In this document: positions 1-64,000 of the stretch, piece by piece
How positions within the stretch are numbered: position 1 is the first letter of the stretch
Layout of the letters: each line of letters opens with the position of its first letter
NCBI RefSeq assembly: GCF_018362995.1
Contig: NZ_CP074372.1
Span: 2,790,001-2,854,000, forward strand
Length of the DNA stretch: 64,000 nt
Direction of reading: 5' to 3'
Source: Chryseobacterium indologenes
Lineage (GTDB): Bacteria; Bacteroidota; Bacteroidia; Flavobacteriales; Weeksellaceae
The notes under the pieces: generated by a model
The model's input: the letters and a program-made list of their open reading frames with translations, nothing else
Told to the model about the DNA's origin: nothing
The model's database searches: none
Translations under genes and position numbers: made by a program

Positions 1-987
1 CAGCTTAAGCTGTGGATAACTTTTCTCTACCGCTTCAAAAGCCTCAAAAATGACTTCATCAATCCTTACTTCCTCATAAATGCTCTGAATATTTTCTTTA
101 TCAAATTTTGTAAGCAGCAAAAGTGAATTCGTCAAATCCGACAACTGGTATACATCCCGCTGAATCTGTTGTAAAGAAGAAAGGGTTTCCGGGGAATGTT
201 CTTCAAATTTTATGAGGTTTTCCAGCTGAAATGCCATTCTTGTAATTGGCGTTCTGATCTCATGGGAAGCACTTGCAGTAAAATCCTTTTGTGACTGAAA
301 GACATCATCCAACCTTCCGATCATTGTATTAAACGATTTTGCCAGCACACTGACTTCATCATTAGACTGCTCCACAGGAATCTGTTTTGTAAGTTTATGG
401 GCCGTGACTTCAGAAATCTCTTTGTTCAGATCTTCCAGTGGACGCAGAAACTTTTCTACAAAATAATAACTGAAAAAGCCAATAAGAAGAGTACTCATGG
501 CATAAGCCGTGATCAAAAGGTATTTCAAATATCCCAGCTTCGATTTTCCGTTGGTATCAAAGGCGCTGGTAAGGATATAATAATCTTCACCATTAATAGT
601 TCTGAGTGCAGCATAAATTTCCGGAACTGTTCTTTCCGTATAGATAATCTTTTTCTTATCCAGTTCTTTAAGCATCGCACTGTCCCAGGTGACATTCCGG
701 TCCTTGATGGTGCTGTAGATCAGTTCTTTTTTTTCATTGAAGATTAAAATCTTTTCATTCAAAAGAATATTATCTGAATTTTCATTGAAGAAAACGGGGG
801 CTTCCTCCTCAAAGTCTTTGGATTTTGAAATGAAATGAGAGGTGAATTCAAGCCTCTGTCTGAAGCGTTCTTTAAATTCATCTCTTCTGAAATCATTAAA
901 AGATAAATAAATAACGGCCATCACCATTCCAAAAAGTAATGAAAAGGCGATACTGATCGTTAAAGCTATCTTTCTTTTTAAAGACAT
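1..987 (-). CDS. Two-component sensor histidine kinase, N-terminal 329 codons (cut by window edge)
   Basis: The gene enters at 987 and runs off the left edge, so only the sensor part and the start of the kinase core are present. Reading the minus strand gives a start MSLKRKIALTIS, a membrane segment at about residues 7-24, a periplasmic sensor domain of about 130 residues, a second membrane segment (about 160-180), a HAMP-like linker and the phospho-acceptor H box with SHEIRTPITRM (His242). The HATP-binding half lies outside the window. It should autophosphorylate on His242 and pass the phosphate to the response regulator encoded immediately upstream: the regulator's stop codon (988-990) abuts this gene's ATG (985-987), so the two are co-transcribed and translationally coupled. 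The signal sensed cannot be read from the sequence. Confidence 0.9.
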   Translation of the reverse strand, partial: MSLKRKIALTISIAFSLLFGMVMAVIYLSFNDFRRDEFKERFRQRLEFTSHFISKSKDFEEEAPVFFNENSDNILLNEKILIFNEKKELIYSTIKDRNVTWDSAMLKELDKKKIIYTERTVPEIYAALRTINGEDYYILTSAFDTNGKSKLGYLKYLLITAYAMSTLLIGFFSYYFVEKFLRPLEDLNKEISEVTAHKLTKQIPVEQSNDEVSVLAKSFNTMIGRLDDVFQSQKDFTASASHEIRTPITRMAFQLENLIKFEEHSPETLSSLQQIQRDVYQLSDLTNSLLLLTKFDKENIQSIYEEVRIDEVIFEAFEAVEKSYPQLKL

Positions 988-1668
988 TTATAATGGGCTA
1001 AGGTAATATCCGAAACCTGAACGGGTATGGATCAGTTTTATTTTAAAATCTTTATCAATCTTTTTCCTCAAAAAATTGATATAAACTTCTACCGTATTGG
1101 TATTCGTATTAAAATTATGTTCCCATACATGTTCTGTAATCTGCTGTTTGGAAACTGTTCTTCCCTGCGCTTCCGCAAGATACACCAGGAGCTGAAATTC
1201 TTTTAATGTAAGGGTAATTTCATTTCCTCCACGATAGACCTTCTGCTCGGTTTTGTTGATAATAAGGTCATCAATCCTGAGAATATCCTGATCTGAATTA
1301 TCAGAGGGAGCTTTCCTTCTCAACAGCGAATTCATTCTTAAAAGAAGTTCTTCAAACTGAAAAGGTTTTACCAGATAATCATCAGCCAGTCTGGTGAAGG
1401 CATCTTTTTTATCAGAGATATCCCCATAAGCAGAAATGATAATAATCGGCGTATTCTTATCAAAGGAACGAATTGTCTGGCAGACGTCAAGTCCATTTAT
1501 TTTAGGAACATTAATGTCGAGCAAATACAGTTCGTAAGTATTATTTTTTATCTGGCGGAGAAAAGTTTCCCCGTCATAGATTTTATCACAGTTAAAATTA
1601 TTTGATTCTAAAAATCGGCAAAGTTCTGCAGACAGAATGAGATCATCTTCTAATAAAAGAATATTCAT
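988..1668 (-). CDS. OmpR/PhoB-family response regulator
   Basis: A 226-residue DNA-binding response regulator. The receiver domain (about 1-115) shows the acidic pair (EDD near residue 8), the phospho-acceptor in LLDINVPKING (Asp51) and the conserved Lys in YLVKPFQ. A winged-helix OmpR-type output domain follows (about 130-225), with the typical LTLKEFQLLVYLAEAQGR and VEVYINFLRKKID segments. Start chosen at the ATG at 1668; the in-frame TTG one codon earlier is less likely. It is the first gene of a pair with the histidine kinase, with zero spacing. Upstream at 1893-1920 lies the terminator of the tRNA operon, so the pair probably has its own promoter in the AT-rich 220 bp before it, but I see no clear TAnnTTTG box there. 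Regulon unknown. Confidence 0.93.
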   Translation of the reverse strand: MNILLLEDDLILSAELCRFLESNNFNCDKIYDGETFLRQIKNNTYELYLLDINVPKINGLDVCQTIRSFDKNTPIIIISAYGDISDKKDAFTRLADDYLVKPFQFEELLLRMNSLLRRKAPSDNSDQDILRIDDLIINKTEQKVYRGGNEITLTLKEFQLLVYLAEAQGRTVSKQQITEHVWEHNFNTNTNTVEVYINFLRKKIDKDFKIKLIHTRSGFGYYLSPL

Positions 1669-1892
1669 CAAAAATTATTTTACACGAATTTAACGAAAAT
1701 TTTATGATTGTGATTCTAAAGATGAAGTAAAAGTTTTCAGGAAACTTCTATACTTTATTATTAATAGATAAAAAGTGACCCGAAGCAAAAGTTAGATGGA
1801 ATCAATTTTATGATTTTATTTAAGCAAGTGTTTAACTATAAAACTTCTTAACTGACGCAATCATTTTTTAATCTTCTTTTCTAAAATTGGGA

Positions 1893-1920
1893 TAAAAAAA
1901 AATCCCGAAGAAATTCGGGA
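1893..1920 (-). terminator. Rho-independent terminator of the tRNA operon
   Basis: On the minus strand a perfect 7-bp stem (TCCCGAA/TTCGGGA, tetraloop) is followed by a run of T (the A run at 1894-1902 on the plus strand). It lies 9 bases after the last tRNA. Confidence 0.85.
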
Positions 1921-1928
1921 AAATCGAG

Positions 1929-2000
1929 AGCCAACTACGGGACTTGAACCCGTGACCTCTTCCTTACCAAGGAAGCACTCTACCGCTGAGCTAAGTCGGC
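1929..2000 (-). tRNA. tRNA-Thr (anticodon GGT)
   Basis: Complete cloverleaf on the minus strand: 7-bp acceptor GCCGACT/AGTTGGC (with one G-T wobble), D arm with AGCGGTA, anticodon stem CTTCC/GGAAG enclosing TTGGTAA (anticodon GGT, reads ACC/ACT), T arm with TTCAAGT. CCA is not encoded. It is the last tRNA of the operon; together with the preceding genes the order Thr(TGT)-Tyr-Gly(TCC)-Thr(GGT) is the same as E. coli thrU-tyrU-glyT-thrT. Confidence 0.95.
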
Positions 2001-2007
2001 ATCAACT

Positions 2008-2040
2008 AAAAAAATCACACTAAGTAGCGTGATTTTTTTT
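2008..2040 (-). terminator. Hairpin with T run between tRNA-Gly and tRNA-Thr
   Basis: An imperfect inverted repeat (AATCACGCTA/TAGTGTGATT on the minus strand) flanked by A and T runs. It could be a weak terminator/attenuator inside the tRNA operon or a processing hairpin. An analogous hairpin sits after the other Thr-Tyr-Gly unit. Confidence 0.45.
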
Positions 2041-2041
2041 G

Positions 2042-2114
2042 AGCGGAAGACGGGGGTCGAACCCGCGACATTCAGCTTGGAAGGCTGACGCTCTACCAAC
2101 TGAGCTACTTCCGC
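2042..2114 (-). tRNA. tRNA-Gly (anticodon TCC), copy 2
   Basis: Cloverleaf with acceptor GCGGAAG/CTTCCGC, anticodon stem TCAGC/GCTGA enclosing CTTCCAA (anticodon TCC), T loop TTCGACC. CCA not encoded. Identical in sequence, including 59 bp of upstream spacer, to the tRNA-Gly at 2462-2534. Confidence 0.96.
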
Positions 2115-2200
2115 AATTTTGTTTCCAAAACTATTGGTAAACGCTGTGCAAAACTAAGAAAACTTATTTAATTTTGCAAGTTTTTTTATAATATAAAATG

Positions 2201-2281
2201 TGGGGAGAGCAGGATTCGAACCTACGAAGCCGAAGCAACTGAGTTACAGTCAGTCCCATTTAGCCACTCTGGAATCTCCCC
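2201..2281 (-). tRNA. tRNA-Tyr (anticodon GTA), copy 2
   Basis: Class II tRNA (81 nt, long variable arm) with acceptor GGGGAGA/TCTCCCC, anticodon stem ACTGA/TCAGT enclosing CTGTAAC (anticodon GTA) and T loop TTCGAAT. Identical to the tRNA-Tyr at 2623-2703. Confidence 0.96.
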
Positions 2282-2299
2282 AGATATTTTATATTAAAG

Positions 2300-2373
2300 A
2301 GCCTCCAGAGGGATTCGAACCCACGACCCCGAGATTACAAATCACGTGCTCTGGCCAACTGAGCTATGGAGGC
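2300..2373 (-). tRNA. tRNA-Thr (anticodon TGT), copy 2
   Basis: Cloverleaf with acceptor GCCTCCA/TGGAGGC, anticodon loop TTTGTAA (anticodon TGT, reads ACA/ACG), T loop TTCGAAT. The anticodon stem CGTGA/TCTCG has one mismatch (T-T), shared by both copies. Identical to the tRNA-Thr at 2722-2795. Confidence 0.94.
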
Positions 2374-2424
2374 ATTTTAATAAAAGACTGAAAGCGACTG
2401 AGAGAATCTACTCTACACATTTCA

Positions 2425-2460
2425 GTGTTAAAAAAAATAACTCTTATGAGGTATTTTTTT
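2425..2460 (-). terminator. Hairpin with T run between the two tRNA trios
   Basis: On the minus strand AATAcCTC/GAGtTATT with loop ATAA, followed by a T run of 8. It follows the first Thr-Tyr-Gly trio and may partially terminate or be a processing site. Confidence 0.4.
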
Positions 2461-2461
2461 G

Positions 2462-2534
2462 AGCGGAAGACGGGGGTCGAACCCGCGACATTCAGCTTGG
2501 AAGGCTGACGCTCTACCAACTGAGCTACTTCCGC
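2462..2534 (-). tRNA. tRNA-Gly (anticodon TCC), copy 1
   Basis: Same gene as 2042-2114, displaced by exactly 420 bp; anticodon TCC in loop CTTCCAA. Confidence 0.96.
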
Positions 2535-2622
2535 AATTTTGTTTCCAAAACTATTGGTAAACGCTGTGCAAAACTAAGAAAACTTATTTAATCCTGCAAC
2601 TTTTTTTTATAAAAATATAAAG

Positions 2623-2703
2623 TGGGGAGAGCAGGATTCGAACCTACGAAGCCGAAGCAACTGAGTTACAGTCAGTCCCATTTAGCCACTCTGGAATCTC
2701 CCC
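2623..2703 (-). tRNA. tRNA-Tyr (anticodon GTA), copy 1
   Basis: Same 81-nt gene as 2201-2281, anticodon GTA, long variable arm. Confidence 0.96.
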
Positions 2704-2721
2704 AAAAGTTTATATTTTATG

Positions 2722-2795
2722 AGCCTCCAGAGGGATTCGAACCCACGACCCCGAGATTACAAATCACGTGCTCTGGCCAACTGAGCTATGGAGGC
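2722..2795 (-). tRNA. tRNA-Thr (anticodon TGT), copy 1
   Basis: First tRNA of the operon and identical to 2300-2373. A Bacteroidota-type promoter lies about 50 bases upstream. Confidence 0.94.
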
Positions 2796-2842
2796 AAATA
2801 TAAAAAAGAATTCAAAAGATCGCTGTTCCTTTTTTGCGAGTG

Positions 2843-2874
2843 CAAATATAGAACGGATTTTTTGAATTCTCAAA
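2843..2874 (-). promoter_or_regulatory. Promoter of the tRNA operon
   Basis: On the minus strand TTTG (2871-2874) and TATATTTG (2843-2850) are separated by 20 bases, matching the Bacteroidota -33/-7 consensus. The same local string GTGCAAATATAGAAC is found in front of tRNA-His near 59150. Confidence 0.7.
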
Positions 2875-2904
2875 TTTTTTATGAACTTTTTTTAACTTTT
2901 TTTC

Positions 2905-3195
2905 CTATGCCATTTCTTTTTTCTTGATTAATAGCTTTTTAGCAGTATCAACGCAAAGGTCCAGACTTTCTTCAAAACTTGCAGATGTCTTTTTAACTAC
3001 AATATCATCTCCCGGAACCGCCAGAATAAGCTCAGTTGTTTTGTTCACTTTATCCGCGTTATTTTCTACTTTTAAAAATACCTTACACTCCTGAATCTTG
3101 TCATAGAAGGTATCTAATTTACTTACTTTTTTGTCAATGTGTGACTCTAGTGGTTCGTGTGGAGTTAAACCAATTGATTGTACTGAAATCTTCAT
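2905..3195 (-). CDS. hpf: Ribosome hibernation-promoting factor (short HPF/RaiA type)
   Basis: A 96-residue protein of the HPF/RaiA (YfiA) family, which binds the decoding centre of the 30S subunit and silences ribosomes in stationary phase. Sequence marks are the N-terminal MKISVQSIGLTPHEPL, the basic segment IDKKVSKLDTFYDKI and the AxxSFEESLDLCVDTAKKLL helix near the C-terminus. The length fits the short form without the dimerisation tail. Its ATG overlaps the TGA stop of xerC (ATGA, 3192-3195), so the two are translationally coupled. Together with rpsU upstream and the tRNAs downstream it forms a translation-related block. Confidence 0.92.
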   Translation of the reverse strand: MKISVQSIGLTPHEPLESHIDKKVSKLDTFYDKIQECKVFLKVENNADKVNKTTELILAVPGDDIVVKKTSASFEESLDLCVDTAKKLLIKKKEMA

Positions 3196-4082
3196 AATTC
3201 TTCTTTTTTTGAAGCTCGAGGGTGAGCCTGATTAAACACTTTTTTCAATTGTTCAATATTAGCATTCGTATAGACTTGAGTACTGGCAAGACTGGAATGC
3301 CCTAATATTTTTTTCACTTTGGAGATCTCCGCCCCATTATCCAAAACGTGAGTAGCAAAGCTATGCCGAAGGATGTGAGGACTTTTCTTTTCTTTCGTTG
3401 TTATAAGACTAAGGTACTTATTAACTACCACATAAACAAATTTTTCGTTGAGTTTTTTCCCCTTCTTATTTACAAAAAAATATGATTTAAATTCTGTCCG
3501 TGGATTTCTTATTTCCAGATAACTTTTAAGGAGTTCAGACAATTCATTGGAAACAGGAATTACCCTTTCTTTATTTCCCTTTCCTATTACTTTTAATTCA
3601 TTTTCATATAAGTCAACATTCTCAAATATCAGGCCACAAAGTTCTGCTTTACGCATACCGGTCTGATAAAGTACTTCCATGATACACCTCTCAAGTACAT
3701 CATGCAGCTGTTCAAAAACTCTGTCATTCAGATCCGCCATTTCTTCTTTAGACATAGGGATCTGTTTTTCAGCATAAAACTTCAGAGAAGAAATCCCTTC
3801 CGTGGGAGAAACTTTAATTTCGCCTATTTTTAAAAGAAAAAGATAAAAGCTACGGAGAGAAGATAATTTTCTGTTGATACTTCTTTTGGAAATATTGTTT
3901 TCGCTCAGTTCAACAATGAAATTTCTGATGATTTTTTTGTCTGCCTTGGCCAGATTATCGGAAGATTCTGTTCGGAGAAAGAAATGGGAGAAGTCTTCAA
4001 GGTCTTTTTTGTAGCTTGTAACAGTATGAGGAGAGTACCTTTTTTCGAATTGTAAGTATTCTAAAAACTTTTCCAGCATCAT
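3192..4082 (-). CDS. xerC: Tyrosine recombinase XerC/XerD type
   Basis: A 296-residue tyrosine recombinase. An N-terminal SAM-like core-binding domain (about 1-90) is followed by the catalytic domain with the Arg in TGMRKAEL, the Lys in VIGKGNKERVIPV, HILRHSFATHVL (His-x-x-Arg), GHSSLASTQ and the nucleophile Tyr in QVYTNA near the C-terminus. Length and full set of catalytic residues fit the housekeeping Xer enzymes that resolve chromosome dimers at dif, rather than a phage integrase. It lies between rpsU and hpf, a position I recall as usual in Flavobacteriia, which supports a housekeeping role. XerC versus XerD cannot be decided from this locus alone. Confidence 0.9.
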   Translation of the reverse strand: MMLEKFLEYLQFEKRYSPHTVTSYKKDLEDFSHFFLRTESSDNLAKADKKIIRNFIVELSENNISKRSINRKLSSLRSFYLFLLKIGEIKVSPTEGISSLKFYAEKQIPMSKEEMADLNDRVFEQLHDVLERCIMEVLYQTGMRKAELCGLIFENVDLYENELKVIGKGNKERVIPVSNELSELLKSYLEIRNPRTEFKSYFFVNKKGKKLNEKFVYVVVNKYLSLITTKEKKSPHILRHSFATHVLDNGAEISKVKKILGHSSLASTQVYTNANIEQLKKVFNQAHPRASKKEEL

Positions 4083-4157
4083 GGGTATAAAAATAAAAAT
4101 TCACTCCTCAAATATAAGAATTTAAGAAGTGAATTAATATATGGTTAAGAAAAAATC

Positions 4158-4355
4158 TTAAGCCTGCTCTTCTTTGCTAAGTGCTCTTTGTTTGTAAGCA
4201 GCTTTCAACCTTGATTGTCTCAAAGTTACAGAAGGCTTGATAAAAGCTTGTCTAGATCTTAATTGACGAACTGTACCTGTTTTATCAAATTTTCTCTTGT
4301 ATTTTTTTAAAGCTCTGTCGATGGATTCACCATCTTTTACTGGAATTATTAACAT
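4158..4355 (-). CDS. rpsU: 30S ribosomal protein bS21
   Basis: A 65-residue basic protein with the bS21 signature: MLIIPVKDGESIDRALKKYKRKFDKTG followed by a basic helical tail. bS21 sits near the anti-Shine-Dalgarno end of 16S rRNA and helps initiation. First gene of the rpsU-xerC-hpf-tRNA series, 75 bp ahead of xerC. Confidence 0.96.
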   Translation of the reverse strand: MLIIPVKDGESIDRALKKYKRKFDKTGTVRQLRSRQAFIKPSVTLRQSRLKAAYKQRALSKEEQA

Positions 4356-4601
4356 ATTTTACATCTCATTTTGGATTGCAAAACTAGACAATTTTTCTTA
4401 GATCACAAAATATATTACCATAAAGAATTACTCTTCTATCTAAATATTGCTAACAAACCTAGTATTATAGGCATTTAACACATACTAATATTTTTATCCA
4501 CAATGACTATAATTTCAATCTGCAACAACTTCAAATTATTCATTTTACTACCCGCTCTCATTAAAAAACACCCATATTAATGAAATGTAAACAAAAAGCA
4601 T

Positions 4602-4609
4602 TATCTTTG
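4602..4609 (+). promoter_or_regulatory. -7 box of tmRNA promoter
   Basis: TATCTTTG matches the Bacteroidota TAnnTTTG -7 element and lies 17 bases before the mature tmRNA 5' end. No good TTG -33 box is seen at the expected distance. Confidence 0.55.
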
Positions 4610-4625
4610 CATTCACTTTATTCAT

Positions 4626-5021
4626 GGGGTTGACTGGTTTCGACAGCAAGACCAATGGGTAAGTAAGCATGCAGAGAACCGTGGCGCGATCTCTATAATC
4701 CCTTGCTACAAAATTTTAACTGGCAACGAAGAGTTCGCTCTTGCAGCTTAATATCGAAGTATAGTAGATCAAGCGTTTTCCTGAAGATAGTAAGGAAGCA
4801 AGATATCTCACAAATGCTCTGTTCTGCGGCGTTTGATCCTGGGATATAGGAATGCAGGAATAAGATTTTAGAAGCTTCGGCTAAAATTCGAAAACTTTAG
4901 AAGATAAGCTGGAAGTTGGGTGTCTATCCTCTGCCTCCAGTCGAAAACCAATGGTAGAATAAGCATGTAGAAAGCTTATGTATTGCTTGTTTGGACGAGG
5001 GTTCGAATCCCTCCAACTCCA
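4626..5021 (+). ncRNA. ssrA: Transfer-messenger RNA (tmRNA)
   Basis: One-piece tmRNA of 396 nt. The 5' end GGGGTTGACTGG pairs with the 3' end CAACTCC to form the alanine acceptor stem (GGGGUUG/CAACUCC with one G-U), and the T arm GGTTCGAATCC is next to the 3' end. CCA is not encoded. The internal reading frame encodes the proteolysis tag at 4722-4751. The RNA rescues ribosomes stalled on mRNAs without a stop codon, together with SmpB (not in this window). A terminator follows. Confidence 0.95.
4722..4751 (+). other. tmRNA tag reading frame, (A)GNEEFALAA
   Basis: Codons GGC AAC GAA GAG TTC GCT CTT GCA GCT TAA give GNEEFALAA followed by stop; the tRNA-like part supplies a leading Ala. The -ALAA end is the classic ClpXP degron, and a G resume codon is usual in Bacteroidota tmRNAs (family knowledge). 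Confidence 0.88.
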
Positions 5022-5025
5022 CTAA

Positions 5026-5057
5026 AAACCGCTTAGTTCATCTGAGCGGTTTTTTAT
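5026..5057 (+). terminator. Terminator of tmRNA
   Basis: AAACCGCTTAG/CTGAGCGGTTT stem (with a short loop) followed by TTTTTT, directly after the tmRNA. Confidence 0.85.
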
Positions 5058-5180
5058 TTTCAAACGTCTTTAATATTATTATCATCTCTCCTCCTTTCTA
5101 ATTTTAGAATACTCATCATTGATATCGACCTACAATAATAATATAGTATGCTTGAAAGAAAAAAAGCTTCTGAATTTTTC

Positions 5181-5214
5181 AAGAACTTAGATTTCAAAAT
5201 CTAAGTTCTTTTAC
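5181..5214. terminator. Perfect 14-bp inverted repeat with T run
   Basis: AAGAACTTAGATTT (5181-5194) and its exact complement at 5197-5210, followed by TTTT on the plus strand. It looks like a rho-independent terminator, but no gene upstream on the plus strand needs one after the tmRNA terminator at 5057, so it might end an unrecognised transcript. Confidence 0.5.
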
Positions 5215-5457
5215 TATAAAGAAAGAAAAGACAAGTTGATTTTCCAAGATTTAATTTCACAAAACAGAAGTGCATAAGAGAAGATCCAAGAATCATATCT
5301 ATTAAGTTTTTCTAGACTTTCAGGATTACTTTCATATTTACATTCAGACACTAAATATAACCTCCTGAAAACTAAAAGACTAAAGCAACATAATTTAAAA
5401 TGAAAGCTTCTGGTCCACAAAAAAGGCTAAAAAAATGTTTTATCGTAAAGAATTTTA

Positions 5458-5465
5458 TATATTTG
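5458..5465 (+). promoter_or_regulatory. -7 box of acpP promoter
   Basis: TATATTTG fits TAnnTTTG and lies 31 bp before the acpP start codon. Confidence 0.55.
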
Positions 5466-5496
5466 CACCATCTAACAATTAAAAAAATAATTTACT

Positions 5497-5736
5497 ATGT
5501 CAGACATTGCATCAAGAGTAAAAGCTATCATCGCTGATAAGCTTGACGTTGAAGAAACAGAAGTAACTCCTGAAGCTAGCTTCACTAACGATTTAGGAGC
5601 TGATTCACTAGATACAGTTGAGTTAATCATGGAATTTGAAAAAGAATTTAACATTCAGATCCCTGATGACCAAGCTGAAAAAATTACTACTGTAGGACAC
5701 GCTATCGCTTACATCGAAGAAGTAGTAAATAAATAA
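5497..5736 (+). CDS. acpP: Acyl carrier protein
   Basis: A 79-residue acidic protein that carries growing acyl chains on a 4'-phosphopantetheine arm. The attachment site is Ser37 (counting Met) in [11 protein letters not shown], and length and the C-terminal [10 protein letters not shown] helix are standard for bacterial ACP. It opens the acpP-fabF-rnc-(IPExxxVDY)-pyk series, 34 bp ahead of fabF, and is preceded by a good -7 box. Confidence 0.98.
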
Positions 5737-5770
5737 TATTCTTCAACAAAAAAGAAATTAAACAAAGTTT

Positions 5771-7015
5771 ATGGAATTAAAAAGAGTAGTTGTAACCGGA
5801 TTTGGAGCAATAACACCAATAGGAAATAATGCAAAAGAATACTGGGAAAATCTTGTAAAAGGTGAGAGCGGTGCCGCTCCGATTACTCTTTTTGATGCCA
5901 CAAACTTTAAAACAAAGTTCGCTTGCGAAGTTAAAGGTTTCGATCCGTTACAGCATTTCGATAAGAAAGAGTCTAAAAAAATGGACCGAAATACCCAATT
6001 GGGGCTTGTTGCTGCAAGAGAAGCAGTAGCACATTCCAGAATTATTGAAGACAATGTAGATAAAAACAGAGTTGGTGTAATTTGGGGTTCCGGAATCGGA
6101 GGTTTAGAGACTTTTGAAACTGAAGTGTTAGGATGGGCCAATACGGAAATCCCGAGATTCAACCCGTTTTTTATCCCTAAAATGATTGCGGATATCACTC
6201 CAGGACATATCTCTATTGAATACGGTTTCCATGGGCCAAACTATACTACTGTATCTGCATGTGCATCTTCAGCAAATGCTATAATTGATTCCAAAATGCT
6301 GATCCAATTAGGAAAAGCAGACGTGATTGTGTGCGGAGGCTCTGAAGCAGCCGTTACAGCAAGTGGTGTCGGTGGATTCAATGCAATGATGGCACTTTCT
6401 ACAAGAAATGATGATCCTAAAACAGCTTCAAGACCTTTTGACAAAGACAGAGATGGATTTGTATTAGGTGAAGGTGCGGGAACTATTATTCTTGAAGAAT
6501 ATGAGCACGCTGTAAAACGTGGTGCTACAATTTATGCAGAATTATTAGGAGGAGGTTTAAGTGCTGATGCACATCACATGACCGCTCCACACCCTGAAGG
6601 CCTTGGTGCTTATCTGGTAATGAAGAGCTGCCTGGAAGATGCAGGTTTAACTGCTGATGAAGTAGATCATATCAATATGCATGGTACTTCTACTCCATTA
6701 GGAGACATCGCAGAATCCAATGCAATCTCAAGATTATTAGGCGAGCATGCTTATGATATTCAGATTAATTCTACAAAATCAATGACAGGCCACCTTCTTG
6801 GTGCTGCCGGTGTTATTGAAGCTATCGCTGCATTGGGAACTATTATTCATGGTACTGTTCCTCCTACCATCAACCATTTTACTGATGATGAAAATATTGA
6901 CAGCAGACTAAACTTTACGTTTAACACTGCTGTGAAGAAAGATGTAAAAGTAGCCATGAGCAATACTTTTGGATTTGGTGGGCATAACGCTTGCGTTCTA
7001 TTTAAGAAAATCTAA
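5771..7015 (+). CDS. fabF: Beta-ketoacyl-ACP synthase II
   Basis: A 414-residue thiolase-fold condensing enzyme that extends acyl-ACP with malonyl-ACP in type II fatty-acid synthesis. The catalytic triad is visible: Cys164 in SACASSANAI, His304 in NMHGTSTPLGD and His341 in MTGHLLGAAG; the C-terminal NTFGFGGHNAC is also typical. Length is that of full-length FabF (about 410-420). It follows acpP by 34 bp and precedes rnc by 9 bp, the widespread acpP-fabF-rnc operon. Confidence 0.97.
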   Translation: MELKRVVVTGFGAITPIGNNAKEYWENLVKGESGAAPITLFDATNFKTKFACEVKGFDPLQHFDKKESKKMDRNTQLGLVAAREAVAHSRIIEDNVDKNRVGVIWGSGIGGLETFETEVLGWANTEIPRFNPFFIPKMIADITPGHISIEYGFHGPNYTTVSACASSANAIIDSKMLIQLGKADVIVCGGSEAAVTASGVGGFNAMMALSTRNDDPKTASRPFDKDRDGFVLGEGAGTIILEEYEHAVKRGATIYAELLGGGLSADAHHMTAPHPEGLGAYLVMKSCLEDAGLTADEVDHINMHGTSTPLGDIAESNAISRLLGEHAYDIQINSTKSMTGHLLGAAGVIEAIAALGTIIHGTVPPTINHFTDDENIDSRLNFTFNTAVKKDVKVAMSNTFGFGGHNACVLFKKI

Positions 7016-7024
7016 ATTCAATGA

Positions 7025-7789
7025 ATGGAGTTACAGAAATACTTTTCTAAATTCCTTCTCAAAAAAAGAAAAAGACAATTAACGGAGAGAGAATATTTTC
7101 TCAGTACCGAGCTTAAAAAAGTTTTAGGTACAGAGGTACAGAATATAGCTCTTTACCGCGAGGCTTTTTCTTTGAAAAATTCTTCTAAAAATCAAGACAG
7201 CAACTACGAAAGACTTGAATTTTTGGGGGATTCTGTTTTGGGTACAATTATTTCTTGTCATCTGTTCCAGACCTATCCTCAGGCAAATGAGGGATATCTG
7301 ACACAGATGAAATCTAAGATTGTTAATAGGAAAAACCTCAATAAATTAGGCGAAGACCTCAAGCTTACCAACCTTTTGCAAAAGCAAAACAGTTCTTCTG
7401 CTTTGGGCGAGAATATCTCCGGAAATTTATTCGAAGCTCTAATTGGTGCCGTTTATTTAGACTTCCATTATGATACCTGTAAAAGGATTATTCTGGAAAA
7501 ATTGCTGACCCCTTCTGAAATCAACAAACTTGAAAATAAGATTGTAAGCTATAAAGGTCTCCTGCTAGAATGGAGCCAAAAGAAGAAGGTCAACATAAAG
7601 TACGAAACCTGTGAAGAAATACAGGCTAATAAATCTGTGGTATTCCGATGTCATGTATGGCTGGGTGATGGAAAAATTGCTAATGCAACGGAGACATCTA
7701 AGAAAAAAGCAGAGGAAAAAGCAGCACAAAGGGCATTTTATATTTTAAATAAAAAAGAAAATATACTTGGAAATTCAAAAACTTTATGA
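7025..7789 (+). CDS. rnc: Ribonuclease III
   Basis: A 254-residue double-strand-specific endoribonuclease. The RNase III signature ERLEFLGDSVLG carries the metal-binding Glu/Asp residues, with the second acidic pair in NLFEALIGAVYLD; a dsRNA-binding domain (about 175-240) ends with the lysine-rich TSKKKAEEKAAQRAF. It matures rRNA and cuts structured mRNAs. The start is the ATG 9 bp after fabF; the downstream gene begins inside its last 23 bases. Confidence 0.96.
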   Translation: MELQKYFSKFLLKKRKRQLTEREYFLSTELKKVLGTEVQNIALYREAFSLKNSSKNQDSNYERLEFLGDSVLGTIISCHLFQTYPQANEGYLTQMKSKIVNRKNLNKLGEDLKLTNLLQKQNSSSALGENISGNLFEALIGAVYLDFHYDTCKRIILEKLLTPSEINKLENKIVSYKGLLLEWSQKKKVNIKYETCEEIQANKSVVFRCHVWLGDGKIANATETSKKKAEEKAAQRAFYILNKKENILGNSKTL

Positions 7790-8240
7790 TCTTGATGATA
7801 TAGAATTTGAAGATATTGCCATAGGATTGGTAAGATTAGCAAAAGATGTACCTGCTCATGAGTTTTTTTACAAAATAAATCAAGCCAACAACCTTAGTTT
7901 TTCAAGAAAGAAAGATCTTGTTTTTCATGGAGGATATTATGATTATTTTTTCCCAAGATTTGAGGCCTACCACAAGTTTTCCAAGACCTGTTTTACCTTT
8001 ATTTCAAATAAATCTTCTGAAAGTAAGCAAAAAAAAGTTCAGACAGAACTCTTTACAGAAGAAGAAAACATTAAATTTTTATTAAATAATCAGGTAGATG
8101 TAGAATATATTCTGCATAGTTCGGAACAGTTTCCTGATTTTTCCGTAATTTTGCTCCCTGAAAATCTTGTGTTTCCAATTCAAGATTATACACTGAGTTC
8201 TGATGAAGAACTTTATCAAATTATCCAGTATTATGAATAA
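7767..8240 (+). CDS. IPExxxVDY-family protein (uncharacterised)
   Basis: A 157-residue protein with no membrane segment or signal peptide and no function I can assign. Its position between rnc and pyk and the segments LAKDVPAHEFFYKIN, DYFFPRFEAYH and LLPENLVFPIQDY match my recollection of the Bacteroidota IPExxxVDY family that occupies this slot. The likely start is a TTG inside the end of rnc (23-base overlap); there is no in-frame ATG nearby. Its stop overlaps the pyk start by 8 bases, so it is expected to be co-translated with both neighbours. Confidence 0.75.
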   Translation: MEIQKLYDLDDIEFEDIAIGLVRLAKDVPAHEFFYKINQANNLSFSRKKDLVFHGGYYDYFFPRFEAYHKFSKTCFTFISNKSSESKQKKVQTELFTEEENIKFLLNNQVDVEYILHSSEQFPDFSVILLPENLVFPIQDYTLSSDEELYQIIQYYE

Positions 8241-9678
8241 GTATTTAAAGAAGACAAAAATTATCGCAACACTAGGGCCAGCTTCATCATCGAAGGAGGT
8301 AATGTTAGATTTAATGAAAGCGGGTGTTGATATTTTCAGAATAAATTTTTCCCATGCAGATTACGACTTAGTTCGAACAAATATTGAAATAATTAGAGAG
8401 CTCAACAGCGAGTATGGTTATTCAGTAGGAATTCTGGGAGATCTTCAGGGCCCTAAGCTGAGAGTGGGAGTTGTAAAGGAAGGGTCTTACCTGAATCCAG
8501 GTGATATTCTTACCTTCACCAATGAAAAGATGGAAGGAGATTCCACTAAGGTGTATATGACTTACCAGCAGTTTCCACAAGACGTAAAAGTAGGGGAAAG
8601 AATCCTTATTGATGATGGAAAACTAATGTTGGAAGTTATTGAAACCAATGAAAAGGATACTGTAAAAGCAAAAACCATTCAAGGAGGTCCGCTAAGCTCT
8701 AAAAAAGGAGTTAATCTACCTAATACAAATGTTTCTCTTCCAGCTTTGACAGAAAAGGATATTCAGGATGCTAATTTCATGCTTGACATGGAAGTTGACT
8801 GGATTGCTTTATCATTTGTTCGTCATGCTCAGGATATTATTGACTTGAAAGAGCTTATCAAAGCACATCCGAATGGTAAATTCAAGACTCCTATTATTGC
8901 GAAGATCGAAAAACCTGAAGGGGTAAAAAATATTGAAGAAATCCTTGTTGAATGTGACGGATTAATGGTTGCCCGTGGAGACCTTGGAGTGGAAGTTCCA
9001 ATGGAAGAAGTTCCTGCTATCCAGAAAAATCTGGTAGAAAAAGCAAGATTCTATTCTAAGCCGGTGATCATTGCTACCCAAATGATGGAAACGATGATCA
9101 ACAGCTTAACGCCAACAAGAGCAGAAGTAAATGACGTAGCCAATTCAGTACTGGATGGAGCTGATGCTGTAATGCTTTCAGGAGAAACTTCTGTAGGTAG
9201 ATATCCGGTACAGGTTGTAGAAAACATGGCAAAAATTGTAAAGAATATCGAAACCACTCATTTCTATCAACACAAGAATGAGCCTATCGAAAAAGATTAC
9301 AACTGTATTGACGAAAGATTCATTACAAACAGGGTTTGTCTTGCCGCAGTAAGAATCGCTAAAACAACAAACGTTTCTGCTATTGTAACGCTTACTCACT
9401 CTGGATATACCGCTTTCCAGCTTGCAGCGCACAGACCTAATTCTCATATCATTGTATACAGTGGTAACAGAAGAGTAATCACAATGCTGAACCTTCTTTG
9501 GGGTGTTCACGCCTATTACTATGATATGAAGAAATCTACTGATGAAACAATCATTCAGGTAAATATGTTAACGCATAACTATGGATACATTGAATCAGGA
9601 GACTTTGTTATCAATATCAATGCTACTCCATCATATGAAGGTGGAAAAACAAATACGCTGAGATTGACAACAGTATAA
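8233..9678 (+). CDS. pyk: Pyruvate kinase
   Basis: A 481-residue glycolytic enzyme converting phosphoenolpyruvate and ADP to pyruvate and ATP. Seen: KTKIIATLGPASS at the N-terminus, FRINFSHAD (substrate/K+ site), the signature IIAKIEKPEGVKNI with its catalytic Lys, GLMVARGDLGVEVP, KPVIIATQMMETMI and VLDGADAVMLSGETSVGRYP, followed by the C-terminal domain. The start is taken at the ATG at 8233, which overlaps the preceding stop (ATGAATAA); the 10 extra codons upstream are not family-like. The stop codon lies in the first unit of a seven-copy TAAGCAA repeat. Confidence 0.97.
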   Translation: MNKYLKKTKIIATLGPASSSKEVMLDLMKAGVDIFRINFSHADYDLVRTNIEIIRELNSEYGYSVGILGDLQGPKLRVGVVKEGSYLNPGDILTFTNEKMEGDSTKVYMTYQQFPQDVKVGERILIDDGKLMLEVIETNEKDTVKAKTIQGGPLSSKKGVNLPNTNVSLPALTEKDIQDANFMLDMEVDWIALSFVRHAQDIIDLKELIKAHPNGKFKTPIIAKIEKPEGVKNIEEILVECDGLMVARGDLGVEVPMEEVPAIQKNLVEKARFYSKPVIIATQMMETMINSLTPTRAEVNDVANSVLDGADAVMLSGETSVGRYPVQVVENMAKIVKNIETTHFYQHKNEPIEKDYNCIDERFITNRVCLAAVRIAKTTNVSAIVTLTHSGYTAFQLAAHRPNSHIIVYSGNRRVITMLNLLWGVHAYYYDMKKSTDETIIQVNMLTHNYGYIESGDFVININATPSYEGGKTNTLRLTTV

Positions 9679-9724
9679 GCAATAAGCAATAAGCAATAAG
9701 CAATAAGCAATAAGCAATAAGCAA
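9676..9724 (+). repeat. Seven tandem copies of TAAGCAA
   Basis: 49 bp of perfect heptamer repeat starting at the pyk stop codon and running into its 3' untranslated region. Because every unit contains TAA and the stop is in unit 1, copy-number changes would not alter the protein. Confidence 0.95.
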
Positions 9725-9749
9725 AATTACTTTTTGTAAAAGCATATAA

Positions 9750-9785
9750 AAAATTCCCGGAAATTAAATTTCCGGGAATTTTTAT
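9750..9785. terminator. Bidirectional terminator after pyk
   Basis: AAATTCCCGGAAATT/AAATTTCCGGGAATTT nearly perfect palindrome followed by T run on the plus strand and by T-rich sequence on the minus strand. It ends pyk and could also serve the converging aldehyde dehydrogenase gene. Confidence 0.85.
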
Positions 9786-9826
9786 TTATAATGTAACAGT
9801 ATACAGTAGACTTATAAACGGTAGAT

Positions 9827-9893
9827 TGTCATTCTGAACAAAACGGGAGTGAAGTGAAGAATCTGTGAGATTCCTCGGTTCCTCGGAATGACA
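9827..9893. repeat. REP/MITE-like element with TGTCATTC...GAATGACA ends
   Basis: 67 bp whose ends are exact inverted repeats (TGTCATTC/GAATGACA) and whose middle holds a second inverted pair (GAATCT/AGATTC), with the body GAGTGAAGTGAAGAATCT. I recall very similar GTCATTCTGAAC...GAATGAC sequences scattered between genes in many Bacteroidota, so this is probably one copy of a dispersed family. Only one copy is in this window. Confidence 0.7.
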
Positions 9894-9905
9894 TTATACA
9901 CAATT

Positions 9906-11198
9906 TTAGTTTACTACAATTGTCTTTGCCGTTACAAACTCTTTTAAAGCTAACAGGGACAGCTCTGTTCCATATCCTGAAGCTTTTGATCCTCCGAATG
10001 GAAAACGAGGATCAGAACTCGTCATTCTATTGATATTGACTGTTCCGGATTCAAGGTTTTCAATGAAGAATAGCTGACGGTCTTTATCTTTAGTCCATAC
10101 GGAATTGGAAAGCCCGAAAGGAATATCATTAGCCATCTGTAAAGCTTCTTCATCACTTTTCGCAATCATCACCATACCCAGAGGTCCGAAAAGTTCTTCC
10201 TTTAAAATAGGATTTCCTTCCTGGACTCTTATTAAACCTGGTTTAAATTCATTATCTGAAATTCTTTCCAGAGGAATAATAATTTCTGCACCATTTTCCA
10301 ATGCTCTGTTGAATTGAGCTTCCAACTCATCAGCCAGGTCAGGTCTTGCCATTCCAGCCAGTTTGGTTTCTTTATCTAAAGGGTCTCCAATTTCATATTT
10401 TTTATATTCTTCAATGAATACAGGGAGAAATTCATTTTCGATCTTTTCGTCAATGATAAATCTTTTGGCTGCAGTACAGGTTTGTCCACAGTTTTGAAGT
10501 CTTGATTTTACACCAGCTTTTGCTGCTGCTTCCAGATCCGCATCATCAAAAATGATAAAGGCATCACTTCCCCCTAATTCAAGCAAAGATTTTTTGATAT
10601 TTAAACCAGCTATTGATGCTACTTCTCCTCCAGCTTTTCCGCTTCCTGTAAGGCTTACACCTCTTACGGCATCATGTTCAAGAATTTCCTTTACTACTTT
10701 ATGTCCCACTTCAAGATTCTGGAAAACACCTTCCGGAAAACCTGCTTCCAAAAGAACTTCTTCAATAGCATTTCCACTACCAAAGCAAATTGAAGCATGC
10801 TTCAAAACTATTGTATTTCCGGCTAAAATTGCTGGAGTAGCAAATCTCAATACCTGCCAGAAAGGAAAATTCCACGGCATTACTCCTAAAATTACTCCTT
10901 TCGGGGCATAATGAACTTCGGAGTAAGCAAATTCAGATTCTACTTTCTCAGGTTTTAAAATATTATCAGCAGCGGCATAATAATTCATCATTAAAGCACA
11001 CTTTTCCACTTCAGCTATTGATTCTGAAATGGGCTTATTCATTTCTGTTGTAATTATTTTACCAAATTTCTCTGAATTATTCTTTAAAATTTCTGCTGCT
11101 TTTGCAATTAACTTCTGCCTTTCCTCAAACGGCACTTTTCTCCATACTGAAAACGCTTTATCTGCTTTAATAAGCTTGCTTTCAATTAATTGTTCCAT
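9906..11198 (-). CDS. NAD(P)-dependent aldehyde dehydrogenase, succinate-semialdehyde dehydrogenase-like
   Basis: A 430-residue member of the ALDH superfamily, which oxidises aldehydes to acids. Seen: MPWNFPFWQVLR (Asn of the oxyanion hole), SLTGSGKAGG, the catalytic Glu in ELGGSDAFI and the nucleophilic Cys in NCGQTCTAAKRF; the C-terminal PFGGSKASGYG is also typical. It is about 25 residues shorter than the usual 453-460 because the N-terminal INPATG strand is absent, although no frameshift is obvious upstream. It lies 136 bp after hutG on the same strand, so it might be read with the hut genes, but no step of histidine degradation needs it. The substrate is a guess. Confidence 0.88.
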   Translation of the reverse strand: MEQLIESKLIKADKAFSVWRKVPFEERQKLIAKAAEILKNNSEKFGKIITTEMNKPISESIAEVEKCALMMNYYAAADNILKPEKVESEFAYSEVHYAPKGVILGVMPWNFPFWQVLRFATPAILAGNTIVLKHASICFGSGNAIEEVLLEAGFPEGVFQNLEVGHKVVKEILEHDAVRGVSLTGSGKAGGEVASIAGLNIKKSLLELGGSDAFIIFDDADLEAAAKAGVKSRLQNCGQTCTAAKRFIIDEKIENEFLPVFIEEYKKYEIGDPLDKETKLAGMARPDLADELEAQFNRALENGAEIIIPLERISDNEFKPGLIRVQEGNPILKEELFGPLGMVMIAKSDEEALQMANDIPFGLSNSVWTKDKDRQLFFIENLESGTVNINRMTSSDPRFPFGGSKASGYGTELSLLALKEFVTAKTIVVN

Positions 11199-11334
11199 AA
11201 TATAAATCTGTTTTAAATTCAGCTAATGAATTTATGAGCGCTTTTGTTTTAAAAGCACGGTGAAATTAGCAAATTCCATTCCTTAAGGGTCAATAAAATA
11301 ATGATTTTCTCTATCGGAAGAATATAACTTTATC

Positions 11335-12255
11335 TTAAATCATTAGCCATTCATTCACAAGACATGCTGCCAGTCTTGCTGTTCGGTCCTGGATATCAAA
11401 AGAAGGATTAACTTCCGCTACATCCATTGCAACCAATTTTTTATTTTTTAAGATATGTCTGTAAAAATGCATAAACGTAGGATCCGCAAAGATTCCATTG
11501 TATGCTGCAGCAGAAACTCCGGGAGCGACTGATGCATTAAAGACGTCCATACAAATTGTAAGATAGGCATAATCTACAGTGTCCAATAGTTCATCAATAC
11601 GCTGATAGATGGAGGGAAGATTTTCAAAAAACAATTCATCTGCCAGAATATATTTCATTCCATGCTGATGAGCGGTATCAAAAAGCTTCAGCGTATTAGA
11701 GTTTCTTTGAATCCCAATATGCAAAGAGTTGATAGGACCTTCCTGAGCAATCTGCCAGAATCCTGTACCAGAGCTCGCCCCTACTCCTTTTTCCAGCTGT
11801 CTGTTATCAAAATGGGCATCAAGATTAATAATCCCTATTTTCTGCTCCGGAAAAGCGGTTTTAACTCCTAAATAATGAGCATATGTAACTTCATGACCTC
11901 CACCCAACACAAGGGATTTTCCGCCTTTTAAAAGTACTTTTGAAACATTTTTGGCAAGACTGTTCTGTGTATTTTCCAGATTACCATCATCACAGGTGAT
12001 ATTCCCAAAATCCAGCATTGAAAAGTCAGGAAGAATCACCGGGAAATTGGACATATTTTTCCTGATCACATCTGGAGCATCCTTAGCTCCCTGACGGCCT
12101 TTGTTTCGCCTTACGCCTTCATCTACAGCAAAACCATGCAGTACGAAGTCATCTGTTGCGATATTATCGTAATTGCGTTCTTCTTTTACTCTTTGAAATA
12201 TTCTGTGATGGAGAAGTTCTTCTCCGTCCAATCTGCCTTGCCAAATATTACTCAT
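11335..12255 (-). CDS. hutG: Formimidoylglutamase (arginase/ureohydrolase family)
   Basis: A 306-residue ureohydrolase-fold enzyme expected to hydrolyse N-formimidoyl-glutamate to glutamate and formamide, the last step of one histidine-degradation route. Seen: GGGHEVTYAHY (metal His), NLDAHFDNR (metal Asp/His), and CMDVFNASVAPGVSA. In the last motif the first metal Asp of the ureohydrolase DxD is Cys235 (ICMDV). Assignment to HutG rather than another ureohydrolase rests on hutI 87 bp upstream on the same strand. Other hut genes (hutH, hutU) are not in the window. Confidence 0.88.
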   Translation of the reverse strand: MSNIWQGRLDGEELLHHRIFQRVKEERNYDNIATDDFVLHGFAVDEGVRRNKGRQGAKDAPDVIRKNMSNFPVILPDFSMLDFGNITCDDGNLENTQNSLAKNVSKVLLKGGKSLVLGGGHEVTYAHYLGVKTAFPEQKIGIINLDAHFDNRQLEKGVGASSGTGFWQIAQEGPINSLHIGIQRNSNTLKLFDTAHQHGMKYILADELFFENLPSIYQRIDELLDTVDYAYLTICMDVFNASVAPGVSAAAYNGIFADPTFMHFYRHILKNKKLVAMDVAEVNPSFDIQDRTARLAACLVNEWLMI

Positions 12256-12342
12256 TATTCAGTCATTTGCCTATTGTATGTATTCAATCAGCTGATATTA
12301 GAAATCTACTCGTTGAATAACAAAGTATGGTTAATTTATAAT

Positions 12343-13566
12343 TTAATTCTTATTCCCATCAATATAAACAAGTTCAGCTTTTAAACTTCCCTGATTATAC
12401 AACACATTCTGGAAATTATTGGTTTTGAAAGTAACAAAATCTGCTTTTTTCCCTTTTTCCAATTGTCCTCTATCTTCCAGATTAAGCGCATAAGCTGCAC
12501 GGAAAGTCATTCCTGCCAGCACCTCAGCAGTTGTTAGTTTCTGGAAAGTAGCTAAGATTGATGCCTGAGTAATTAAATTCCCCATCGGTGCTGATCCTGG
12601 ATTCCAGTCACTTGCAATGGCAACAATGGCTCCTGCATCTAATAGTTTTCTTGCGGGAGTAAATTTTTCGCCTAACCCTAAGCTTGCTCCGGGAAGTGCT
12701 GTTGCTACGGTATCAGAATTAGCCAAAAACTCGATGTCCTCATCAATAGTTGCTTCTAAATGGTCTGCAGATGCAGCCCCCACCTCCACTGCAATTCTTG
12801 AGCTTCCTGGTGTAAACTGATCTGCGTGAACGGTAATTTCAAAACCTAATTCTTTTGCTTTAAGTAAGAATTCTTTACTTTCTTCAGGCTGAAATGCTGA
12901 TTTTTCAATAAAGATATCTACTCTATTTGCTAATTCTTCCTCTTTTACTTTGGGTAAAATTTCTGTGATGATATATTCTAGGTATTCAGGATTGCTTCCT
13001 TCAAAGTCTCTGGGTTTTAAATGTGCCGAAAGACAGGTAGGAACTAAAGTAGCTTTAGTTACGCTCTGTGCTTTTTTAATGATTCTAAGCATCTTCAGTT
13101 CGTTTTCCACATCAAGACCGTAGCCGCTCTTTACTTCAATGGTCGTAATTCCTAAATCAACAAGAAAATTGATTCTTTCCCCTAAAGTCTTCAGCAATTC
13201 CTCTTCAGATGCATTTCTTGTATGCTGTACAGAACTCCAGATTCCACCGCCGCTTTCAGCAATTTCCAGATAAGTTTTCCCCGCATTACGCATGGCAAAA
13301 TCATTGGCGCGGTTTCCTCCGAAACAGATATGGGTATGTGAATCTACAAAAGCAGGAAGTACAATCTGCTCTCCTTCGATATGTTCAATTTCTATGGTTG
13401 GATGTTCTGTTTTTAATGTTTCAAAATTTCCAACTTTCTGAATGGTATTGTGATCTACTACAATTCCTCCGTCTGCAATAATTTCAAGTTGTTCATCGGA
13501 AATTTTTCCTCTTAATGGTAAGTTAGCAAGCGTTACCACCTGCTTAAATGGCCCTATTAATTTCAT
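12343..13566 (-). CDS. hutI: Imidazolonepropionase
   Basis: A 407-residue amidohydrolase that opens the ring of 4-imidazolone-5-propanoate to give N-formimidoyl-glutamate in histidine catabolism. Metal-binding and substrate motifs are visible: FVDSHTHICFGGNRANDF, VKSGYGLD, VHADQF, ADHLEAT and IASDWNPGSAPMGN. Length is that of the family (about 405-415). It is the first gene of the hutI-hutG pair and its product is the substrate of HutG. The 259 bp to divergent ruvB are AT-rich with several AACCTTA-like repeats. Confidence 0.96.
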   Translation of the reverse strand: MKLIGPFKQVVTLANLPLRGKISDEQLEIIADGGIVVDHNTIQKVGNFETLKTEHPTIEIEHIEGEQIVLPAFVDSHTHICFGGNRANDFAMRNAGKTYLEIAESGGGIWSSVQHTRNASEEELLKTLGERINFLVDLGITTIEVKSGYGLDVENELKMLRIIKKAQSVTKATLVPTCLSAHLKPRDFEGSNPEYLEYIITEILPKVKEEELANRVDIFIEKSAFQPEESKEFLLKAKELGFEITVHADQFTPGSSRIAVEVGAASADHLEATIDEDIEFLANSDTVATALPGASLGLGEKFTPARKLLDAGAIVAIASDWNPGSAPMGNLITQASILATFQKLTTAEVLAGMTFRAAYALNLEDRGQLEKGKKADFVTFKTNNFQNVLYNQGSLKAELVYIDGNKN

Positions 13567-13798
13567 TAGTTTAAAGTTAATGCTAATGTTCAGATTGAGG
13601 TTGATTTATTTATCATCAACACCTGCCTTCTAAACAATCAAAATTTTAATAATTTTTATCAATAATTTCTCCTCTCAAAAATACTTAAAATATCCCAATT
13701 ATTTAAATCTTAGCTGTTCTCATTTTTAACCTTAGCTTAAACTCTGTGTCAATCTTAACCTTTTCTCAATCTGCCCTTCAACCTTAGTCGAAATTTGC

Positions 13799-13806
13799 TA
13801 TCTTTG
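13799..13806 (+). promoter_or_regulatory. -7 box of ruvB promoter
   Basis: TATCTTTG, 20 bp before the ruvB ATG, fits TAnnTTTG; the leader would be very short. Confidence 0.5.
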
Positions 13807-13825
13807 AGGTAAATGAAATGAATTA

Positions 13826-14848
13826 ATGCCAGATTTTTTACATCCAGATAAGGAAAACTACTCACGCGAGGAGCTGATGCAGGAAGAACAGATCCGTCCC
13901 CAGAGCTTTAAAGATTTTGCGGGGCAGAGAAAAACGCTGGAGAACCTTGAAGTTTTTGTTACCGCTGCAAAAAGACGTGGCGGAGCATTAGATCATGTTT
14001 TATTGCATGGTCCGCCGGGACTTGGTAAAACCACTTTAGCCAATATTATTGCCAATGAACTTGGAGTAAACTGCAAGATTACTTCAGGCCCTGTATTGGA
14101 TAAACCTGGAAGTTTAGCTGGTTTATTGACCAATCTGGAAGAAAATGACGTTCTTTTCATTGATGAAATCCACCGTCTTTCTCCTGTTGTAGAGGAATAT
14201 CTGTATTCTGCAATGGAAGATTATAAGATTGACATCATGCTGGAAACAGGTCCTAATGCCAGAAGTGTACAGATCGGACTGAATCCTTTCACCTTAGTAG
14301 GAGCAACTACCAGAAGCGGAATGCTTACTAAACCTATGCTTGCCCGATTCGGGATTCAAAGCAGGCTGGAATATTATTCTATTGAACTTTTGTCAATGAT
14401 TATTCAGCGAAGTGCAAGAGTACTGGGCGTTGTCATTTATGAAGATGCAGCGATAGAAATTGCAAGAAGAAGCCGTGGAACCCCAAGGATTGCCAATGCA
14501 TTATTGAGAAGAGTACGTGATTTCGCAGAGATTAAAGGAAATGGGGAAATTGAAATCAATATTACAAAATATGCACTGAACTCTCTCAATGTGGATGAAT
14601 TTGGTCTGGATGAAATGGATAATAAGATCATGCGGGTTATGATTGAAAACTTCAAAGGAAAACCGGTTGGTATTTCAGCTTTGGCCACATCTATTGCTGA
14701 AAATCCTGAAACGCTGGAAGAAGTTTATGAGCCATTTTTGATTCAGGAAGGATTTATTATCAGAACCCCGAGAGGAAGAGAAGTTACTGACAAAGCTTAC
14801 AAGCATTTAAATATTACAAGACCTAAAAATCCGGGAGAGTTATTTTAA
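13826..14848 (+). CDS. ruvB: Holliday junction branch-migration ATPase RuvB
   Basis: A 340-residue AAA+ helicase motor that, with RuvA, drives branch migration of Holliday junctions. Seen: [12 protein letters not shown], Walker [14 protein letters not shown], Walker [12 protein letters not shown], the sensor [18 protein letters not shown], and the C-terminal winged helix with [12 protein letters not shown]. Full length. It heads a four-gene plus-strand series ending at a terminator near 17050. Confidence 0.97.
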
Positions 14849-14888
14849 GTTCAAGATTTAAGGTTTAAGGTTAATGAGAGTTTAGTTT

Positions 14889-15500
14889 ATGTTTATACCA
14901 AAATTATACAGAAGTGAAGATTACAATTTGATGAGAGAGATCATCAAAGAAAATTCTTTTGCTTTACTGATTTCTTCTGTTGACAAAATCCGGGCAACCC
15001 ATGCTATGATGATGTTGAATGAAGATAATCCGGAAAATGCTTATATTGAAACTCATATTTCGAGAGCTAATCCACAGGCGAAAACCTTAAAAAACGGAGA
15101 TGAAATTTTGTGTGATTTTTTAGGAGCTCACACCTATATTTCCAGCAGCTGGTATGACCATATCAATGTTTCCACCTGGAATTATGAAGCTGTGCAGATC
15201 TATGGAAAGATTGAACTGATGAATCATGACGAGCTTTATACTCATCTGGACAAATTAACATCCAAATATGAAAAATTTCAGCAATGTCCGATGATGGTGA
15301 AAGATATGGGAAAAGAATTTGTGGAAAAGGAAATGAAGGGTGCTTTTGGTATTAAAATAATTCCTGACGAAATATTTATCAAGCAAAAACTTTCTCAGAA
15401 CAGAAAAGAAGCTGATTATGACAACATTATCAACCATCTTGAGGGTTCTGATGATAATGCAAGAAAGATTGCGGAAAAAATGAAAGTAATAAAAAAATAA
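14889..15500 (+). CDS. PaiB-like FMN-binding negative transcriptional regulator
   Basis: A 203-residue protein resembling PaiB/YhbP-type FMN-binding split-barrel proteins. Seen: MFIPKLYRSED at the N-terminus, FALLISS, THISRANPQAKTL and the HTYISSSWY segment that is typical of the family. In Bacillus PaiB affects sporulation and protease expression, but most homologues are uncharacterised, and I infer only flavin or haem-like cofactor binding. It lies 40 bp after ruvB and 13 bp before the MBL hydrolase gene, probably in one transcript. Confidence 0.8.
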   Translation: MFIPKLYRSEDYNLMREIIKENSFALLISSVDKIRATHAMMMLNEDNPENAYIETHISRANPQAKTLKNGDEILCDFLGAHTYISSSWYDHINVSTWNYEAVQIYGKIELMNHDELYTHLDKLTSKYEKFQQCPMMVKDMGKEFVEKEMKGAFGIKIIPDEIFIKQKLSQNRKEADYDNIINHLEGSDDNARKIAEKMKVIKK

Positions 15501-15513
15501 TCAAAATATACAT

Positions 15514-16380
15514 ATGAAGTTATATCCAATACAATGTGGAAAATTTAAACTGGACGGCGGTGCTATGTTCGGAGTCGTCCCGAAGAGTCTGTGGGAAAAA
15601 ACAAACCCGGCAGACGAAAAAAACCTAATCGAACTGGGAACACGTTCCCTGCTTATTGAAGACGGAAAAAAATTAATCCTTGTAGACTGCGGTCTTGGTA
15701 ACAAACAGGATGATAAATTTTTCGGACACTATTCTCTTTGGGGAGATGATACTCTTGATAAAAATCTAAAGAAATACGGTTTTATAAAGGAAGATATTAC
15801 TGATGTATTCCTTACTCACCTTCACTTCGATCACTGCGGTGGTGCTATTGAATGGAATGATGACAGAACCGGATACAGACCGGCTTTCAAAAATGCCAAC
15901 TTCTGGACTAATGAAAATCACTGGCAATGGGCAACAGAACCTAATGCAAGAGAAAAAGCAAGCTTCCTGAAGGAAAATATTATGCCGATGCAGGAAAGCG
16001 GCCAGCTTAATTTTTTACCTCTTCCTACTACTGGAAACTACGGTTTTGCTCCGGATCTGAAGATGGATGTCATCTTTGTAGACGGACATACGGAAAAGCA
16101 GATGCTTCCTGTAATTCAGTATCAGGAAAAAACAGTTGTTTTTGCGGCGGATCTTATTCCAACGGCGGGACATATCAACCAGGTATATGTAATGGGATAT
16201 GATACCAGACCTCTTTTAACATTGGAAGAGAAAGGTAAATTCCTTAAGCAGTGCGTAGATAACGAATACTTATTGTTCTTTGAACATGATGCTCATAATG
16301 AGCTGGCAAGTCTTAAAATGACCGACAAAGGGGTAAGACTTGATGAGACTTTCACTTTTAATGATGTTTTTGGATATTAA
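15514..16380 (+). CDS. Metallo-beta-lactamase-fold hydrolase
   Basis: A 288-residue MBL-fold enzyme. The zinc ligands are visible in THLHFDHCGG (HxHxDH), in VDGHTEKQM (third His), in the Asp of FAADLIPTAGH and in the terminal His of EHDAH. There is no signal peptide. The fold covers quorum-quenching lactonases, glyoxalases and other hydrolases, and the substrate cannot be told here. It starts 13 bp after the paiB-like gene and ends 9 bp before coaE. Confidence 0.85.
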   Translation: MKLYPIQCGKFKLDGGAMFGVVPKSLWEKTNPADEKNLIELGTRSLLIEDGKKLILVDCGLGNKQDDKFFGHYSLWGDDTLDKNLKKYGFIKEDITDVFLTHLHFDHCGGAIEWNDDRTGYRPAFKNANFWTNENHWQWATEPNAREKASFLKENIMPMQESGQLNFLPLPTTGNYGFAPDLKMDVIFVDGHTEKQMLPVIQYQEKTVVFAADLIPTAGHINQVYVMGYDTRPLLTLEEKGKFLKQCVDNEYLLFFEHDAHNELASLKMTDKGVRLDETFTFNDVFGY

Positions 16381-16389
16381 TTTTAAATC

Positions 16390-17019
16390 ATGGAAGAATT
16401 ACATTCAGAAACACAACAGGCGGAACCGGAACCAGCACCCAAGATCATAGGTTTAACAGGCGGAATCGGTTCTGGAAAAACTACAGTAGCGCACTTTATA
16501 GAGGAATTCGGTTTTCCGGTTTATTATTCCGATGACAGAGCAAAGGCAATTGTCAATGAGAGTGAAGATCTGAAAATAAAGATCAAGGAACTTCTTGGTG
16601 AAGAATCTTATGATGAGCAAGAATTATATGACAGAAAATTTGTCGCCGGTAAGGTTTTTAATAATAATGATCTGCTCCAGCAATTGAATGAAATCATACA
16701 CCCGGCTGTACGGATTGATTTTGAAAACTGGGTAAAGAAGCAAAGCAAATATCTGGTCTTCAAAGAAACTGCATTATTGTTTGAACTAAAACTTAACAGG
16801 CAATGTTATAAATCTCTTTTGGTAACCGCTGAAGATAATATCAGAGCTAAAAGAGTAATGGACAGAGATAACAAAACCTACCGCGAGGTAGAGGCTGTCA
16901 TGGAAAAGCAGATGCCTGAAAGGGATAAAATTAAAATGGCAGATTGTATTATCTACAACAATACCAATCTGGAAGAATTAAAAGAACAAACCGAAAAAGT
17001 AATTTTCAGTATTGAATAA
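16390..17019 (+). CDS. coaE: Dephospho-CoA kinase
   Basis: A 209-residue P-loop kinase for the last step of coenzyme A synthesis (dephospho-CoA + ATP to CoA). Walker A is GGIGSGKTTVA, preceded by IIGLTGG; YYSDDRAK and the HPAVRIDF segment belong to the CoA-binding region. An extra acidic N-terminal stretch of about 18 residues (EELHSETQQAEPEPAP) precedes the fold. Last gene of the ruvB series, followed by a strong terminator. Confidence 0.94.
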   Translation: MEELHSETQQAEPEPAPKIIGLTGGIGSGKTTVAHFIEEFGFPVYYSDDRAKAIVNESEDLKIKIKELLGEESYDEQELYDRKFVAGKVFNNNDLLQQLNEIIHPAVRIDFENWVKKQSKYLVFKETALLFELKLNRQCYKSLLVTAEDNIRAKRVMDRDNKTYREVEAVMEKQMPERDKIKMADCIIYNNTNLEELKEQTEKVIFSIE

Positions 17020-17024
17020 ATAAG

Positions 17025-17057
17025 AACTCGTTAGGAACTTTTCTAACGAGTTTTTTT
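17025..17057 (+). terminator. Terminator after coaE
   Basis: AACTCGTTAG/CTAACGAGTT stem followed by TTTTTT. Confidence 0.9.
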
Positions 17058-17102
17058 ATGCAAAAAAATTCTTAGGAATTATTTCCATTAAGGTGTTTTT
17101 AT

Positions 17103-17134
17103 AAAAAATAAGCCTCCATTTCTGGAGGCTTATT
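17103..17134 (-). terminator. Terminator of the FN3/GEVED gene
   Basis: Perfect 12-bp stem AATAAGCCTCCA/TGGAGGCTTATT, followed on the minus strand by TTTTTTAT. It lies just past the stop of the minus-strand gene. Confidence 0.88.
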
Positions 17135-17154
17135 CTATTTGAAATTTAGCTTAT

Positions 17155-20100
17155 TTATTCTTTGATAAATTTCTTCTGAACAGTTTTACCGTTATCATCA
17201 ATATCGATTACATAAACACCGTTAATCAATCTGCTTACGTTGATTTGGTTGTTTAGTAAGATACCGTCTCCGATTACCTGTCCGGCAGCATTGTAGATCT
17301 TATATTTAGCTCTCTTGCTGATATTTTTCACAAACAATATTGAGCTTACCGGGTTAGGATAAATCATGATACCTGTCTGATCAATTGGATTAGCAACGAT
17401 CGGTTTAGAGATTCTTACTGTATAATCCTCTACTTCTCCGTTTTTGAAGCTTGTACAGTTTACAGGAATACCGTCTCTTTCCATTGCTACTCTCATTACA
17501 ACATACTTGTAATCTGTCATACTTACAAACGCATCTGCCGGTACATTGAATTTACCTGAGATAGGGCTGTCTGTATTTGGTGGAGAGCTTAATACTCTTT
17601 CATTGATATCAAATTCACCATTTCTGTTGAAGTCGATCCAAACCGCGATTCCTTCGTTATAAGTATTTCCAGTCCATTTTTTCTCAATGATGATCTCATT
17701 GTCTGTTGAACCCTGGATCATTTCGATGAATGTTTTAGGAACTCCTGTATAATCTGTATACGTTGATGCTCCTGATTCATTCTCCATTGTTTTCTTACCG
17801 GTAGGCTTCACTGTAACTTTAGAAATATGCTCGCCTGTAGAACTTCCTGAATGCATCTGACAGTAAATTACTGTAGGAGTTGTGAAGTAATATGGAGGAG
17901 TATAATTTCCTGGTGTACCGTTACAGATATTAACAACCTGCATTTCATATTTTGTTAATTCTGTAAGACCTGTTAATACAAGGTTGTTAACTAATGATGG
18001 TACTTCTGTCCAGCTTGGAATACCTACTTTTCTATATCTAAGAACATATGTTGCTCCTGGGAAAGGATCCCACTGGATTGCTGCCGATGTAGGAAGCAAT
18101 TGAGTGATTGTTAATCCCGGAGGCGGAATTTCACAGATTCTTTCTGTAGTAAATACTTTAGGGTTAGAATATGGATTCAGAGTCGTTTCACCGTTACACA
18201 TATTAGCAATCTGTACTTCATAAGTAGTGTATGGCTCTAATGGAGTTACACTTCCTAAAACATAAGTATTTGCAGGAGCTGCCGGTAAACTGATAATATT
18301 CCATGTAGTGGTACCTACTTTTCTCCATCTCATTGTATACGTAGAGCTTGCTGCAAGCGGAGCCCATGTAATCAATGCTGTTGTTGGAGTAATGTTAGTT
18401 ACCGTCACATTCGGAGGAGTAGGATCACATCTTGTTGTGAACGTCTTGATTGGAGTAGCTGTACCAACAACATCTCCACAAATTGCTGCAACTTCAACTT
18501 CATAAGTAGTAGCAGGAGTTAATCCACTAATTAACAATGGAAGGTTTCCTAATTGTGTAGAAGCATATACTGATGTCCATGCTGTTGTTCCCTGAACTCT
18601 GTATCTTACTACATAACTTACTCCTGCTCCTGTAATTGTAACAGTAGCTGTTGTATGAGTAGTAGTAAATGTAGGTGAGTTTGGAGTTGCATTGCTACAA
18701 GGTCTGATTCTTACTCTGTAGTCTTCCACCTCTCCATCTACAGCATTCTGACACATTACAGGAGCACTTGTACGTTTTAGTACAACTCTCATTGTAGTAG
18801 TCAATGGACCTGTATAAGATGTTGAAGGAACGGTAAATGTAGCCGTAACAGGAGTAGTTGTATTAGCCGGAGAAATTAAAATTCTCTCAGCATCTGTAAA
18901 CAGTCCGTCTCTGTCAAAATCGATCCATGCTGTTACAGCATCATTTCCTGTTGCTCCAGTCCAACCTTTAGCTACAGAGATTTTATTATTTTGAGAATTA
19001 ACATCTAAAGTAATAAGAGTCTCAGGTGTTGTGTAGCTTGTATAATTAGTCTGTACTGAAGTATTGTTCATTGGAGGAACTCCAAGGTTCGAAGAGGTAA
19101 CTGTTACATTCGAAATATGGTCATTCGTTCCGGTACCTGTCATCTGACAGTAAGACAACGGTGGAGTTGTAAATGTAACTGATGATGAGTAAGCTCCTGT
19201 AGAACCTCCACATGTTGTAGAAATCTGAACTTCATAATTCGTCTGCTCACTAAGACCTGTGATTCCATAGTAGTTTTGACCCGCTGGCACAGTAGCCGTC
19301 TGCCAAACACCTCCAGGAGTAGTTCTCCATCTGATATTATAAGTAGCTCCTACAGTTGCAACCCATGATACTGTTGCAGTAGTTGCACCAATATTGTTTA
19401 CTGTAATATTCGTTGGAGGAGCTGTTGAACATGGTTGAGAATCTACAAACTTCACTGCATAATCTTCTACTTCTCCCTGACTAAATGTTCCACAAGGGGT
19501 AGCGTTATCAAAATATCTCATTACGACACGCATACGGGTAGGAAGATTTCCTGTGTATACATTTCCACTCGCTACTGTAGGTACAGCAAAAGTTGCCGTT
19601 ACCGGAGTAGTAGTATTATAAGTTGTATTGAGAATTCTCTCACTTGTTTCAAATGTTCCGTTTCTGTTAAAGTCAACCCAAGCTGAAACTCCATAAGATG
19701 TAGGAGAACCCGGCCAGTATTTATTCACAGAAATTTTATTATTTGCAGAACCTCTTTCAAAAATAATAACTCTTGTAGGGTCTGGTGTATAATCTTTATA
19801 GTTATCCGATCCTGAATTACTTACCATAATAGGAGTATTCGTAGGAGTAACAGTTACATTATTAATATATCCACTAGTAGCAGTGTTACTTGTAGGACCT
19901 GCCGTACAATAAGTAAGTGCTGGAGTGGTAAAGTTTACACTCGGAGAGAATGCACCTGTAGTACCTCCACAGATAGTAGCTACCTGAACTTCATATGCTG
20001 TTTGTTCTAATAGCCCTGTAAGCATTTGGTTACTCACCAAAGGTGTGTTTACAGCAATCTGCTGCCATGCACCAGAAGGAGAAACTCTGTATCTTACGAT

Positions 20101-21585
20101 ATAAGTAGCACCTGTAGTTGATGTCCAAGTAACGTTAGCTGAAGAAGGTGTTACATTGTTTACCTGAATGTCAGAAGGTGGAGCTGTAGTACATGCTGAT
20201 AAATCGATAAGTTTAACGGCATAATCTTCAGTCTCACCATAAGAATATGTTCCACAAGCATTAATAGGACTATACTCATTCATTACAACACGCATTCTGG
20301 TAGTAAGGTTTCCTGTATATGCACCACCTGCAGCATTTGGTATATTAAATGTGGCGGTAACCGGCGTTGTTGTATTACTTGGAGAAGTCAATACTCTTTC
20401 AGATGCTTCAAAAACACCATTACGGTTAAAGTCAATCCAAACTCCTGTTAAGAAGCTATATTGATAACCCGGCCATGTTTTTGCTACAGAAACAGTAGCA
20501 GTACCACCTCTTACCAAAGTAACTAATCTTGTAGGATCTGTACTGTAATCTGTATAACCACTTTGATTAGAGTTACTTGTCATGGAAGGAGCTCCTTGCG
20601 CATTAACTGAAACCTGGCTTATATACCCATCAATAAAAGTACTTGTAGCAGCTGAATTACAATAGCTAAGTGCCGGGGTTGTAAAGTTTACACTGGAAGA
20701 AAATGCTCCCTGAGTACCCCCACATATAGTAGCTACCTGAACTTCATATGCTGTTTGTTCTGTTAATCCGGTAATGATCTGATTTCCTACCATAGGTGTT
20801 GTTACGTTAATTGTCACCCAAGGTCCTCCTGCTAAAGGTCTGTATCGTACAACGTACGTAGCTCCTGCGGAAAGATACCAGCCTACATTAGCTGTAGCTG
20901 TTGTCAGGTTTGTAACTGTAATATTGGTAGGTGGAGCTGTTGAACAAGCTGGCAGCGGATGGCTTTCCAACTGTATTCTAGGAATATCTGCAAGCCTGTC
21001 TTTTGCTGCAGGAGGTGCTGCAGGATCAGGGTTTGTAGAATCTTCATAATAGATCATCCCTCTGTTTGCTCCTGCATTATAAGATCCCCAAGCTGTACCT
21101 GGTGAAGACGAATAACCTGGAGTTTTTTCATTTACAGCAATCACAAGATTGTCTGTTCCGTTCCACAAAAACGGAGTAGCTAACTGAAGTGTTACCCAGT
21201 TGCCATTTGTTAGGTTAGGTAAAGTTCCGTCGAAAACCTTGGTCAAAGAATTTAATGGAACCCAGCTTGTTGTGGTTGCAAAGTTATTCTGGGTTGTGTT
21301 CCCCATATATACCACCCAGTCCTTATATACATCCTGAGATGTTGAAACTGTGGTGGAATAAAACTTTACAGCCGTGATATAGTTCGACGTACCTATGGCA
21401 GTCGTAAGCTCCGCAGCAGTATAAATCTGCTGGGAATAACTATACCCATAATAGGAACGTATGGGGAGATACACTGAGGTACCCGTTCCTGTCCCGATCT
21501 GTCCTGCCTGAGCCGAGACTTTGGATACAAAGCCTGTACAAATCAAACAGAGAAACAGAATTAAAGAGGTAAAGAATTTCTTCAT
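17155..21585 (-). CDS. Giant secreted FN3/GEVED-repeat protein with T9SS sorting domain
   Basis: A 1476-residue secreted protein. A signal peptide (about 1-26, ending in VSAQ) is followed by an N-terminal beta-rich domain (about 27-210). Then come fibronectin type III domains beginning near 212, 465, 718, 962, 1052 and 1146, each opened by a Cys-x(2-4)-PP-like segment, and GEVED domains beginning near 307, 560, 812 and 1240, each with WIDFNRNG-like and GEVEDY motifs. The C-terminal about 75 residues (MIYPNPVSSILFV ... GVYVIDI ... KKFIKE) form a type A T9SS sorting domain. It is expected to be exported by the type IX system and anchored or released at the cell surface. No catalytic domain is recognisable, so an adhesin or matrix role is an inference. 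Its neighbour is a protease of similar architecture. Confidence 0.9.
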   Translation of the reverse strand: MKKFFTSLILFLCLICTGFVSKVSAQAGQIGTGTGTSVYLPIRSYYGYSYSQQIYTAAELTTAIGTSNYITAVKFYSTTVSTSQDVYKDWVVYMGNTTQNNFATTTSWVPLNSLTKVFDGTLPNLTNGNWVTLQLATPFLWNGTDNLVIAVNEKTPGYSSSPGTAWGSYNAGANRGMIYYEDSTNPDPAAPPAAKDRLADIPRIQLESHPLPACSTAPPTNITVTNLTTATANVGWYLSAGATYVVRYRPLAGGPWVTINVTTPMVGNQIITGLTEQTAYEVQVATICGGTQGAFSSSVNFTTPALSYCNSAATSTFIDGYISQVSVNAQGAPSMTSNSNQSGYTDYSTDPTRLVTLVRGGTATVSVAKTWPGYQYSFLTGVWIDFNRNGVFEASERVLTSPSNTTTPVTATFNIPNAAGGAYTGNLTTRMRVVMNEYSPINACGTYSYGETEDYAVKLIDLSACTTAPPSDIQVNNVTPSSANVTWTSTTGATYIVRYRVSPSGAWQQIAVNTPLVSNQMLTGLLEQTAYEVQVATICGGTTGAFSPSVNFTTPALTYCTAGPTSNTATSGYINNVTVTPTNTPIMVSNSGSDNYKDYTPDPTRVIIFERGSANNKISVNKYWPGSPTSYGVSAWVDFNRNGTFETSERILNTTYNTTTPVTATFAVPTVASGNVYTGNLPTRMRVVMRYFDNATPCGTFSQGEVEDYAVKFVDSQPCSTAPPTNITVNNIGATTATVSWVATVGATYNIRWRTTPGGVWQTATVPAGQNYYGITGLSEQTNYEVQISTTCGGSTGAYSSSVTFTTPPLSYCQMTGTGTNDHISNVTVTSSNLGVPPMNNTSVQTNYTSYTTPETLITLDVNSQNNKISVAKGWTGATGNDAVTAWIDFDRDGLFTDAERILISPANTTTPVTATFTVPSTSYTGPLTTTMRVVLKRTSAPVMCQNAVDGEVEDYRVRIRPCSNATPNSPTFTTTHTTATVTITGAGVSYVVRYRVQGTTAWTSVYASTQLGNLPLLISGLTPATTYEVEVAAICGDVVGTATPIKTFTTRCDPTPPNVTVTNITPTTALITWAPLAASSTYTMRWRKVGTTTWNIISLPAAPANTYVLGSVTPLEPYTTYEVQIANMCNGETTLNPYSNPKVFTTERICEIPPPGLTITQLLPTSAAIQWDPFPGATYVLRYRKVGIPSWTEVPSLVNNLVLTGLTELTKYEMQVVNICNGTPGNYTPPYYFTTPTVIYCQMHSGSSTGEHISKVTVKPTGKKTMENESGASTYTDYTGVPKTFIEMIQGSTDNEIIIEKKWTGNTYNEGIAVWIDFNRNGEFDINERVLSSPPNTDSPISGKFNVPADAFVSMTDYKYVVMRVAMERDGIPVNCTSFKNGEVEDYTVRISKPIVANPIDQTGIMIYPNPVSSILFVKNISKRAKYKIYNAAGQVIGDGILLNNQINVSRLINGVYVIDIDDNGKTVQKKFIKE

Positions 21586-21701
21586 AATGTTTTCATTATA
21601 ATATTAATCATACAAATCTAATCATTTTTTGTTATTAATTTATAGGTGCATTTAGGTTTTTTTTGTAAAAACACAATAATATATCCACTTATGCTTTAAA
21701 T

Positions 21702-21731
21702 AAAGAAATCCCCGGGACAGCCCGGGGATTT
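21702..21731 (-). terminator. Terminator of the metalloprotease gene
   Basis: Perfect 11-bp stem AAATCCCCGGG/CCCGGGGATTT with loop of four, followed on the minus strand by a T-rich stretch (TTTCTTTATTT). Confidence 0.85.
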
Positions 21732-21752
21732 ACTAATATTTAAAGGTTATCT

Positions 21753-24700
21753 TTATTTTTTGATGAATTTAGATTTGAATTGCTCAATTCCTTTATCATC
21801 TATTGTAATTACATAACCACCTTTAACTAAAGCTGAAACATTCACTTTTCCATTATTGATATTTCCTCTATCTACTAATTGTCCAGCAGCACTATAGATT
21901 TTATAAGTAGCTTTATCTGAAACTTTAGTAACATTTAGAACATCACTTACCGGGTTTGGATAAATCTGAATACCGTTATTTTTAACAGCAGTTTCAGAAG
22001 TAGCAAGGTTACCAGTAATAACTACGTTGTAATCTTCAACTTCACCGTAATCAAAATTATTTCCACATAGATAATCTGCCGGCAATGATAAGCCTGCATT
22101 TGTATTTCCTACATAAAATAATACGACTCTCATTCTTAATGGCTGCCCTTCTACTGCATCATTTGGAATTGTAACATTCCCTGTTACTACAGTTGGTGAC
22201 GGAGTAAGCGCTACAGGATAATTCAATACTCTCTCTGTTTCGCTGAAAACACCATCCTTATTAAAATCAATAAATGCTGCTACTGTATCATAATCAGCAA
22301 CATCTGGGTTACTAGCAGTAACAGACATAGGGTAAACATTCCCTTTTGTCAAATTAATCTGAAGTGCAGTGTTTGTTGTATAGTTTGTATATGTACTGCT
22401 TGCTGAAGTATTATTGATATTCGCAAGTGTTACATTGGAAATATACTCATAGTTAGCATCAGTCGTAGAAGCAGTACAATAAGCAAGTTGTGGTGTAGTG
22501 AAGTTTACAGAAGCAGAATATGTTCCTACTGTAGTACCGCAAACCAAAGCTACCTGAACTTCATACTGTGTACCATCTATTAGATTACCTAAGTTGATTG
22601 AAGGCACTGTGGTATCAGCCTCAGTCCAAACAGTTGCACCTACCTTTCTATAACGTACTTTGTAAGTTGCCCCAGTATAAGACATCCATGATACGCTTGC
22701 AGAAGACACCGTGATATTGCTCACCACTACGTTCGTTGGAGCAGCACTGCTACATGCAGATAGAGGTGCAATACTAACAGGTCCTACCGCATAGAAAATA
22801 TTACCTATTGAAGAAATTCTTACTTTAATGGTCTGACCATTCAATGAAGAAGGGAAAGTAAAGTTTTCAGAACCGTCATTAGGTGTTGATGCTGATAATA
22901 CAGTCCAGGTTGTTCCGTTATCTGTAGTATAATCAATCTTTACATTGGTAACATTATAAGGAGCAGCATTTGTATTTGCAACAATCCATTGAACCGGAGT
23001 TGGAGTATTCACATCTGCATATTGGTTAGCTACTCTGAAAGGTCCGTTATTTCCTACAACAACTGTCTGAACTTTAAAAGCAGACTGCTGTTGAGCCACA
23101 TTAGAATTATTATCTCTAACAGTTAATGCAAAGTTTGTTGTTCTTGGTACAGTTGATACCGCCTCCCATGTATTATTTGCATTGTTTAATACTCCATTCA
23201 TTACAGATGTAAATTTCGGGAAGTATCTTACTGGATTCGTACTTGGAACAGCAGATCTGAATGAAGCTCCAGACATTGTATTTCCTAAGTTAAACTTATT
23301 AATAGAAACTGATGCATTATCAACTTCTTCCCAAGAATAAGTCATTGGATCACTTTCAGGATCTGTAGCAGCACCTGTTAAAACAAAAGCAGTCCCTTTA
23401 GGTATAGTATATGTTGGAAGATCCGTAATTACCGGTGGATTGTTAGTAATTGTAGTTTCTACATCACAAGTTTTTGCAATTAAGTTAGCCTGAACCTGAC
23501 CGATACTTGCCTTATGGAAATAAGGATCAGAATTAGCCTGAACATCTGTATTAGGACCAGTAATACCAGCATATCCCATAATGGTAGTTCCTGAACCAGG
23601 CTCCATATTTACACCACTTCCTTCAATATTATGAGAGAAAGTATGGTTAGCTCCTAACTGGTGCCCCATCTCATGAGCAACATAATCGATATCAAAGCTA
23701 TCACCTGATGGAATTCCATTTGCCGGGGAAGTAAATCCTGAACCTTTTCCTTTAGGAACTGTAGTAGTAGGATTGATACATACACATCCGATACATCCGG
23801 CATTTCCTCCACCACCTGATTTACCGAACAAGTGTCCGATATCATAGTTGACATCTCCTACATTAGCTGTTAAAGCAGCCTGTAGTTGTCCGTTCCACGC
23901 ACCTCCCGCTCCTGTAGCAGCAGCAGAATATGGATCTGTAGCCGGATCAATATAAATTACAGCAGGAAAGTTCTGCAAATTCAAATGCAATGCAAAATCT
24001 TTCTCAAAAACTCCGTTTACTCTGGTTAAAGTATTATTGATTGCAACAAGTGCCGGAGCTCTTTTCTGATCATCTGTAGCTGTAGCAGGTACGCCAGCAA
24101 GTCCCATAAAATATTGAGTATACTCACCGGTAACAGACATGGCCAATCTCATTGTTCTGTATTTCTTATCAGAACTCTTGTTGAAAGTTGTAGCCTGATT
24201 TGAGAATGATTGCCCGTTTTTTAATAAGGCATCTATTTCCTTTTTAGCAACAGGAGATTCTTCTGTAGAACATAAGAACCCACTTTGATCCTTTTTAGTT
24301 TTAGGATGAACAGCATACACTGTTTTATCTGCAGAAGCCGGGTCAATAAATTCATATTTATCTCCATGGATGATCATCGACTGAAAATCATTAGGAGCAA
24401 TACTGAATCTTAAATACTTGGTAGGGTCTTCTACACTTGTTCCAACATAAGATCCTAATTCATACTTGTCCGCCAGTTCCTTTACAACTACTGGAAAACT
24501 GTATACATTAAATCTTTCAATCTTCCCGCTCATAGTAGGAAGAGAAATCACTACAGGAGTGGCATTTGTACCCATTTCCTGTGCATTCTTCAGCTGAGAT
24601 CTCAGTAAGTTCAGGTCTAATTTATAGTACCCGTTACCTCTTACATTGGATTGATCTACTCTAAATCCTGTACTTCTTTTGTTATCGTCTCCTTTTTTAA

Positions 24701-24776
24701 AGGAAGTTGGCGTCCATTGACCGAACACAGCTCCTCCTATAAAAGTAAACATTAAAGCAGTAAATACTCTTTTCAT
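21753..24776 (-). CDS. Secreted zinc metalloprotease (M12B/reprolysin-like) with FN3, GEVED and T9SS domains
   Basis: A 1007-residue secreted protease. It has a signal peptide (about 1-19, ending VFGQ), a propeptide-like region (about 20-195) and a metzincin catalytic domain. The zinc site is HEMGHQLGANH (His368, Glu369, His372, His378), with a Met-turn in TIMGYAG shortly after. Then follow a beta-sandwich region, an FN3 domain (from about 674), a GEVED domain (from about 765) and a type A T9SS sorting domain (from about 935, IQIYPNPVSDVLNV ... KFIKK). It should act outside the cell or on its surface. It is followed by the FN3/GEVED protein gene on the same strand, but a terminator lies between them. 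Confidence 0.92.
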   Translation of the reverse strand: MKRVFTALMFTFIGGAVFGQWTPTSFKKGDDNKRSTGFRVDQSNVRGNGYYKLDLNLLRSQLKNAQEMGTNATPVVISLPTMSGKIERFNVYSFPVVVKELADKYELGSYVGTSVEDPTKYLRFSIAPNDFQSMIIHGDKYEFIDPASADKTVYAVHPKTKKDQSGFLCSTEESPVAKKEIDALLKNGQSFSNQATTFNKSSDKKYRTMRLAMSVTGEYTQYFMGLAGVPATATDDQKRAPALVAINNTLTRVNGVFEKDFALHLNLQNFPAVIYIDPATDPYSAAATGAGGAWNGQLQAALTANVGDVNYDIGHLFGKSGGGGNAGCIGCVCINPTTTVPKGKGSGFTSPANGIPSGDSFDIDYVAHEMGHQLGANHTFSHNIEGSGVNMEPGSGTTIMGYAGITGPNTDVQANSDPYFHKASIGQVQANLIAKTCDVETTITNNPPVITDLPTYTIPKGTAFVLTGAATDPESDPMTYSWEEVDNASVSINKFNLGNTMSGASFRSAVPSTNPVRYFPKFTSVMNGVLNNANNTWEAVSTVPRTTNFALTVRDNNSNVAQQQSAFKVQTVVVGNNGPFRVANQYADVNTPTPVQWIVANTNAAPYNVTNVKIDYTTDNGTTWTVLSASTPNDGSENFTFPSSLNGQTIKVRISSIGNIFYAVGPVSIAPLSACSSAAPTNVVVSNITVSSASVSWMSYTGATYKVRYRKVGATVWTEADTTVPSINLGNLIDGTQYEVQVALVCGTTVGTYSASVNFTTPQLAYCTASTTDANYEYISNVTLANINNTSASSTYTNYTTNTALQINLTKGNVYPMSVTASNPDVADYDTVAAFIDFNKDGVFSETERVLNYPVALTPSPTVVTGNVTIPNDAVEGQPLRMRVVLFYVGNTNAGLSLPADYLCGNNFDYGEVEDYNVVITGNLATSETAVKNNGIQIYPNPVSDVLNVTKVSDKATYKIYSAAGQLVDRGNINNGKVNVSALVKGGYVITIDDKGIEQFKSKFIKK

Positions 24777-24889
24777 AAATTAAAACACAATTATAATTTC
24801 CGCCAAATATAGCTATTTTATAAATCTTATGGATAAAATAAGTTAATATTTTTCAACATAATACATCCATCACCCATATCTATTAAAAA

Positions 24890-24925
24890 AAATACAAACT
24901 TTAGACTCAACTAAAGTTTGTATTT
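24890..24925 (-). terminator. Terminator of the rlmD-DUF6452-DUF6048 series
   Basis: Perfect 15-bp stem AAATACAAACTTTAG/CTAAAGTTTGTATTT with a six-base loop; a T run follows on the minus strand. Confidence 0.85.
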
Positions 24926-24956
24926 TATATATTTTAAATACTAAGAAATACTATTT

Positions 24957-25622
24957 CTAAAACTTATACGCAATATTCCATGCAAATCCCATATTGAATT
25001 TTGAAGAACTTCTTCCGAAGCCCGGAACAATCATTGGAGAAATATCATCCTGCTTGGAAGTATATACCAAATATCTTGGCTGAAGATTCACATCGATATA
25101 GAAATTGGAATTAAATAACTGTACTCTGCCTCCCAATGTTCCTTCCAGCCAAAAAGATGACTGTGAGGATGAAGGAAAGGCTTCAGAAGAATTGCTTCCT
25201 CCAAATCCACGAACAGGAATTGCCATATACTCCTGATTATAAAATGATCCTGCTACTTTTCCTCCGGCATAAAATCCGTTGAATTCATTCTCCGCATCTT
25301 TTGCCAGCATATAGAATGCGCCCAACTTCACGAAAGGACCGCTTGCTTTTGCATCATAACCATTCTTCTGATAGACATTCTTTTCAAAACCCGCCTCTGC
25401 AATAGCATGAATATTTCCTTTTATCTTTGACGAAATAAATCCCTGATACAGTTTTCTGTCAGAAAAGAATCCGGCTCCGGTATTCAGAACATCAAGGCCA
25501 ACCATAAAATTGGGTTCATATTTCTCGTGAACCTTCTTTTCTTCTTCCTTTTTTTTATCCTGTGCACAGCTTATTATTCCAAATAAACTAAAAAGAAAGG
25601 TAAAGATTAGTCTTGTCTTCAT
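24957..25622 (-). CDS. DUF6048-family outer-membrane-type protein
   Basis: A 221-residue protein with an N-terminal signal (MKTRLIFTFLFSLFGIISCAQ; the ISC-A end may be a lipobox), a lysine/glutamate-rich linker and a body of alternating aromatic and polar strands ending in WNIAYKF, as in outer-membrane beta-barrels. I recall DUF6048 and DUF6452 as paired Bacteroidota families next to rlmD, which is the arrangement here. Function unknown. Its start overlaps the upstream DUF6452 gene by 35 bases. Confidence 0.78.
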   Translation of the reverse strand: MKTRLIFTFLFSLFGIISCAQDKKKEEEKKVHEKYEPNFMVGLDVLNTGAGFFSDRKLYQGFISSKIKGNIHAIAEAGFEKNVYQKNGYDAKASGPFVKLGAFYMLAKDAENEFNGFYAGGKVAGSFYNQEYMAIPVRGFGGSNSSEAFPSSSQSSFWLEGTLGGRVQLFNSNFYIDVNLQPRYLVYTSKQDDISPMIVPGFGRSSSKFNMGFAWNIAYKF

Positions 25623-26064
25623 TCTCTATTTGATTTTGTCCGATTTCCACCTTTTGAACAGGATTCGGTGTTACTAATTCTGAAGTTAAATTCTCATAAG
25701 ATTTTTTGATTCCGCATCCGGGAGAAACATACGTTGACTTTGTATTGTAATTAATCCTTACTTTAGATTCTGCCCCCTTAGATGTAAGTTTAAAATAAAC
25801 GTCTGTATAAGGTGAATTGTCTACGCGTAAAGGAATTAACCGGGAATCAATTTTTGCCACTTTTCCCAGATCTACTTTTCCTGCTCCGTAATCTACCGCT
25901 ACATAGAGTGTATCAAGTGTCGTCTCTTTTCCGGTAGAAAGTGATCTGAAAGCAACCTTCATTCTGGGAGTTCCTTCTCCGCTTTCACAAATATCATCAT
26001 CTCCCCCGCAGGAAAAAAGCATCCCTAAAAAGCAGATCGCTATGAGAAATTTAAAGTATTTCAT
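25588..26064 (-). CDS. DUF6452-family lipoprotein
   Basis: A 158-residue predicted lipoprotein: signal MKYFKFLIAICFLGMLFSCGG with lipobox LFSC, then a beta-rich domain. Cysteines at CESGEG and PGCGIKK are the only others. No function is known to me. It overlaps the following DUF6048 gene by 35 bases and lies 30 bp after rlmD, so the three appear to be one transcript. Envelope location for both small proteins is inferred from signals. Confidence 0.78.
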   Translation of the reverse strand: MKYFKFLIAICFLGMLFSCGGDDDICESGEGTPRMKVAFRSLSTGKETTLDTLYVAVDYGAGKVDLGKVAKIDSRLIPLRVDNSPYTDVYFKLTSKGAESKVRINYNTKSTYVSPGCGIKKSYENLTSELVTPNPVQKVEIGQNQIENEDKTNLYLSF

Positions 26065-26094
26065 ATTAAGATTTGAAATTCAAATTTAAATAAA

Positions 26095-27507
26095 TTATTT
26101 TTTAATCAACAGCGCGATGTTCTCAACATGGTGTGTTTGTGGAAACATATCTACCGGTAAAATCTTCACTAAAGTATAATGTTCTTTCATCAAAGCAAGG
26201 TCTCTTGCCTGTGTTGCTGAGTTACAGCTTACATAAACTACTTTTTCAGGTGAAAGTTTTAAGATCTGTTCTACAACCTTCTGGTGCATTCCGTCTCTTG
26301 GCGGGTCTGTAATTAATACATCTGCTTTTGGATGATTTTCTAAAAACTCGTCATTAAAGACGTTTTTCATATCTCCACAATAGAAAGTTGTGTTGGTCAA
26401 ACCATTCAATTCAGCATGTTCGATTGCTGCGTCTATGGCTTCCTGCACAGATTCGATTCCGATTACCTGTTTTGCATTTCTCGCCACATACTGTGCAATG
26501 GTTCCTGTTCCTGTATAAAGATCATACACTACTTCATCTCCTTTCAGATCTGCAAATTCTAATGTTTTTCTGTATAACTCTAACGCTTGTTTGTAGTTGG
26601 TCTGGAAGAATGATTTTGGTCCGATTTTAAATTTCAATCCATCCATTTCTTCCATCAGGTAACCTTCTCCGAAATATACATTGATATTTAAATCATAAAT
26701 AGAATCATTCTGCTTAGGATTAATAGCATATACCAATGTTCTAATCTGCGGGAATTTTTCTAATAAGAATTCAAAAAGTTTTTCTCTGTTTTCTTTTTCT
26801 TCTCTGTAAAGCTGGAAAAGAACCATCCATTCTCCTCTGGAATTTTGTCTCATCATTAAGGTTCTTAAAAAACCTTCTTGATTTCTTACATCAAAGAAAT
26901 CCAAGCCGTTATTTACTCCATATTCTTTTACAGCGAGTCTGATTGCGTTGGAAGGATCTTCCTGAAGGAAACATTCTTTCAAATCAAGAATTTTGCTCCA
27001 CATTCCAGGAATATGAAATCCTAAAGCATCTTTACTTCCAAAGTTCTCTTCTGAACTGATTTCATATTGAGTAAGCCATCTCGCATTGGAGAAAGAAAAC
27101 TCCATTTTATTTCTATAAAAATACTGTTCTTCAGCTCCCAGAATTGGCATTGTCTCAAAGTTATCAATTCCTCCGATTCTTTTAATATTATTATATACTT
27201 CTTCCTGTTTAAAATCAAGCTGTTTTTCGTAGCTCATGTTCTGCCACTTGCATCCTCCACAAGTCCCGAAATGAATACATTTAGGATCAACTCTGTAAGG
27301 TGATTTTTCAAGTACTTCAACCGCTTCCCCTTCATAATATTTTGACTTCGCCTTTTTCACTCTTACATTGACAATATCACCGGGAATTGCGCCTGTTACC
27401 ATCACAGCTTTTCCTTCTTCTGTCTTTCCTATTGCAACACCTTTTGCTCCGGCAGTCAATAGCTTTATATTTTCAAGAATCAGATCTCTTTTTTTCTTCC
27501 TACTCAT
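26095..27507 (-). CDS. rlmD: 23S rRNA (uracil-1939-C5)-methyltransferase RlmD-type
   Basis: A 470-residue SAM-dependent rRNA methyltransferase of the TrmA/RlmD family. Seen: an N-terminal TRAM-like domain (GVAIGKTEEGKAVMVTGAIPGD), the iron-sulphur cysteine cluster CIHFGTCGGCKWQ, SAM motif VYDLYTGTGTIA, DPPRDGMHQ and the catalytic Cys in VYVSCNSATQARD. The start is placed at the ATG giving MSRKKKRD; an extension of 19 codons upstream is not family-like. First gene of a three-gene series. Confidence 0.93.
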   Translation of the reverse strand: MSRKKKRDLILENIKLLTAGAKGVAIGKTEEGKAVMVTGAIPGDIVNVRVKKAKSKYYEGEAVEVLEKSPYRVDPKCIHFGTCGGCKWQNMSYEKQLDFKQEEVYNNIKRIGGIDNFETMPILGAEEQYFYRNKMEFSFSNARWLTQYEISSEENFGSKDALGFHIPGMWSKILDLKECFLQEDPSNAIRLAVKEYGVNNGLDFFDVRNQEGFLRTLMMRQNSRGEWMVLFQLYREEKENREKLFEFLLEKFPQIRTLVYAINPKQNDSIYDLNINVYFGEGYLMEEMDGLKFKIGPKSFFQTNYKQALELYRKTLEFADLKGDEVVYDLYTGTGTIAQYVARNAKQVIGIESVQEAIDAAIEHAELNGLTNTTFYCGDMKNVFNDEFLENHPKADVLITDPPRDGMHQKVVEQILKLSPEKVVYVSCNSATQARDLALMKEHYTLVKILPVDMFPQTHHVENIALLIKK

Positions 27508-27567
27508 TCTAAAATTTTCTATTTTCCTAATTGAAACTATACGTTTCAGTTTGCAAAAATACAATAA

Positions 27568-27596
27568 AAAAAACCTTATCCGAAGATAAGGTTTCT
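27568..27596 (-). terminator. Terminator after the thioredoxin-like lipoprotein gene
   Basis: AAACCTTATC/GATAAGGTTT stem with loop CGAA, followed on the minus strand by TTTTTATT. Confidence 0.85.
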
Positions 27597-27614
27597 ATAC
27601 TGTGTTAAAGTTTA

Positions 27615-29147
27615 TTATTTTGTTGGAGCCGGCTGTGGATTTGCTGGCTGTTGAGCTGCAGAAGGATCAAGCTGTAATTGTGGTTGCATCTGCATATTTG
27701 GCTCTGCCTTTGGAGCTGAAAGACCAGTCTGCTTATCCAGAATAGTTACCAATTCCTGCTCACCAAGATTTACAAATGATCTGCTGGCAATTTTACCATC
27801 TTTATCAATGATCACAAAGCAAGGTAATTTGAATCCGTATACTCCATATTTCTTGGCAATATCAGAGTTCAGACCTCCTTCTCCGTAAACATTTACTCCC
27901 TGAACTCCTTTTAAAAGAGAATTGCTCGTTTTAATAAACTGATCTTTTGTATCGTCTACGTTTACGAATACAAAATTCATTTTAGATTTATAGAAATTTA
28001 CCACTTCTTTTAATACAGGTACTGTAGCTTCACTGATATAAGGGTTCCATGAAGCATAGAAGAATAACATATAAGGTTTTCCTTTGTTTTCAGAAAGTTT
28101 ATAAGCTTTTCCATCTTGTTTTGCTAAAGCTGCCTCTGGAGCGACATCTCCTATTTTAAGTCCTGTAATAGCTACCTGCATTTTTAACAGGTCACTTTTA
28201 ATGGTAGCATCTTTAATATCTGAATCAATGATCTTTTTGATTTTGTCAATGTTTGCAGCTGGAGTTGTAGGATGAATATCCGCCTGAGCCATTACAAATG
28301 CCAAAAGATAGTCTTTTGCAGTCTGAGATAAATCTTTCTTTGTTTTTAAATACTGAGCAAACATCTCAGAAGTTGTAATTCCGGTTTTTCCCTTGCTGTT
28401 TGCTTCTGCATACTTCTGGAAATCAGGAGTCATTTTTACAAGAAGATATTGTCTGTAAAGAGGGATTGTTTTCACCATCGCATCTTTATCTGTTTCCAGC
28501 TGAGTTTCGTAATCTTTTAATGCTTTAGAAGCCTTGTAAGATGGATTTCCGGACATTGGCCCGTGAGACATTTCGTAGTTGGCAAGCAAATTAAGAATGG
28601 TAACTTTTACGTCATTTTTCTTCCAATCCAAAAGTGCTTTACTAGGATTGTTTTTCTTAGCAAGATCATCTACATTTTTATTAATATCTGCTTCAATTTT
28701 ATGCATCCCTTTCAAGAATGCAGCTTCATCTCCGCCCATCAAAGCACCTATATTAACTTTAGTACCGTACTCCGCTAAGAACTTTTGACTTGCTGTAAGA
28801 AAATCATTATTCTTCTTGGCATCTCCTGTAACCACAAATTCATTTGGGAAAGTAGCTCCGTTTCCTGAAATATTCACTTTTTGTCCTCCTTCAAGATAGA
28901 TAAGGCTTTGTCTGCCCGCATAGTTGATCACGTACATACCGTCCTTAGGAGCATCAAAACTTCCTGAAAAGTTTCCGTCTTTATCTAAACCAATATTAAT
29001 TAAAGGCAGGGTTCCTACTCCTGAAGCTTCTACAAATTCGATTCTTTCCAGTGGTGAGCTTCCAGTAATTTTTCCTTTTACTTCTACTTTTTTTGAACAA
29101 GACATCACAAAAGCTGTGATGATAAACAATAAAAGATATTTTTTCAT
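27615..29147 (-). CDS. TlpA-like thioredoxin-fold lipoprotein lacking the CxxC cysteines
   Basis: A 510-residue predicted lipoprotein. The signal MKKYLLLFIITAFVMSCSKK carries the lipobox VMSC. An N-terminal beta domain (about 25-110, DUF4369-like) is followed by a helical middle and a C-terminal AhpC/TSA-like thioredoxin domain (about 325-480). The usual WCxxC is W367-N-P-Y-I, so both redox cysteines are absent. The only other Cys is Cys443, next to the cis-Pro (KLPCFVIID). The tail is rich in Pro, Gln and Ala. It therefore cannot work as an ordinary disulphide reductase; a binding or structural role is inferred. Monocistronic, between terminators. Confidence 0.85.
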   Translation of the reverse strand: MKKYLLLFIITAFVMSCSKKVEVKGKITGSSPLERIEFVEASGVGTLPLINIGLDKDGNFSGSFDAPKDGMYVINYAGRQSLIYLEGGQKVNISGNGATFPNEFVVTGDAKKNNDFLTASQKFLAEYGTKVNIGALMGGDEAAFLKGMHKIEADINKNVDDLAKKNNPSKALLDWKKNDVKVTILNLLANYEMSHGPMSGNPSYKASKALKDYETQLETDKDAMVKTIPLYRQYLLVKMTPDFQKYAEANSKGKTGITTSEMFAQYLKTKKDLSQTAKDYLLAFVMAQADIHPTTPAANIDKIKKIIDSDIKDATIKSDLLKMQVAITGLKIGDVAPEAALAKQDGKAYKLSENKGKPYMLFFYASWNPYISEATVPVLKEVVNFYKSKMNFVFVNVDDTKDQFIKTSNSLLKGVQGVNVYGEGGLNSDIAKKYGVYGFKLPCFVIIDKDGKIASRSFVNLGEQELVTILDKQTGLSAPKAEPNMQMQPQLQLDPSAAQQPANPQPAPTK

Positions 29148-29454
29148 TTCAATTTTTAATATTACACAAAAATACGCTTTTTAGGGCTTGCTAATTCACA
29201 CTAATTATTTTTTTTGAAAATTTTATTCCTGCTGTTCAAAAGGGACATTTCTAGTTATTTTATCCATCTCTTTTGGAATAGCAAACTGTATTTGAAAGTT
29301 AAAAAAAACGATTCAAATACCCTTCAAATATATACTTATTAAATAAAGAATGACTAAAATCCATCAATAAGTTAACAAACTTTAACAGGGTAATGCCATT
29401 CATAAAAAAATCGCCTCCAAAAATGAAGGCGATTTTTATGTATTTGAATCAATT
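29148..29454. other. 307 bp without a gene
   Basis: It holds a -7-like box for the lipoprotein gene (TATTTTTG on the minus strand, 29167-29174) and the terminator of sdhB at its right end. Nothing else is seen. Confidence 0.6.
29403..29438 (-). terminator. Terminator of sdhCAB
   Basis: AAAATCGCCTtC/AgAGGCGATTTT-type stem around 29405-29437, followed on the minus strand by TTTTTTT. Confidence 0.8.
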
Positions 29455-30222
29455 CTATCCTTGATCTACAAGAGCAGCCATGTATTCTCTGTTCATTCTT
29501 GCGATGTTTTCAAGAGAAATACCTTTAGGACATTCTACTTCACATGCGCCGGTGTTCGAACAGTTACCGAAACCTTCTTCATCCATAGCTTTCACCATGT
29601 TCAGAACTCTTCTCTTAGCTTCTACTCTACCTTGAGGAAGTAATGCATACTGAGAAACTTTCGCTCCTACAAACAGCATAGCAGATCCGTTTTTACATGT
29701 CGCCACACAAGCTCCACATCCAATACAAGCAGCGGCATCCATTGCTCTGTCTGCATCTTCTTTCGGAACCGGAATTGCATTAGCATCCAATGTATTTCCA
29801 GAAGTATTCACAGAAATGAAACCTCCTGCTGCCATTACTCTGTCAAATGCGCTTCTATCTACCATCAAGTCTTTGATAACAGGGAAAGCAGCACTTCTCC
29901 AAGGTTCAATAACGATAGTCTCTCCATCTTTGAACATTCTCATGTGAAGCTGGCAGGTAGTGATACCTGTATCCGGCCCGTGAGCTCTACCATTGATGTA
30001 AAGGGAACACATACCGCAGATTCCTTCACGACAGTCGTGGTCAAAAGCGATAGGTTCTTTTCCTTCGTTAATTAAATTTTCGTTCAGGATATCCAGCATC
30101 TCCAAAAATGAAGAATCTGTAGATACATCTGATATTTTGTAGGTCTCAAACTGACCTTTAGTTTTACTATTTTTTTGTCTCCAAATTTTCAGCGTAAGAT
30201 GTAAGCCTTTTTTTGCACTCAT
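29455..30222 (-). CDS. sdhB: Succinate dehydrogenase/fumarate reductase iron-sulphur subunit
   Basis: A 255-residue electron-transfer subunit. The [2Fe-2S] site is in [15 protein letters not shown]...C, and the [4Fe-4S]/[3Fe-4S] sites in [11 protein letters not shown] and [14 protein letters not shown]. It passes electrons from SdhA to the membrane cytochrome. It is the last gene of sdhC-sdhA-sdhB, 23 bp after sdhA, and is followed by a terminator. Confidence 0.96.
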
Positions 30223-30245
30223 AATGTTATATTTTAGGTTGGAGA

Positions 30246-32258
30246 TTATTTATAACTTCTAGTTTTAACCTCGATGTTGTCATATATCAGCTCTTCTTTA
30301 TGCAACACTTCAGCGTTGATATCGTTACCCTGATATTCCCAAGCTCCGACGTATTTGTAGTTTACGTCATCTCTTTCCGCTTCTCCGTCCGGAGTTGAAT
30401 GGTCTTCACGGAAATGTCCACCACAAGATTCGTTTCTGTGTAGTGCATCGATAGCCATTAGTTGCCCAAGTTCAAGGAAGTCTGCCACTCTGAATGCTTT
30501 TTCAAGCTCAGTGTTCATCCCTTCTCCTTCTCCCGGTACTTTTACATTTTTCCAGAAATCGTTTCTTACTTCTTCAATTTCTTTAATTGCTTCTCTCAGT
30601 CCTTCAGGAGTTCTTCCCATTCCTACTTTATTCCACATGATGTTTCCTAATTGCTTATGGAAGTGGTCTACGGAATGAGTTCCTTTATTGTTTAAGAAGA
30701 AATCAATTTTTTCTTTAATTCCTTTTTCAGCCTCGTCAAACGCTCCTGTATTGGTAGGAATAGTTCCTGTTCTGATGTCTGCAGAAAGGTAATCTGCAAT
30801 CGTATAAGGAAGCACGAAATATCCGTCAGCCAGACCCTGCATCAATGCAGAAGCACCAAGTCTGTTCGCACCGTGATCTGAGAAGTTAGCCTCACCAATT
30901 ACGAAACATCCAGGGATTGTAGACTGAAGGTTATAATCAACCCATACACCACCCATTGTGTAGTGAACTGCAGGATAGATCTTCATTGGAGTTTTATAAG
31001 GATCGTCAGCTGTAATTTTTTCGTACATTACGAATAAGTTACCGTATTTCTCCTCTACCCAGCTCTTACCTAAATCATAAATCTGCTGATCTGTTGGATT
31101 ATGAATATGTTTTTCGATAGCGGATTCTTTACCTTTTTTCATGATCTCTGTAGAGAAATCCAGGTAAACTCCTTCCTGAGTATCATTATTTTCGATTCCA
31201 AATCCAGCGTCACATCTTTCCTTAGCTGCTCTTGAAGCAACGTCTCTAGGCACAAGGTTACCGAACGCAGGGTACCTTCTTTCCAAATAGTAATCTCTAT
31301 CTTCTTCTTTAATATTTTCAGGTCTTAATTTACCTTCTCTGATTGCTACTGAATCTTCAATCTTTTTAGGAACCCAGATTCTTCCGGAGTTTCTTAATGA
31401 TTCAGACATCAAAGTCAGTTTAGACTGCTGTGTTCCGTGAACAGGAATACAAGTAGGGTGAATCTGTACGTAGCAAGGGTTTGCGAAGTAAGCTCCTTTT
31501 TTGTGAATTTTCCATGCTGCAGAAACGTTTGATCCCATTGCATTGGTAGAAAGGAAATATACGTTTCCGTATCCTCCTGATGCAATAACTACGGCATGAG
31601 CAGAGTGTCTTTCGATCTCACCTGTTACAAGGTTTCTTGCGATAATCCCTCTTGCTTTACCGTCAACAATCACAAGGTCAAGCATTTCATGACGGTTATA
31701 CATCTTGATTCTTCCTTTACCGATCTGACGGCTCATTGCAGAATATGCTCCTAATAATAACTGCTGTCCTGTTTGTCCTTTTGCGTAGAAAGTTCTTTTT
31801 ACCTGAACCCCACCAAATGAACGGTTATCTAACTGACCGCCGTAATCTCTCCCGAAAGGAACCCCCTGGGAAACACACTGGTCAATAATATTTGCAGAAA
31901 CTTCAGCTAATCTGTAAACGTTGGCCTCTCTTGCTCTATAGTCACCACCTTTAATGGTGTCATAGAATAATCTGTAAGTAGAGTCTCCGTCTCCCTGGTA
32001 ATTCTTAGCTGCGTTGATCCCCCCCTGAGCAGCAATAGAGTGTGCTCTTCTTGGAGAATCCTGGTAGCAGAACGCTTTCACGTTGTATCCTTGTTCAGCT
32101 AATGTAGCTGCAGCAGAACCTCCTGCCAAACCTGTACCTACAACAATAATATCAATCTTATCTCTGTTGTTTGGTGCAACAAGGTTCATATGGTCTTTAT
32201 GATTTTTCCACTTGTCTTTAAGAGGACCCGCTGGAATTCTTGAATCTAATTTACTCAT
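30246..32258 (-). CDS. sdhA: Succinate dehydrogenase/fumarate reductase flavoprotein subunit
   Basis: A 670-residue catalytic subunit that oxidises succinate to fumarate in the TCA cycle (or the reverse). The Rossmann motif [20 protein letters not shown], the FAD-linking [12 protein letters not shown], the substrate-site HPTC segment and the [10 protein letters not shown] motif are visible. Size and gene order match the Bacteroidota/epsilonproteobacterial type with a single dihaem cytochrome subunit. It lies 15 bp after sdhC. Confidence 0.97.
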
Positions 32259-32273
32259 ACTAGTATATTGATA

Positions 32274-32936
32274 TTATTGAGTTATAAAATGAAAAACTGC
32301 AACGATGATAAATCCTGCAGGAATAAGGATTGAATACCATTTCCCGAAAGCTTTGATCACCGGCGTATATTTTGGATGTCTTGCTCCGATAGACTGGAAT
32401 GAAGACTGGAATCCGTGAGCCAGGTGCAATCCTAATAAAACAAAAGAGATCACATACAAAGCCACTCTCCAAAGATCAGCAAACTTCTCATGAAGTTCCG
32501 GCCAGAAACGTTCTGCATCTGGAGTTAATCCTTCCACATACTTGTAATTCATTTCATGAAGCCAGAAATCATATAAGTGAAGCGCTAAGAAAGCTAAAAT
32601 AACAGCTCCTGAAATAATCATATTTCTGGACATCCATGAGGAATTCACTGCTGCATTGTTTGCTGCATACTTTACCGGACGCGCTTTATTATTCTTGATC
32701 TCAAGCACAAATCCCATAATGAAATGGAAAATTACTGCAAAACCAAGAATAGGCTGCATTAAGAACTGCACAAAAGGATTATAGCCCATAAAATCAGATG
32801 CTGTATTGAAAGCATCCTTATTCAGAACTGATAACAAATTGGTCGTCAAATGCAGTATAAGAAAAATCAGCAAAAATAGAGCTGATAATGCCATAGCATA
32901 TTTTCTACCTATCGTAGAACTCGTTAAACCTGCCAT
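32274..32936 (-). CDS. sdhC: Succinate dehydrogenase cytochrome b subunit
   Basis: A 220-residue integral membrane protein with five predicted membrane helices and histidines placed within them (LHLTTNLL, FHFIMGF, LALHLYDFW, LGLHLAHGFQS) that can bind two haems b. It anchors SdhAB and exchanges electrons with menaquinone. No separate sdhD exists, as in the B-type enzymes. First gene of the operon. Confidence 0.94.
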   Translation of the reverse strand: MAGLTSSTIGRKYAMALSALFLLIFLILHLTTNLLSVLNKDAFNTASDFMGYNPFVQFLMQPILGFAVIFHFIMGFVLEIKNNKARPVKYAANNAAVNSSWMSRNMIISGAVILAFLALHLYDFWLHEMNYKYVEGLTPDAERFWPELHEKFADLWRVALYVISFVLLGLHLAHGFQSSFQSIGARHPKYTPVIKAFGKWYSILIPAGFIIVAVFHFITQ

Positions 32937-33080
32937 ATAAGTTTAAATTTGAATTTCTACAAAATTAAGAAAGTTTAACAATATCGAAAAGTGAGAAATC
33001 TCACAAATAGACAGTTTGTAATCTTTCTAAATAAGAATTCTATACATTATAAATACAGGAAAACACATAAATTATGACCG

Positions 33081-34856
33081 TTATTTCAAATCATAAATCC
33101 TATTCCTGAAAGCTACTTTTTGAACTGAATTTGAAATGGTTTTAAGCTCAAAATCATGTATTCTCCGTGAAGAGCAGTAAGGCTTCACAACAAACTGTAA
33201 AACCTTGTCTTTATTTTCCATATTTGAAATCCAGAAACAGGCCTTCTCTCCACTTTTTATTGAAATAATATTGTTTTTGCCGAATGTATGAATCAGCACT
33301 TCTTCTTTTTGATTTTCAAAGATATTACTACCCGTTCTTATGATCAGAAATGCAATGACAGCCATAATCAACCCCGAAGAGTTTTTAACATTGAATTTTA
33401 AGACAACTGATCTTAATAAATAAACAATCACAAACAATGAAAGCACCTCTAATCCGTTCATTGGAATGTTTTCAAAGAACAGCACATCAACCTCAGCAAA
33501 CCAATGGATCATTTTCAACAAGATCTGAATAACAAAATCATATATCACATTCATCAATTCAAAATCAATCTCAAAAGAAATTAAGGCGGTCATCAGGAAT
33601 GAAAAAACGATGATTATTTCTGAAAAAGGAACTATAACAATATTGGCAATGATTGAAATGAATGAAAACTGATGAAAATAATACAGCACCAAAGGAAGTG
33701 TTGCCAATTGCGCAGATAAAGATATTGTAATGGTATTAAACAGGAGTTTTTTAAGATAATTATCCTGTTTTGGAAAATATTTCAGGAGAGGCTGATTCAG
33801 CCAAAAAATTCCCAAAACGGCAAGAAAACTAAGCTGAAATCCTACATCAAAAAACTGCTGTGTGTCTCCAATCAGAATAAAAAAAGCAGATAAAGATAAT
33901 GAATGAAGCAGGTCAGGTTTCCGCTGAAGCAATACAAAAATAAAATAAACACTCAGCATGATACAGGACCGCATGACTGAATTTCCAAATCCGATAAAAG
34001 CAGCAAACAGCCAAATAAAAACCAAGCTTAAAATGACTGCATATTTTCTGAATTTCAAGGAAATAAAACGAATCAGCAAAAAATAAAACATCCCGAAAAT
34101 AACGACAATATGAGTTCCGGAAATAGCGAGAAAGTGAACCATTCCTGATTTATTGAAATCCTGCACAGTACCTGCATCAATCTCAGTACGATCTGCCAGA
34201 ATGATTCCTTTTAAGAATTCTTTAGTCTTATCTGACATTCCGGTTTTAGCGATATTTTTGAGAACCTTAAATCTATATTGCTGTAACTTATCTGTTGGAG
34301 TTAAGTCATCCCGTTCTGTAGATTGAATTTCTTTTGAAACATAAGATTGATATTCAATATGTTTTCGCTTCAGGTACTTTTTATATTCAAACTGAAAATC
34401 ATATTGAGGCGCTTTAGGCTGTATAATATAAGCATCAGCCTTGTAGTAGTGAACAAAATCCAGCTCTTTACTATCCTTGGGAACATAAAAAACTGAATTA
34501 AAGTTTATATTTCCAATCTGTCCTGTTCCTTCATATTTCTTATATTTTTCAGTGGTATTTAATTTTTGAGAGATTTTAAAAGTAACCGTTTGTTTTTTAT
34601 TTACAAATGAAGAAGCATCTGAAAAAGTATTGTAAAAATGAAGAATAATCCCTGCTCCAAAAAACAGGAGTCCAAGCAAAAAAGTTTTGATTTTATGTAA
34701 AAAATAAGAATGAAAACATATTGCAGCCAGCATGATCAGACATATTACAATAATCAGATAAAATGTAATGCCTGCCAATATCATTTTCTCCTGGAAAAGA
34801 ATTCCAAGAATAAAACAGATCACCAGAATAAGTAGAGGCTGTTTATGCAAATTCAA
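33081..34856 (-). CDS. comEC: ComEC/Rec2-family competence channel protein
   Basis: A 591-residue polytopic membrane protein. An N-terminal DUF4131-like part with two to three helices is followed by a soluble loop and the Competence core with HFLAISGTHIVV and a multi-helix domain ending near residue 510. It should form the inner-membrane channel for single-stranded DNA in natural transformation. Unlike Bacillus ComEC it has no C-terminal metallo-beta-lactamase domain, only a short soluble tail. Start at the ATG at 34856. No other competence genes are nearby. Confidence 0.85.
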   Translation of the reverse strand: MNLHKQPLLILVICFILGILFQEKMILAGITFYLIIVICLIMLAAICFHSYFLHKIKTFLLGLLFFGAGIILHFYNTFSDASSFVNKKQTVTFKISQKLNTTEKYKKYEGTGQIGNINFNSVFYVPKDSKELDFVHYYKADAYIIQPKAPQYDFQFEYKKYLKRKHIEYQSYVSKEIQSTERDDLTPTDKLQQYRFKVLKNIAKTGMSDKTKEFLKGIILADRTEIDAGTVQDFNKSGMVHFLAISGTHIVVIFGMFYFLLIRFISLKFRKYAVILSLVFIWLFAAFIGFGNSVMRSCIMLSVYFIFVLLQRKPDLLHSLSLSAFFILIGDTQQFFDVGFQLSFLAVLGIFWLNQPLLKYFPKQDNYLKKLLFNTITISLSAQLATLPLVLYYFHQFSFISIIANIVIVPFSEIIIVFSFLMTALISFEIDFELMNVIYDFVIQILLKMIHWFAEVDVLFFENIPMNGLEVLSLFVIVYLLRSVVLKFNVKNSSGLIMAVIAFLIIRTGSNIFENQKEEVLIHTFGKNNIISIKSGEKACFWISNMENKDKVLQFVVKPYCSSRRIHDFELKTISNSVQKVAFRNRIYDLK

Positions 34857-34992
34857 TTAATTATCCCTGTAAAATAGATAATTAATCAATGAAATATTAT
34901 CTCTCGAATAACTAAATAAGCACTTTACGACCTATCAAAGACATCAACAGAACACTTGATTTTTTGCTATGAAATTAAAGTTTGAAAGTAGG

Positions 34993-36084
34993 TTATCTCT
35001 TTATCAGAAATTTATCCGTTAAACGCTTCGTTTCTTTGATATAAAACAATGGATCTTTCCCATAATCTTCATATTTGAAATCTCCCGCTTTTTTAGGAAT
35101 AGCAGGTTCTATTTGCGTTCCTTCATGCCATTCGTTGAAGGATGTGATTCCAATGAAATCCGGATTTACTTTGATAGCAGCATCAAACATGTTCTCGTAA
35201 TACTTTCCATTGTTTCTGCTTTTGAAGTTGGCTTCGTTCCATGGACGTATTCTGGTATCGGAATAACCAGGTCCTACACAAGGAATAAAAATCATATTGT
35301 GATCTTTAGCATAGCTGGCCATAAAATTCCAGTTAGCAACAGTGCTTCCGTATACAAATCCTTCACTGGCAAAATAGGTGTAGAAACCATCAAAGCCGGA
35401 TGAATCAAAAAATTTTGCATCATCTTTCTCTACCCATAATCCAATGTAAAGCGCATCCAGTTCTGTATTTCTAACCGTTTTCCCTCCGTCTTTGGCTAAC
35501 ATTTTAGTCCATTCTTCTTTAGGAATTTTATAACTGTCGTAGACATAAAACAATGGCTTTCCATCTTTTTTATAGAAAGCATGATGACCAGAATATGTTT
35601 TTACGAGATAAGAAAGCTGTTCTTTTAATTCTGAAGTATTTTTATAAAATGGCTCAATGTGAAATGCGATTTTTAAATCAAACCGATCCGCAATATCAAG
35701 GTATTTGATAAGACTTTTATCTGTAAACGAATCTTTTCCCAGCCAACTCACAACTACCACTCCCACTCCGGATTCTTTGATCATTTTCATATGTTTTTCA
35801 ATGATCTTTGTGTCATTGGAACTATAATTTCCAAGCGCAGGATAAAAATTAGCCCCGATATCATCTCCACCTTTGTGGTGCCCAAGATTATTCCACTTCG
35901 GATTGCTCCAGTGAGGAAGAATTTCATGGTTCCAATGCTGATAACTTCCGTCCGTTTCAGGATTTCCGTACCACCCGTAGTAGAATATCTGAACTTTGTC
36001 TCTTGGGCTACCCTCTTGAGCAGCATTTTTCGAGAAAAACAAGGTGAATACCAATAATAACAGAAGACGGTTACAATAATTCAT
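34993..36084 (-). CDS. GH99-like glycoside hydrolase (endo-alpha-mannosidase family)
   Basis: A 363-residue secreted enzyme: signal peptide about 1-22 (ending NAAQ), then a TIM-barrel with the family's FYYGWYGNPETDG...HWNH start, HIEPFY and the active-site segment FNEWHEGTQIEP. Glu318 and Glu321 lie three apart, as the two catalytic acids of characterised bacterial GH99 enzymes do. GH99 enzymes cut internal alpha-1,2-mannosidic bonds, for example in N-glycans or yeast mannan. There is no sus/PUL partner here; it sits alone 42 bp after lpxB and may be co-transcribed with it. Substrate inferred only from the family. Confidence 0.88.
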   Translation of the reverse strand: MNYCNRLLLLLVFTLFFSKNAAQEGSPRDKVQIFYYGWYGNPETDGSYQHWNHEILPHWSNPKWNNLGHHKGGDDIGANFYPALGNYSSNDTKIIEKHMKMIKESGVGVVVVSWLGKDSFTDKSLIKYLDIADRFDLKIAFHIEPFYKNTSELKEQLSYLVKTYSGHHAFYKKDGKPLFYVYDSYKIPKEEWTKMLAKDGGKTVRNTELDALYIGLWVEKDDAKFFDSSGFDGFYTYFASEGFVYGSTVANWNFMASYAKDHNMIFIPCVGPGYSDTRIRPWNEANFKSRNNGKYYENMFDAAIKVNPDFIGITSFNEWHEGTQIEPAIPKKAGDFKYEDYGKDPLFYIKETKRLTDKFLIKR

Positions 36085-36126
36085 AGTAAAAAAAGTAGAT
36101 TAAATTCTCAAAAAATCCCGGAAAGA

Positions 36127-37230
36127 CTATACTTTCAATATTACCTCAGCAGCATGATCACTGGCGCCTTTTCCACCAAGCTTTTCTCTCAAAAGTTCGT
36201 AATCATTCAGAACCTGTGTTCTTTTTTCACCTGATATAATTTTATTGAGTTCTTCTACCAGGTTTTTCGTATTCAGATCATTTTGAATAAGTTCTTTCAC
36301 CACTTCTCTGTCCATGATAAGATTAACCAGAGAAATATAATTGATGTTTTTCACTAATCTTTTCGCAATGGCATAGGAAATTTTGCTTCCACGATAGCAA
36401 ACTACCTCAGGAATATTCAACAGTGCCGTTTCCAGGGTAGCTGTTCCGGAAGTCACAAGAGCTGCTTTGGAACACCTCAGCAGATCATAGGTTTTATTGG
36501 ATACAAAATGAACATTCTCATCCACATATTTCTGATAAAATTCTTTAGGAAGACTCGGTGCTCCGGCAATTACAAACTGATAGTTTTTAAAATGTGGTCT
36601 TACGGAAAGCATTATTTCAAGCATCTTTTCCACTTCCTGTTCTCTGGAACCCGGTAAAAGCGCAATGATTTCTTTTTCGTTCAGACCATTATCTGATTTG
36701 AATTTTTCAATACTGATTTCCTGCAGATCCGAAATAGCATCCAGCAAAGGATGCCCTACAAAATGGGAATGAACTCCATGTTTTCTGTAAAAATCTTCTT
36801 CAAAAGGAAGAATCACCATCATTTCATCCACATACTTTTTGATAATTTCTACACGCCCTTCTTTCCATGCCCAAAGCTGCGGCGAAATATAATAAACTAC
36901 TTTGATCCCAAGCTCTTTGGCAAATCTTGCAATTCTCAGGTTGAAACCAGGATAATCTACTAAAATCAAAACATCAGGTCTGTTCTTTTGGATATCCTCT
37001 TTACAGAATTTAATATTATTCAGAATGGTTCTGAGATTCATCACCACTTCCAGAAATCCCATAAAAGCAAGATCACGGTAATGCTTCACCAGTGTTCCGC
37101 CCTGAGCTTTCATCAGATCACCACCCCAAAACCTGAATTCCGCATTCGGATCCTTTTGTTTTAAGGCTTTCATCAAATTGCTTCCGTGTAAATCACCAGA
37201 AGCTTCTCCTGCAATAATATAATACTTCAT
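36127..37230 (-). CDS. lpxB: Lipid-A-disaccharide synthase
   Basis: A 367-residue GT19 glycosyltransferase that joins UDP-diacylglucosamine and lipid X in lipid A synthesis. Seen: MKYYIIAGEASGDLHGSN, FWGGDLM, YISPQLWAWKEGR, FVGHPLLD, LLPGSREQEV and SGTATLETALLNIPEVVCYR. The start is at ATG 37230 (MKYYII); eight further codons upstream are not family-like. Divergent from the DUF2480 gene. Confidence 0.95.
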   Translation of the reverse strand: MKYYIIAGEASGDLHGSNLMKALKQKDPNAEFRFWGGDLMKAQGGTLVKHYRDLAFMGFLEVVMNLRTILNNIKFCKEDIQKNRPDVLILVDYPGFNLRIARFAKELGIKVVYYISPQLWAWKEGRVEIIKKYVDEMMVILPFEEDFYRKHGVHSHFVGHPLLDAISDLQEISIEKFKSDNGLNEKEIIALLPGSREQEVEKMLEIMLSVRPHFKNYQFVIAGAPSLPKEFYQKYVDENVHFVSNKTYDLLRCSKAALVTSGTATLETALLNIPEVVCYRGSKISYAIAKRLVKNINYISLVNLIMDREVVKELIQNDLNTKNLVEELNKIISGEKRTQVLNDYELLREKLGGKGASDHAAEVILKV

Positions 37231-37280
37231 TTCTATAGTAAGGATAGAGAACAAATTAAAATAGATATGATCTTAATTCG

Positions 37281-37288
37281 TAAATTTG
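37281..37288 (+). promoter_or_regulatory. -7 box of DUF2480 gene
   Basis: TAAATTTG fits TAnnTTTG, 21 bp before the start codon. Confidence 0.45.
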
Positions 37289-37308
37289 TTCAAAGATAAT
37301 GATAAAAA

Positions 37309-37818
37309 ATGTCAGAAGAATTTGAAATCCGGAATAAAGTTGCTGAAAGCGGCCTTATCAATTTTGACCTTGCCACTTTACTTCCAAAAGGAGAAAGAAA
37401 GGGAATTGATCTTAAAGATTTTCTTTTCCAGGAAATGATCCTGAAAGAAAAAGATTTTCGTGAAAAGGTAGAGGCAATAGATACTGAACTATATAAAGAC
37501 TCTTATATATACATTTATAACTCGGTAGATACAATCATCCCGCTTTGGGCTTATTTTGTATTGACAGCAAAACTTACTGATGTTGCAAAAAAAATAGTCT
37601 TTGGAAGTCGTGAGGACCTTGATGTTATTTTAATGCACAATGCTATCCAGACCCATGATTTTGAGGAAATGAGAGGCAAAAGAGTTCTGGTAAAAGGCTG
37701 TTCAGATAAAGATATTCCTGAAAATGCATATATAGAACTGGTAGAACAGTTAAAACCAATTGTAAAATCTCTGATGTTCGGAGAAGCCTGTTCTAATGTG
37801 CCTATTATCAAAAACTAA
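37309..37818 (+). CDS. DUF2480-family protein
   Basis: A 169-residue soluble protein of a Bacteroidota family that I recognise by the LINFDLATLLPKGER, DSYIYIYNSVDTIIPLWAYFVL and VKGCSDKDIPENAYIEL segments. There is no signal or membrane helix. Function unknown. Divergent from lpxB with 78 bp between starts, and 112 bp before the DUF937 gene. Confidence 0.82.
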   Translation: MSEEFEIRNKVAESGLINFDLATLLPKGERKGIDLKDFLFQEMILKEKDFREKVEAIDTELYKDSYIYIYNSVDTIIPLWAYFVLTAKLTDVAKKIVFGSREDLDVILMHNAIQTHDFEEMRGKRVLVKGCSDKDIPENAYIELVEQLKPIVKSLMFGEACSNVPIIKN

Positions 37819-37930
37819 GGTCTTCTGAAACGTTATCAGAAAACTTTAACAATAATTATGAAAGCAGGTCATTTCGCGAGGCATATTTTTTGATAACTTT
37901 GGTTTACTTAATACTAAATAAACACAAAAA

Positions 37931-38590
37931 ATGAGTTTAATCGACCTACTTACAGGGAACACAGGCAACCAGGTTGCTGAACAGGCTGAAAACAAATTCG
38001 GAATCGGCAAAAACCAGGTAATCGCCCTATTAGCAGTAGCTACCCCTCTTATTATTTCTTATCTTAGAAATAAATCTCAGGACGCTAAAGAAGCAGAAGC
38101 TTTAAATAATGCTTTAGATAAAGACCACAATGGAAGTATTTTAAATGACGCTTCTCAGATTGAAGCAAGACAGGCTGAAGGCGGATCTATCCTGGATCAT
38201 ATCTTTGGCGGACAAAAAAGTACTGTTGAAAACCAATTGTCACAAAACACAGGAATATCAATAGACAAAATAGGTCCTATTCTTGCGATGTTAGCCCCTG
38301 TGGTAATGGGTTACATTGGCCAGCAGAAACAGCAGAGTAATGTAGGTGCAGGTGGTCTTGGAGATCTTTTAGGAGGAATCCTTGGGAACGCTTCCAGCCA
38401 GGCTCAAGCTCAGCAATCTAATCCTTTGAATGACATTCTTGGAAGTGTTTTAGGAGGTGGAACACAGTCTCAATCATCCGGAAATCCACTGAACGATATA
38501 CTTGGAAGTGTATTGGGTGGCGGTGGAAACCAACAACAAGGAGGTGGCGGCCTAGGCAGCATCCTTGGTAATATACTTGGAGGTAAATAA
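37931..38590 (+). CDS. DUF937-family protein with Gly-rich C-terminal repeats
   Basis: A 219-residue protein. The DUF937 (YidB-like) region spans about 1-140 and includes NQVIALLAVATPLIISYLRN and GPILAMLAPVVMGYIGQQ. The C-terminal third holds repeats of NPLNDILGSVLGGG (two clear copies plus degenerate GSILGNILGGK), separated by Gln/Gly-rich linkers. There is no signal peptide. Function unknown. A -7-like box TAACTTTG (37894-37901) precedes it and a strong terminator follows. Confidence 0.82.
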   Translation: MSLIDLLTGNTGNQVAEQAENKFGIGKNQVIALLAVATPLIISYLRNKSQDAKEAEALNNALDKDHNGSILNDASQIEARQAEGGSILDHIFGGQKSTVENQLSQNTGISIDKIGPILAMLAPVVMGYIGQQKQQSNVGAGGLGDLLGGILGNASSQAQAQQSNPLNDILGSVLGGGTQSQSSGNPLNDILGSVLGGGGNQQQGGGGLGSILGNILGGK

Positions 38591-38603
38591 TTAATTTAAT
38601 TTT

Positions 38604-38645
38604 CATAAAAAAAGACCGGAGACATGATCTTCGGTCTTTTTTTAT
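38604..38645. terminator. Bidirectional terminator after DUF937 and THX genes
   Basis: AAAAAAAGACCG...CGGTCTTTTTTT inverted repeat with A and T runs on the two sides; it can serve the plus-strand DUF937 gene and the minus-strand THX gene. Confidence 0.85.
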
Positions 38646-38650
38646 GAAAA

Positions 38651-38770
38651 TTATTTTTTAGATTTTTCTTCTGAAGCTGTAAAAGATTTTGAGGTTTTCT
38701 TAGGTCTTCTTTTACCATAACTTCCGGAATTGATTTTCCCTCTTCTTGATTTTTTGTCTCCTTTTCCCAT
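38651..38770 (-). CDS. 30S ribosomal protein THX family
   Basis: A 39-codon gene that a length cut-off would miss. The product starts MGKGDKKSRRGKINSGSYG followed by KRRPKKTSKSF and an acidic-basic tail; the MGKGDKK(T/S)RRGKI...GSYGxxR pattern is the THX (bTHX) signature, a small very basic peptide buried in the 30S head. It sits between two larger genes and ends just before a strong terminator shared with the DUF937 gene. Confidence 0.85.
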   Translation of the reverse strand: MGKGDKKSRRGKINSGSYGKRRPKKTSKSFTASEEKSKK

Positions 38771-38988
38771 AGTAATTATGTATTTGTTAATTACGAATTT
38801 AGAAAATACAACGCTAAAATCCAACTAATGAAGCTGTTAAAGTTTTATAAAATAAGAAAGGAAGCTGAGAAGGAGGCTGGAAATTACTGTCAGGTTATTA
38901 TTTCGATTTTTCTGTCTTCAGATCTATTATTTCTTCTTACCTACGGTGATTTATTTCAGACTGCTAGAACTTCCATCACCCAACCTAT

Positions 38989-40383
38989 TTAAACTTTTAT
39001 TGTTTTCCATTTTCCTTTTTTGAATAAGATAAAAGCAACTATAGTAATCAGCGTTTCTGCGGCAGGAATTGAAATAAACACTCCTTTTGGACCCATTTCA
39101 AAATATTTTGACAGAAAATACGCCAAAGGAATCTGAAACAGCCAGAATCCAAAAAGGTTAACCCAGGTAGGTGTCCAGGTATCTCCGGCTCCATTGAAAG
39201 CATTAATCATAACCATCCCGATTCCGTAGAAAATAAATCCTGTGCTCATGATCTGAAGAGCATTTTTAGCAAAATCTTTGATAGCCGTTTCCTGAGTGAA
39301 GAAACCAACTAAAAAATTTCCCATAAAAATAAAAATCAGACTTACAATCAGCATAAAGATGACATTATATTTCACGGTTTTCATTACCGACTGCTCTGCT
39401 CTCAGCATTTCATTAGCACCCATATTTTGTCCTACCAGTGTAGAAGCCGCATTACTCAGTCCCCAGGCAGGAAGCATAAAGAACATCATCAGTCTTAAAG
39501 CTGTCTGATAGCCGGCGGATGCATTTTCGCCCCCTGTAGTTGCTACCAATTCTGCTAGGAAAATCCAGCTACATGAAGCAATGACAAACTGGAAGATTCC
39601 GGGAGTTGCAATCTTTATAATGGACTTAATTAATTCATAATTTGGTTTAAAATAAGGAATCTTTATACGGATCTGTGTATCTGCTACTAAAAGATGATAC
39701 AACTGGTAGATCACCCCGATACTTCGACCTATAGTTGTTGCCAAAGCTGCTCCGGTCAACCCTAAAGCAGGAACGGGTCCTAATCCTTTTATCAATATTG
39801 GACATAGAATAATATTGGCAATATTCGCTATCCATAAGCTTTTCATAGCAATCATTGCATTTCCAGCACCTCTGAAAATACCATTAATTAAAAATAACAG
39901 CATAATAATTGTGCTGCTGCTCATCATAATTCTGGTAAAATTCTTTCCATAGGCTGCTGCTTCCGGCTTTGAGCCCATTAATATCAGGATTTCCTCAGCA
40001 TAGATTACTCCCAGTAAACTTAAAACAAAAGTAATAACAAATGAAACTAACATTACCTGTGCAGCACTTCTGGAAGCCTGCTCCGGATTTTTCTCCCCGA
40101 TTCTTCTTGCCACCAAAGCCGTTGCCGCCATACTCATACCAATCGCAATAGAATACATCACCGAAAGTACAGATTCAGTAAGTCCCACGGTCTGAATAGC
40201 AAAACCACTTTCTTTTAAATGTCCGACAAAATATAGATCAACAAGGGCAAATACGGATTCCATAGCCATCTCCAGCATCATGGGAATCGCTAAAAGCAAT
40301 ACAGCACTTCTGATATTCACCTTCGTGAAATCAGTTTCTTCGCCACTGAATGCTTTTTTCAAAAATTCAACATATTTTGTCAT
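38989..40383 (-). CDS. MATE-family efflux transporter
   Basis: A 464-residue membrane protein with about 12 predicted helices in two homologous halves, of the multidrug and toxic compound extrusion family (NorM-like), which exports cationic compounds using a Na+ or H+ gradient. Seen: AIPMMLEMAMESVFALVDLYFVG at helix 1, GMSMAATALVARRIGEK, and in the second half NAASTLVGQNMGANE. The start is at ATG 40383 (MTKYVEFLKK); eight further codons upstream are less likely. Single gene. Confidence 0.93.
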   Translation of the reverse strand: MTKYVEFLKKAFSGEETDFTKVNIRSAVLLLAIPMMLEMAMESVFALVDLYFVGHLKESGFAIQTVGLTESVLSVMYSIAIGMSMAATALVARRIGEKNPEQASRSAAQVMLVSFVITFVLSLLGVIYAEEILILMGSKPEAAAYGKNFTRIMMSSSTIIMLLFLINGIFRGAGNAMIAMKSLWIANIANIILCPILIKGLGPVPALGLTGAALATTIGRSIGVIYQLYHLLVADTQIRIKIPYFKPNYELIKSIIKIATPGIFQFVIASCSWIFLAELVATTGGENASAGYQTALRLMMFFMLPAWGLSNAASTLVGQNMGANEMLRAEQSVMKTVKYNVIFMLIVSLIFIFMGNFLVGFFTQETAIKDFAKNALQIMSTGFIFYGIGMVMINAFNGAGDTWTPTWVNLFGFWLFQIPLAYFLSKYFEMGPKGVFISIPAAETLITIVAFILFKKGKWKTIKV

Positions 40384-40758
40384 GATTTCTTTTAGTTTAC
40401 TTAGCAAAAGTATTCATTCAAATGCAATTAAAAGTTGGCATATGAAAAGTTTTTAATAAGATTGTTCTTATAAGAAAATCAAAATTATAATAAAAGCATA
40501 GCGTGATATGGTAAGCTTTGAAAGAGTATCAGTCATCTATCAGTGATACAACTGCGGATTATACCCGAAAATATTGAGAAACCTGAAATCATTAAGCTTT
40601 TGGAGTAATTTTAAATTGATGACATTCTAAACAGCAGTTTTACAATTCTATAATTAATACGAGAATAATCTGATTAATAGAACGATAATTATTATCAAAA
40701 CTTAGCAATTGGTAATAAAATTTAATTTAGATTTGTATATTCTTAAAAAAGTATCCTT
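40384..40758. other. 375 bp without a gene
   Basis: Divergent intergenic region between the MATE gene and the ankyrin gene. It holds an imperfect palindrome GTATCA...TGATAC (40526-40549) and a -7-like box TAGATTTG (40728-40735) with a TTG 16 bp upstream for the ankyrin gene. Confidence 0.5.
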
Positions 40759-41121
40759 ATGAAAAAAATAATCTCTACAACCTTTCTATTTGGAATCTTA
40801 TTGTCTGGCGGCATGCTTTCTGCTCAGAAAATGACTCAGGAAAAGATGAAAGCCATCTATTCTGATGATGTGGCAATATTTAAAAAACAGTTTGCCCCGG
40901 GAGATTACAACAAATGCTTCCTCGTTGGAAACATAGCTTATTCACCTCTTGGTTTTAGTGTAATGTCTGATAGAAAGAATATTATAAATTTCCTCTTGGA
41001 CAACAAGGCCAATGTTAATAAAAAATGTCAGAACAAAACACCTCTTGAAGTAGCTGATGATACAAAAGGTACTGAAGAAATAAAGAAAATTCTGACAGAA
41101 AAAGGGGGTAATAGAAATTAA
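40759..41121 (+). CDS. Small secreted ankyrin-repeat protein
   Basis: A 120-residue protein with a signal peptide (about 1-22, MLSAQ end) and one to two ankyrin-like repeats in the second half: SPLGFSVMSDRKNIINFLLDNKANVNKKCQNKTPLEVADD. Two Cys (in NKCFLV and KKCQNK) might form a disulphide in the periplasm. Function unknown. It stands alone between intergenic gaps. Confidence 0.75.
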   Translation: MKKIISTTFLFGILLSGGMLSAQKMTQEKMKAIYSDDVAIFKKQFAPGDYNKCFLVGNIAYSPLGFSVMSDRKNIINFLLDNKANVNKKCQNKTPLEVADDTKGTEEIKKILTEKGGNRN

Positions 41122-41190
41122 AAAACCTGAAAACAACATACGAAACTTCCGAAAGGAAGTTTTTTTTATTTATAAAACCTGCAAAAATCT

Positions 41191-41232
41191 TATCTTTGCC
41201 AACGAAAAATTCAAGGTTCGGAATTGAACCTT
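41191..41232 (+). promoter_or_regulatory. aspS promoter -7 box and palindromic leader
   Basis: TATCTTTG (41191-41198) fits TAnnTTTG. Directly downstream lies the inverted repeat AAGGTTC/GAACCTT (41213-41232), which would be in the leader mRNA. Confidence 0.5.
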
Positions 41233-41258
41233 AAACATTGAACTTTAAACAAATAATT

Positions 41259-43013
41259 ATGTTTCGATCGCACACCAACGGAGAGCTATCTCTGAAAAAT
41301 CTGAATGAAGAAGTTACACTATCAGGATGGGTACAAACTATCCGTGATAAAGGATTTATGATTTGGGTAGATCTTCGAGATCGTTACGGAATTACCCAAC
41401 TGGTTTTTGACCAGGAGCGCTCTTCTGCACAACTGATGGAAGAGGCTAAAAAACTGGGCCGTGAATTTGTAATTCAGGCTACCGGAAGAGTTATTGAAAG
41501 AGTAAGCAAAAACCCTAATATTCCAACAGGAGAAATTGAAATTCTGGTAGAAAAACTGACTATTCTGAATGATTCTCAGCTTCCCCCTTTCACTATTGAA
41601 GATGAAACAGACGGAGGTGAGGAATTAAGAATGAAATACCGTTACCTGGATATCAGAAGAAATCCGGTAAAAGATAAACTGATCTTCCGCCACAAAATGG
41701 CACAAAAAGTAAGAAATTATTTATCCGAGGAAGGTTTCATTGAGGTGGAAACCCCTGTTCTGATCAAGTCTACTCCGGAAGGAGCAAGAGATTTCGTTGT
41801 ACCAAGCAGAATGAATCCGGGACAGTTTTATGCATTGCCACAGTCTCCTCAAACTTTCAAACAGCTATTGATGGTAGGTGGAATGGATAAGTATTTCCAG
41901 ATTGTAAAATGTTTCCGTGATGAGGATTTAAGAGCAGACAGACAGCCGGAATTTACACAGATCGACTGTGAGATGGCTTTTGTAGAGCAGGAAGATGTCA
42001 TGACCGTATTTGAGGGAATGACTAAAACTCTGATAAAAGATATTACAGGTCAGGAATTCGGAGATTTTCCAAGAATGACTTTCGCAGATGCGATGAGAAA
42101 ATACGGAAATGACAAACCGGATATCCGTTTCGGAATGGAGTTCGTAGAACTAAATGAGCTGGTAAAAGGAAAAGACTTTAAAATATTTGATGATGCAGAA
42201 TTAGTAGTCGGAATCAATGTAGAAGGATGCGCAGACTATACAAGAAAACAGATCGATGAGCTTGTTGATTGGGTGAAACGCCCTCAGGTTGGAGCTTCAG
42301 GGATGGTTTGGGCTAAATTCCAGAATGATGGAGTAAAAACCTCATCGGTAAACAAATTCTACAACGAAGAAGATTTAACAAAAATCATCGAAAAATTCGG
42401 AGCTAAAGAAGGAGACTTAATGTTGATTCTTTCCGGAAACGAAAACAAAGTAAGAGCCCAGCTTTCTGCTTTAAGAATGGAACTTGGGAACCGTTTGGGA
42501 TTAAGAAAAGGAAATGTATTTGCACCACTTTGGGTTGTTGACTTCCCGCTATTGGAATGGGATGAAGATACTGAAAGATTCCATGCAATGCACCACCCGT
42601 TTACTTCTCCAAAACCGGAAGATATCCACTTATTGGAAACAGATCCTGGAAAAGCAAGAGCCAACGCTTATGATATGGTTCTGAACGGAAACGAAATCGG
42701 AGGTGGATCTATCAGAATTTTTGACAGAGAACTGCAGTCCAGAATGTTTGATTTATTAGGATTTACCAGAGAAGAGGCAGAAGCCCAGTTTGGATTCCTG
42801 ATGAATGCATTCAAATACGGAGCACCGCCACATGGAGGTCTGGCATTCGGGTTTGACCGTTTAGTAGCAATCCTTGACGGAAACGAAGTCATCAGAGATT
42901 ATATCGCATTCCCTAAGAATAATTCAGGACGAGATGTAATGATTGACGCACCGGCATCGATTGCTGATGCACAGCTCGATGAACTGGAATTACAATTGAA
43001 CTTAAAAGCATAA
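41259..43013 (+). CDS. aspS: Aspartyl-tRNA synthetase
   Basis: A 584-residue class II aminoacyl-tRNA synthetase. An N-terminal OB-fold anticodon-binding domain (about 1-105, [24 protein letters not shown]) is followed by the catalytic core with motif 2 [19 protein letters not shown], a GAD insertion and motif 3 [13 protein letters not shown]. The start is the ATG at 41259 ([10 protein letters not shown]); seven codons further upstream lie in the leader. A terminator follows directly. Confidence 0.97.
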
Positions 43014-43413
43014 ATTAAAGCGGGGTATTTGCCCCGCTTTTTTTATATCCTAAATTTCAGCACACTCCATTAATTTTTTAATGGAATAAACTTTATGCTA
43101 GTATAAAGTACTGTTTTGGCTATCATATCAATTATTGGTGAAATAACTTAATTTGAAATTTGATAGTAAAAATTAATACAAAAACATTAAATTATCGAAA
43201 TTAATACACATTTAAAATAAAAACACAACAAAACAATCATTATATTATGTTATATACAAACATAATCTTTTATTAATATATTTACACCATACAGCTGAAT
43301 TATAATGAGGTCTTAATCAAAACTCAGGATTTGATTAATTTTATAATCTTTTGCGTAGGGTAATAATATAGCTGTTCATATTTAATCTGATCACCAAACC
43401 AATATTAAATAAT
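43014..43413. other. 400 bp without a gene, terminator plus AT-rich region
   Basis: The aspS terminator is at 43017-43045. The rest is very AT-rich with no gene seen; the promoter of the astacin gene should lie here (TATATTTA at 43277-43284 is a near match). Confidence 0.5.
43017..43045 (+). terminator. Terminator of aspS
   Basis: AAGCGGGG/CCCCGCTT stem with a six-base loop, then TTTTTTT. Confidence 0.92.
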
Positions 43414-44745
43414 ATGAAAAGCAAACTATTACTCTTATCAGTATGCCTTATTCTGGCATTGAATTCATGTAGATCGGATATTGAAAATACACAGGCAGAT
43501 TCAATAAACCAAACAACCACAAAACTTGACAATGCAAAGATTCACAAATTATTAATTAACGGAAAATACACGTATGTTAATGAAGTAAATGGTGAATATT
43601 TTTATGCAGATGATATTACTATTAGTGCTGAGCAGTTTGACAAATTAAAGATGCAAGCCAATTCTGAAATGTCAACAGCTGAGAAAAGCACCATTGTAAG
43701 CTCTTTTATTAAGACTTGGCCGAATGCAACGGTTTATTATACATTACCCAGCCAGGGAAGTCTGAGTACCCAGAATTACAATACATTCCTTACCAATATC
43801 AACAAAGCGTTTGATATGATCTCTTCCCAAACCAGCATGCAGTTTGTTGAACGTACCAATCAGACAGAATATATCACCTTTACTTATACAACAAGCAACA
43901 GCTCACCACTTGGATGGCAAAAAAACAGAGTGAATGGTATTAAGATTTATAATATTACTTATCCTGCGATTATCGCCCACGAAATAATGCACTCAATGGG
44001 AATCATGCATGAACAGTGCCGTCCGGACAGAGATCAGTATATTATTGTAGATGTTAACAAAGCCGTGGAAGGCAGCCGTCATAACTTCAACCTTTACAAT
44101 GATTACGCAGGACACGGGGCATTTGATTTCGGTTCAGTGATGATGTATCAGTCTACAGACTTTGCCATAGACTCAAGCCAGCCTGTAATGACTAAGCTGG
44201 ACGGATCCACCTTTACCAAGCAAAGAACAGGATTGTCTGCCGGTGATTATGCAGGAATAAATCATTTGTACGGACCTGTGAATGCCACTTCAGCAATCAA
44301 CGGAACTTATACAATGAGAACAGCTTTAGCGAATGATAAAAATGTAGATATTACCGGGAGTTCCACTACGGATGGTACCAGTATCATTCTGTATTCAGCT
44401 TCTACAGGGAATAACCAGAAATTTACTTTCAGCAAATCAGATCATGGATATTATATCATCAAATCTATATTAGATCCTGCAAAGGTGTTAACCGTAAAAG
44501 GTAACGGGATAACAAATGGAACAGCTGTTGAATTAAGAACCAATTCTAATACAGATTCTCAGAAATGGTTATTATTCAATCTGGGAAACAATGGTTTTGG
44601 ATTCGCTCCCAAGAATGCTCCAGCATTGAGATTAGAAGTAAAGGATGGCTTAACAACCAATCTTACTCCTATTGTAATCGGCACTACGGATCAAACGGTT
44701 CAGCCTTCCACAAAACAACGCTTTATCCTTACAAAAGTTAACTAA
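43414..44745 (+). CDS. Astacin-type (M12A) metalloprotease lipoprotein with ricin-type lectin domain, flavastacin-like
   Basis: A 443-residue predicted lipoprotein: signal MKSKLLLLSVCLILALNSC with lipobox ALNSC, a propeptide to about residue 95, and an astacin domain (about 100-290). The zinc site is HEIMHSMGIMHE (His189, Glu190, His193, His199) followed by QCRPDRD, and the Met-turn is SVMMYQS with the Tyr typical of astacins. A C-terminal ricin-type beta-trefoil (about 295-443, TYTMRTALANDKNVDI ... QKWLLFNL) may bind sugars. The architecture resembles flavastacin of Elizabethkingia meningoseptica, an Asp-N-like protease, but specificity here is not shown. Confidence 0.9.
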   Translation: MKSKLLLLSVCLILALNSCRSDIENTQADSINQTTTKLDNAKIHKLLINGKYTYVNEVNGEYFYADDITISAEQFDKLKMQANSEMSTAEKSTIVSSFIKTWPNATVYYTLPSQGSLSTQNYNTFLTNINKAFDMISSQTSMQFVERTNQTEYITFTYTTSNSSPLGWQKNRVNGIKIYNITYPAIIAHEIMHSMGIMHEQCRPDRDQYIIVDVNKAVEGSRHNFNLYNDYAGHGAFDFGSVMMYQSTDFAIDSSQPVMTKLDGSTFTKQRTGLSAGDYAGINHLYGPVNATSAINGTYTMRTALANDKNVDITGSSTTDGTSIILYSASTGNNQKFTFSKSDHGYYIIKSILDPAKVLTVKGNGITNGTAVELRTNSNTDSQKWLLFNLGNNGFGFAPKNAPALRLEVKDGLTTNLTPIVIGTTDQTVQPSTKQRFILTKVN

Positions 44746-44760
44746 ACTTTTTTACATAAA

Positions 44761-44800
44761 TAAAGAGGTTAGAAAATACATTTCCTAACCTCTTTTGTTT
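44761..44800. terminator. Bidirectional terminator between astacin gene and purA
   Basis: AAAGAGGTTAG/CTAACCTCTTT stem; T-rich sequence on the plus side and T-rich on the minus side, between two converging genes. Confidence 0.85.
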
Positions 44801-44814
44801 TTATATAATTCCTG

Positions 44815-46083
44815 TTAAATCATTTTCAACATCTGCTCCCTTCCCGGTCCTGTCGAAAGATAAGCCACCGGAATACCTAATTCTGTTTCCAGAAATGATA
44901 GAAACTCATTCACTTCTTTTGGCAGCTCCGAAGGACTTTTCATTGTGGAAAAATCAGCATTCCATCCATTCATCCATTTTAGTACAGGCTTTCCGTTTTC
45001 AGGAAGTAATCCCGAAACCTCAACTGTATTTCCATCTTCCAGTTCATAATGGGTACAAACCGCTACAGATGGCAGACCGCTTAAAACATCAGCTTTAGTC
45101 AGAACCAACTGAGTAACTCCGTTGATCATTACAGCATATTTTAAAGCAGGTAAATCTAACCAGCCTGTTCTTCTCGGACGTCCGGTATTGGAACCAAACT
45201 CATTTCCTTTTGTTCTGATTTCTTCACCTAACTCATCAAATAATTCTGTTGGAAATACTCCGTTTCCCACTCTTGTACAATATGCTTTAGCGATTCCAAA
45301 TATTTCACCGATCTTTTTCGGTGAGATACCTAACCCACTGCTCGCACCGGAAGCCGTAGTTGAAGAAGAGGTCACATAAGGATAAGTTCCGTGGTCAATA
45401 TCCAGCATTGCAGCCTGGGATCCTTCCGCTAATATTTTCTTTCCTTCTGCCAGCGCATTGTTTAAATATATTTCTGTTTCAGTACATTTAAATGTTTTCA
45501 GAAAGTCTACAGCCTCAAAAAATTCATTACTTATTTCCTCCAGAGAAGGAAGTTCCACGCCTCCTGCTGCAAGCATTTTATAATCTCTTTCCAAAATATG
45601 CTTCACTCTGCTTTTAAAATCCGGGGCAAACATATCTCCCACTCTCACATTCTGTCGTAAAATTTTATTTGAATATGCCTGTGCAATCCCGTTTTTCGTT
45701 GTCCCGATAGTTGTATAATCCGGGCTTTCTTCCATAAAAACATCCAAAAGTTTATGAGTAGGCAATACAAAGTGAGCTTTCAATGAAATAACCACATTGT
45801 TTTCCGGCTGAACAGTAGTATCAAATGTCTTAAGATTTGCTATTTCTTTTTTAAAACTTACCGGATCCAGAACAGTTCCCGTTCCAATCACATTCTGCAC
45901 CCCGTTCATAAAGATTCCCGAAGGAATCATTTTAAGCGTTATTCTGCGTCCGTTTCTTTCAATACTGTGTCCAGCATTAGATCCGCCATTAAAACGAGCT
46001 GTAATGTCGTAATTTTCACTGATAAGATCAATAAACTTTCCTTTACCTTCATCTCCCCATTGTAATCCTAATACAATATCCAT
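44815..46083 (-). CDS. purA: Adenylosuccinate synthetase
   Basis: A 422-residue enzyme that joins IMP and aspartate using GTP, the first committed step to AMP. Seen: LGLQWGDEGKGKFID at the N-terminus, the second-motif NAGHSIERNGRR, GTTKNGIAQAYSNK, GSQAAMLDIDHGTYPYVTSS and GRPRRTGWLDLPALKYA. Full length. A promoter-like box (TAGCTTTG) and the palindrome TTGTCATTTGACAA lie upstream, suggesting control by the Crp/Fnr regulator encoded next. Confidence 0.96.
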   Translation of the reverse strand: MDIVLGLQWGDEGKGKFIDLISENYDITARFNGGSNAGHSIERNGRRITLKMIPSGIFMNGVQNVIGTGTVLDPVSFKKEIANLKTFDTTVQPENNVVISLKAHFVLPTHKLLDVFMEESPDYTTIGTTKNGIAQAYSNKILRQNVRVGDMFAPDFKSRVKHILERDYKMLAAGGVELPSLEEISNEFFEAVDFLKTFKCTETEIYLNNALAEGKKILAEGSQAAMLDIDHGTYPYVTSSSTTASGASSGLGISPKKIGEIFGIAKAYCTRVGNGVFPTELFDELGEEIRTKGNEFGSNTGRPRRTGWLDLPALKYAVMINGVTQLVLTKADVLSGLPSVAVCTHYELEDGNTVEVSGLLPENGKPVLKWMNGWNADFSTMKSPSELPKEVNEFLSFLETELGIPVAYLSTGPGREQMLKMI

Positions 46084-46107
46084 ATTCGCACTTTAAATTT
46101 TATGTAG

Positions 46108-46115
46108 CAAAGCTA
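46108..46115 (-). promoter_or_regulatory. -7 box of purA promoter
   Basis: On the minus strand TAGCTTTG fits TAnnTTTG, 25 bp before the purA start codon. The palindrome at 46138-46151 would be centred near -42 of the resulting transcript. Confidence 0.5.
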
Positions 46116-46137
46116 TGACAGTCAATAAGAAAGACCA

Positions 46138-46151
46138 TTGTCATTTGACAA
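46138..46151. promoter_or_regulatory. Candidate Crp/Fnr operator, copy 1 (purA)
   Basis: Perfect palindrome TTGTCA-TT-TGACAA, upstream of purA and downstream of the Crp/Fnr gene. The identity with copy 2 extends over 19 bp (ATTGTCATTTGACAAAAAG, 46137-46155). Confidence 0.65.
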
Positions 46152-46233
46152 AAAGGAACTCAATTGTACAAAGTAAAATGTATTAATGACTAAAAACCAT
46201 CATTGATCAATTATCATTTATCATTAATAATTT

Positions 46234-46803
46234 CTAGACTATATTTCTCCTAATCCTGCTCAATGAAGAAGGCGTCACACCAAGATAAGATGCCAGCACA
46301 GATTGCGGAACCCTGTTGGCAAGACCTGGATAATGATTTAAAAAGTGAATATAACGTGATTTTGCATCCTGGTTCAGCATGATGCTCGCTACCTTCAGTT
46401 TATTTTCCACAACAAAAGCATGGATTCTTGCAAATAAAACCGGCCAGACTGTTATTTTCTCTTCCAGTATTTTAAAATGCTTAAGATCTATCACCTGCAA
46501 TACGGCATCGGTAATAGCTTCGATATCTTCGTGAGCAGGCAGCTGATCGGTAAACCCCTGAAAATCTCCGATAAATCTTCCTTCATAGATGAAATACCTG
46601 GTAAAATCATCTCCCTGTTTATTATAATACAAAGACCGGAAGACCCCTTCTTTCACAAAAGCAATTCTTTGGCTCACCTTTCCTGCTTCTATAAAAGGTT
46701 CTCCTTTCTTCACAGTAATTTCCTGAATTCCTTCAGCAATTAAAAGTTCATCCTGAGGATTAAGCGTCCCGAATTTTTTGATATAATTAAAAAGTTCTTC
46801 CAT
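46234..46803 (-). CDS. Crp/Fnr-family transcriptional regulator
   Basis: A 189-residue regulator with an N-terminal cyclic-nucleotide-binding-like beta barrel (about 20-115) and a C-terminal winged helix whose recognition part is VPQSVLASYLGVTPSSLSRIRRN. There are no Fnr cysteines, so an Fe-S oxygen sensor is unlikely, and the ligand is unknown. The start is at ATG 46803 (MEELFNY). Two identical TTGTCATTTGACAA palindromes lie on either side of the gene, consistent with control of itself, of purA (co-directional, downstream) and of ku (divergent). Confidence 0.88.
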   Translation of the reverse strand: MEELFNYIKKFGTLNPQDELLIAEGIQEITVKKGEPFIEAGKVSQRIAFVKEGVFRSLYYNKQGDDFTRYFIYEGRFIGDFQGFTDQLPAHEDIEAITDAVLQVIDLKHFKILEEKITVWPVLFARIHAFVVENKLKVASIMLNQDAKSRYIHFLNHYPGLANRVPQSVLASYLGVTPSSLSRIRRNIV

Positions 46804-46862
46804 ATTTTTTGTAACCACAGATTACGGAAATATAAAGGTATAAAAGTCCGGGCTAAAAACAA

Positions 46863-46876
46863 TTGTCATTTGACAA
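46863..46876. promoter_or_regulatory. Candidate Crp/Fnr operator, copy 2 (crp/ku divergent region)
   Basis: Second perfect TTGTCATTTGACAA, 60 bp upstream of the Crp/Fnr start codon and 71 bp upstream of the ku start codon, in the 144-bp divergent gap. Confidence 0.65.
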
Positions 46877-46947
46877 AAAGCCTATTAAAGGTACCACATG
46901 AGCCTCCAACGGCATGTTAATTGCTTGATTTTTAAAAACGTAAGACA

Positions 46948-47733
46948 ATGAAAGCAATTTGGAACGGCGCCATTGGCTTCGGTTTAGTCAACATTCCTGT
47001 TAAAATTTATTCGGCAACGGAAACCACAAAGTTGGATCTCGATATGCTCGACAAATCTGATTTTTCCAATATCCGGTTCAAAAGAGTAAATGAAAATACG
47101 GGAAAAGAAGTAAAATGGGAAAATATCGTCAAAGGTTATCTCATGGATGACAAATATATCGTTCTTGATGAGGAAGATTACGAAGCGGCAAGCCCCGAAA
47201 AGACAAAAATCCTCTCTATTGACCAGTTTGTAAAAGAGGCAGAAGTAGACAGTATGTATTTTGAAAATCCTTACTATCTGGAACCTCAGAAAAATGGGGA
47301 AAATGCGTACAGGCTTTTACTGAAAGCTCTTGAAAAAACAGGTATGGTAGGAATCGGAACGTTTGTGCTCCGTGAAACAGAAGCTATTGGAATGATCCGT
47401 CCTTACAAAGATGATATCCTTGTTCTCAACCGTTTGAGGTTTGATCAGGAAATAAGAGATTATAAAGATTTAAAAATTCCAGCTCAAAAAGCTCCGAAAC
47501 CGGCAGAACTTAAAATGGCGGTTAATCTTATTGAACAGCTTTCCCAGGAGTTTGATCCTGCGATGTACAAAGACACCTATTCTGATGAACTGATGAAAAT
47601 CATTAAGCAGAAAGCAAAAGGTAAAAATATAAAAGCTAAAAAAGCACAGCCTGCAAAAGAAGGTAAAGTGATTGACCTCATGGCACAGTTAAAAGCCAGC
47701 CTGAATACTTCTAAATCCAAATCCGCATCATAA
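46948..47733 (+). CDS. ku: Ku protein for non-homologous end joining
   Basis: A 261-residue bacterial Ku that binds double-strand breaks as a homodimer and recruits LigD. Seen: MKAIWNGAIGFGLVNIPVKIYSATE at the start, YYLEPQKNGENAYRLLLKALEKTG, and ELKMAVNLIEQL in the core; the C-terminal about 40 residues are Lys-rich, as in many bacterial Ku proteins. Its stop overlaps the ATG of the ligD phosphoesterase ORF by one base (47733), so the pair is one operon for end joining. A Crp-type palindrome lies upstream. Confidence 0.95.
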   Translation: MKAIWNGAIGFGLVNIPVKIYSATETTKLDLDMLDKSDFSNIRFKRVNENTGKEVKWENIVKGYLMDDKYIVLDEEDYEAASPEKTKILSIDQFVKEAEVDSMYFENPYYLEPQKNGENAYRLLLKALEKTGMVGIGTFVLRETEAIGMIRPYKDDILVLNRLRFDQEIRDYKDLKIPAQKAPKPAELKMAVNLIEQLSQEFDPAMYKDTYSDELMKIIKQKAKGKNIKAKKAQPAKEGKVIDLMAQLKASLNTSKSKSAS

Positions 47734-48338
47734 TGGCTCTCAAAGATTATAATAACAAAAGGAAGTTCGATGAAACCAGCGAACCGAAAGGAAAAACGAA
47801 GAAAAGCAAAGACAAACTTATTTTTGTAATTCAAAGGCATGCTGCGAGCAGACTTCATTATGATTTCCGGCTTGAAATGGAAGGTGTACTGAAAAGCTGG
47901 GCTGTTCCGAAAGGTCCTTCTTTAGATCCGAAAGACAAACGCCTCGCCATGATGGTGGAAGATCACCCTTATGATTATAAAGATTTTGAAGGAAATATTC
48001 CCGAAGGAAATTATGGTGCCGGACAGGTGGAAGTATGGGACAGCGGAACTTATGAGCCTTTGGAAGAAAACACTAAGCTTTCTGATGAAAAAGAGCTGCT
48101 GAAAGAATTACATGCAGGATCTTTAAAATTCATTTTACACGGCAAGAAACTGAAAGGTGAGTTTGCTTTGGTTAAAATGAAAAATACGGATGATAACTCA
48201 TGGCTACTGATCAAACATAAAGATGATTTTGCAGAAAGTCCATATGATGCTGAAGAAAACACCTCGTCAAAATCATTGGTTACAAAATTTTTAGAGGAAA
48301 AAAAAAGCCTAAAAATAAAGGAAAAAAAGAAGTCATAA
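47733..48338 (+). CDS. ligD: LigD 3'-phosphoesterase domain (5' part of split ligD)
   Basis: A 201-residue ORF matching the 3'-phosphoesterase module of LigD: KLIFVIQRHAASRLHYDFRLEMEGVLKSWAVPKGPS, MVEDHPYDYKDFEGNIPEGNYGAGQVEVWD and WLLIKHKDDFAE. This module removes 3'-phosphates and ribonucleotides at breaks before sealing. The ORF ends 33 bases after a run of nine A (48298-48306) with the low-complexity tail KSLKIKEKKKS. Adding one base in the run (or a -1 ribosomal slip on A AAA AAA) continues in frame into the ligase ORF, giving an 849-residue protein of normal LigD size and PE-Lig-Pol order. Thus this is probably the 5' half of one gene, either frameshifted or expressed by slippage. Confidence 0.88.
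   Translation: MALKDYNNKRKFDETSEPKGKTKKSKDKLIFVIQRHAASRLHYDFRLEMEGVLKSWAVPKGPSLDPKDKRLAMMVEDHPYDYKDFEGNIPEGNYGAGQVEVWDSGTYEPLEENTKLSDEKELLKELHAGSLKFILHGKKLKGEFALVKMKNTDDNSWLLIKHKDDFAESPYDAEENTSSKSLVTKFLEEKKSLKIKEKKKS
48298..48306 (+). other. A9 tract at the ligD frame switch
   Basis: Nine consecutive A inside codons GAA AAA AAA AGC. A -1 shift here leads directly from the phosphoesterase frame into the ligase frame (…AAA AAG CCT AAA…). A7 at 48322-48328 is a second possible site. Confidence 0.75.
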
Positions 48339-48409
48339 CTTCCGAAAAAACTTTCAGAAATTTCAATTCTTTAACAAACGAAAAAAAATTAAAGTCTTAC
48401 ATCAAACCC

Positions 48410-50281
48410 ATGCTGGCCAAGCTTTCCGAAGAAGCCTTCAATGATAAAGACTGGATTTTTGAAATAAAATGGGACGGCTACAGAGCTATTGCCGACTTAA
48501 GTCACGACGTTCCTCTCTTCTATTCCCGAAACGGAATTTCATTTTTATCCAAATTTGAAAAAATAGCACTGGAGTTCGAAAAACAGAAACATCACATGAT
48601 TCTGGATGGTGAAGTGGTAGCGTATGACGAACATGGAAAGCCTAATTTTCAGTTTTTGCAGCAAATCGGGGATAATCCCGATGCCGCTCTTGTTTATCAT
48701 GTTTTTGACCTTCTATGGCTGAATGGTCATTCTACAGAAGATCTTCCTTTTATCCAACGAAAGGAACTTTTAAAAGAGGCGCTGACAGAAACGGATCGCA
48801 TTAAATACTGTGATCATATTCCGGAAAAAGGTATTGAGTTTTTTGCACAAATGAGAAAAATGCAATTGGAAGGGATGATTGCAAAACGGGCAGAAAGTCA
48901 CTATATCGAAAATCACAGAACCAATGACTGGCTTAAAATCAAATTTTCCAACACAGAAGAGGTTATTATTTGTGGCCTCACAGAACCCAGAGGTTCAAGA
49001 AAAAGTTTTGGGGCTTTAATTTTAGGAAAATATCTAAATGGAAAGCTTACTTACTGCGGACATACAGGAACAGGTTTTAATAACGCTTCTTTAAAAGAGC
49101 TTTACCAAAAACTTCAGAAACTGGTTGTGAAAGCATCTCCATTCGAGATTATTCCCAAAACCAATATGCCGGTAACATGGACAAGGCCTGAACTGGTCTG
49201 TGAGATCAAATATTCTGAAATTACACGAGACGGAATCTTCAGACATCCTGTTTTTATAGGAATAAGAGAAGACAAAGATCTTAAAGAGATCAAAGATTCA
49301 TCCTTCACCGAAAAACCTAAAGAAATGAAAACAAAAACATCATCAAAAAAAACAGAAGTTTCCGAGAAAGAAAAAGAGATCACTTTGGACAAACATTTGG
49401 TAAAACTGACAAATCAGGATAAAATCTATTTCCCAAAAGATGACATTACTAAAGGAGACGTTATTAATTACTATCAATCGGTAGCGACTTATATCCTGCC
49501 TCATTTAAAAAACCGACCGCTTTCTCTAAACCGTTTTCCGAATGGAATTGAAGAACAGAGTTTTTATCAGAAAGATGCCGGAGATCATATTCCGGACTGG
49601 ATAAAAACCACACAGGTATATTCTGAATCCAATGATAAAAACATCGACTATATTTATTGTAATGACAAAGCAACTTTAGCCTACCTGAATAATTTAGGAT
49701 GTATAGACCTAAACCCCTGGAACAGTTCTTTACCGGATCTTGAGCATCCTGATTACTTGGTTTTAGACCTGGACCCTTCTTCCAAAAACACATTTGATGA
49801 GGTGATTGAAACAGCACTTCAGGTGAATGAGGTTTTAAAAACAATTAAAATAAAAGGCTACTGTAAAACTTCCGGAAGTACGGGAATTCATATCTATATT
49901 CCCATGGGATCTCATTACGATTTTGACCAGGTAAAAGATTTCGCCCATATTCTTATGAAACAAGTGAATGAAAGACTTCCTGAGATTACTACTTTAGAGC
50001 GAAGTCTTCAGAAAAGAGATAACAAAAAAATCTATCTCGATTATCTTCAAAACAGGACGGGACAAACTCTAGCAAGTGCCTACAGTCTGAGACCTAAACA
50101 GGGTGCATCAGTTTCAATGCCATTGGATTGGGATGAATTAAAACCCGGACTGAGACCTACGGATTTTAATATTAATAATGCTTTGGACAGGATCAAAGAG
50201 AAAGGAGATTTGTTTAAGCCGGTTCTGGGTAAGGGAATTGATATGATGAAGGCTTTGGAATTGCTACAAAATATTGATTAA
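48410..50281 (+). CDS. ligD: LigD ATP-dependent ligase and polymerase domains (3' part of split ligD)
   Basis: A 623-residue ORF counted from its first ATG. The ligase domain comes first: motif I EIKWDGYRA with the AMP-accepting Lys20, DGEVVAYD, EGMIAKRAES and DWLKIK, then the OB domain ending near residue 300. The primase-polymerase domain (about 330-620) follows, with KIYFPKDDITKGDVINYY, catalytic Asp453 and Asp455 in VLDLDP, and GSTGIHIYIPM. The frame is open further 5' than this ATG and reads RGKKKPKNKGKK across the A9 tract, so the true N-terminus is probably the phosphoesterase ORF through a one-base slip. By itself it starts only 20 residues before motif I, which could still be a functional ligase-polymerase. 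Confidence 0.9.
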   Translation: MLAKLSEEAFNDKDWIFEIKWDGYRAIADLSHDVPLFYSRNGISFLSKFEKIALEFEKQKHHMILDGEVVAYDEHGKPNFQFLQQIGDNPDAALVYHVFDLLWLNGHSTEDLPFIQRKELLKEALTETDRIKYCDHIPEKGIEFFAQMRKMQLEGMIAKRAESHYIENHRTNDWLKIKFSNTEEVIICGLTEPRGSRKSFGALILGKYLNGKLTYCGHTGTGFNNASLKELYQKLQKLVVKASPFEIIPKTNMPVTWTRPELVCEIKYSEITRDGIFRHPVFIGIREDKDLKEIKDSSFTEKPKEMKTKTSSKKTEVSEKEKEITLDKHLVKLTNQDKIYFPKDDITKGDVINYYQSVATYILPHLKNRPLSLNRFPNGIEEQSFYQKDAGDHIPDWIKTTQVYSESNDKNIDYIYCNDKATLAYLNNLGCIDLNPWNSSLPDLEHPDYLVLDLDPSSKNTFDEVIETALQVNEVLKTIKIKGYCKTSGSTGIHIYIPMGSHYDFDQVKDFAHILMKQVNERLPEITTLERSLQKRDNKKIYLDYLQNRTGQTLASAYSLRPKQGASVSMPLDWDELKPGLRPTDFNINNALDRIKEKGDLFKPVLGKGIDMMKALELLQNID

Positions 50282-50336
50282 AAAAAGCCCCCACATCATT
50301 ATAAATGCAGGAGTTTCTTAAAAAAATTAAATATAA

Positions 50337-51182
50337 TTATTTATTATAAACGTGAATATCTCTTTGCGGAAAAGGAATTCCGATTCCTGCTTTATCAAGA
50401 GCTTCTTTACAGCCTATAATAAGTTCTTCGTTCATCGCCCAGAAATTCTCTGTAGAAGTGCTTACTCTTATGGATAAATTGACAGCGCTTTCTCCAAGCT
50501 CAGTCACTACAACTTGCGGTGCTGGTGTTTCAAGAGCATATTGATTATTTTTAATAACATTCATTAAAATATCTTTGGTCTGCTTTAGATCCGCATCATA
50601 AGCAACTCCAATATCCAATGATGTTCTTCTTGTTCCCAGATGGGTAAAATTGGTAATACTGTTGTTTGAAACAACACCGTTAGGAATAACGATCAATTGG
50701 TTTTGTGGGGTAACTAGTTTTGTATGGAAAATATCTATTGCCTGCACAGTCCCTGAAACTCCAGAATTCGTAGAAATAAAGTCACCAATTTTAAAAGGCT
50801 TTAATAATAAAATTAAAATTCCTCCTGCAAAATTCGTCAGGGAGCCTTGTAAAGCTAAACCTACCGCCAAACCTGCTGCACCAATCATGGCAACAAATGC
50901 AGAGGTCTGCACTCCCAGCTGAGTTACAACAACAATAAACAACAGAATATTAAGTCCCCAGTTGATAATATTCAGCAGAAAATGCTGCAGAGAAGCTTCC
51001 ATATTACGTTTTTTGAAACCTTTCTCAATCAGTTTTTTAATCATTCTTATCATCCATGATCCAATCAGATAAATCAATAATGCAGAAATAACTGCGGTAA
51101 AAATTCTCGGCGCCCATGAAATTGCTGAAGAAATTAATGTGTCCCAGTGTTGTTGAATCTTGTTCAATTCTAAATCGTCCAT
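50337..51182 (-). CDS. MscS-family mechanosensitive ion channel
   Basis: A 281-residue small-conductance mechanosensitive channel. Three membrane segments (about 20-42, 65-90, 95-120) end in the pore-lining TM3 (VAMIGAAGLAVGLALQGSLTNFAGGILILLLKPF), followed by the MscS beta domain (VIPNGVVSNNSITNF) and the alpha/beta C-terminal domain. It releases solutes upon hypo-osmotic shock. Transcribed toward ligD; only a weak hairpin is seen between them (about 50282-50322). Confidence 0.93.
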   Translation of the reverse strand: MDDLELNKIQQHWDTLISSAISWAPRIFTAVISALLIYLIGSWMIRMIKKLIEKGFKKRNMEASLQHFLLNIINWGLNILLFIVVVTQLGVQTSAFVAMIGAAGLAVGLALQGSLTNFAGGILILLLKPFKIGDFISTNSGVSGTVQAIDIFHTKLVTPQNQLIVIPNGVVSNNSITNFTHLGTRRTSLDIGVAYDADLKQTKDILMNVIKNNQYALETPAPQVVVTELGESAVNLSIRVSTSTENFWAMNEELIIGCKEALDKAGIGIPFPQRDIHVYNK

Positions 51183-51504
51183 TTTATACTATGTGTTTAC
51201 TAATTATCAAAGAGATATTAAGTTCTGCAGGATTTAAAAATGAAATTGAATAGCAACTATCTAAAAAGAAATTTGCCTTCCACTTTAAAAGTGAAAGTAA
51301 ATGATATTATAGATTAAAATAGATTGGCAGCTGAACAGATTGTTTCAGCCTTACTCAATAATCATTCAGAAATTGAATCTTGCAGGAAGAAATAATTTTC
51401 GGGTCATAGAATTACAAAAACGGTACCGAAGTACTGTAATCACCAAAATTAATGTCCTTTAAAATTAAAATTATTAATAAAACGGTGTCTGCTGACGAAT
51501 ATTT
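51183..51504. other. 322 bp without a gene
   Basis: AT-rich; no hairpin, promoter box or repeat that I can support. Confidence 0.5.
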
Positions 51505-52239
51505 TTATGGTAGTTTTGCAGCCAGACTTTCCGGTAAAAGTCTAAGAATATGGTAAATAATTTTCCATTTGAAATTCGGAACAATGGTAAAGGAATTTCC
51601 TGCATTGACAATGTATTTTGCCACATAGTCCGGTTCCATGATCAAGGATTCATTCAATTCTAATCCTTCATTAATCTTTGTTCTGATATAGCCAATAACC
51701 AAAGCATTTACAATGATTTTTCGGGAAGCTAATTCCTGCCTCAACCCGGCCAGAAATTGAGTAAATGCAGCTTTTGTACTACCGTAAACAAAATTACTTT
51801 TTCTTCCTCTCACTCCGGACAGTGAAGAAAGACCAATTATTCTTTCCAGGTTTTTGTTGTCTTTATCCATTGCAATGATACTCAGGATAGATACTCCCCC
51901 CATATAATTCACTTCCATCATTTGCTTGGCACCTTTAAAATCGGTCAATGCTTTTTGATTATCAACTAAGTAACCTGCAGCATATACTACAATATGAGGT
52001 TTCATGGGAAGTTCAGAATAGAATTTCTGATGTGAATCAAAATCTGCGGCATCAAAATATAAAACAGAAACTTTTGAAGAGTCCAGATCATTTGACTTAA
52101 TAAAATCTTCCAGAGATTTTGTATTTCTGGAGGCTGTAATCACCGCAAAACCTTTTTCAATATATTGCTTTATACATTGTTTTGCTACATCTGAATTTGC
52201 TCCCAGAATAAGAACCGTTTTGTTTGTGTTTTGATTCAT
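51505..52239 (-). CDS. Short-chain dehydrogenase/reductase
   Basis: A 244-residue SDR. The nucleotide-binding motif is VLILGANSDVAKQC (a variant of TGxxxGxG); the catalytic residues are Ser in IGLSSLSGVRG and Tyr-x-x-x-Lys in YGSTKAAF. It resembles DltE/YdfG-like oxidoreductases of the decaprenyl-ribose epimerase type (ILGANSD), but the substrate cannot be told. A -7-like box TATCTTTG on the minus strand (52244-52251) lies only a few bases before the ATG, so the mRNA may be nearly leaderless. Confidence 0.9.
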   Translation of the reverse strand: MNQNTNKTVLILGANSDVAKQCIKQYIEKGFAVITASRNTKSLEDFIKSNDLDSSKVSVLYFDAADFDSHQKFYSELPMKPHIVVYAAGYLVDNQKALTDFKGAKQMMEVNYMGGVSILSIIAMDKDNKNLERIIGLSSLSGVRGRKSNFVYGSTKAAFTQFLAGLRQELASRKIIVNALVIGYIRTKINEGLELNESLIMEPDYVAKYIVNAGNSFTIVPNFKWKIIYHILRLLPESLAAKLP

Positions 52240-52321
52240 AGGACAAAGATAATTTTATTAAACACTAATGAACAAAAAAACGACTTAATCATTTTCATAT
52301 TTTTCTTGTTGATAAGTGTAT

Positions 52322-52361
52322 AAAAAGACTGCGGCGGGTGAACTTCGTTCACCCGCCGCAG
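52322..52361 (-). terminator. GC-rich perfect hairpin terminator after yajC
   Basis: Fifteen-bp perfect stem CTGCGGCGGGTGAAC (52329-52343) and its complement (52347-52361) with a TTC loop; on the minus strand TTTTTATA follows. It ends the nusB-DUF1573-yajC operon. Its GC content is strikingly higher than the surroundings. Confidence 0.85.
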
Positions 52362-52381
52362 CTAAATATTTTCAGACTGAA

Positions 52382-52744
52382 TTATTTCTTTTCTTCAGTT
52401 GCTGTTTCTTTTTTGTCATCTGCTTTATCTGCAGATTTTGTTTTATCTCCAAAACGAGATTCTGTCATTTCTCTGGAAACTGCTGCTTTTTCGAATTTCA
52501 GTTTTCCTGATAATGTTTCAATAACAAAACCATCATCCTGCACCTGAGCAATTCTTCCGTGAAGACCTGAGGTAAGAACTACTCTTGTTCCTACTTTAAG
52601 GTTTTCCTGAAAGTTTTTCTCTTGCTTTTGCTTTCTCATTTGAGGTCTTATCATCAGGAAATAAAATCCTACAAACATCACCCCCATCATGATCAGCATC
52701 ATAGGTGAAGACCCGCCTGCTGCCTGTAAAAATAGTGTCAACAT
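52382..52744 (-). CDS. yajC: Preprotein translocase subunit YajC
   Basis: A 120-residue membrane protein: one N-terminal helix (MMLIMMGVMFVGFYFLMIRPQ) and the conserved RPQMRKQKQEKNFQENLKVGTRVVLTSGLHGRI. YajC associates with SecDF and the Sec translocon. An acidic/basic low-complexity tail (KSADKADDKKETATEEKK) follows. 10 bp after the DUF1573 gene, last in the operon. Confidence 0.94.
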   Translation of the reverse strand: MLTLFLQAAGGSSPMMLIMMGVMFVGFYFLMIRPQMRKQKQEKNFQENLKVGTRVVLTSGLHGRIAQVQDDGFVIETLSGKLKFEKAAVSREMTESRFGDKTKSADKADDKKETATEEKK

Positions 52745-52754
52745 ATTGTTATTA

Positions 52755-53261
52755 TTATGGTTGGATATTCGCTGTGAATGTTAATCTGATTGGCGCTTTT
52801 TCTACGTTTGCAAAAACATCCGCATACTTCTGAACGTTACCGTCAAAGCTTGAAGAATCAAAATGCAATGTAACTTTTCCTTTTTTACCTGGCATAATCG
52901 GCTCTTTTGTGAAATCAGGAGCTGTACATCCGCATCCTGGCTTAACTTCAGAAATGATTAAAGGGTTTTTACCTGTATTGGTAATTTCATATACGTGCTG
53001 TACTTTGTCTCCTTTTTTGATTTTTCCAAAATCGAAGCTGTTTTCTGATAAAGCAACAGAGGTAGATGGTTCGTTAGAAACCGGAGCAGCTGATTCACCA
53101 GTTACAGGTGCTGCCGAAGAATCTGTGGTTACCGGAGCCGCAACAGCTGCAGAATCAGTAGTTGCAGTTTCAGTACTTTGAGTTTCTTTGTTTTCTTTTT
53201 TACATGAAACTAACCCAAAGCCTATAATAGACAAGGCGATAATTGATAACGTCTTTTTCAT
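52755..53261 (-). CDS. DUF1573-domain lipoprotein
   Basis: A 168-residue predicted lipoprotein: signal MKKTLSIIALSIIGFGLVSCKK with lipobox LVSC, an Ala/Thr/Ser/Val-rich linker (about 25-70), then the DUF1573 immunoglobulin-like domain (FDFGKIKKGDKVQHVYEITNTG, VKPGCGCTAPDFTKEPI). The CGC pair is a family hallmark; function is unknown. One base separates it from the nusB stop, so it is probably co-translated. Confidence 0.88.
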   Translation of the reverse strand: MKKTLSIIALSIIGFGLVSCKKENKETQSTETATTDSAAVAAPVTTDSSAAPVTGESAAPVSNEPSTSVALSENSFDFGKIKKGDKVQHVYEITNTGKNPLIISEVKPGCGCTAPDFTKEPIMPGKKGKVTLHFDSSSFDGNVQKYADVFANVEKAPIRLTFTANIQP

Positions 53262-53262
53262 T

Positions 53263-54168
53263 TTATATTCTATTTTGATCTTTACAATATTTATCTAAAA
53301 TACCATTGATGAAGATATTGGAACGGTCTGTAGCAAATACTTTTGCAATTTCAATATACTCATTAATAACAACTCTTGAAGGCGTGAAAGCAAAATTATC
53401 CAGTTCTGCAATCGCTGTAGACAAGATTACTTTATCCATTAAAGAAACTCTTTCCAGATCCCAGTTTTCAAGTCTTTCTCCCAGTTTTTTTTCATTGTTT
53501 TCCCAGTTGTTCAGAGTATCTTTCAACAGTTTTGCAGCGAAAGTTTTATCTTCTTCATCTTTAATCATTTTAATTAAAGTTCTGCTTTCTTCATCTTCTC
53601 TCAGGAAACCAATTGTTTTTTGTACCATGGAGTTGGCAATGTGAATATCATCATACCATGAAAGTTCTTTATCTCCAAGATAATCATGAAAATCTTCATT
53701 TTCAGCAATATATCTTAAAAATAATTTTCCGATAAACTTCTGATCTTCTTCAAAAGAGTATCCATCTTCTTTCATGAAATCCTGATAACGCTTTCCAGCA
53801 GTAATTCTTTGGAAAGTTTTTACCAATAGATCATCATGCATATCCCATTTCAACTGCTTATGCTGACCTGTAAAAAACAATCTTTCAGGATTTTCTTCCA
53901 GTTTAAGCAATACCTGGTTGTTGATGAATTTTTGGTTAGGATTAATGTCAGAATCAGTTTTAAGATATTTGTTCTTCCCAATTTCGATCTGGTGTTCTGC
54001 CAATTCTTTAAGAGCTACCAAAAAATTGAGCTGGTAAATGTATAGATAATAGATTTTTTCTATACCAGCAAACATGTTTTTCTCTAAAACATCAAATTTT
54101 ACAGGATTTTGGTAGTATGAATACACTGTCTGTACTACTTTTTCACGGATTTGTCGTCTTCCTAACAT
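53263..54168 (-). CDS. nusB: Transcription antitermination factor NusB, long Bacteroidota form
   Basis: A 301-residue protein: the N-terminal MLGRRQIREKVVQTVYSYYQ and the C-terminal NusB core (about 200-300) with KVILSTAIAELDNF, RVVINEYIEIAKVFATDRSNIFINGILD. The central about 100-residue insertion is typical of the family in this phylum. NusB with S10 binds boxA RNA in rRNA transcripts and prevents premature termination. First gene of nusB-DUF1573-yajC. Confidence 0.93.
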   Translation of the reverse strand: MLGRRQIREKVVQTVYSYYQNPVKFDVLEKNMFAGIEKIYYLYIYQLNFLVALKELAEHQIEIGKNKYLKTDSDINPNQKFINNQVLLKLEENPERLFFTGQHKQLKWDMHDDLLVKTFQRITAGKRYQDFMKEDGYSFEEDQKFIGKLFLRYIAENEDFHDYLGDKELSWYDDIHIANSMVQKTIGFLREDEESRTLIKMIKDEEDKTFAAKLLKDTLNNWENNEKKLGERLENWDLERVSLMDKVILSTAIAELDNFAFTPSRVVINEYIEIAKVFATDRSNIFINGILDKYCKDQNRI

Positions 54169-54190
54169 TCAAAGAGCTTTTTTATGGGTG

Positions 54191-54198
54191 CAAAGATA
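54191..54198 (-). promoter_or_regulatory. -7 box of nusB promoter
   Basis: TATCTTTG on the minus strand, 22 bp before the nusB ATG. Confidence 0.5.
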
Positions 54199-54259
54199 CA
54201 AAATTTAAAATTGATGAAATTCGTAGTGTGATGACATTTTTGTAATTTTGTACAACTAT

Positions 54260-55921
54260 ATGAAAGCGCTTAAAACCTTAAACCCCTATTTTTGGAAACA
54301 CAAAATACTGCTGTTTTGGGGAGTACTATTTATTATTGCCAGTAATTTTTTCAATATATATAAGGTACAGTTTGTAGGAAAATCTGTGGATGAACTTACA
54401 AAAAACGGAAACCTTGGCTTTAACAATCAGGTTTTGATCTATGTTGGAATTATTGTAGGCTGTTCACTTCTGACCGGATTCTTCACTTTCATGATGAGGC
54501 AGACCATTATTGTAGCTTCCAGAAGAATAGAATATGAACTTAAAAATAAAATCTACAGACATTATCAGGATTTATCTTTAACGGATTATAAGCAGACAAC
54601 CATTGGGGACTTAATGAACAGATTGAGTGAGGATGTTGTTGCGGTAAGAATGTATCTTGGTCCCGGCGTGATGTATGTTGCCAACCTGATCGTTCTGGTA
54701 GTGATCACGGCAATTTATATGGTAAAAACGGATGCATCCATGACGATGTGGACTTTGCTTCCACTTCCGATCTTGTCTTTTGCTATTTATAAGGTAAGTT
54801 CAATTATTAATAAAAAGTCGAAGATCATGCAGAAAAGCCAGTCTGCGATTTCAACTTTTGTTCAGGACAGTTTTTCAGGAATCCGCGTTGTAAAATTCTT
54901 TGCAAGAGAAAAGTACATTGAAAAAAACTACGGAATCAAAGTAACAGATTATCAGAATAAGGCATTGGATCTGGCAAAAACAGAAGCCTATTTCTTCACT
55001 ATTATTCTCTTTGTAATCGGGCTGCTGAATGTGGCTATCATCTGGATTGGAGGGACTAAATATATTGCCGGAGAATTAAGCATCGGTAAAATTGCAGATT
55101 TCTTTATGTATATCAATACCCTGATCTTCCCTTTCTCTATGGTTGGTTGGGTAACATCTGTGAACCAGAGAGCTGAAGCATCCATGCAAAGAATCAATGA
55201 GTTCATGGATAAGAAATCTGAAATCATTAATACTAATTTCGAAAACTACCCTATCAAAGGAGATATTGAATTCAGGAATGTTTCTTATGTGTATCCTAAT
55301 ACGGGAATTAAAGCGCTGGATAACCTAAGCTTTAAAGTGAAAGCAGGAGAATCTTTGGCCATTATGGGTAAAACCGGAAGCGGAAAATCAACGATCGCTC
55401 TTCTTTTATGCCGATTGATAGATCCGAGTGAAGGAGAGATTCTGATTGACGGGAAAAACCTGAAAGATCATAATCTGAGCAACTACAGAAACTTCATTGG
55501 ATATATTCCTCAGGAGAGCTATTTATTCTCTGATTCTATAGAAAATAATATAGGTTTTGCCATTGATCATCCTTCTCATGAGAAAGTGGTAGAATATTCA
55601 AATATTGCAGATGTTCACAAAAATATTGTAGAGTTTAAAGAGCAATATAAAACACTTGTAGGTGAACGCGGAGTTATGCTTTCGGGAGGACAAAAGCAAA
55701 GAATTTGCATTGCAAGAGCCTTAATTAAAGACCCCAATATTATCATTTTTGATGATTCATTGTCTGCTTTAGATACCGAAACGGAGCAGAATATTCTGGA
55801 AAATATCGATAAAAAAATAAGTAACGCTACTTCCATAATCATCACACACAGAGAGTCTAGCGCTCAAAAAGCCGATCAAATTATCAACCTTACGGAAATT
55901 GCCAATTCTGTAACTGCTTAG
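54260..55921 (+). CDS. ABC exporter, fused permease-ATPase (MsbA/multidrug type)
   Basis: A 553-residue half-transporter: six membrane helices (about 15-310) with the EAA-like coupling region and an ATP-binding domain (about 335-550) with Walker A MGKTGSGKSTIA, signature MLSGGQKQRICIARAL and Walker B IIIFDDSLSALD, then the H-loop IITHRES. The usual Glu after Walker B Asp is Asp (FDDSLSALD; common in heterodimeric exporters with a degenerate site), so it may pair with another half or be less active. Start at ATG 54260. A -7 box TAATTTTG (54243-54250) lies just before it, close to leaderless. Confidence 0.92.
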   Translation: MKALKTLNPYFWKHKILLFWGVLFIIASNFFNIYKVQFVGKSVDELTKNGNLGFNNQVLIYVGIIVGCSLLTGFFTFMMRQTIIVASRRIEYELKNKIYRHYQDLSLTDYKQTTIGDLMNRLSEDVVAVRMYLGPGVMYVANLIVLVVITAIYMVKTDASMTMWTLLPLPILSFAIYKVSSIINKKSKIMQKSQSAISTFVQDSFSGIRVVKFFAREKYIEKNYGIKVTDYQNKALDLAKTEAYFFTIILFVIGLLNVAIIWIGGTKYIAGELSIGKIADFFMYINTLIFPFSMVGWVTSVNQRAEASMQRINEFMDKKSEIINTNFENYPIKGDIEFRNVSYVYPNTGIKALDNLSFKVKAGESLAIMGKTGSGKSTIALLLCRLIDPSEGEILIDGKNLKDHNLSNYRNFIGYIPQESYLFSDSIENNIGFAIDHPSHEKVVEYSNIADVHKNIVEFKEQYKTLVGERGVMLSGGQKQRICIARALIKDPNIIIFDDSLSALDTETEQNILENIDKKISNATSIIITHRESSAQKADQIINLTEIANSVTA

Positions 55922-55960
55922 CCATTTCGTTCTCAATTGTTAAATAAATCATAAAAAAAA

Positions 55961-55991
55961 TTTTGTGATTAAAAGAATTCTTTTATATTTG
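55961..55991 (+). promoter_or_regulatory. Promoter of the DUF3276 gene
   Basis: TTTTG (55961-55965) and TATATTTG (55984-55991) spaced 18 bp, a full match to the Bacteroidota -33/-7 pattern, 30 bp before the start codon. Confidence 0.7.
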
Positions 55992-56020
55992 TTCTTAACA
56001 AGATTAAAAAATATCTAACA

Positions 56021-56356
56021 ATGAGTGAATACAAGGAACGCCATGAAAATGAGATTTTCACGAAGGTGTTAAAAGCAGGGAGAAGAACTTATTTCTTTGA
56101 TGTGCGTGAGACGAAAGCAGGAGATTATTATCTTACAATCACTGAGAGTAAGAAAAATTTCGGAGAGAATGGGGAAGCTACATTCGAGAAGCATAAAATT
56201 TACCTTTATAAGGAAGATTTTAAGAGTTTTCAGGAGATGTTTAATGAGTCCACAGATTTCATCATTAATGAAAAAGGTGAGGATGTAATTTCAGAAAAAC
56301 ATGATAAAGACTTCAAAAGCAAATCATTCACAATTGATTCTGACGACGAAGTTTAA
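56021..56356 (+). CDS. DUF3276-family protein (PUR-type nucleic-acid-binding)
   Basis: A 111-residue protein of the DUF3276 family, structurally PUR-alpha-like, thought to bind single-stranded nucleic acid. Seen: EIFTKVLKAGRRTYFFDVRETKAGDYYLTITESKK, then KIYLYKEDFKSFQEMFNE, with an acidic tail. The family in Borrelia (BpuR) acts as a DNA/RNA-binding regulator. Single gene with a good promoter and terminator, in keeping with high expression. Confidence 0.85.
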   Translation: MSEYKERHENEIFTKVLKAGRRTYFFDVRETKAGDYYLTITESKKNFGENGEATFEKHKIYLYKEDFKSFQEMFNESTDFIINEKGEDVISEKHDKDFKSKSFTIDSDDEV

Positions 56357-56376
56357 AAAAGAATATCTAAAAACAC

Positions 56377-56402
56377 AAGCATCTGAAAAAGATGCTTTTT
56401 TT
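56377..56402 (+). terminator. Terminator of the DUF3276 gene
   Basis: AAGCATCT/AGATGCTT stem followed by TTTTTT. Confidence 0.88.
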
Positions 56403-56442
56403 ATACCATACAATCAAAATTCAACATATACTCATTACTACA

Positions 56443-56464
56443 TAAAAAACGGGCTAAAGCCCGC
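56443..56464 (-). terminator. Terminator of the FG-GAP protein gene
   Basis: On the minus strand CGGGCT/AGCCCG stem followed by TTTTTT. Confidence 0.75.
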
Positions 56465-56489
56465 TTAATATTATATTGAATATTTATAT

Positions 56490-58805
56490 TTAATTTACCG
56501 TGAGTGATTTCCTACTTACAGTTACCATTTCTTTTGATTCCTCCTTATTATAAGATGCTGATTTCAGAAAACTGAATAACACGTCTGGCACTTCATTCTG
56601 ACATGGATCTGATTGTTTACTAGACTGAAGAGGTTGTTTAACAACTTGTGCTGCTGAAAACATAACTATGCCTCCGTCTTTTCTAAGAGTAACCAATTCA
56701 TCATTTTGAGAGCTTGAATCAAAATTCCCAAAACACATAATATTGTCTTTAGTTTGTAAGACAGGAAAACTTTCTGCGCCGAAAGCACCTAAAATATTCC
56801 CATTTAATTTAAAAACTTTATAATCTCCATCAAAATTTCTGTGAGCAAGAATTTCATCCGCTCCATTACCATCAAGATTTCCAACAGCTAATCCTCTCCA
56901 CTCTGAACCCGAACCCCAACCTGTAGATTGTGCTATTTTTGTCATGACCCCATTATCATCAATATTATAAACATATATACCATTTTGCATATTATCTTCA
57001 GCATCTACAAGCAGAACAATCTCATCTTTACCAACACCATCAAGGTTACCTGAAGCAACTGCTGTAATTTTCGAATTCACTGGTAAATTAAGAGCGTTAG
57101 TATGAACTAACTGAGGAGTCGTTCCATTAAAATTAAAAACAAGAACTTCTTTATTTAAATTTTTGACAGCAATAAAATCATCCTTTCCTCCGGTGATAAA
57201 GTTTCCTGCTGCAGCTCCTACCCAATCAGATTGCGCATCCCATCCTGTAGATTTTGTATGCTCAACAATATTATTATTTTCAACCTTTAAAATATAAGCC
57301 CCATTATTACTGGGATCGGAATGATTACTTAAAGCGATAATCTCACTTTTGCTATCTCCAAAAAAATCACCGGCAGCTACACCTCTCCAATCGTACTGTC
57401 CACTATAATATTTGTCGTTTGTAACGGAATGAAATTTTTTACTATAAGTTTCCATAGTTCCTATCATCCCATCATAATTTCTGATGACAACAAATTCATT
57501 AGCACTATCTCCATCAAAATTACCGCTCGCAATTCCTCTCCAATCGGAACCTGATCCCCATCCATGTTCCGTATTGACAGGTACAATTAAATTTTCATAA
57601 TAAGCCAAATAAGCAACTACCAAAGGAAAGTTTTCAGGTGTTAAAGGTGTATAATAATTTTCTGCCGTTTGCATTTCAGCAAGTAACTGATATATTTTTT
57701 CATCATATTCAGATAAGCTCGCCCATTGGAAGCAGGTATAGGTACTTACATCTTCACCAACAGGATGTGGATACTTAAGATTCCAGGGTGAATCAGGATA
57801 ACTCACTCCATTATTTATATACAAAGGAGATTTATAGATATCTTTCGTTAAAGTATTAGCATAAGTTTTCATATCCAAATCTGTATAAATAAGTGTTCCG
57901 CCTATGGAAATATTATATTTACGACACTCATAAGGAAAAGATATAGTTAAGCCACCATGAGAAATATCTTCCCGTAAAGTACTTGTTTTCCAATATGTCC
58001 AACTATTGGATCCCAGATTAGTATTTAAAGAAGTATTTGCTTTTATAAAATTGGCCATCTGGTTAAGTTGTGTAAGATAATCCGGATTATCTGTTGCCAG
58101 ATACATCTGTACCAATACTCTTCCCATTGCACTTTGCATATTAAACGGTAAAATTTTACCAGCGTTATCTATTGGCGGATTATCATTGCGGTCTTTATAA
58201 TAACCTATACTATTATTTGCATTAGAATTAGGTTCAGTATACCATTGCCCCCCATGATAATCAATAGTTTCTTTTACTTTTTGTTTAAGATCATCAGAAA
58301 TAGCTTTAAAACTCATATCATTATAACGTCCTCCCCCAATATATTTTAAATGATGAAGAGTAGAGTCTTTCTTAACTATTGCGGCAAACTTAGCCATAGG
58401 GTAAGTTATGTTAGCGCTATGTACCATATGCGCATAAGTTTTTCCTGAGTCCGCCTTTGGATAATTGTAGTGATTATGAGACCAGGCAGCACCTGAAACA
58501 TTACGATAATCAAAAATTTGACTTAGACCCGGCATCTGGCCCCTAAGATCATCTCTTCTGTCAATCACATTTCCAATAGTCCCAATTAAAACATTAGCAT
58601 ATTTCACGTCATGTGTTTTTTCATACATCATTACCAATGCTTCCATATGGGCAGATACTATCCACGAAAATTCTAATTGGTTTGAGCTGGTTGAATTAAT
58701 AGGTACTACAGCATATCCTTTACTATCAAATAGGTTTGTGTAGTAGGATTGAGCATAAGACTTTAATGCAAATAGCAGGGTAAGGATTGTAAAGAACTTT
58801 TTCAT
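56490..58805 (-). CDS. Secreted protein with helical N-terminal domain and FG-GAP/VCBS repeats, no T9SS domain
   Basis: A 771-residue secreted protein that I do not recognise as a known enzyme. Signal peptide about 1-18 (LKSYAQS). An N-terminal domain (about 20-375) rich in His, Tyr, Trp and Asn (AAWSHNHYNYPKADSGKTYAHMVHSANITYPMA begins near 108) has the look of an alpha/alpha toroid and might be a sugar-active fold, but no family motif is certain. It is followed by about six FG-GAP/VCBS-like repeats (about 400-720) with WRGIASGNFDGDSANEFVV, WRGVAAGDFFGDSKSEII and similar, each with a calcium-type DxDxDG-like loop. No type A or B T9SS sorting domain is seen; the end is KSLTVN. Start at ATG 58805. 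Confidence 0.75.
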   Translation of the reverse strand: MKKFFTILTLLFALKSYAQSYYTNLFDSKGYAVVPINSTSSNQLEFSWIVSAHMEALVMMYEKTHDVKYANVLIGTIGNVIDRRDDLRGQMPGLSQIFDYRNVSGAAWSHNHYNYPKADSGKTYAHMVHSANITYPMAKFAAIVKKDSTLHHLKYIGGGRYNDMSFKAISDDLKQKVKETIDYHGGQWYTEPNSNANNSIGYYKDRNDNPPIDNAGKILPFNMQSAMGRVLVQMYLATDNPDYLTQLNQMANFIKANTSLNTNLGSNSWTYWKTSTLREDISHGGLTISFPYECRKYNISIGGTLIYTDLDMKTYANTLTKDIYKSPLYINNGVSYPDSPWNLKYPHPVGEDVSTYTCFQWASLSEYDEKIYQLLAEMQTAENYYTPLTPENFPLVVAYLAYYENLIVPVNTEHGWGSGSDWRGIASGNFDGDSANEFVVIRNYDGMIGTMETYSKKFHSVTNDKYYSGQYDWRGVAAGDFFGDSKSEIIALSNHSDPSNNGAYILKVENNNIVEHTKSTGWDAQSDWVGAAAGNFITGGKDDFIAVKNLNKEVLVFNFNGTTPQLVHTNALNLPVNSKITAVASGNLDGVGKDEIVLLVDAEDNMQNGIYVYNIDDNGVMTKIAQSTGWGSGSEWRGLAVGNLDGNGADEILAHRNFDGDYKVFKLNGNILGAFGAESFPVLQTKDNIMCFGNFDSSSQNDELVTLRKDGGIVMFSAAQVVKQPLQSSKQSDPCQNEVPDVLFSFLKSASYNKEESKEMVTVSRKSLTVN

Positions 58806-59025
58806 GTTAATAGTTTTGATTTGAAACAATTTAAAGAATTATTTATCATGATTTTGGCAAAACAAATATAAAAGTTTCAATCACCAAACCATGAATTTAT
58901 TTTCAAAAACTTAAAGAGAACCATTTTTGTGTATTGACTTACAAATTATAAGTGTAGAATGGGAAAAACTTTTAGAAAGGATATGAAAAAAGAAGTATCT
59001 GTTATTATTGAAACAGACATAAAAT

Positions 59026-59059
59026 AAAAAAGTACACTTGTAAAAAGTGTACTTTTTTT
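59026..59059 (-). terminator. Terminator of tRNA-His
   Basis: AAAAAGTACACTT/AAGTGTACTTTTT stem with A and T runs, directly after tRNA-His on the minus strand. Confidence 0.85.
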
Positions 59060-59060
59060 G

Positions 59061-59134
<74 letters not shown>

Positions 59135-59147
59135 CGTTTTGTGAGTG

Positions 59148-59178
59148 CAAATATAGAACATTTTCCTCAACTACCAAA
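59148..59178 (-). promoter_or_regulatory. Promoter of tRNA-His
   Basis: On the minus strand TTTG (59175-59178) and TATATTTG (59148-59155) with a 19-bp spacer. The string GTGCAAATATAGAAC is shared with the tRNA-Thr operon promoter. It overlaps the end of bshB1. Confidence 0.7.
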
Positions 59179-59890
59179 CAATTCCATCAAAATTTTTCAA
59201 AGAAATTAACTTCTCAGACGTAAATCCCTCAGCATAAGCAACTCCCGATAAACGCCCTAAATCCTGAGCACGGTAAGTTAAGCTCTCATAAAAGTCTTTT
59301 GTTGTAATCGGAGTTTCTGGTTCTTTAGAAGCCGGGTCATAAAACTGAGTTTTATAGGCCATGCAGGATGCAATTTTTGTCTCCAGGAATTCTGAAATAT
59401 CAATAACGAATTCCGGTTTGATATCTTTCCATTGAATATAATGAAAAACATGCTTAGGTCTCCACACTTCCTGATTCTCGCCTTCTTCTACAGTTTCTAT
59501 TTTTCTCAGCCCGGACAAAAAGCACGCATCCGATACTAATTTCGCTCCTTTTGCATGATCTGGATGTCTATCATCAATTGCATTAGCTAACACGATTTCC
59601 GGGCGGTATTTGCGAATCATTTTTACGATCCTCATTTGGTACTCTTCAGAGTTTACCAGAAAGCCATCTTTCATTCCAAGGTTCTCTCTTGCTGAAAGTC
59701 CCAAAATTTTAGCAGCATCCGCCGCTTCTGCCTTCCGTGTTTCATCTGTACCTCTAGTTCCGAGCTCACCTCTTGTAAGATCTACCACAACACATTTTTT
59801 ACCCTCTGAAACCATTTTAGCAATAGTTCCTCCACATCCCAGTTCTACATCATCAGGATGTGCTCCAAAAGCAAGTATATCAGTTTTCAT
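59171..59890 (-). CDS. bshB1: Bacillithiol biosynthesis deacetylase BshB1
   Basis: A 239-residue zinc-dependent LmbE/PIG-L-family deacetylase. Seen: MKTDILAFGAHPDDVELGCGGT with the AHPDD zinc motif, and DRHPDHAKG with the second His. The close match to BshB1 suggests removal of the acetyl group from GlcNAc-malate in bacillithiol synthesis. The start at ATG 59890 gives the family N-terminus. A -7 box (TATCTTTG) ends just 6 bases before the ATG, so the mRNA is probably leaderless or nearly so. Other bsh genes are not in the window. Confidence 0.88.
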   Translation of the reverse strand: MKTDILAFGAHPDDVELGCGGTIAKMVSEGKKCVVVDLTRGELGTRGTDETRKAEAADAAKILGLSARENLGMKDGFLVNSEEYQMRIVKMIRKYRPEIVLANAIDDRHPDHAKGAKLVSDACFLSGLRKIETVEEGENQEVWRPKHVFHYIQWKDIKPEFVIDISEFLETKIASCMAYKTQFYDPASKEPETPITTKDFYESLTYRAQDLGRLSGVAYAEGFTSEKLISLKNFDGIVW

Positions 59891-59895
59891 ATAAT

Positions 59896-59927
59896 CAAAG
59901 ATAAGTTTAAAATAAAAACTTCCCAAA
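59896..59927 (-). promoter_or_regulatory. bshB1 promoter inside the upstream terminator
   Basis: On the minus strand TTTG (59924-59927) and TATCTTTG (59896-59903) are 20 bp apart; the TTTG lies in the loop region of the terminator hairpin of the TPR gene. Confidence 0.55.
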
Positions 59928-59947
59928 CATTACGAATGGGAAGTTTT
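59915..59947 (-). terminator. Terminator of the TPR-protein gene
   Basis: AAAACTTCCCA/TGGGAAGTTTT stem followed on the minus strand by TTTTTATTTT. Confidence 0.85.
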
Positions 59948-59971
59948 AATATCTATAATTTACATTTTAAA

Positions 59972-61624
59972 TTACTTATTAATCTCTGCATTTAATTTTA
60001 CAGCATCCTGATAAGTAGGATCTAACTGTAAAGATTTAGCTACATAATCTTTAGCTTTTGCAAGATCAGTATCTTTATTCATATAAGCTACAGCAAAGTA
60101 TGCATAAGCAAGAGTCTGCTTGTTTGCTTCCTGATCAGCAGGTTTTACTGTACTGATGAATTTTTCGTAAGCCATTTTTGCCGCATCATTGTTTCCTGCC
60201 TGTTGGTAAGAATACCCCTGGCTGTAATAAGCAGGAGCCCAATCAGGAAGTAGAGCTGACATTTTTTGCCATGTAAGGATTGCTCCGTTCCAGTTTTTAA
60301 TATCCTGGTAAGCTGTTGCTAACTTGAATAATGCATCAGAATCCTGATTATTCGCAGCAACCTGCTTTTTCAATGCTTCAATAGTTGGGTTAGTAGGTCC
60401 TTTGTCAACTTCTGACTGAGAAACACCTCCACCACCAGCGATGTTAGCTAATTCAAGATCCCACTTCATTGTTTCGTCTTTAGCAGCTTTTGCAATAGCA
60501 ACTTTCTGCTGAGCCTCCGTCATTAAAGCAGTTTTTTTAGCAGCATCTTTTTCATCTTTTGCTAAACCTGCAGCAATAAGTCCTTGTAGACCTTGGTCAG
60601 CAGGCTGTACTCTTGTTTTCTCAGCTTGAGAAACGAAAGTATCCATGTTTTGCTTAGCATCCGCATAGTTTTTATCTGCGTATGCATTGTAAGCTCTTAA
60701 TTTGAACTTGATAGGATCTTCAATTTTATCAAAAATCTTATCTAATACCATTTTAGAGTTTGCATAATCTTCGTTTGTGAAGTATAGTTTTGCAATTTCT
60801 AATTGAGTATATGGATCTTCATCAGCATATTTTGTATAGTTGATAAGGTCTTGTGTAGCCTTTGCATTCTGTTGGTATCTGATATCGTAACCAGCCAATG
60901 CTTTATATGCAGGAGCATAAGTAGCATCTACACCGATAGCTTTATCGATATTCTGCTTAGCTTGCTGCCATTGTTGTGCAGCCATCCATAAAGTTGCCAT
61001 TCTTGTGTAAACGGAAGCTTTATTTTTAGCAGTAGGTAATGCTTTATCATAAGCAGACATAGCCTCTCCCGGCATTCTCTTTAGTCTGTAAGCATCTCCT
61101 AACGTATAATAATAATGTGCAGGAACACCTTTTTTCTCTGCTTTTTCAATTGCTTTAGTCAAAAACTGGATAGCAAGATCAGGTGAACTATTCTTTTCAA
61201 ATAAAGTTAAAGCTTCTGCAGCTCTGAACAGAACTTCAGCATCTTTTTCTCTTGAATCGGTTACTACTTTCTGAATTTCAGCAACAGCGTTTTTATCACC
61301 TTTACCTAATTTAACAGCAGCCAAACCGATTTTGTTAAGATAGCTTTTTGAATCAGCAGCTAATCCTTTATTGAAGCTTTCAATTGCTTTAGCATAATCT
61401 GGCTCTCCCTGTCTTAAGAAAGTATTTCCCAAATAGAAGTAGTTTTCAGCTGTAGGCTCTTTAGCGATCATTTCAGTGAAATTCGTTTTTGCCTGAGCAA
61501 ATTTATCACTGTCTATACTGTTAATCCCATCCTGCAGTGTCTGTGCAGAGGCAAAACCAGTAAAAAATACCACAGCTGCTCCAAAAGCAATCTTCTTTAC
61601 ATTCATATTCATTATATCTTTCAT
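59972..61624 (-). CDS. Secreted tetratricopeptide-repeat protein
   Basis: A protein of about 550 residues (start at ATG 61624; ATGs at 61612 and 61606 are equally possible) with a signal peptide (KKIAFGAAVVFFTGFASAQ) and many TPR units along its length, for example ENYFYLGNTFLRQGEPDYAKAIESFNKGLAAD, HYYYTLGDAYRLKRMPGEAMSAYDKAL and PAYYSQGYSYQQAGNNDAAKMAYEKFI. Probably periplasmic; TPR proteins hold partners together. It follows the PstS-like gene by 91 bp in the TonB neighbourhood and might be part of that function. Specific role unknown. Confidence 0.85.
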   Translation of the reverse strand: MKDIMNMNVKKIAFGAAVVFFTGFASAQTLQDGINSIDSDKFAQAKTNFTEMIAKEPTAENYFYLGNTFLRQGEPDYAKAIESFNKGLAADSKSYLNKIGLAAVKLGKGDKNAVAEIQKVVTDSREKDAEVLFRAAEALTLFEKNSSPDLAIQFLTKAIEKAEKKGVPAHYYYTLGDAYRLKRMPGEAMSAYDKALPTAKNKASVYTRMATLWMAAQQWQQAKQNIDKAIGVDATYAPAYKALAGYDIRYQQNAKATQDLINYTKYADEDPYTQLEIAKLYFTNEDYANSKMVLDKIFDKIEDPIKFKLRAYNAYADKNYADAKQNMDTFVSQAEKTRVQPADQGLQGLIAAGLAKDEKDAAKKTALMTEAQQKVAIAKAAKDETMKWDLELANIAGGGGVSQSEVDKGPTNPTIEALKKQVAANNQDSDALFKLATAYQDIKNWNGAILTWQKMSALLPDWAPAYYSQGYSYQQAGNNDAAKMAYEKFISTVKPADQEANKQTLAYAYFAVAYMNKDTDLAKAKDYVAKSLQLDPTYQDAVKLNAEINK

Positions 61625-61715
61625 TTTATATTTTCTAATAATTGAGTTATATTCTACACAATTTTCAGACCAAATCAATATTTTTAACAAGGCTAAATTG
61701 TGAATTTAATATTTT

Positions 61716-62588
61716 TTAACGCATCTGAACTTCTCTCTTATAAATATTATAAGGCTGCAGACCCTCTTTCTGAACAATTTTCTGACCTAAATGGGTACAT
61801 GAAAATCTAATAAATCCATTGGCAATATTAAAATTACCTTCGTTAATCAAGAAATAAAGAACTCGTGTAAACGGATATTCCATTGTACTGAGTCCCTTAA
61901 AATCTGCATTGTAAAGCTTACCCTTTTCTACAACAGGAAGAACTTTCACCATTTCTCTCAGTTTCTCAGAAGCTTTATCATAAGGACGGCTAAAAATATT
62001 AAGCCCTACAACCCCTATTTTATTGGGATATTTTCCTAATTCCTCTATGATCTTCTGATTTCCCGGAATAATGGAAAATTGAAGGTCTTTCGGCTGTTTT
62101 TTAAATTTTTCAGCAACAAAATTCAGATTACTTGAATTTGTTCCATCGAAAATGAATTCTTTTTTATCAGACATCAATCCGCTGTTGATTTCCTCCATTG
62201 AAATACTTTCTTTTGGAGAATCTTTAGGAACAACAAAGACTACTGCATCAGCAGCAAATTTAGCAGGAAGAAACTTTAAATCTGTTCTTTCTTCGTATGT
62301 TTTTATTTCTTCAGGGGTAAGATTTCTGGACATTACCACCACTTTAGCACTTCCTTTAAGAAGATCCAGAAGTCCTAAATCTTCTTTTTTAGTTTCTACT
62401 TTGATGTGGGTTTCAGGGTAATTGATCATATACCCGTCAGCTAATGCTTCTGTGACACTTTGAAAGGACTCGTCAGTAAAAATTGTAAGATCACCTTTGT
62501 GATAGGAAGGAGCATTTTTCTCCTTTTTGCAGCCTGCAAGCATCATGCTTAAAACAAAAATTACTGCAAGCTTAAAACTATTCTTCAT
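61716..62588 (-). CDS. PstS-like substrate-binding lipoprotein
   Basis: A 290-residue periplasmic-binding-type protein (phosphate-binding PstS/PBP-like_2). Signal MKNSFKLAVIFVLSMMLAGCKK with lipobox MLAGC. The domain shows LTIFTDESFQSVTEALADGY, VVMSRNLTPEEIKTYEER and FAADAVVFVVPKDSP, typical of the PstS fold. No pst permease or ATPase is near; instead it sits in a TonB/ExbD cluster, an arrangement I recall in other Bacteroidota, so it may not serve phosphate ABC uptake. Its start overlaps the small membrane gene by 11 bases. Confidence 0.85.
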   Translation of the reverse strand: MKNSFKLAVIFVLSMMLAGCKKEKNAPSYHKGDLTIFTDESFQSVTEALADGYMINYPETHIKVETKKEDLGLLDLLKGSAKVVVMSRNLTPEEIKTYEERTDLKFLPAKFAADAVVFVVPKDSPKESISMEEINSGLMSDKKEFIFDGTNSSNLNFVAEKFKKQPKDLQFSIIPGNQKIIEELGKYPNKIGVVGLNIFSRPYDKASEKLREMVKVLPVVEKGKLYNADFKGLSTMEYPFTRVLYFLINEGNFNIANGFIRFSCTHLGQKIVQKEGLQPYNIYKREVQMR

Positions 62589-62775
62589 TTCTCGATTTTT
62601 TAATTCTTGAGATCGCCCTGTAAATTCTGAAAATACCATAGATAACCAGCACTACACCTAATGCATAGGCAACAGCAGGTTCTAAAATAGTAAAGAAGAA
62701 TTTGTAGACAATCACTACAATTCCTAAAACGATATAAAACAATCCCGTAACCAGGGATAACCAATTGAACATCAT
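62578..62775 (-). CDS. Small two-helix membrane protein
   Basis: A 65-residue protein with two membrane helices (WLSLVTGLFYIVLGIVVIVY and VAYALGVVLVIYGIFRIY) and a basic tail (RAISRIKKSRNEE). Family not identified. It overlaps the PstS-like gene by 11 bases and so is probably co-translated. A perfect terminator hairpin lies between it and tonB, and it has its own -7 box (TATTTTTG on the minus strand, 62780-62787). Confidence 0.75.
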   Translation of the reverse strand: MMFNWLSLVTGLFYIVLGIVVIVYKFFFTILEPAVAYALGVVLVIYGIFRIYRAISRIKKSRNEE

Positions 62776-62795
62776 GTAACAAAAATACCAAAAAA

Positions 62796-62828
62796 AATAA
62801 AAAGAGAAGCATATGCTTCTCTTTTTAT
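62796..62828. terminator. Perfect palindromic terminator after tonB
   Basis: AAAAAGAGAAGC-ATAT-GCTTCTCTTTTT perfect stem with A and T runs; on the minus strand it ends tonB and separates it from the small membrane gene. Confidence 0.88.
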
Positions 62829-62850
62829 TTATATTTTGAATAAATAAGTC

Positions 62851-63690
62851 TTATTCAAAGTTCATAGTAAATGGTACACTATAGTAAGATCTAACGCTCT
62901 CCCCGTTTCTTTTCGCAGGAGTCCATTTTTTAAGTTTCTTAACTACACGTACAGCTTCACTGTTGAAGTCGCTATTTGGAGATTTCTCTTCAATAGTAAC
63001 TGCAGAAACAGTTCCGTCTTTTTCTACAACGAACTTAAGCTTAGCTTTAAGCGTTCCTTCACCTCCTTCCATTAAAGAAGTATCGAAATTATCTCCCAAG
63101 AACTTTCTTAATGCTCCCATACCTCCAGGATATTCTGCAGATTGGTCAACATCTTTATAGATCTCGTTAGGATTATTTGCTTTTACTTCTACAGTACTGG
63201 CTTTAGTACCTGTAGATGGTGGTGGTGGCGGTGGCGTATAAGCAGGAGCCTTTACCCCCTCCTGATTCTGTAAACCAGTTGTTGTTTCCAACTGCTTAGA
63301 GATTGGCGGCGGTGGCGTTTCAATTTTCGGAGCTTTTACAGGCTCAGGAACTACGTTTTGAATCACCTCAATTTTCTCTTCTTCTTTTGGAGGAGGAGGT
63401 GGCGGTGGTTCTTCTTCTTTAGGCTGCTCGATAATCGGTTCTTCCTCGATAATATCTACAAGATCTGCCTTTACTTCTTGTTTAGGCGGAGCTGTAAGAT
63501 TTTTAATCGTAAGATAGATGAACGGAGACAAAGCTGCCAAAAGGAATAATGCTGTTCCGATAATAAAAGACTTTGTTAAAAGTCTCGGATACTGATGTCT
63601 AAGATCATAGGCACCATATTCCTTGTTTCTATTTTCAAATACGATCTCGTCTAAAGTAAGATTCTGACCGTATACATTTTCATCTGCCAT
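62851..63690 (-). CDS. tonB: Energy transducer TonB
   Basis: A 279-residue TonB: one N-terminal helix (about 38-60, FIIGTALFLLAALSPFIYLTI), a Pro/Glu/Lys-rich rigid linker (EEPPPPPPPKEEEK and PPPPPP later) and a C-terminal TonB domain (about 185-279) with EYPGGMGALRKFLGDNF and the closing AVRVVKKLKKWTPAKRNGESVRSYYSVPFTMNFE. It couples proton motive force, through ExbBD, to TonB-dependent outer-membrane transporters. 29 bp after exbD. Confidence 0.94.
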   Translation of the reverse strand: MADENVYGQNLTLDEIVFENRNKEYGAYDLRHQYPRLLTKSFIIGTALFLLAALSPFIYLTIKNLTAPPKQEVKADLVDIIEEEPIIEQPKEEEPPPPPPPKEEEKIEVIQNVVPEPVKAPKIETPPPPISKQLETTTGLQNQEGVKAPAYTPPPPPPSTGTKASTVEVKANNPNEIYKDVDQSAEYPGGMGALRKFLGDNFDTSLMEGGEGTLKAKLKFVVEKDGTVSAVTIEEKSPNSDFNSEAVRVVKKLKKWTPAKRNGESVRSYYSVPFTMNFE

Positions 63691-63719
63691 AGATTAGATA
63701 TAACAATTTTATGGTTAAA

Positions 63720-64000
63720 TTACTTTGTAGCAGCAGCTGGTGCAGCAGCACCTCCTACTTTTTTCTCGTAAACAGCTTTTTCCCAAGGCTTAATGTCAGT
63801 AACACCGTACTGCTCACTTTTGGTAATTGCCATTTCATCAAGAATATCAACAAAGTTCTTATATACAGCATCGTCAGTTGGCTTAATGATCACGGTAAAT
63901 TTCGTTTGATCTGCAGCTCTAGATTTTGCCTGCTGAATTACTTTTCTAATTCCTTCTCTATCAAGAGTAGTTTCCATAAGAGTTTGGTCATTCAAGGATG
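63720..64000 (-). CDS. exbD: ExbD/TolR-type biopolymer transporter, C-terminal part (cut by window edge)
   Basis: About 93 residues visible of a C-terminal periplasmic domain; the membrane helix and start are past the right edge. The visible part has IRKVIQQAKSRA, FTVIIKPTDDAVYKNFVDILDEM and GVTDIKPWEKAVYE, typical of ExbD, with an Ala-rich tail. It works with ExbB as the proton-driven motor for TonB, whose gene follows by 29 bp. Confidence 0.85.
   Translation of the reverse strand, partial: SLNDQTLMETTLDREGIRKVIQQAKSRAADQTKFTVIIKPTDDAVYKNFVDILDEMAITKSEQYGVTDIKPWEKAVYEKKVGGAAAPAAATK

Follow-up and report, generated by a model that had tools for sequence, protein, structure and literature searches.

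The ligD gene of Chryseobacterium indologenes appears to be one gene that is recoded at a run of nine adenines (A9) by programmed transcriptional slippage, a reading to which we assign a probability of about three in four. It lies in the window, a stretch of 64,000 nucleotides that is part of a single-contig Chryseobacterium-type genome, and its three LigD domains are not contained within one DNA reading frame, the frames being offset by one. The features of the locus are as follows:

46948..47733, + strand: ku, encoding an NHEJ Ku protein of 261 aa (Pfam PF02735; TIGR02772 with 301.8 bits against a cut-off of 150)
47733..48338, + strand: 5' part of ligD, the 3'-phosphoesterase (PE) ORF of 201 aa (PF13298 with 154.4 bits; TIGR02777; 2lj6 and 3n9b chains)
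48294..48297, + strand: GAGG directly 5' of the run, from the codon comparison of A9-type sequences
48298..48306, + strand: A9 run, GAA AAA AAA AGC in the PE frame, the proposed slippage site
48308..48409, + strand: linker in the −1 (ligase) frame, PKNKGKKEVITSEKTFRNFNSLTNEKKLKSYIKP, with a coding-type codon-position pattern
48336..48338, + strand: TAA stop codon of the PE frame, starting 38 nt past the first base of the run
48410..50281, + strand: 3' part of ligD, the ligase-polymerase (Lig-Pol), 623 aa from its first ATG (PF01068, PF04679, PF21686; TIGR02776 with 545.1 bits; 1vs0 and 5dmu chains)

Re-reading the sequence confirmed the coordinates that the initial annotation had given for the two ORFs and the run, as well as the one-base frame offset with the ligase frame open through the run: this frame is −1 relative to that of PE, and both stay open together for 82 nt across the run. 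The stop codon of ku and the ATG of the PE ORF overlap (TAATG), and ku thus adjoins ligD. One added base yields (50281−47733+1+1)/3 = 850 codons including the stop, in agreement with the 849-residue PE-Lig-Pol protein that had been predicted from one added A. LigD_N is found in the first ORF and the ligase and primase-polymerase domains in the second, with curated cut-offs exceeded. Their order fits the 870-position model NF004628, and either half alone scores below its whole-protein cut-off. Domains, order and Ku neighbor are shared with Pseudomonas-type LigD, and the PE part matches 2lj6 and 3n9b, described as 'probable ATP-dependent DNA ligase'. The difference is that Pseudomonas-type LigD, as captured by NF004628, is one uninterrupted frame, whereas PE and Lig-Pol are here in different frames.

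We compared the locus across the genus, starting from at least 152 loci; removing one without a nearby ligase and four of a second LigD type (ligase identity <52%) left 147, including the window's own copy. Eight listed matches with open frames of 603–929 aa were assigned to the second type by length alone and left out, further matches were reached in ten genomes, and some second copies lie outside the at least 152 loci. From the named loci, 80 of 90 were kept. Named and unnamed loci overlap in origin; pooled after removal of identical sequences, they gave 138 distinct genus sequences, 129 of them of the A9 type. Since species share ancestry, none of the locus counts are independent.

Among the matches listed, the ligase frame is at −1 with an A9 or A10 at the junction in 137 of the 147 orthologous loci; the run is an A9 in 128 of these, always at one codon position, and an A10 in nine. 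The split recurs in 76 of the 80 named loci (75 A9, one A10), which come from many separate assemblies, and the A9 form is conserved in well over a hundred species. An assembly or sequencing error and a recent inactivating indel, both considered in the initial annotation, are excluded by this genus-wide split. Homopolymers commonly host such errors, but an error or recent deletion in this strain is hardly conceivable given the identical run and frame in 75 named loci and the conservation of both ligD halves, which from their sequence comparison are under purifying selection; we rejected both error and pseudogene on these data. The comparison of run length with sister genomes, also proposed there, found an uninterrupted, fused ligD in only 7 of the 147 loci among the matches listed, the reverse of the intact sister copies that would have spoken against recoding.

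Could the DNA itself gain and lose As, so that LigD is on in some cells or strains and off in others? Rare A8 (L007/L106) and A10-fused (L027, L202, L254) alleles are what such phase variation might leave behind, but a contingency locus would be expected in mixed states, and here the A9 split accounts for 129 of 138 distinct sequences, and the tree shows five transitions between the fused and the split state. We therefore consider phase variation extremely improbable and rejected it on the conservation data. The A10 fusions need one added A, yet make up only 3 of the 138 sequences, which suggests that producing free PE together with less LigD is in itself the favored state.

At the nucleotide level, GAA AAA AAA AG is invariant in all 129 distinct A9-type sequences, and a single codon is kept in none of 39 other conserved Glu/Lys columns. 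The Glu codon preceding the run is GAG in all 127 sequences with Glu there (129 examined), and the remaining conserved Glu columns all prefer GAA (18 of 18). Because several bases within the run are constrained by dual coding, invariance of the run is not enough to tell the possible mechanisms apart. In a 464-kb genome sample with 348 ORFs and 384,456 coding bases, we counted five runs of at least nine As inside ORFs, including the one in ligD, against 38.5 expected. Because such runs are rare in the ORFs of this genome and this one is kept across the genus, the run is not a product of chance. The four other ORFs with an A9 in the sample had no long shifted frame (at most 23 open codons). The depletion is equally expected from ribosome sliding or replication slippage and does not by itself distinguish between polymerase and ribosome.

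The region between the run and the first ligase ATG provides evidence for a frame shift. The ligase frame there contains no stop codon in any of the 129 A9-type sequences, and the distance from run to ATG is only ever 100, 103 or 106 nt, differing by multiples of three. Diversity by codon position (0.297/0.231/0.514) has the pattern of coding sequence, by which the linker evidently evolves as protein in the −1 frame. ATG, GTG and TTG are absent from the ligase frame of the linker in the window copy (48308..48409) and between run and first ligase ATG in 104 of the 129 sequences. Judged from this open, coding and mostly start-less linker, full-length LigD must arise by a frame shift at the A9 run.

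The same region bears on whether PE and Lig-Pol are simply two proteins, the latter made from its own ATG (48410) or by reinitiation past the PE stop, with no frame shift. This ATG is retained in 128 of 129 A9-type sequences, base −6 is A in 120 of 129, and the phylum sample (26 loci, L325–L350, examined of 41 listed matches) contains separately coded PE and Lig without an A-run, such as L345, with an ATGA overlap. However, the linker evolves as part of the ligase-frame protein, 71 nt separate the PE stop from the ATG, and all 129 sequences have a C at position −3, while an A at this position favors initiation in Flavobacterium johnsoniae, as reported in PMC6847099. Furthermore, the ligase domain opens with a PMLA motif whose Met is encoded by this ATG, so that conservation of the ATG can be explained without a start function. 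We tested an independent start of Lig-Pol and, on account of the coding linker and the −3 base, judged it unlikely, leaving it only a slight chance.

A frame shift could come from the ribosome, if tRNA-Lys pairs slipped back by one base on A AAA AAA and the ribosome entered the ligase frame. An in-frame slippery heptamer of the X XXY YYZ type, A AAA AAA, is present at 48299–48305, a weak hairpin (−5.8 kcal/mol) is predicted 3' of the window run, and 165 of 168 splits in the family are at −1, as expected for this mechanism. For programmed −1 frameshifting seven bases are enough, yet all 165 of these loci have at least nine uninterrupted As (132 A9, 33 A10, none shorter), located within the overlap of both open frames in every case, and none has the form A AAA AAG. 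A 3' stem-loop or pseudoknot stimulator is usual, but not universal, in −1 frameshifting. In a search of pseudoknot-free structures 3' of the run, neither of the two large length classes (56 and 58 sequences) gave a consensus, and in a class of 15 a consensus helix was marginal (−0.32); the sequence downstream of the run folded slightly better than shuffled sequences did (mean z −0.90; 21 of 129 below −2). A Shine-Dalgarno-like element that stimulates −1 shifts is optional and sits 9–14 nt upstream. GAGG, the one motif checked, abuts the run 2 nt before the first slippery codon and is thus outside the stimulating distance. Bacteroidia ribosomes are, moreover, described as failing to recognize Shine-Dalgarno sequences (PMC9976891, PMC8710568). 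Consecutive AAA codons also allow ribosome sliding, but in the E. coli cell-free system reported in PMC4363877 this yielded little product on A9 or A10 and became robust on A11. Taken together, we regard ribosomal frameshifting as rather unlikely.

An uninterrupted run of at least nine As, the lack of a consensus RNA structure and the lack of a usable Shine-Dalgarno stimulator favor transcriptional slippage over a ribosomal −1 shift, and we put slippage by RNA polymerase first. The conserved split thus supports the recoding option of the initial annotation, the choice of polymerase over ribosome being our inference. The polymerase would meet a T9 template, close in length to the RNA:DNA hybrid, and add an A in some transcripts. 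Messages with A9 would yield the free 201-residue phosphoesterase, which would be the default product, and messages with A10 the 849-residue PE-Lig-Pol LigD. The two products would be made in some ratio, and free PE may have a use of its own. Three sequence features that mark slippage genes are present: a conserved, uninterrupted run of at least nine As at the junction, a downstream frame that is one inserted base away and under selection as coding from the run on, and the scarcity of such runs in other ORFs of the genome. In a large share of genomes, selection against runs is reported to become visible at a length of nine (PMC1088944), and bacterial slippage on nine As or Ts is described as efficient (PMC5009743). 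According to one study cited in PMC6260861, insertions on runs of 7–11 As exceed deletions in efficiency by a factor of two or more. Against slippage, T runs are described in the same source as more slippage-prone for E. coli RNA polymerase than A runs, and in an in vitro study cited there the enzyme mostly made deletions on A11, opposite to the shift that ligD needs.

In the endosymbionts Buchnera and Blochmannia, whose genomes are shrinking, slippage is usually seen as a way of rescuing damaged genes. Like ligD, it concerns A runs in bacterial genes (PMC5009743, PMC6260861), but the ligD split is stable and genus-wide, in genomes of ∼3–6 Mb. Most likely, judging by sequence, ligD is a programmed slippage gene like dnaX (tau/gamma) of Thermus thermophilus, which slips at nine As in its coding region and, from mRNAs of mixed length, yields two forms of a DNA-metabolism enzyme, one short and one long (PMC1088944, PMC5009743). 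The unslipped frame of dnaX gives the long product, whereas that of ligD gives the short one and the long one needs slippage; slippage was measured for dnaX and is inferred for ligD. In requiring slippage for the longer product, ligD resembles genes of the Shigella flexneri mxiE type (PMC1088944, PMC5009743), a likeness by description; these are not DNA repair genes and have another run in another organism.

In the sister genus, the split is located at a different run, an A10, in 19 of 21 loci, and the two fused loci have A11. The junction run is shorter than nine in 12 of 41 fused family orthologues (runs scored only from six As on), showing that LigD in general needs no slippage. The family counts (165, 41 and 3) refer to unnamed loci with identical sequences not collapsed.

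The initial annotation knew of no such case for LigD, and our literature search, which mostly covered papers outside subscription, agrees: it found no report on LigD with transcriptional slippage or ribosomal frameshifting, nor on Chryseobacterium with transcriptional slippage, and matches for Chryseobacterium with LigD concern, by title and start of abstract, insect microbiota. In the main text of the GeneTack survey of conserved frame transitions (PMC3711429) 'ligase' occurs once, for a Mur ligase, and the word is absent from the greater part of the recoding review PMC5009743. A comparative survey describes all Bacteroidetes with NHEJ as having the conventional system, without statistical significance (PMC7719229). 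TIGR02776 ('DNA ligase D') is satisfied by Lig-Pol alone (545.1 bits against a cut-off of 373.2), so that annotation may well overlook the split.

We know of no other NHEJ enzyme made by recoding. If our reading is true, LigD would be the first, in a genus whose DNA shows two ordinary-looking genes. It is possible, if doubtful, that polymerase slippage at a selected A9 sets, genus-wide, the dose of LigD, the mutagenic end-joining enzyme, and its ratio to free, functional PE; whatever alters polymerase slippage, such as NTP pools, elongation factors or growth phase, would then tune NHEJ without a regulator protein. The natural series of A9 split, A10 fused, A9 fused with a shorter linker, and A10/A11 in the sister genus allows tests of how slippage translates into protein ratios and of the reason for keeping a free phosphoesterase.

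Downstream of ku in the 5.0 Mb, single-contig genome of C. indologenes, ligD is divided between a 3′-phosphoesterase (PE) ORF and a ligase-polymerase (Lig-Pol) ORF. Reading the ORFs of the window, positions 2,790,001-2,854,000 of that genome, reproduced both frames of the initial annotation, its coordinates for the A9 run and the offset of one base:

46948-47733, forward strand: ku, overlapping the PE ORF at TAATG; family model Ku
47733-48338, forward strand: PE ORF, 201 codons; family model PE, best solved-structure sequence match 2lj6 (PE domain)
48298-48306, forward strand: A9 run, within an 82-nt overlap of the open PE and ligase frames
48410-50281, forward strand: Lig-Pol ORF, in the −1 frame relative to PE; family models ligase and polymerase

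The overlap bears out the claim that the ligase frame remains open upstream through the run. Both parts were also said to retain their motifs, and the PE translation indeed contains RHAASRLHYDFR and EDHPYDY, that of Lig-Pol EIKWDGYR (ligase) as well as LDLDP and SGSTGIHIY (polymerase), which we take to be the catalytic motifs of the respective domains. The best solved-structure sequence matches of Lig-Pol are 5dmu and 6sa0 (NHEJ polymerase domains) and 1vs0 (Rv0938 ligase domain), and its ligase part is 96% identical to those of C. rhizoplanae and two other Chryseobacterium strains, the nearest named by LigD similarity. The sole other A9 in the window, at 1894-1902, lies beside a terminator-like inverted repeat (CCCGAA...TTCGGG).

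A comparison of run length with sister genomes had been proposed, and there the A9 split at −1 proved to be the rule, in 128 of 147 genus loci and 75 of 80 named ones. Of the 173 genus genomes, 145 have a PE domain; its open frame spans ∼195–226 codons in the majority of the 150 matches listed, versus ∼850 if uninterrupted. Junctions were read in 152 genus loci besides the 80 named loci, and 147 of the former are orthologues with both halves. The ligase frame is at −1 in 137 of these: in addition to the A9 loci, all at a single codon position, nine have A10, three by a flanking G to A change that leaves the frame unchanged and six as members of a second lineage of ligD. At seven loci the two halves are fused in one open frame (three with A10, two with A9 and a run-to-ATG distance of 89 nt, two with A11 of the second lineage), and the last three have the remaining offset (an A8, an A9 of the second lineage and a broken gene). 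The A8, found in C. lathyri CC29 (L007/L106; L-numbers denote single ligD loci) versus C. lathyri KCTC 22544 (L105), puts the ligase in the third frame; it may be an error, a genuine loss or some other state. At L104/L266 (L104 being Chryseobacterium sp. E1), the ligD frames are broken at further places; this is the sole clearly decayed genus copy among the loci with a junction read.

With duplicates collapsed, and without the broken gene and the second-lineage loci, 138 distinct sequences remained, 129 of them A9 splits. Their midpoint-rooted tree has a split root and five changes between split and fused, over a length of 18.2 substitutions per site at all sites and ∼49 at third positions, which are probably saturated.

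The string GAA AAA AAA AG is invariant in all 129 distinct A9 sequences; none of the 39 other conserved Glu/Lys columns of ligD is restricted to a single codon (top-codon share 0.65–0.98). As the A9 set was chosen by its run, the 138 distinct sequences are the fairer measure: in 132 the split at −1 retains at least nine As, in four the run is longer or shorter by a single A, and the remaining two are A9 but fused by a shorter linker. All 127 sequences with Glu immediately ahead of the run (48294-48297 and homologous sites) encode it by GAG, although GAA is preferred in all 18 other conserved Glu columns. We found no coding explanation for this GAG, which points to a constraint on the nucleotides next to the run. 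Long A runs are depleted from the ORFs of the C. indologenes genome: five of A9 or longer, one of them that of ligD, compare with 38.5 expected from synonymous shuffling (A8, 41 versus 72.0; A7, 172 versus 203.2). Since one more A would fuse ligD, the lasting A9 suggests that the split state is preferred, not just tolerated.

Between run and ATG, the ligase frame contains no stop in any of the 129 distinct A9 sequences, over 100 nt (15 sequences), 103 nt (56) or 106 nt (58), and ATG, GTG and TTG are all absent there in 104. After the PE stop, diversity by ligase-frame codon position is 0.297, 0.231 and 0.514 (23 well-filled columns), a coding-sequence pattern. The residues FN.L..EKKL..FI.P are conserved before the ATG. 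This codon supplies the Met of PMLA, where the ligase domain begins, and has C at −3 in 129/129 and A at −6 in 120/129. In Flavobacterium johnsoniae, initiation is promoted by A at each of these positions (PMC6847099), so the ligD context is favourable at −6 but not at −3, the main position. Diversity in both ligD halves (0.43–0.48 at third positions versus 0.04–0.18 at first and second) indicates purifying selection on each. Together with the open, coding-like segment, it argues that the region upstream of the ligase ATG is translated, a shift at the run being the only visible entry. Two independent genes are disfavoured by the stop-free, protein-like segment before the ligase ATG.

We put the probability that ligD is recoded by polymerase slippage, rather than by the ribosome, at about three in four. 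An in-frame A AAA AAA, which would allow a ribosomal −1 shift, is present in the run, and folding of single sequences is slightly stronger than after shuffling (mean z −0.90; 21 of 129 below −2). The class of 15 sequences has a marginal consensus helix. Against a ribosomal shift, the classes of 56 and 58 yielded no consensus RNA structure, every −1 split has at least nine As and none takes the form A AAA AAG. The GAGG abutting the run is too near for a −1 stimulator, as stimulators of this type need a wider spacing from the slippery site. Shine-Dalgarno sequences are, moreover, unrecognised by Bacteroidia ribosomes (PMC9976891; PMC8710568). PMC4363877 reports ribosome sliding on stretches as short as three AAA lysines, but in an E. 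coli cell-free system little product formed on A9/A10 and much on A11. For bacterial polymerase, by comparison, nine As or Ts suffice for efficient slippage (PMC5009743), and Thermus dnaX uses nine As (PMC5009743; PMC1088944). One study cited in PMC6260861 found that insertions on A runs of 7–11 exceeded deletions in efficiency at least twofold, which fits the rarity of splits that would need a deletion (3 of 168 in the family). Against slippage, the same source reports that T runs make E. coli polymerase slip more readily than A runs do, and it cites an in vitro study in which deletions prevailed on A11. A literature search covering few subscription papers found none describing LigD slippage or frameshifting. 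A comparative study assigns a conventional system to all Bacteroidetes with NHEJ, without statistical significance, and Chryseobacterium does not occur in its main text as far as accessible (PMC7719229).

The second lineage is typical of the sister genus (g11), where 19 of 21 orthologue loci are A10 splits and two A11 fusions. Its run is a different one, mostly GT-A10-T, 85 nt upstream of the ATG. Wherever found (31 sequences), it comprises 26 A10 splits, four A11 fusions and one A9, with no stop in the last 27 ligase-frame codons before the ATG; in 24 of 31 the stretch from run to ATG also lacks a start codon. Chryseobacterium genomes with this lineage (L275, L276, L281, L294-L296, L300, L301, L303) have A9–A11 85 nt before the ATG. 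Fusion predominates in another genus of the family (g22), at 26 of 31 orthologue loci, of which 17 retain a run of 9–11; the other five are split. Across the nine family genera with orthologues, A9 or A10 lies at the frame overlap in 165 of 165 −1 loci; the 41 fused loci have a run of at least nine in 29 cases and a shorter one or none in 12. An A9-split ligD with a PE 83% identical occurs in a different order of the class (L331), which suggests that the gene moved together with its recoding site, likely by horizontal transfer. A phylum sample of 26 loci contained 17 fused and five split genes, one split at A9 and four whose junctions lack such a run. Several family genomes (L013, L018, L026, L028, L112-L116) have a second, fused LigD, mostly of ∼900 codons, with a ligase part ∼40–45% identical.

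Speculatively, the GG before and the G after the nine As are similar to the flanks of the polymerase pause consensus and would hold the polymerase just when its hybrid is all rA:dT. Under polymerase slippage, unslipped messages would yield PE alone and messages with one extra A would yield LigD. Thermus dnaX (tau/gamma) likewise makes two products by slippage, with short and long exchanged relative to ligD. A free PE may be useful for cleaning 3′ ends, a possible role beside which we cite the PE genes without a ligase in the fetched stretch at four of the 26 phylum loci.
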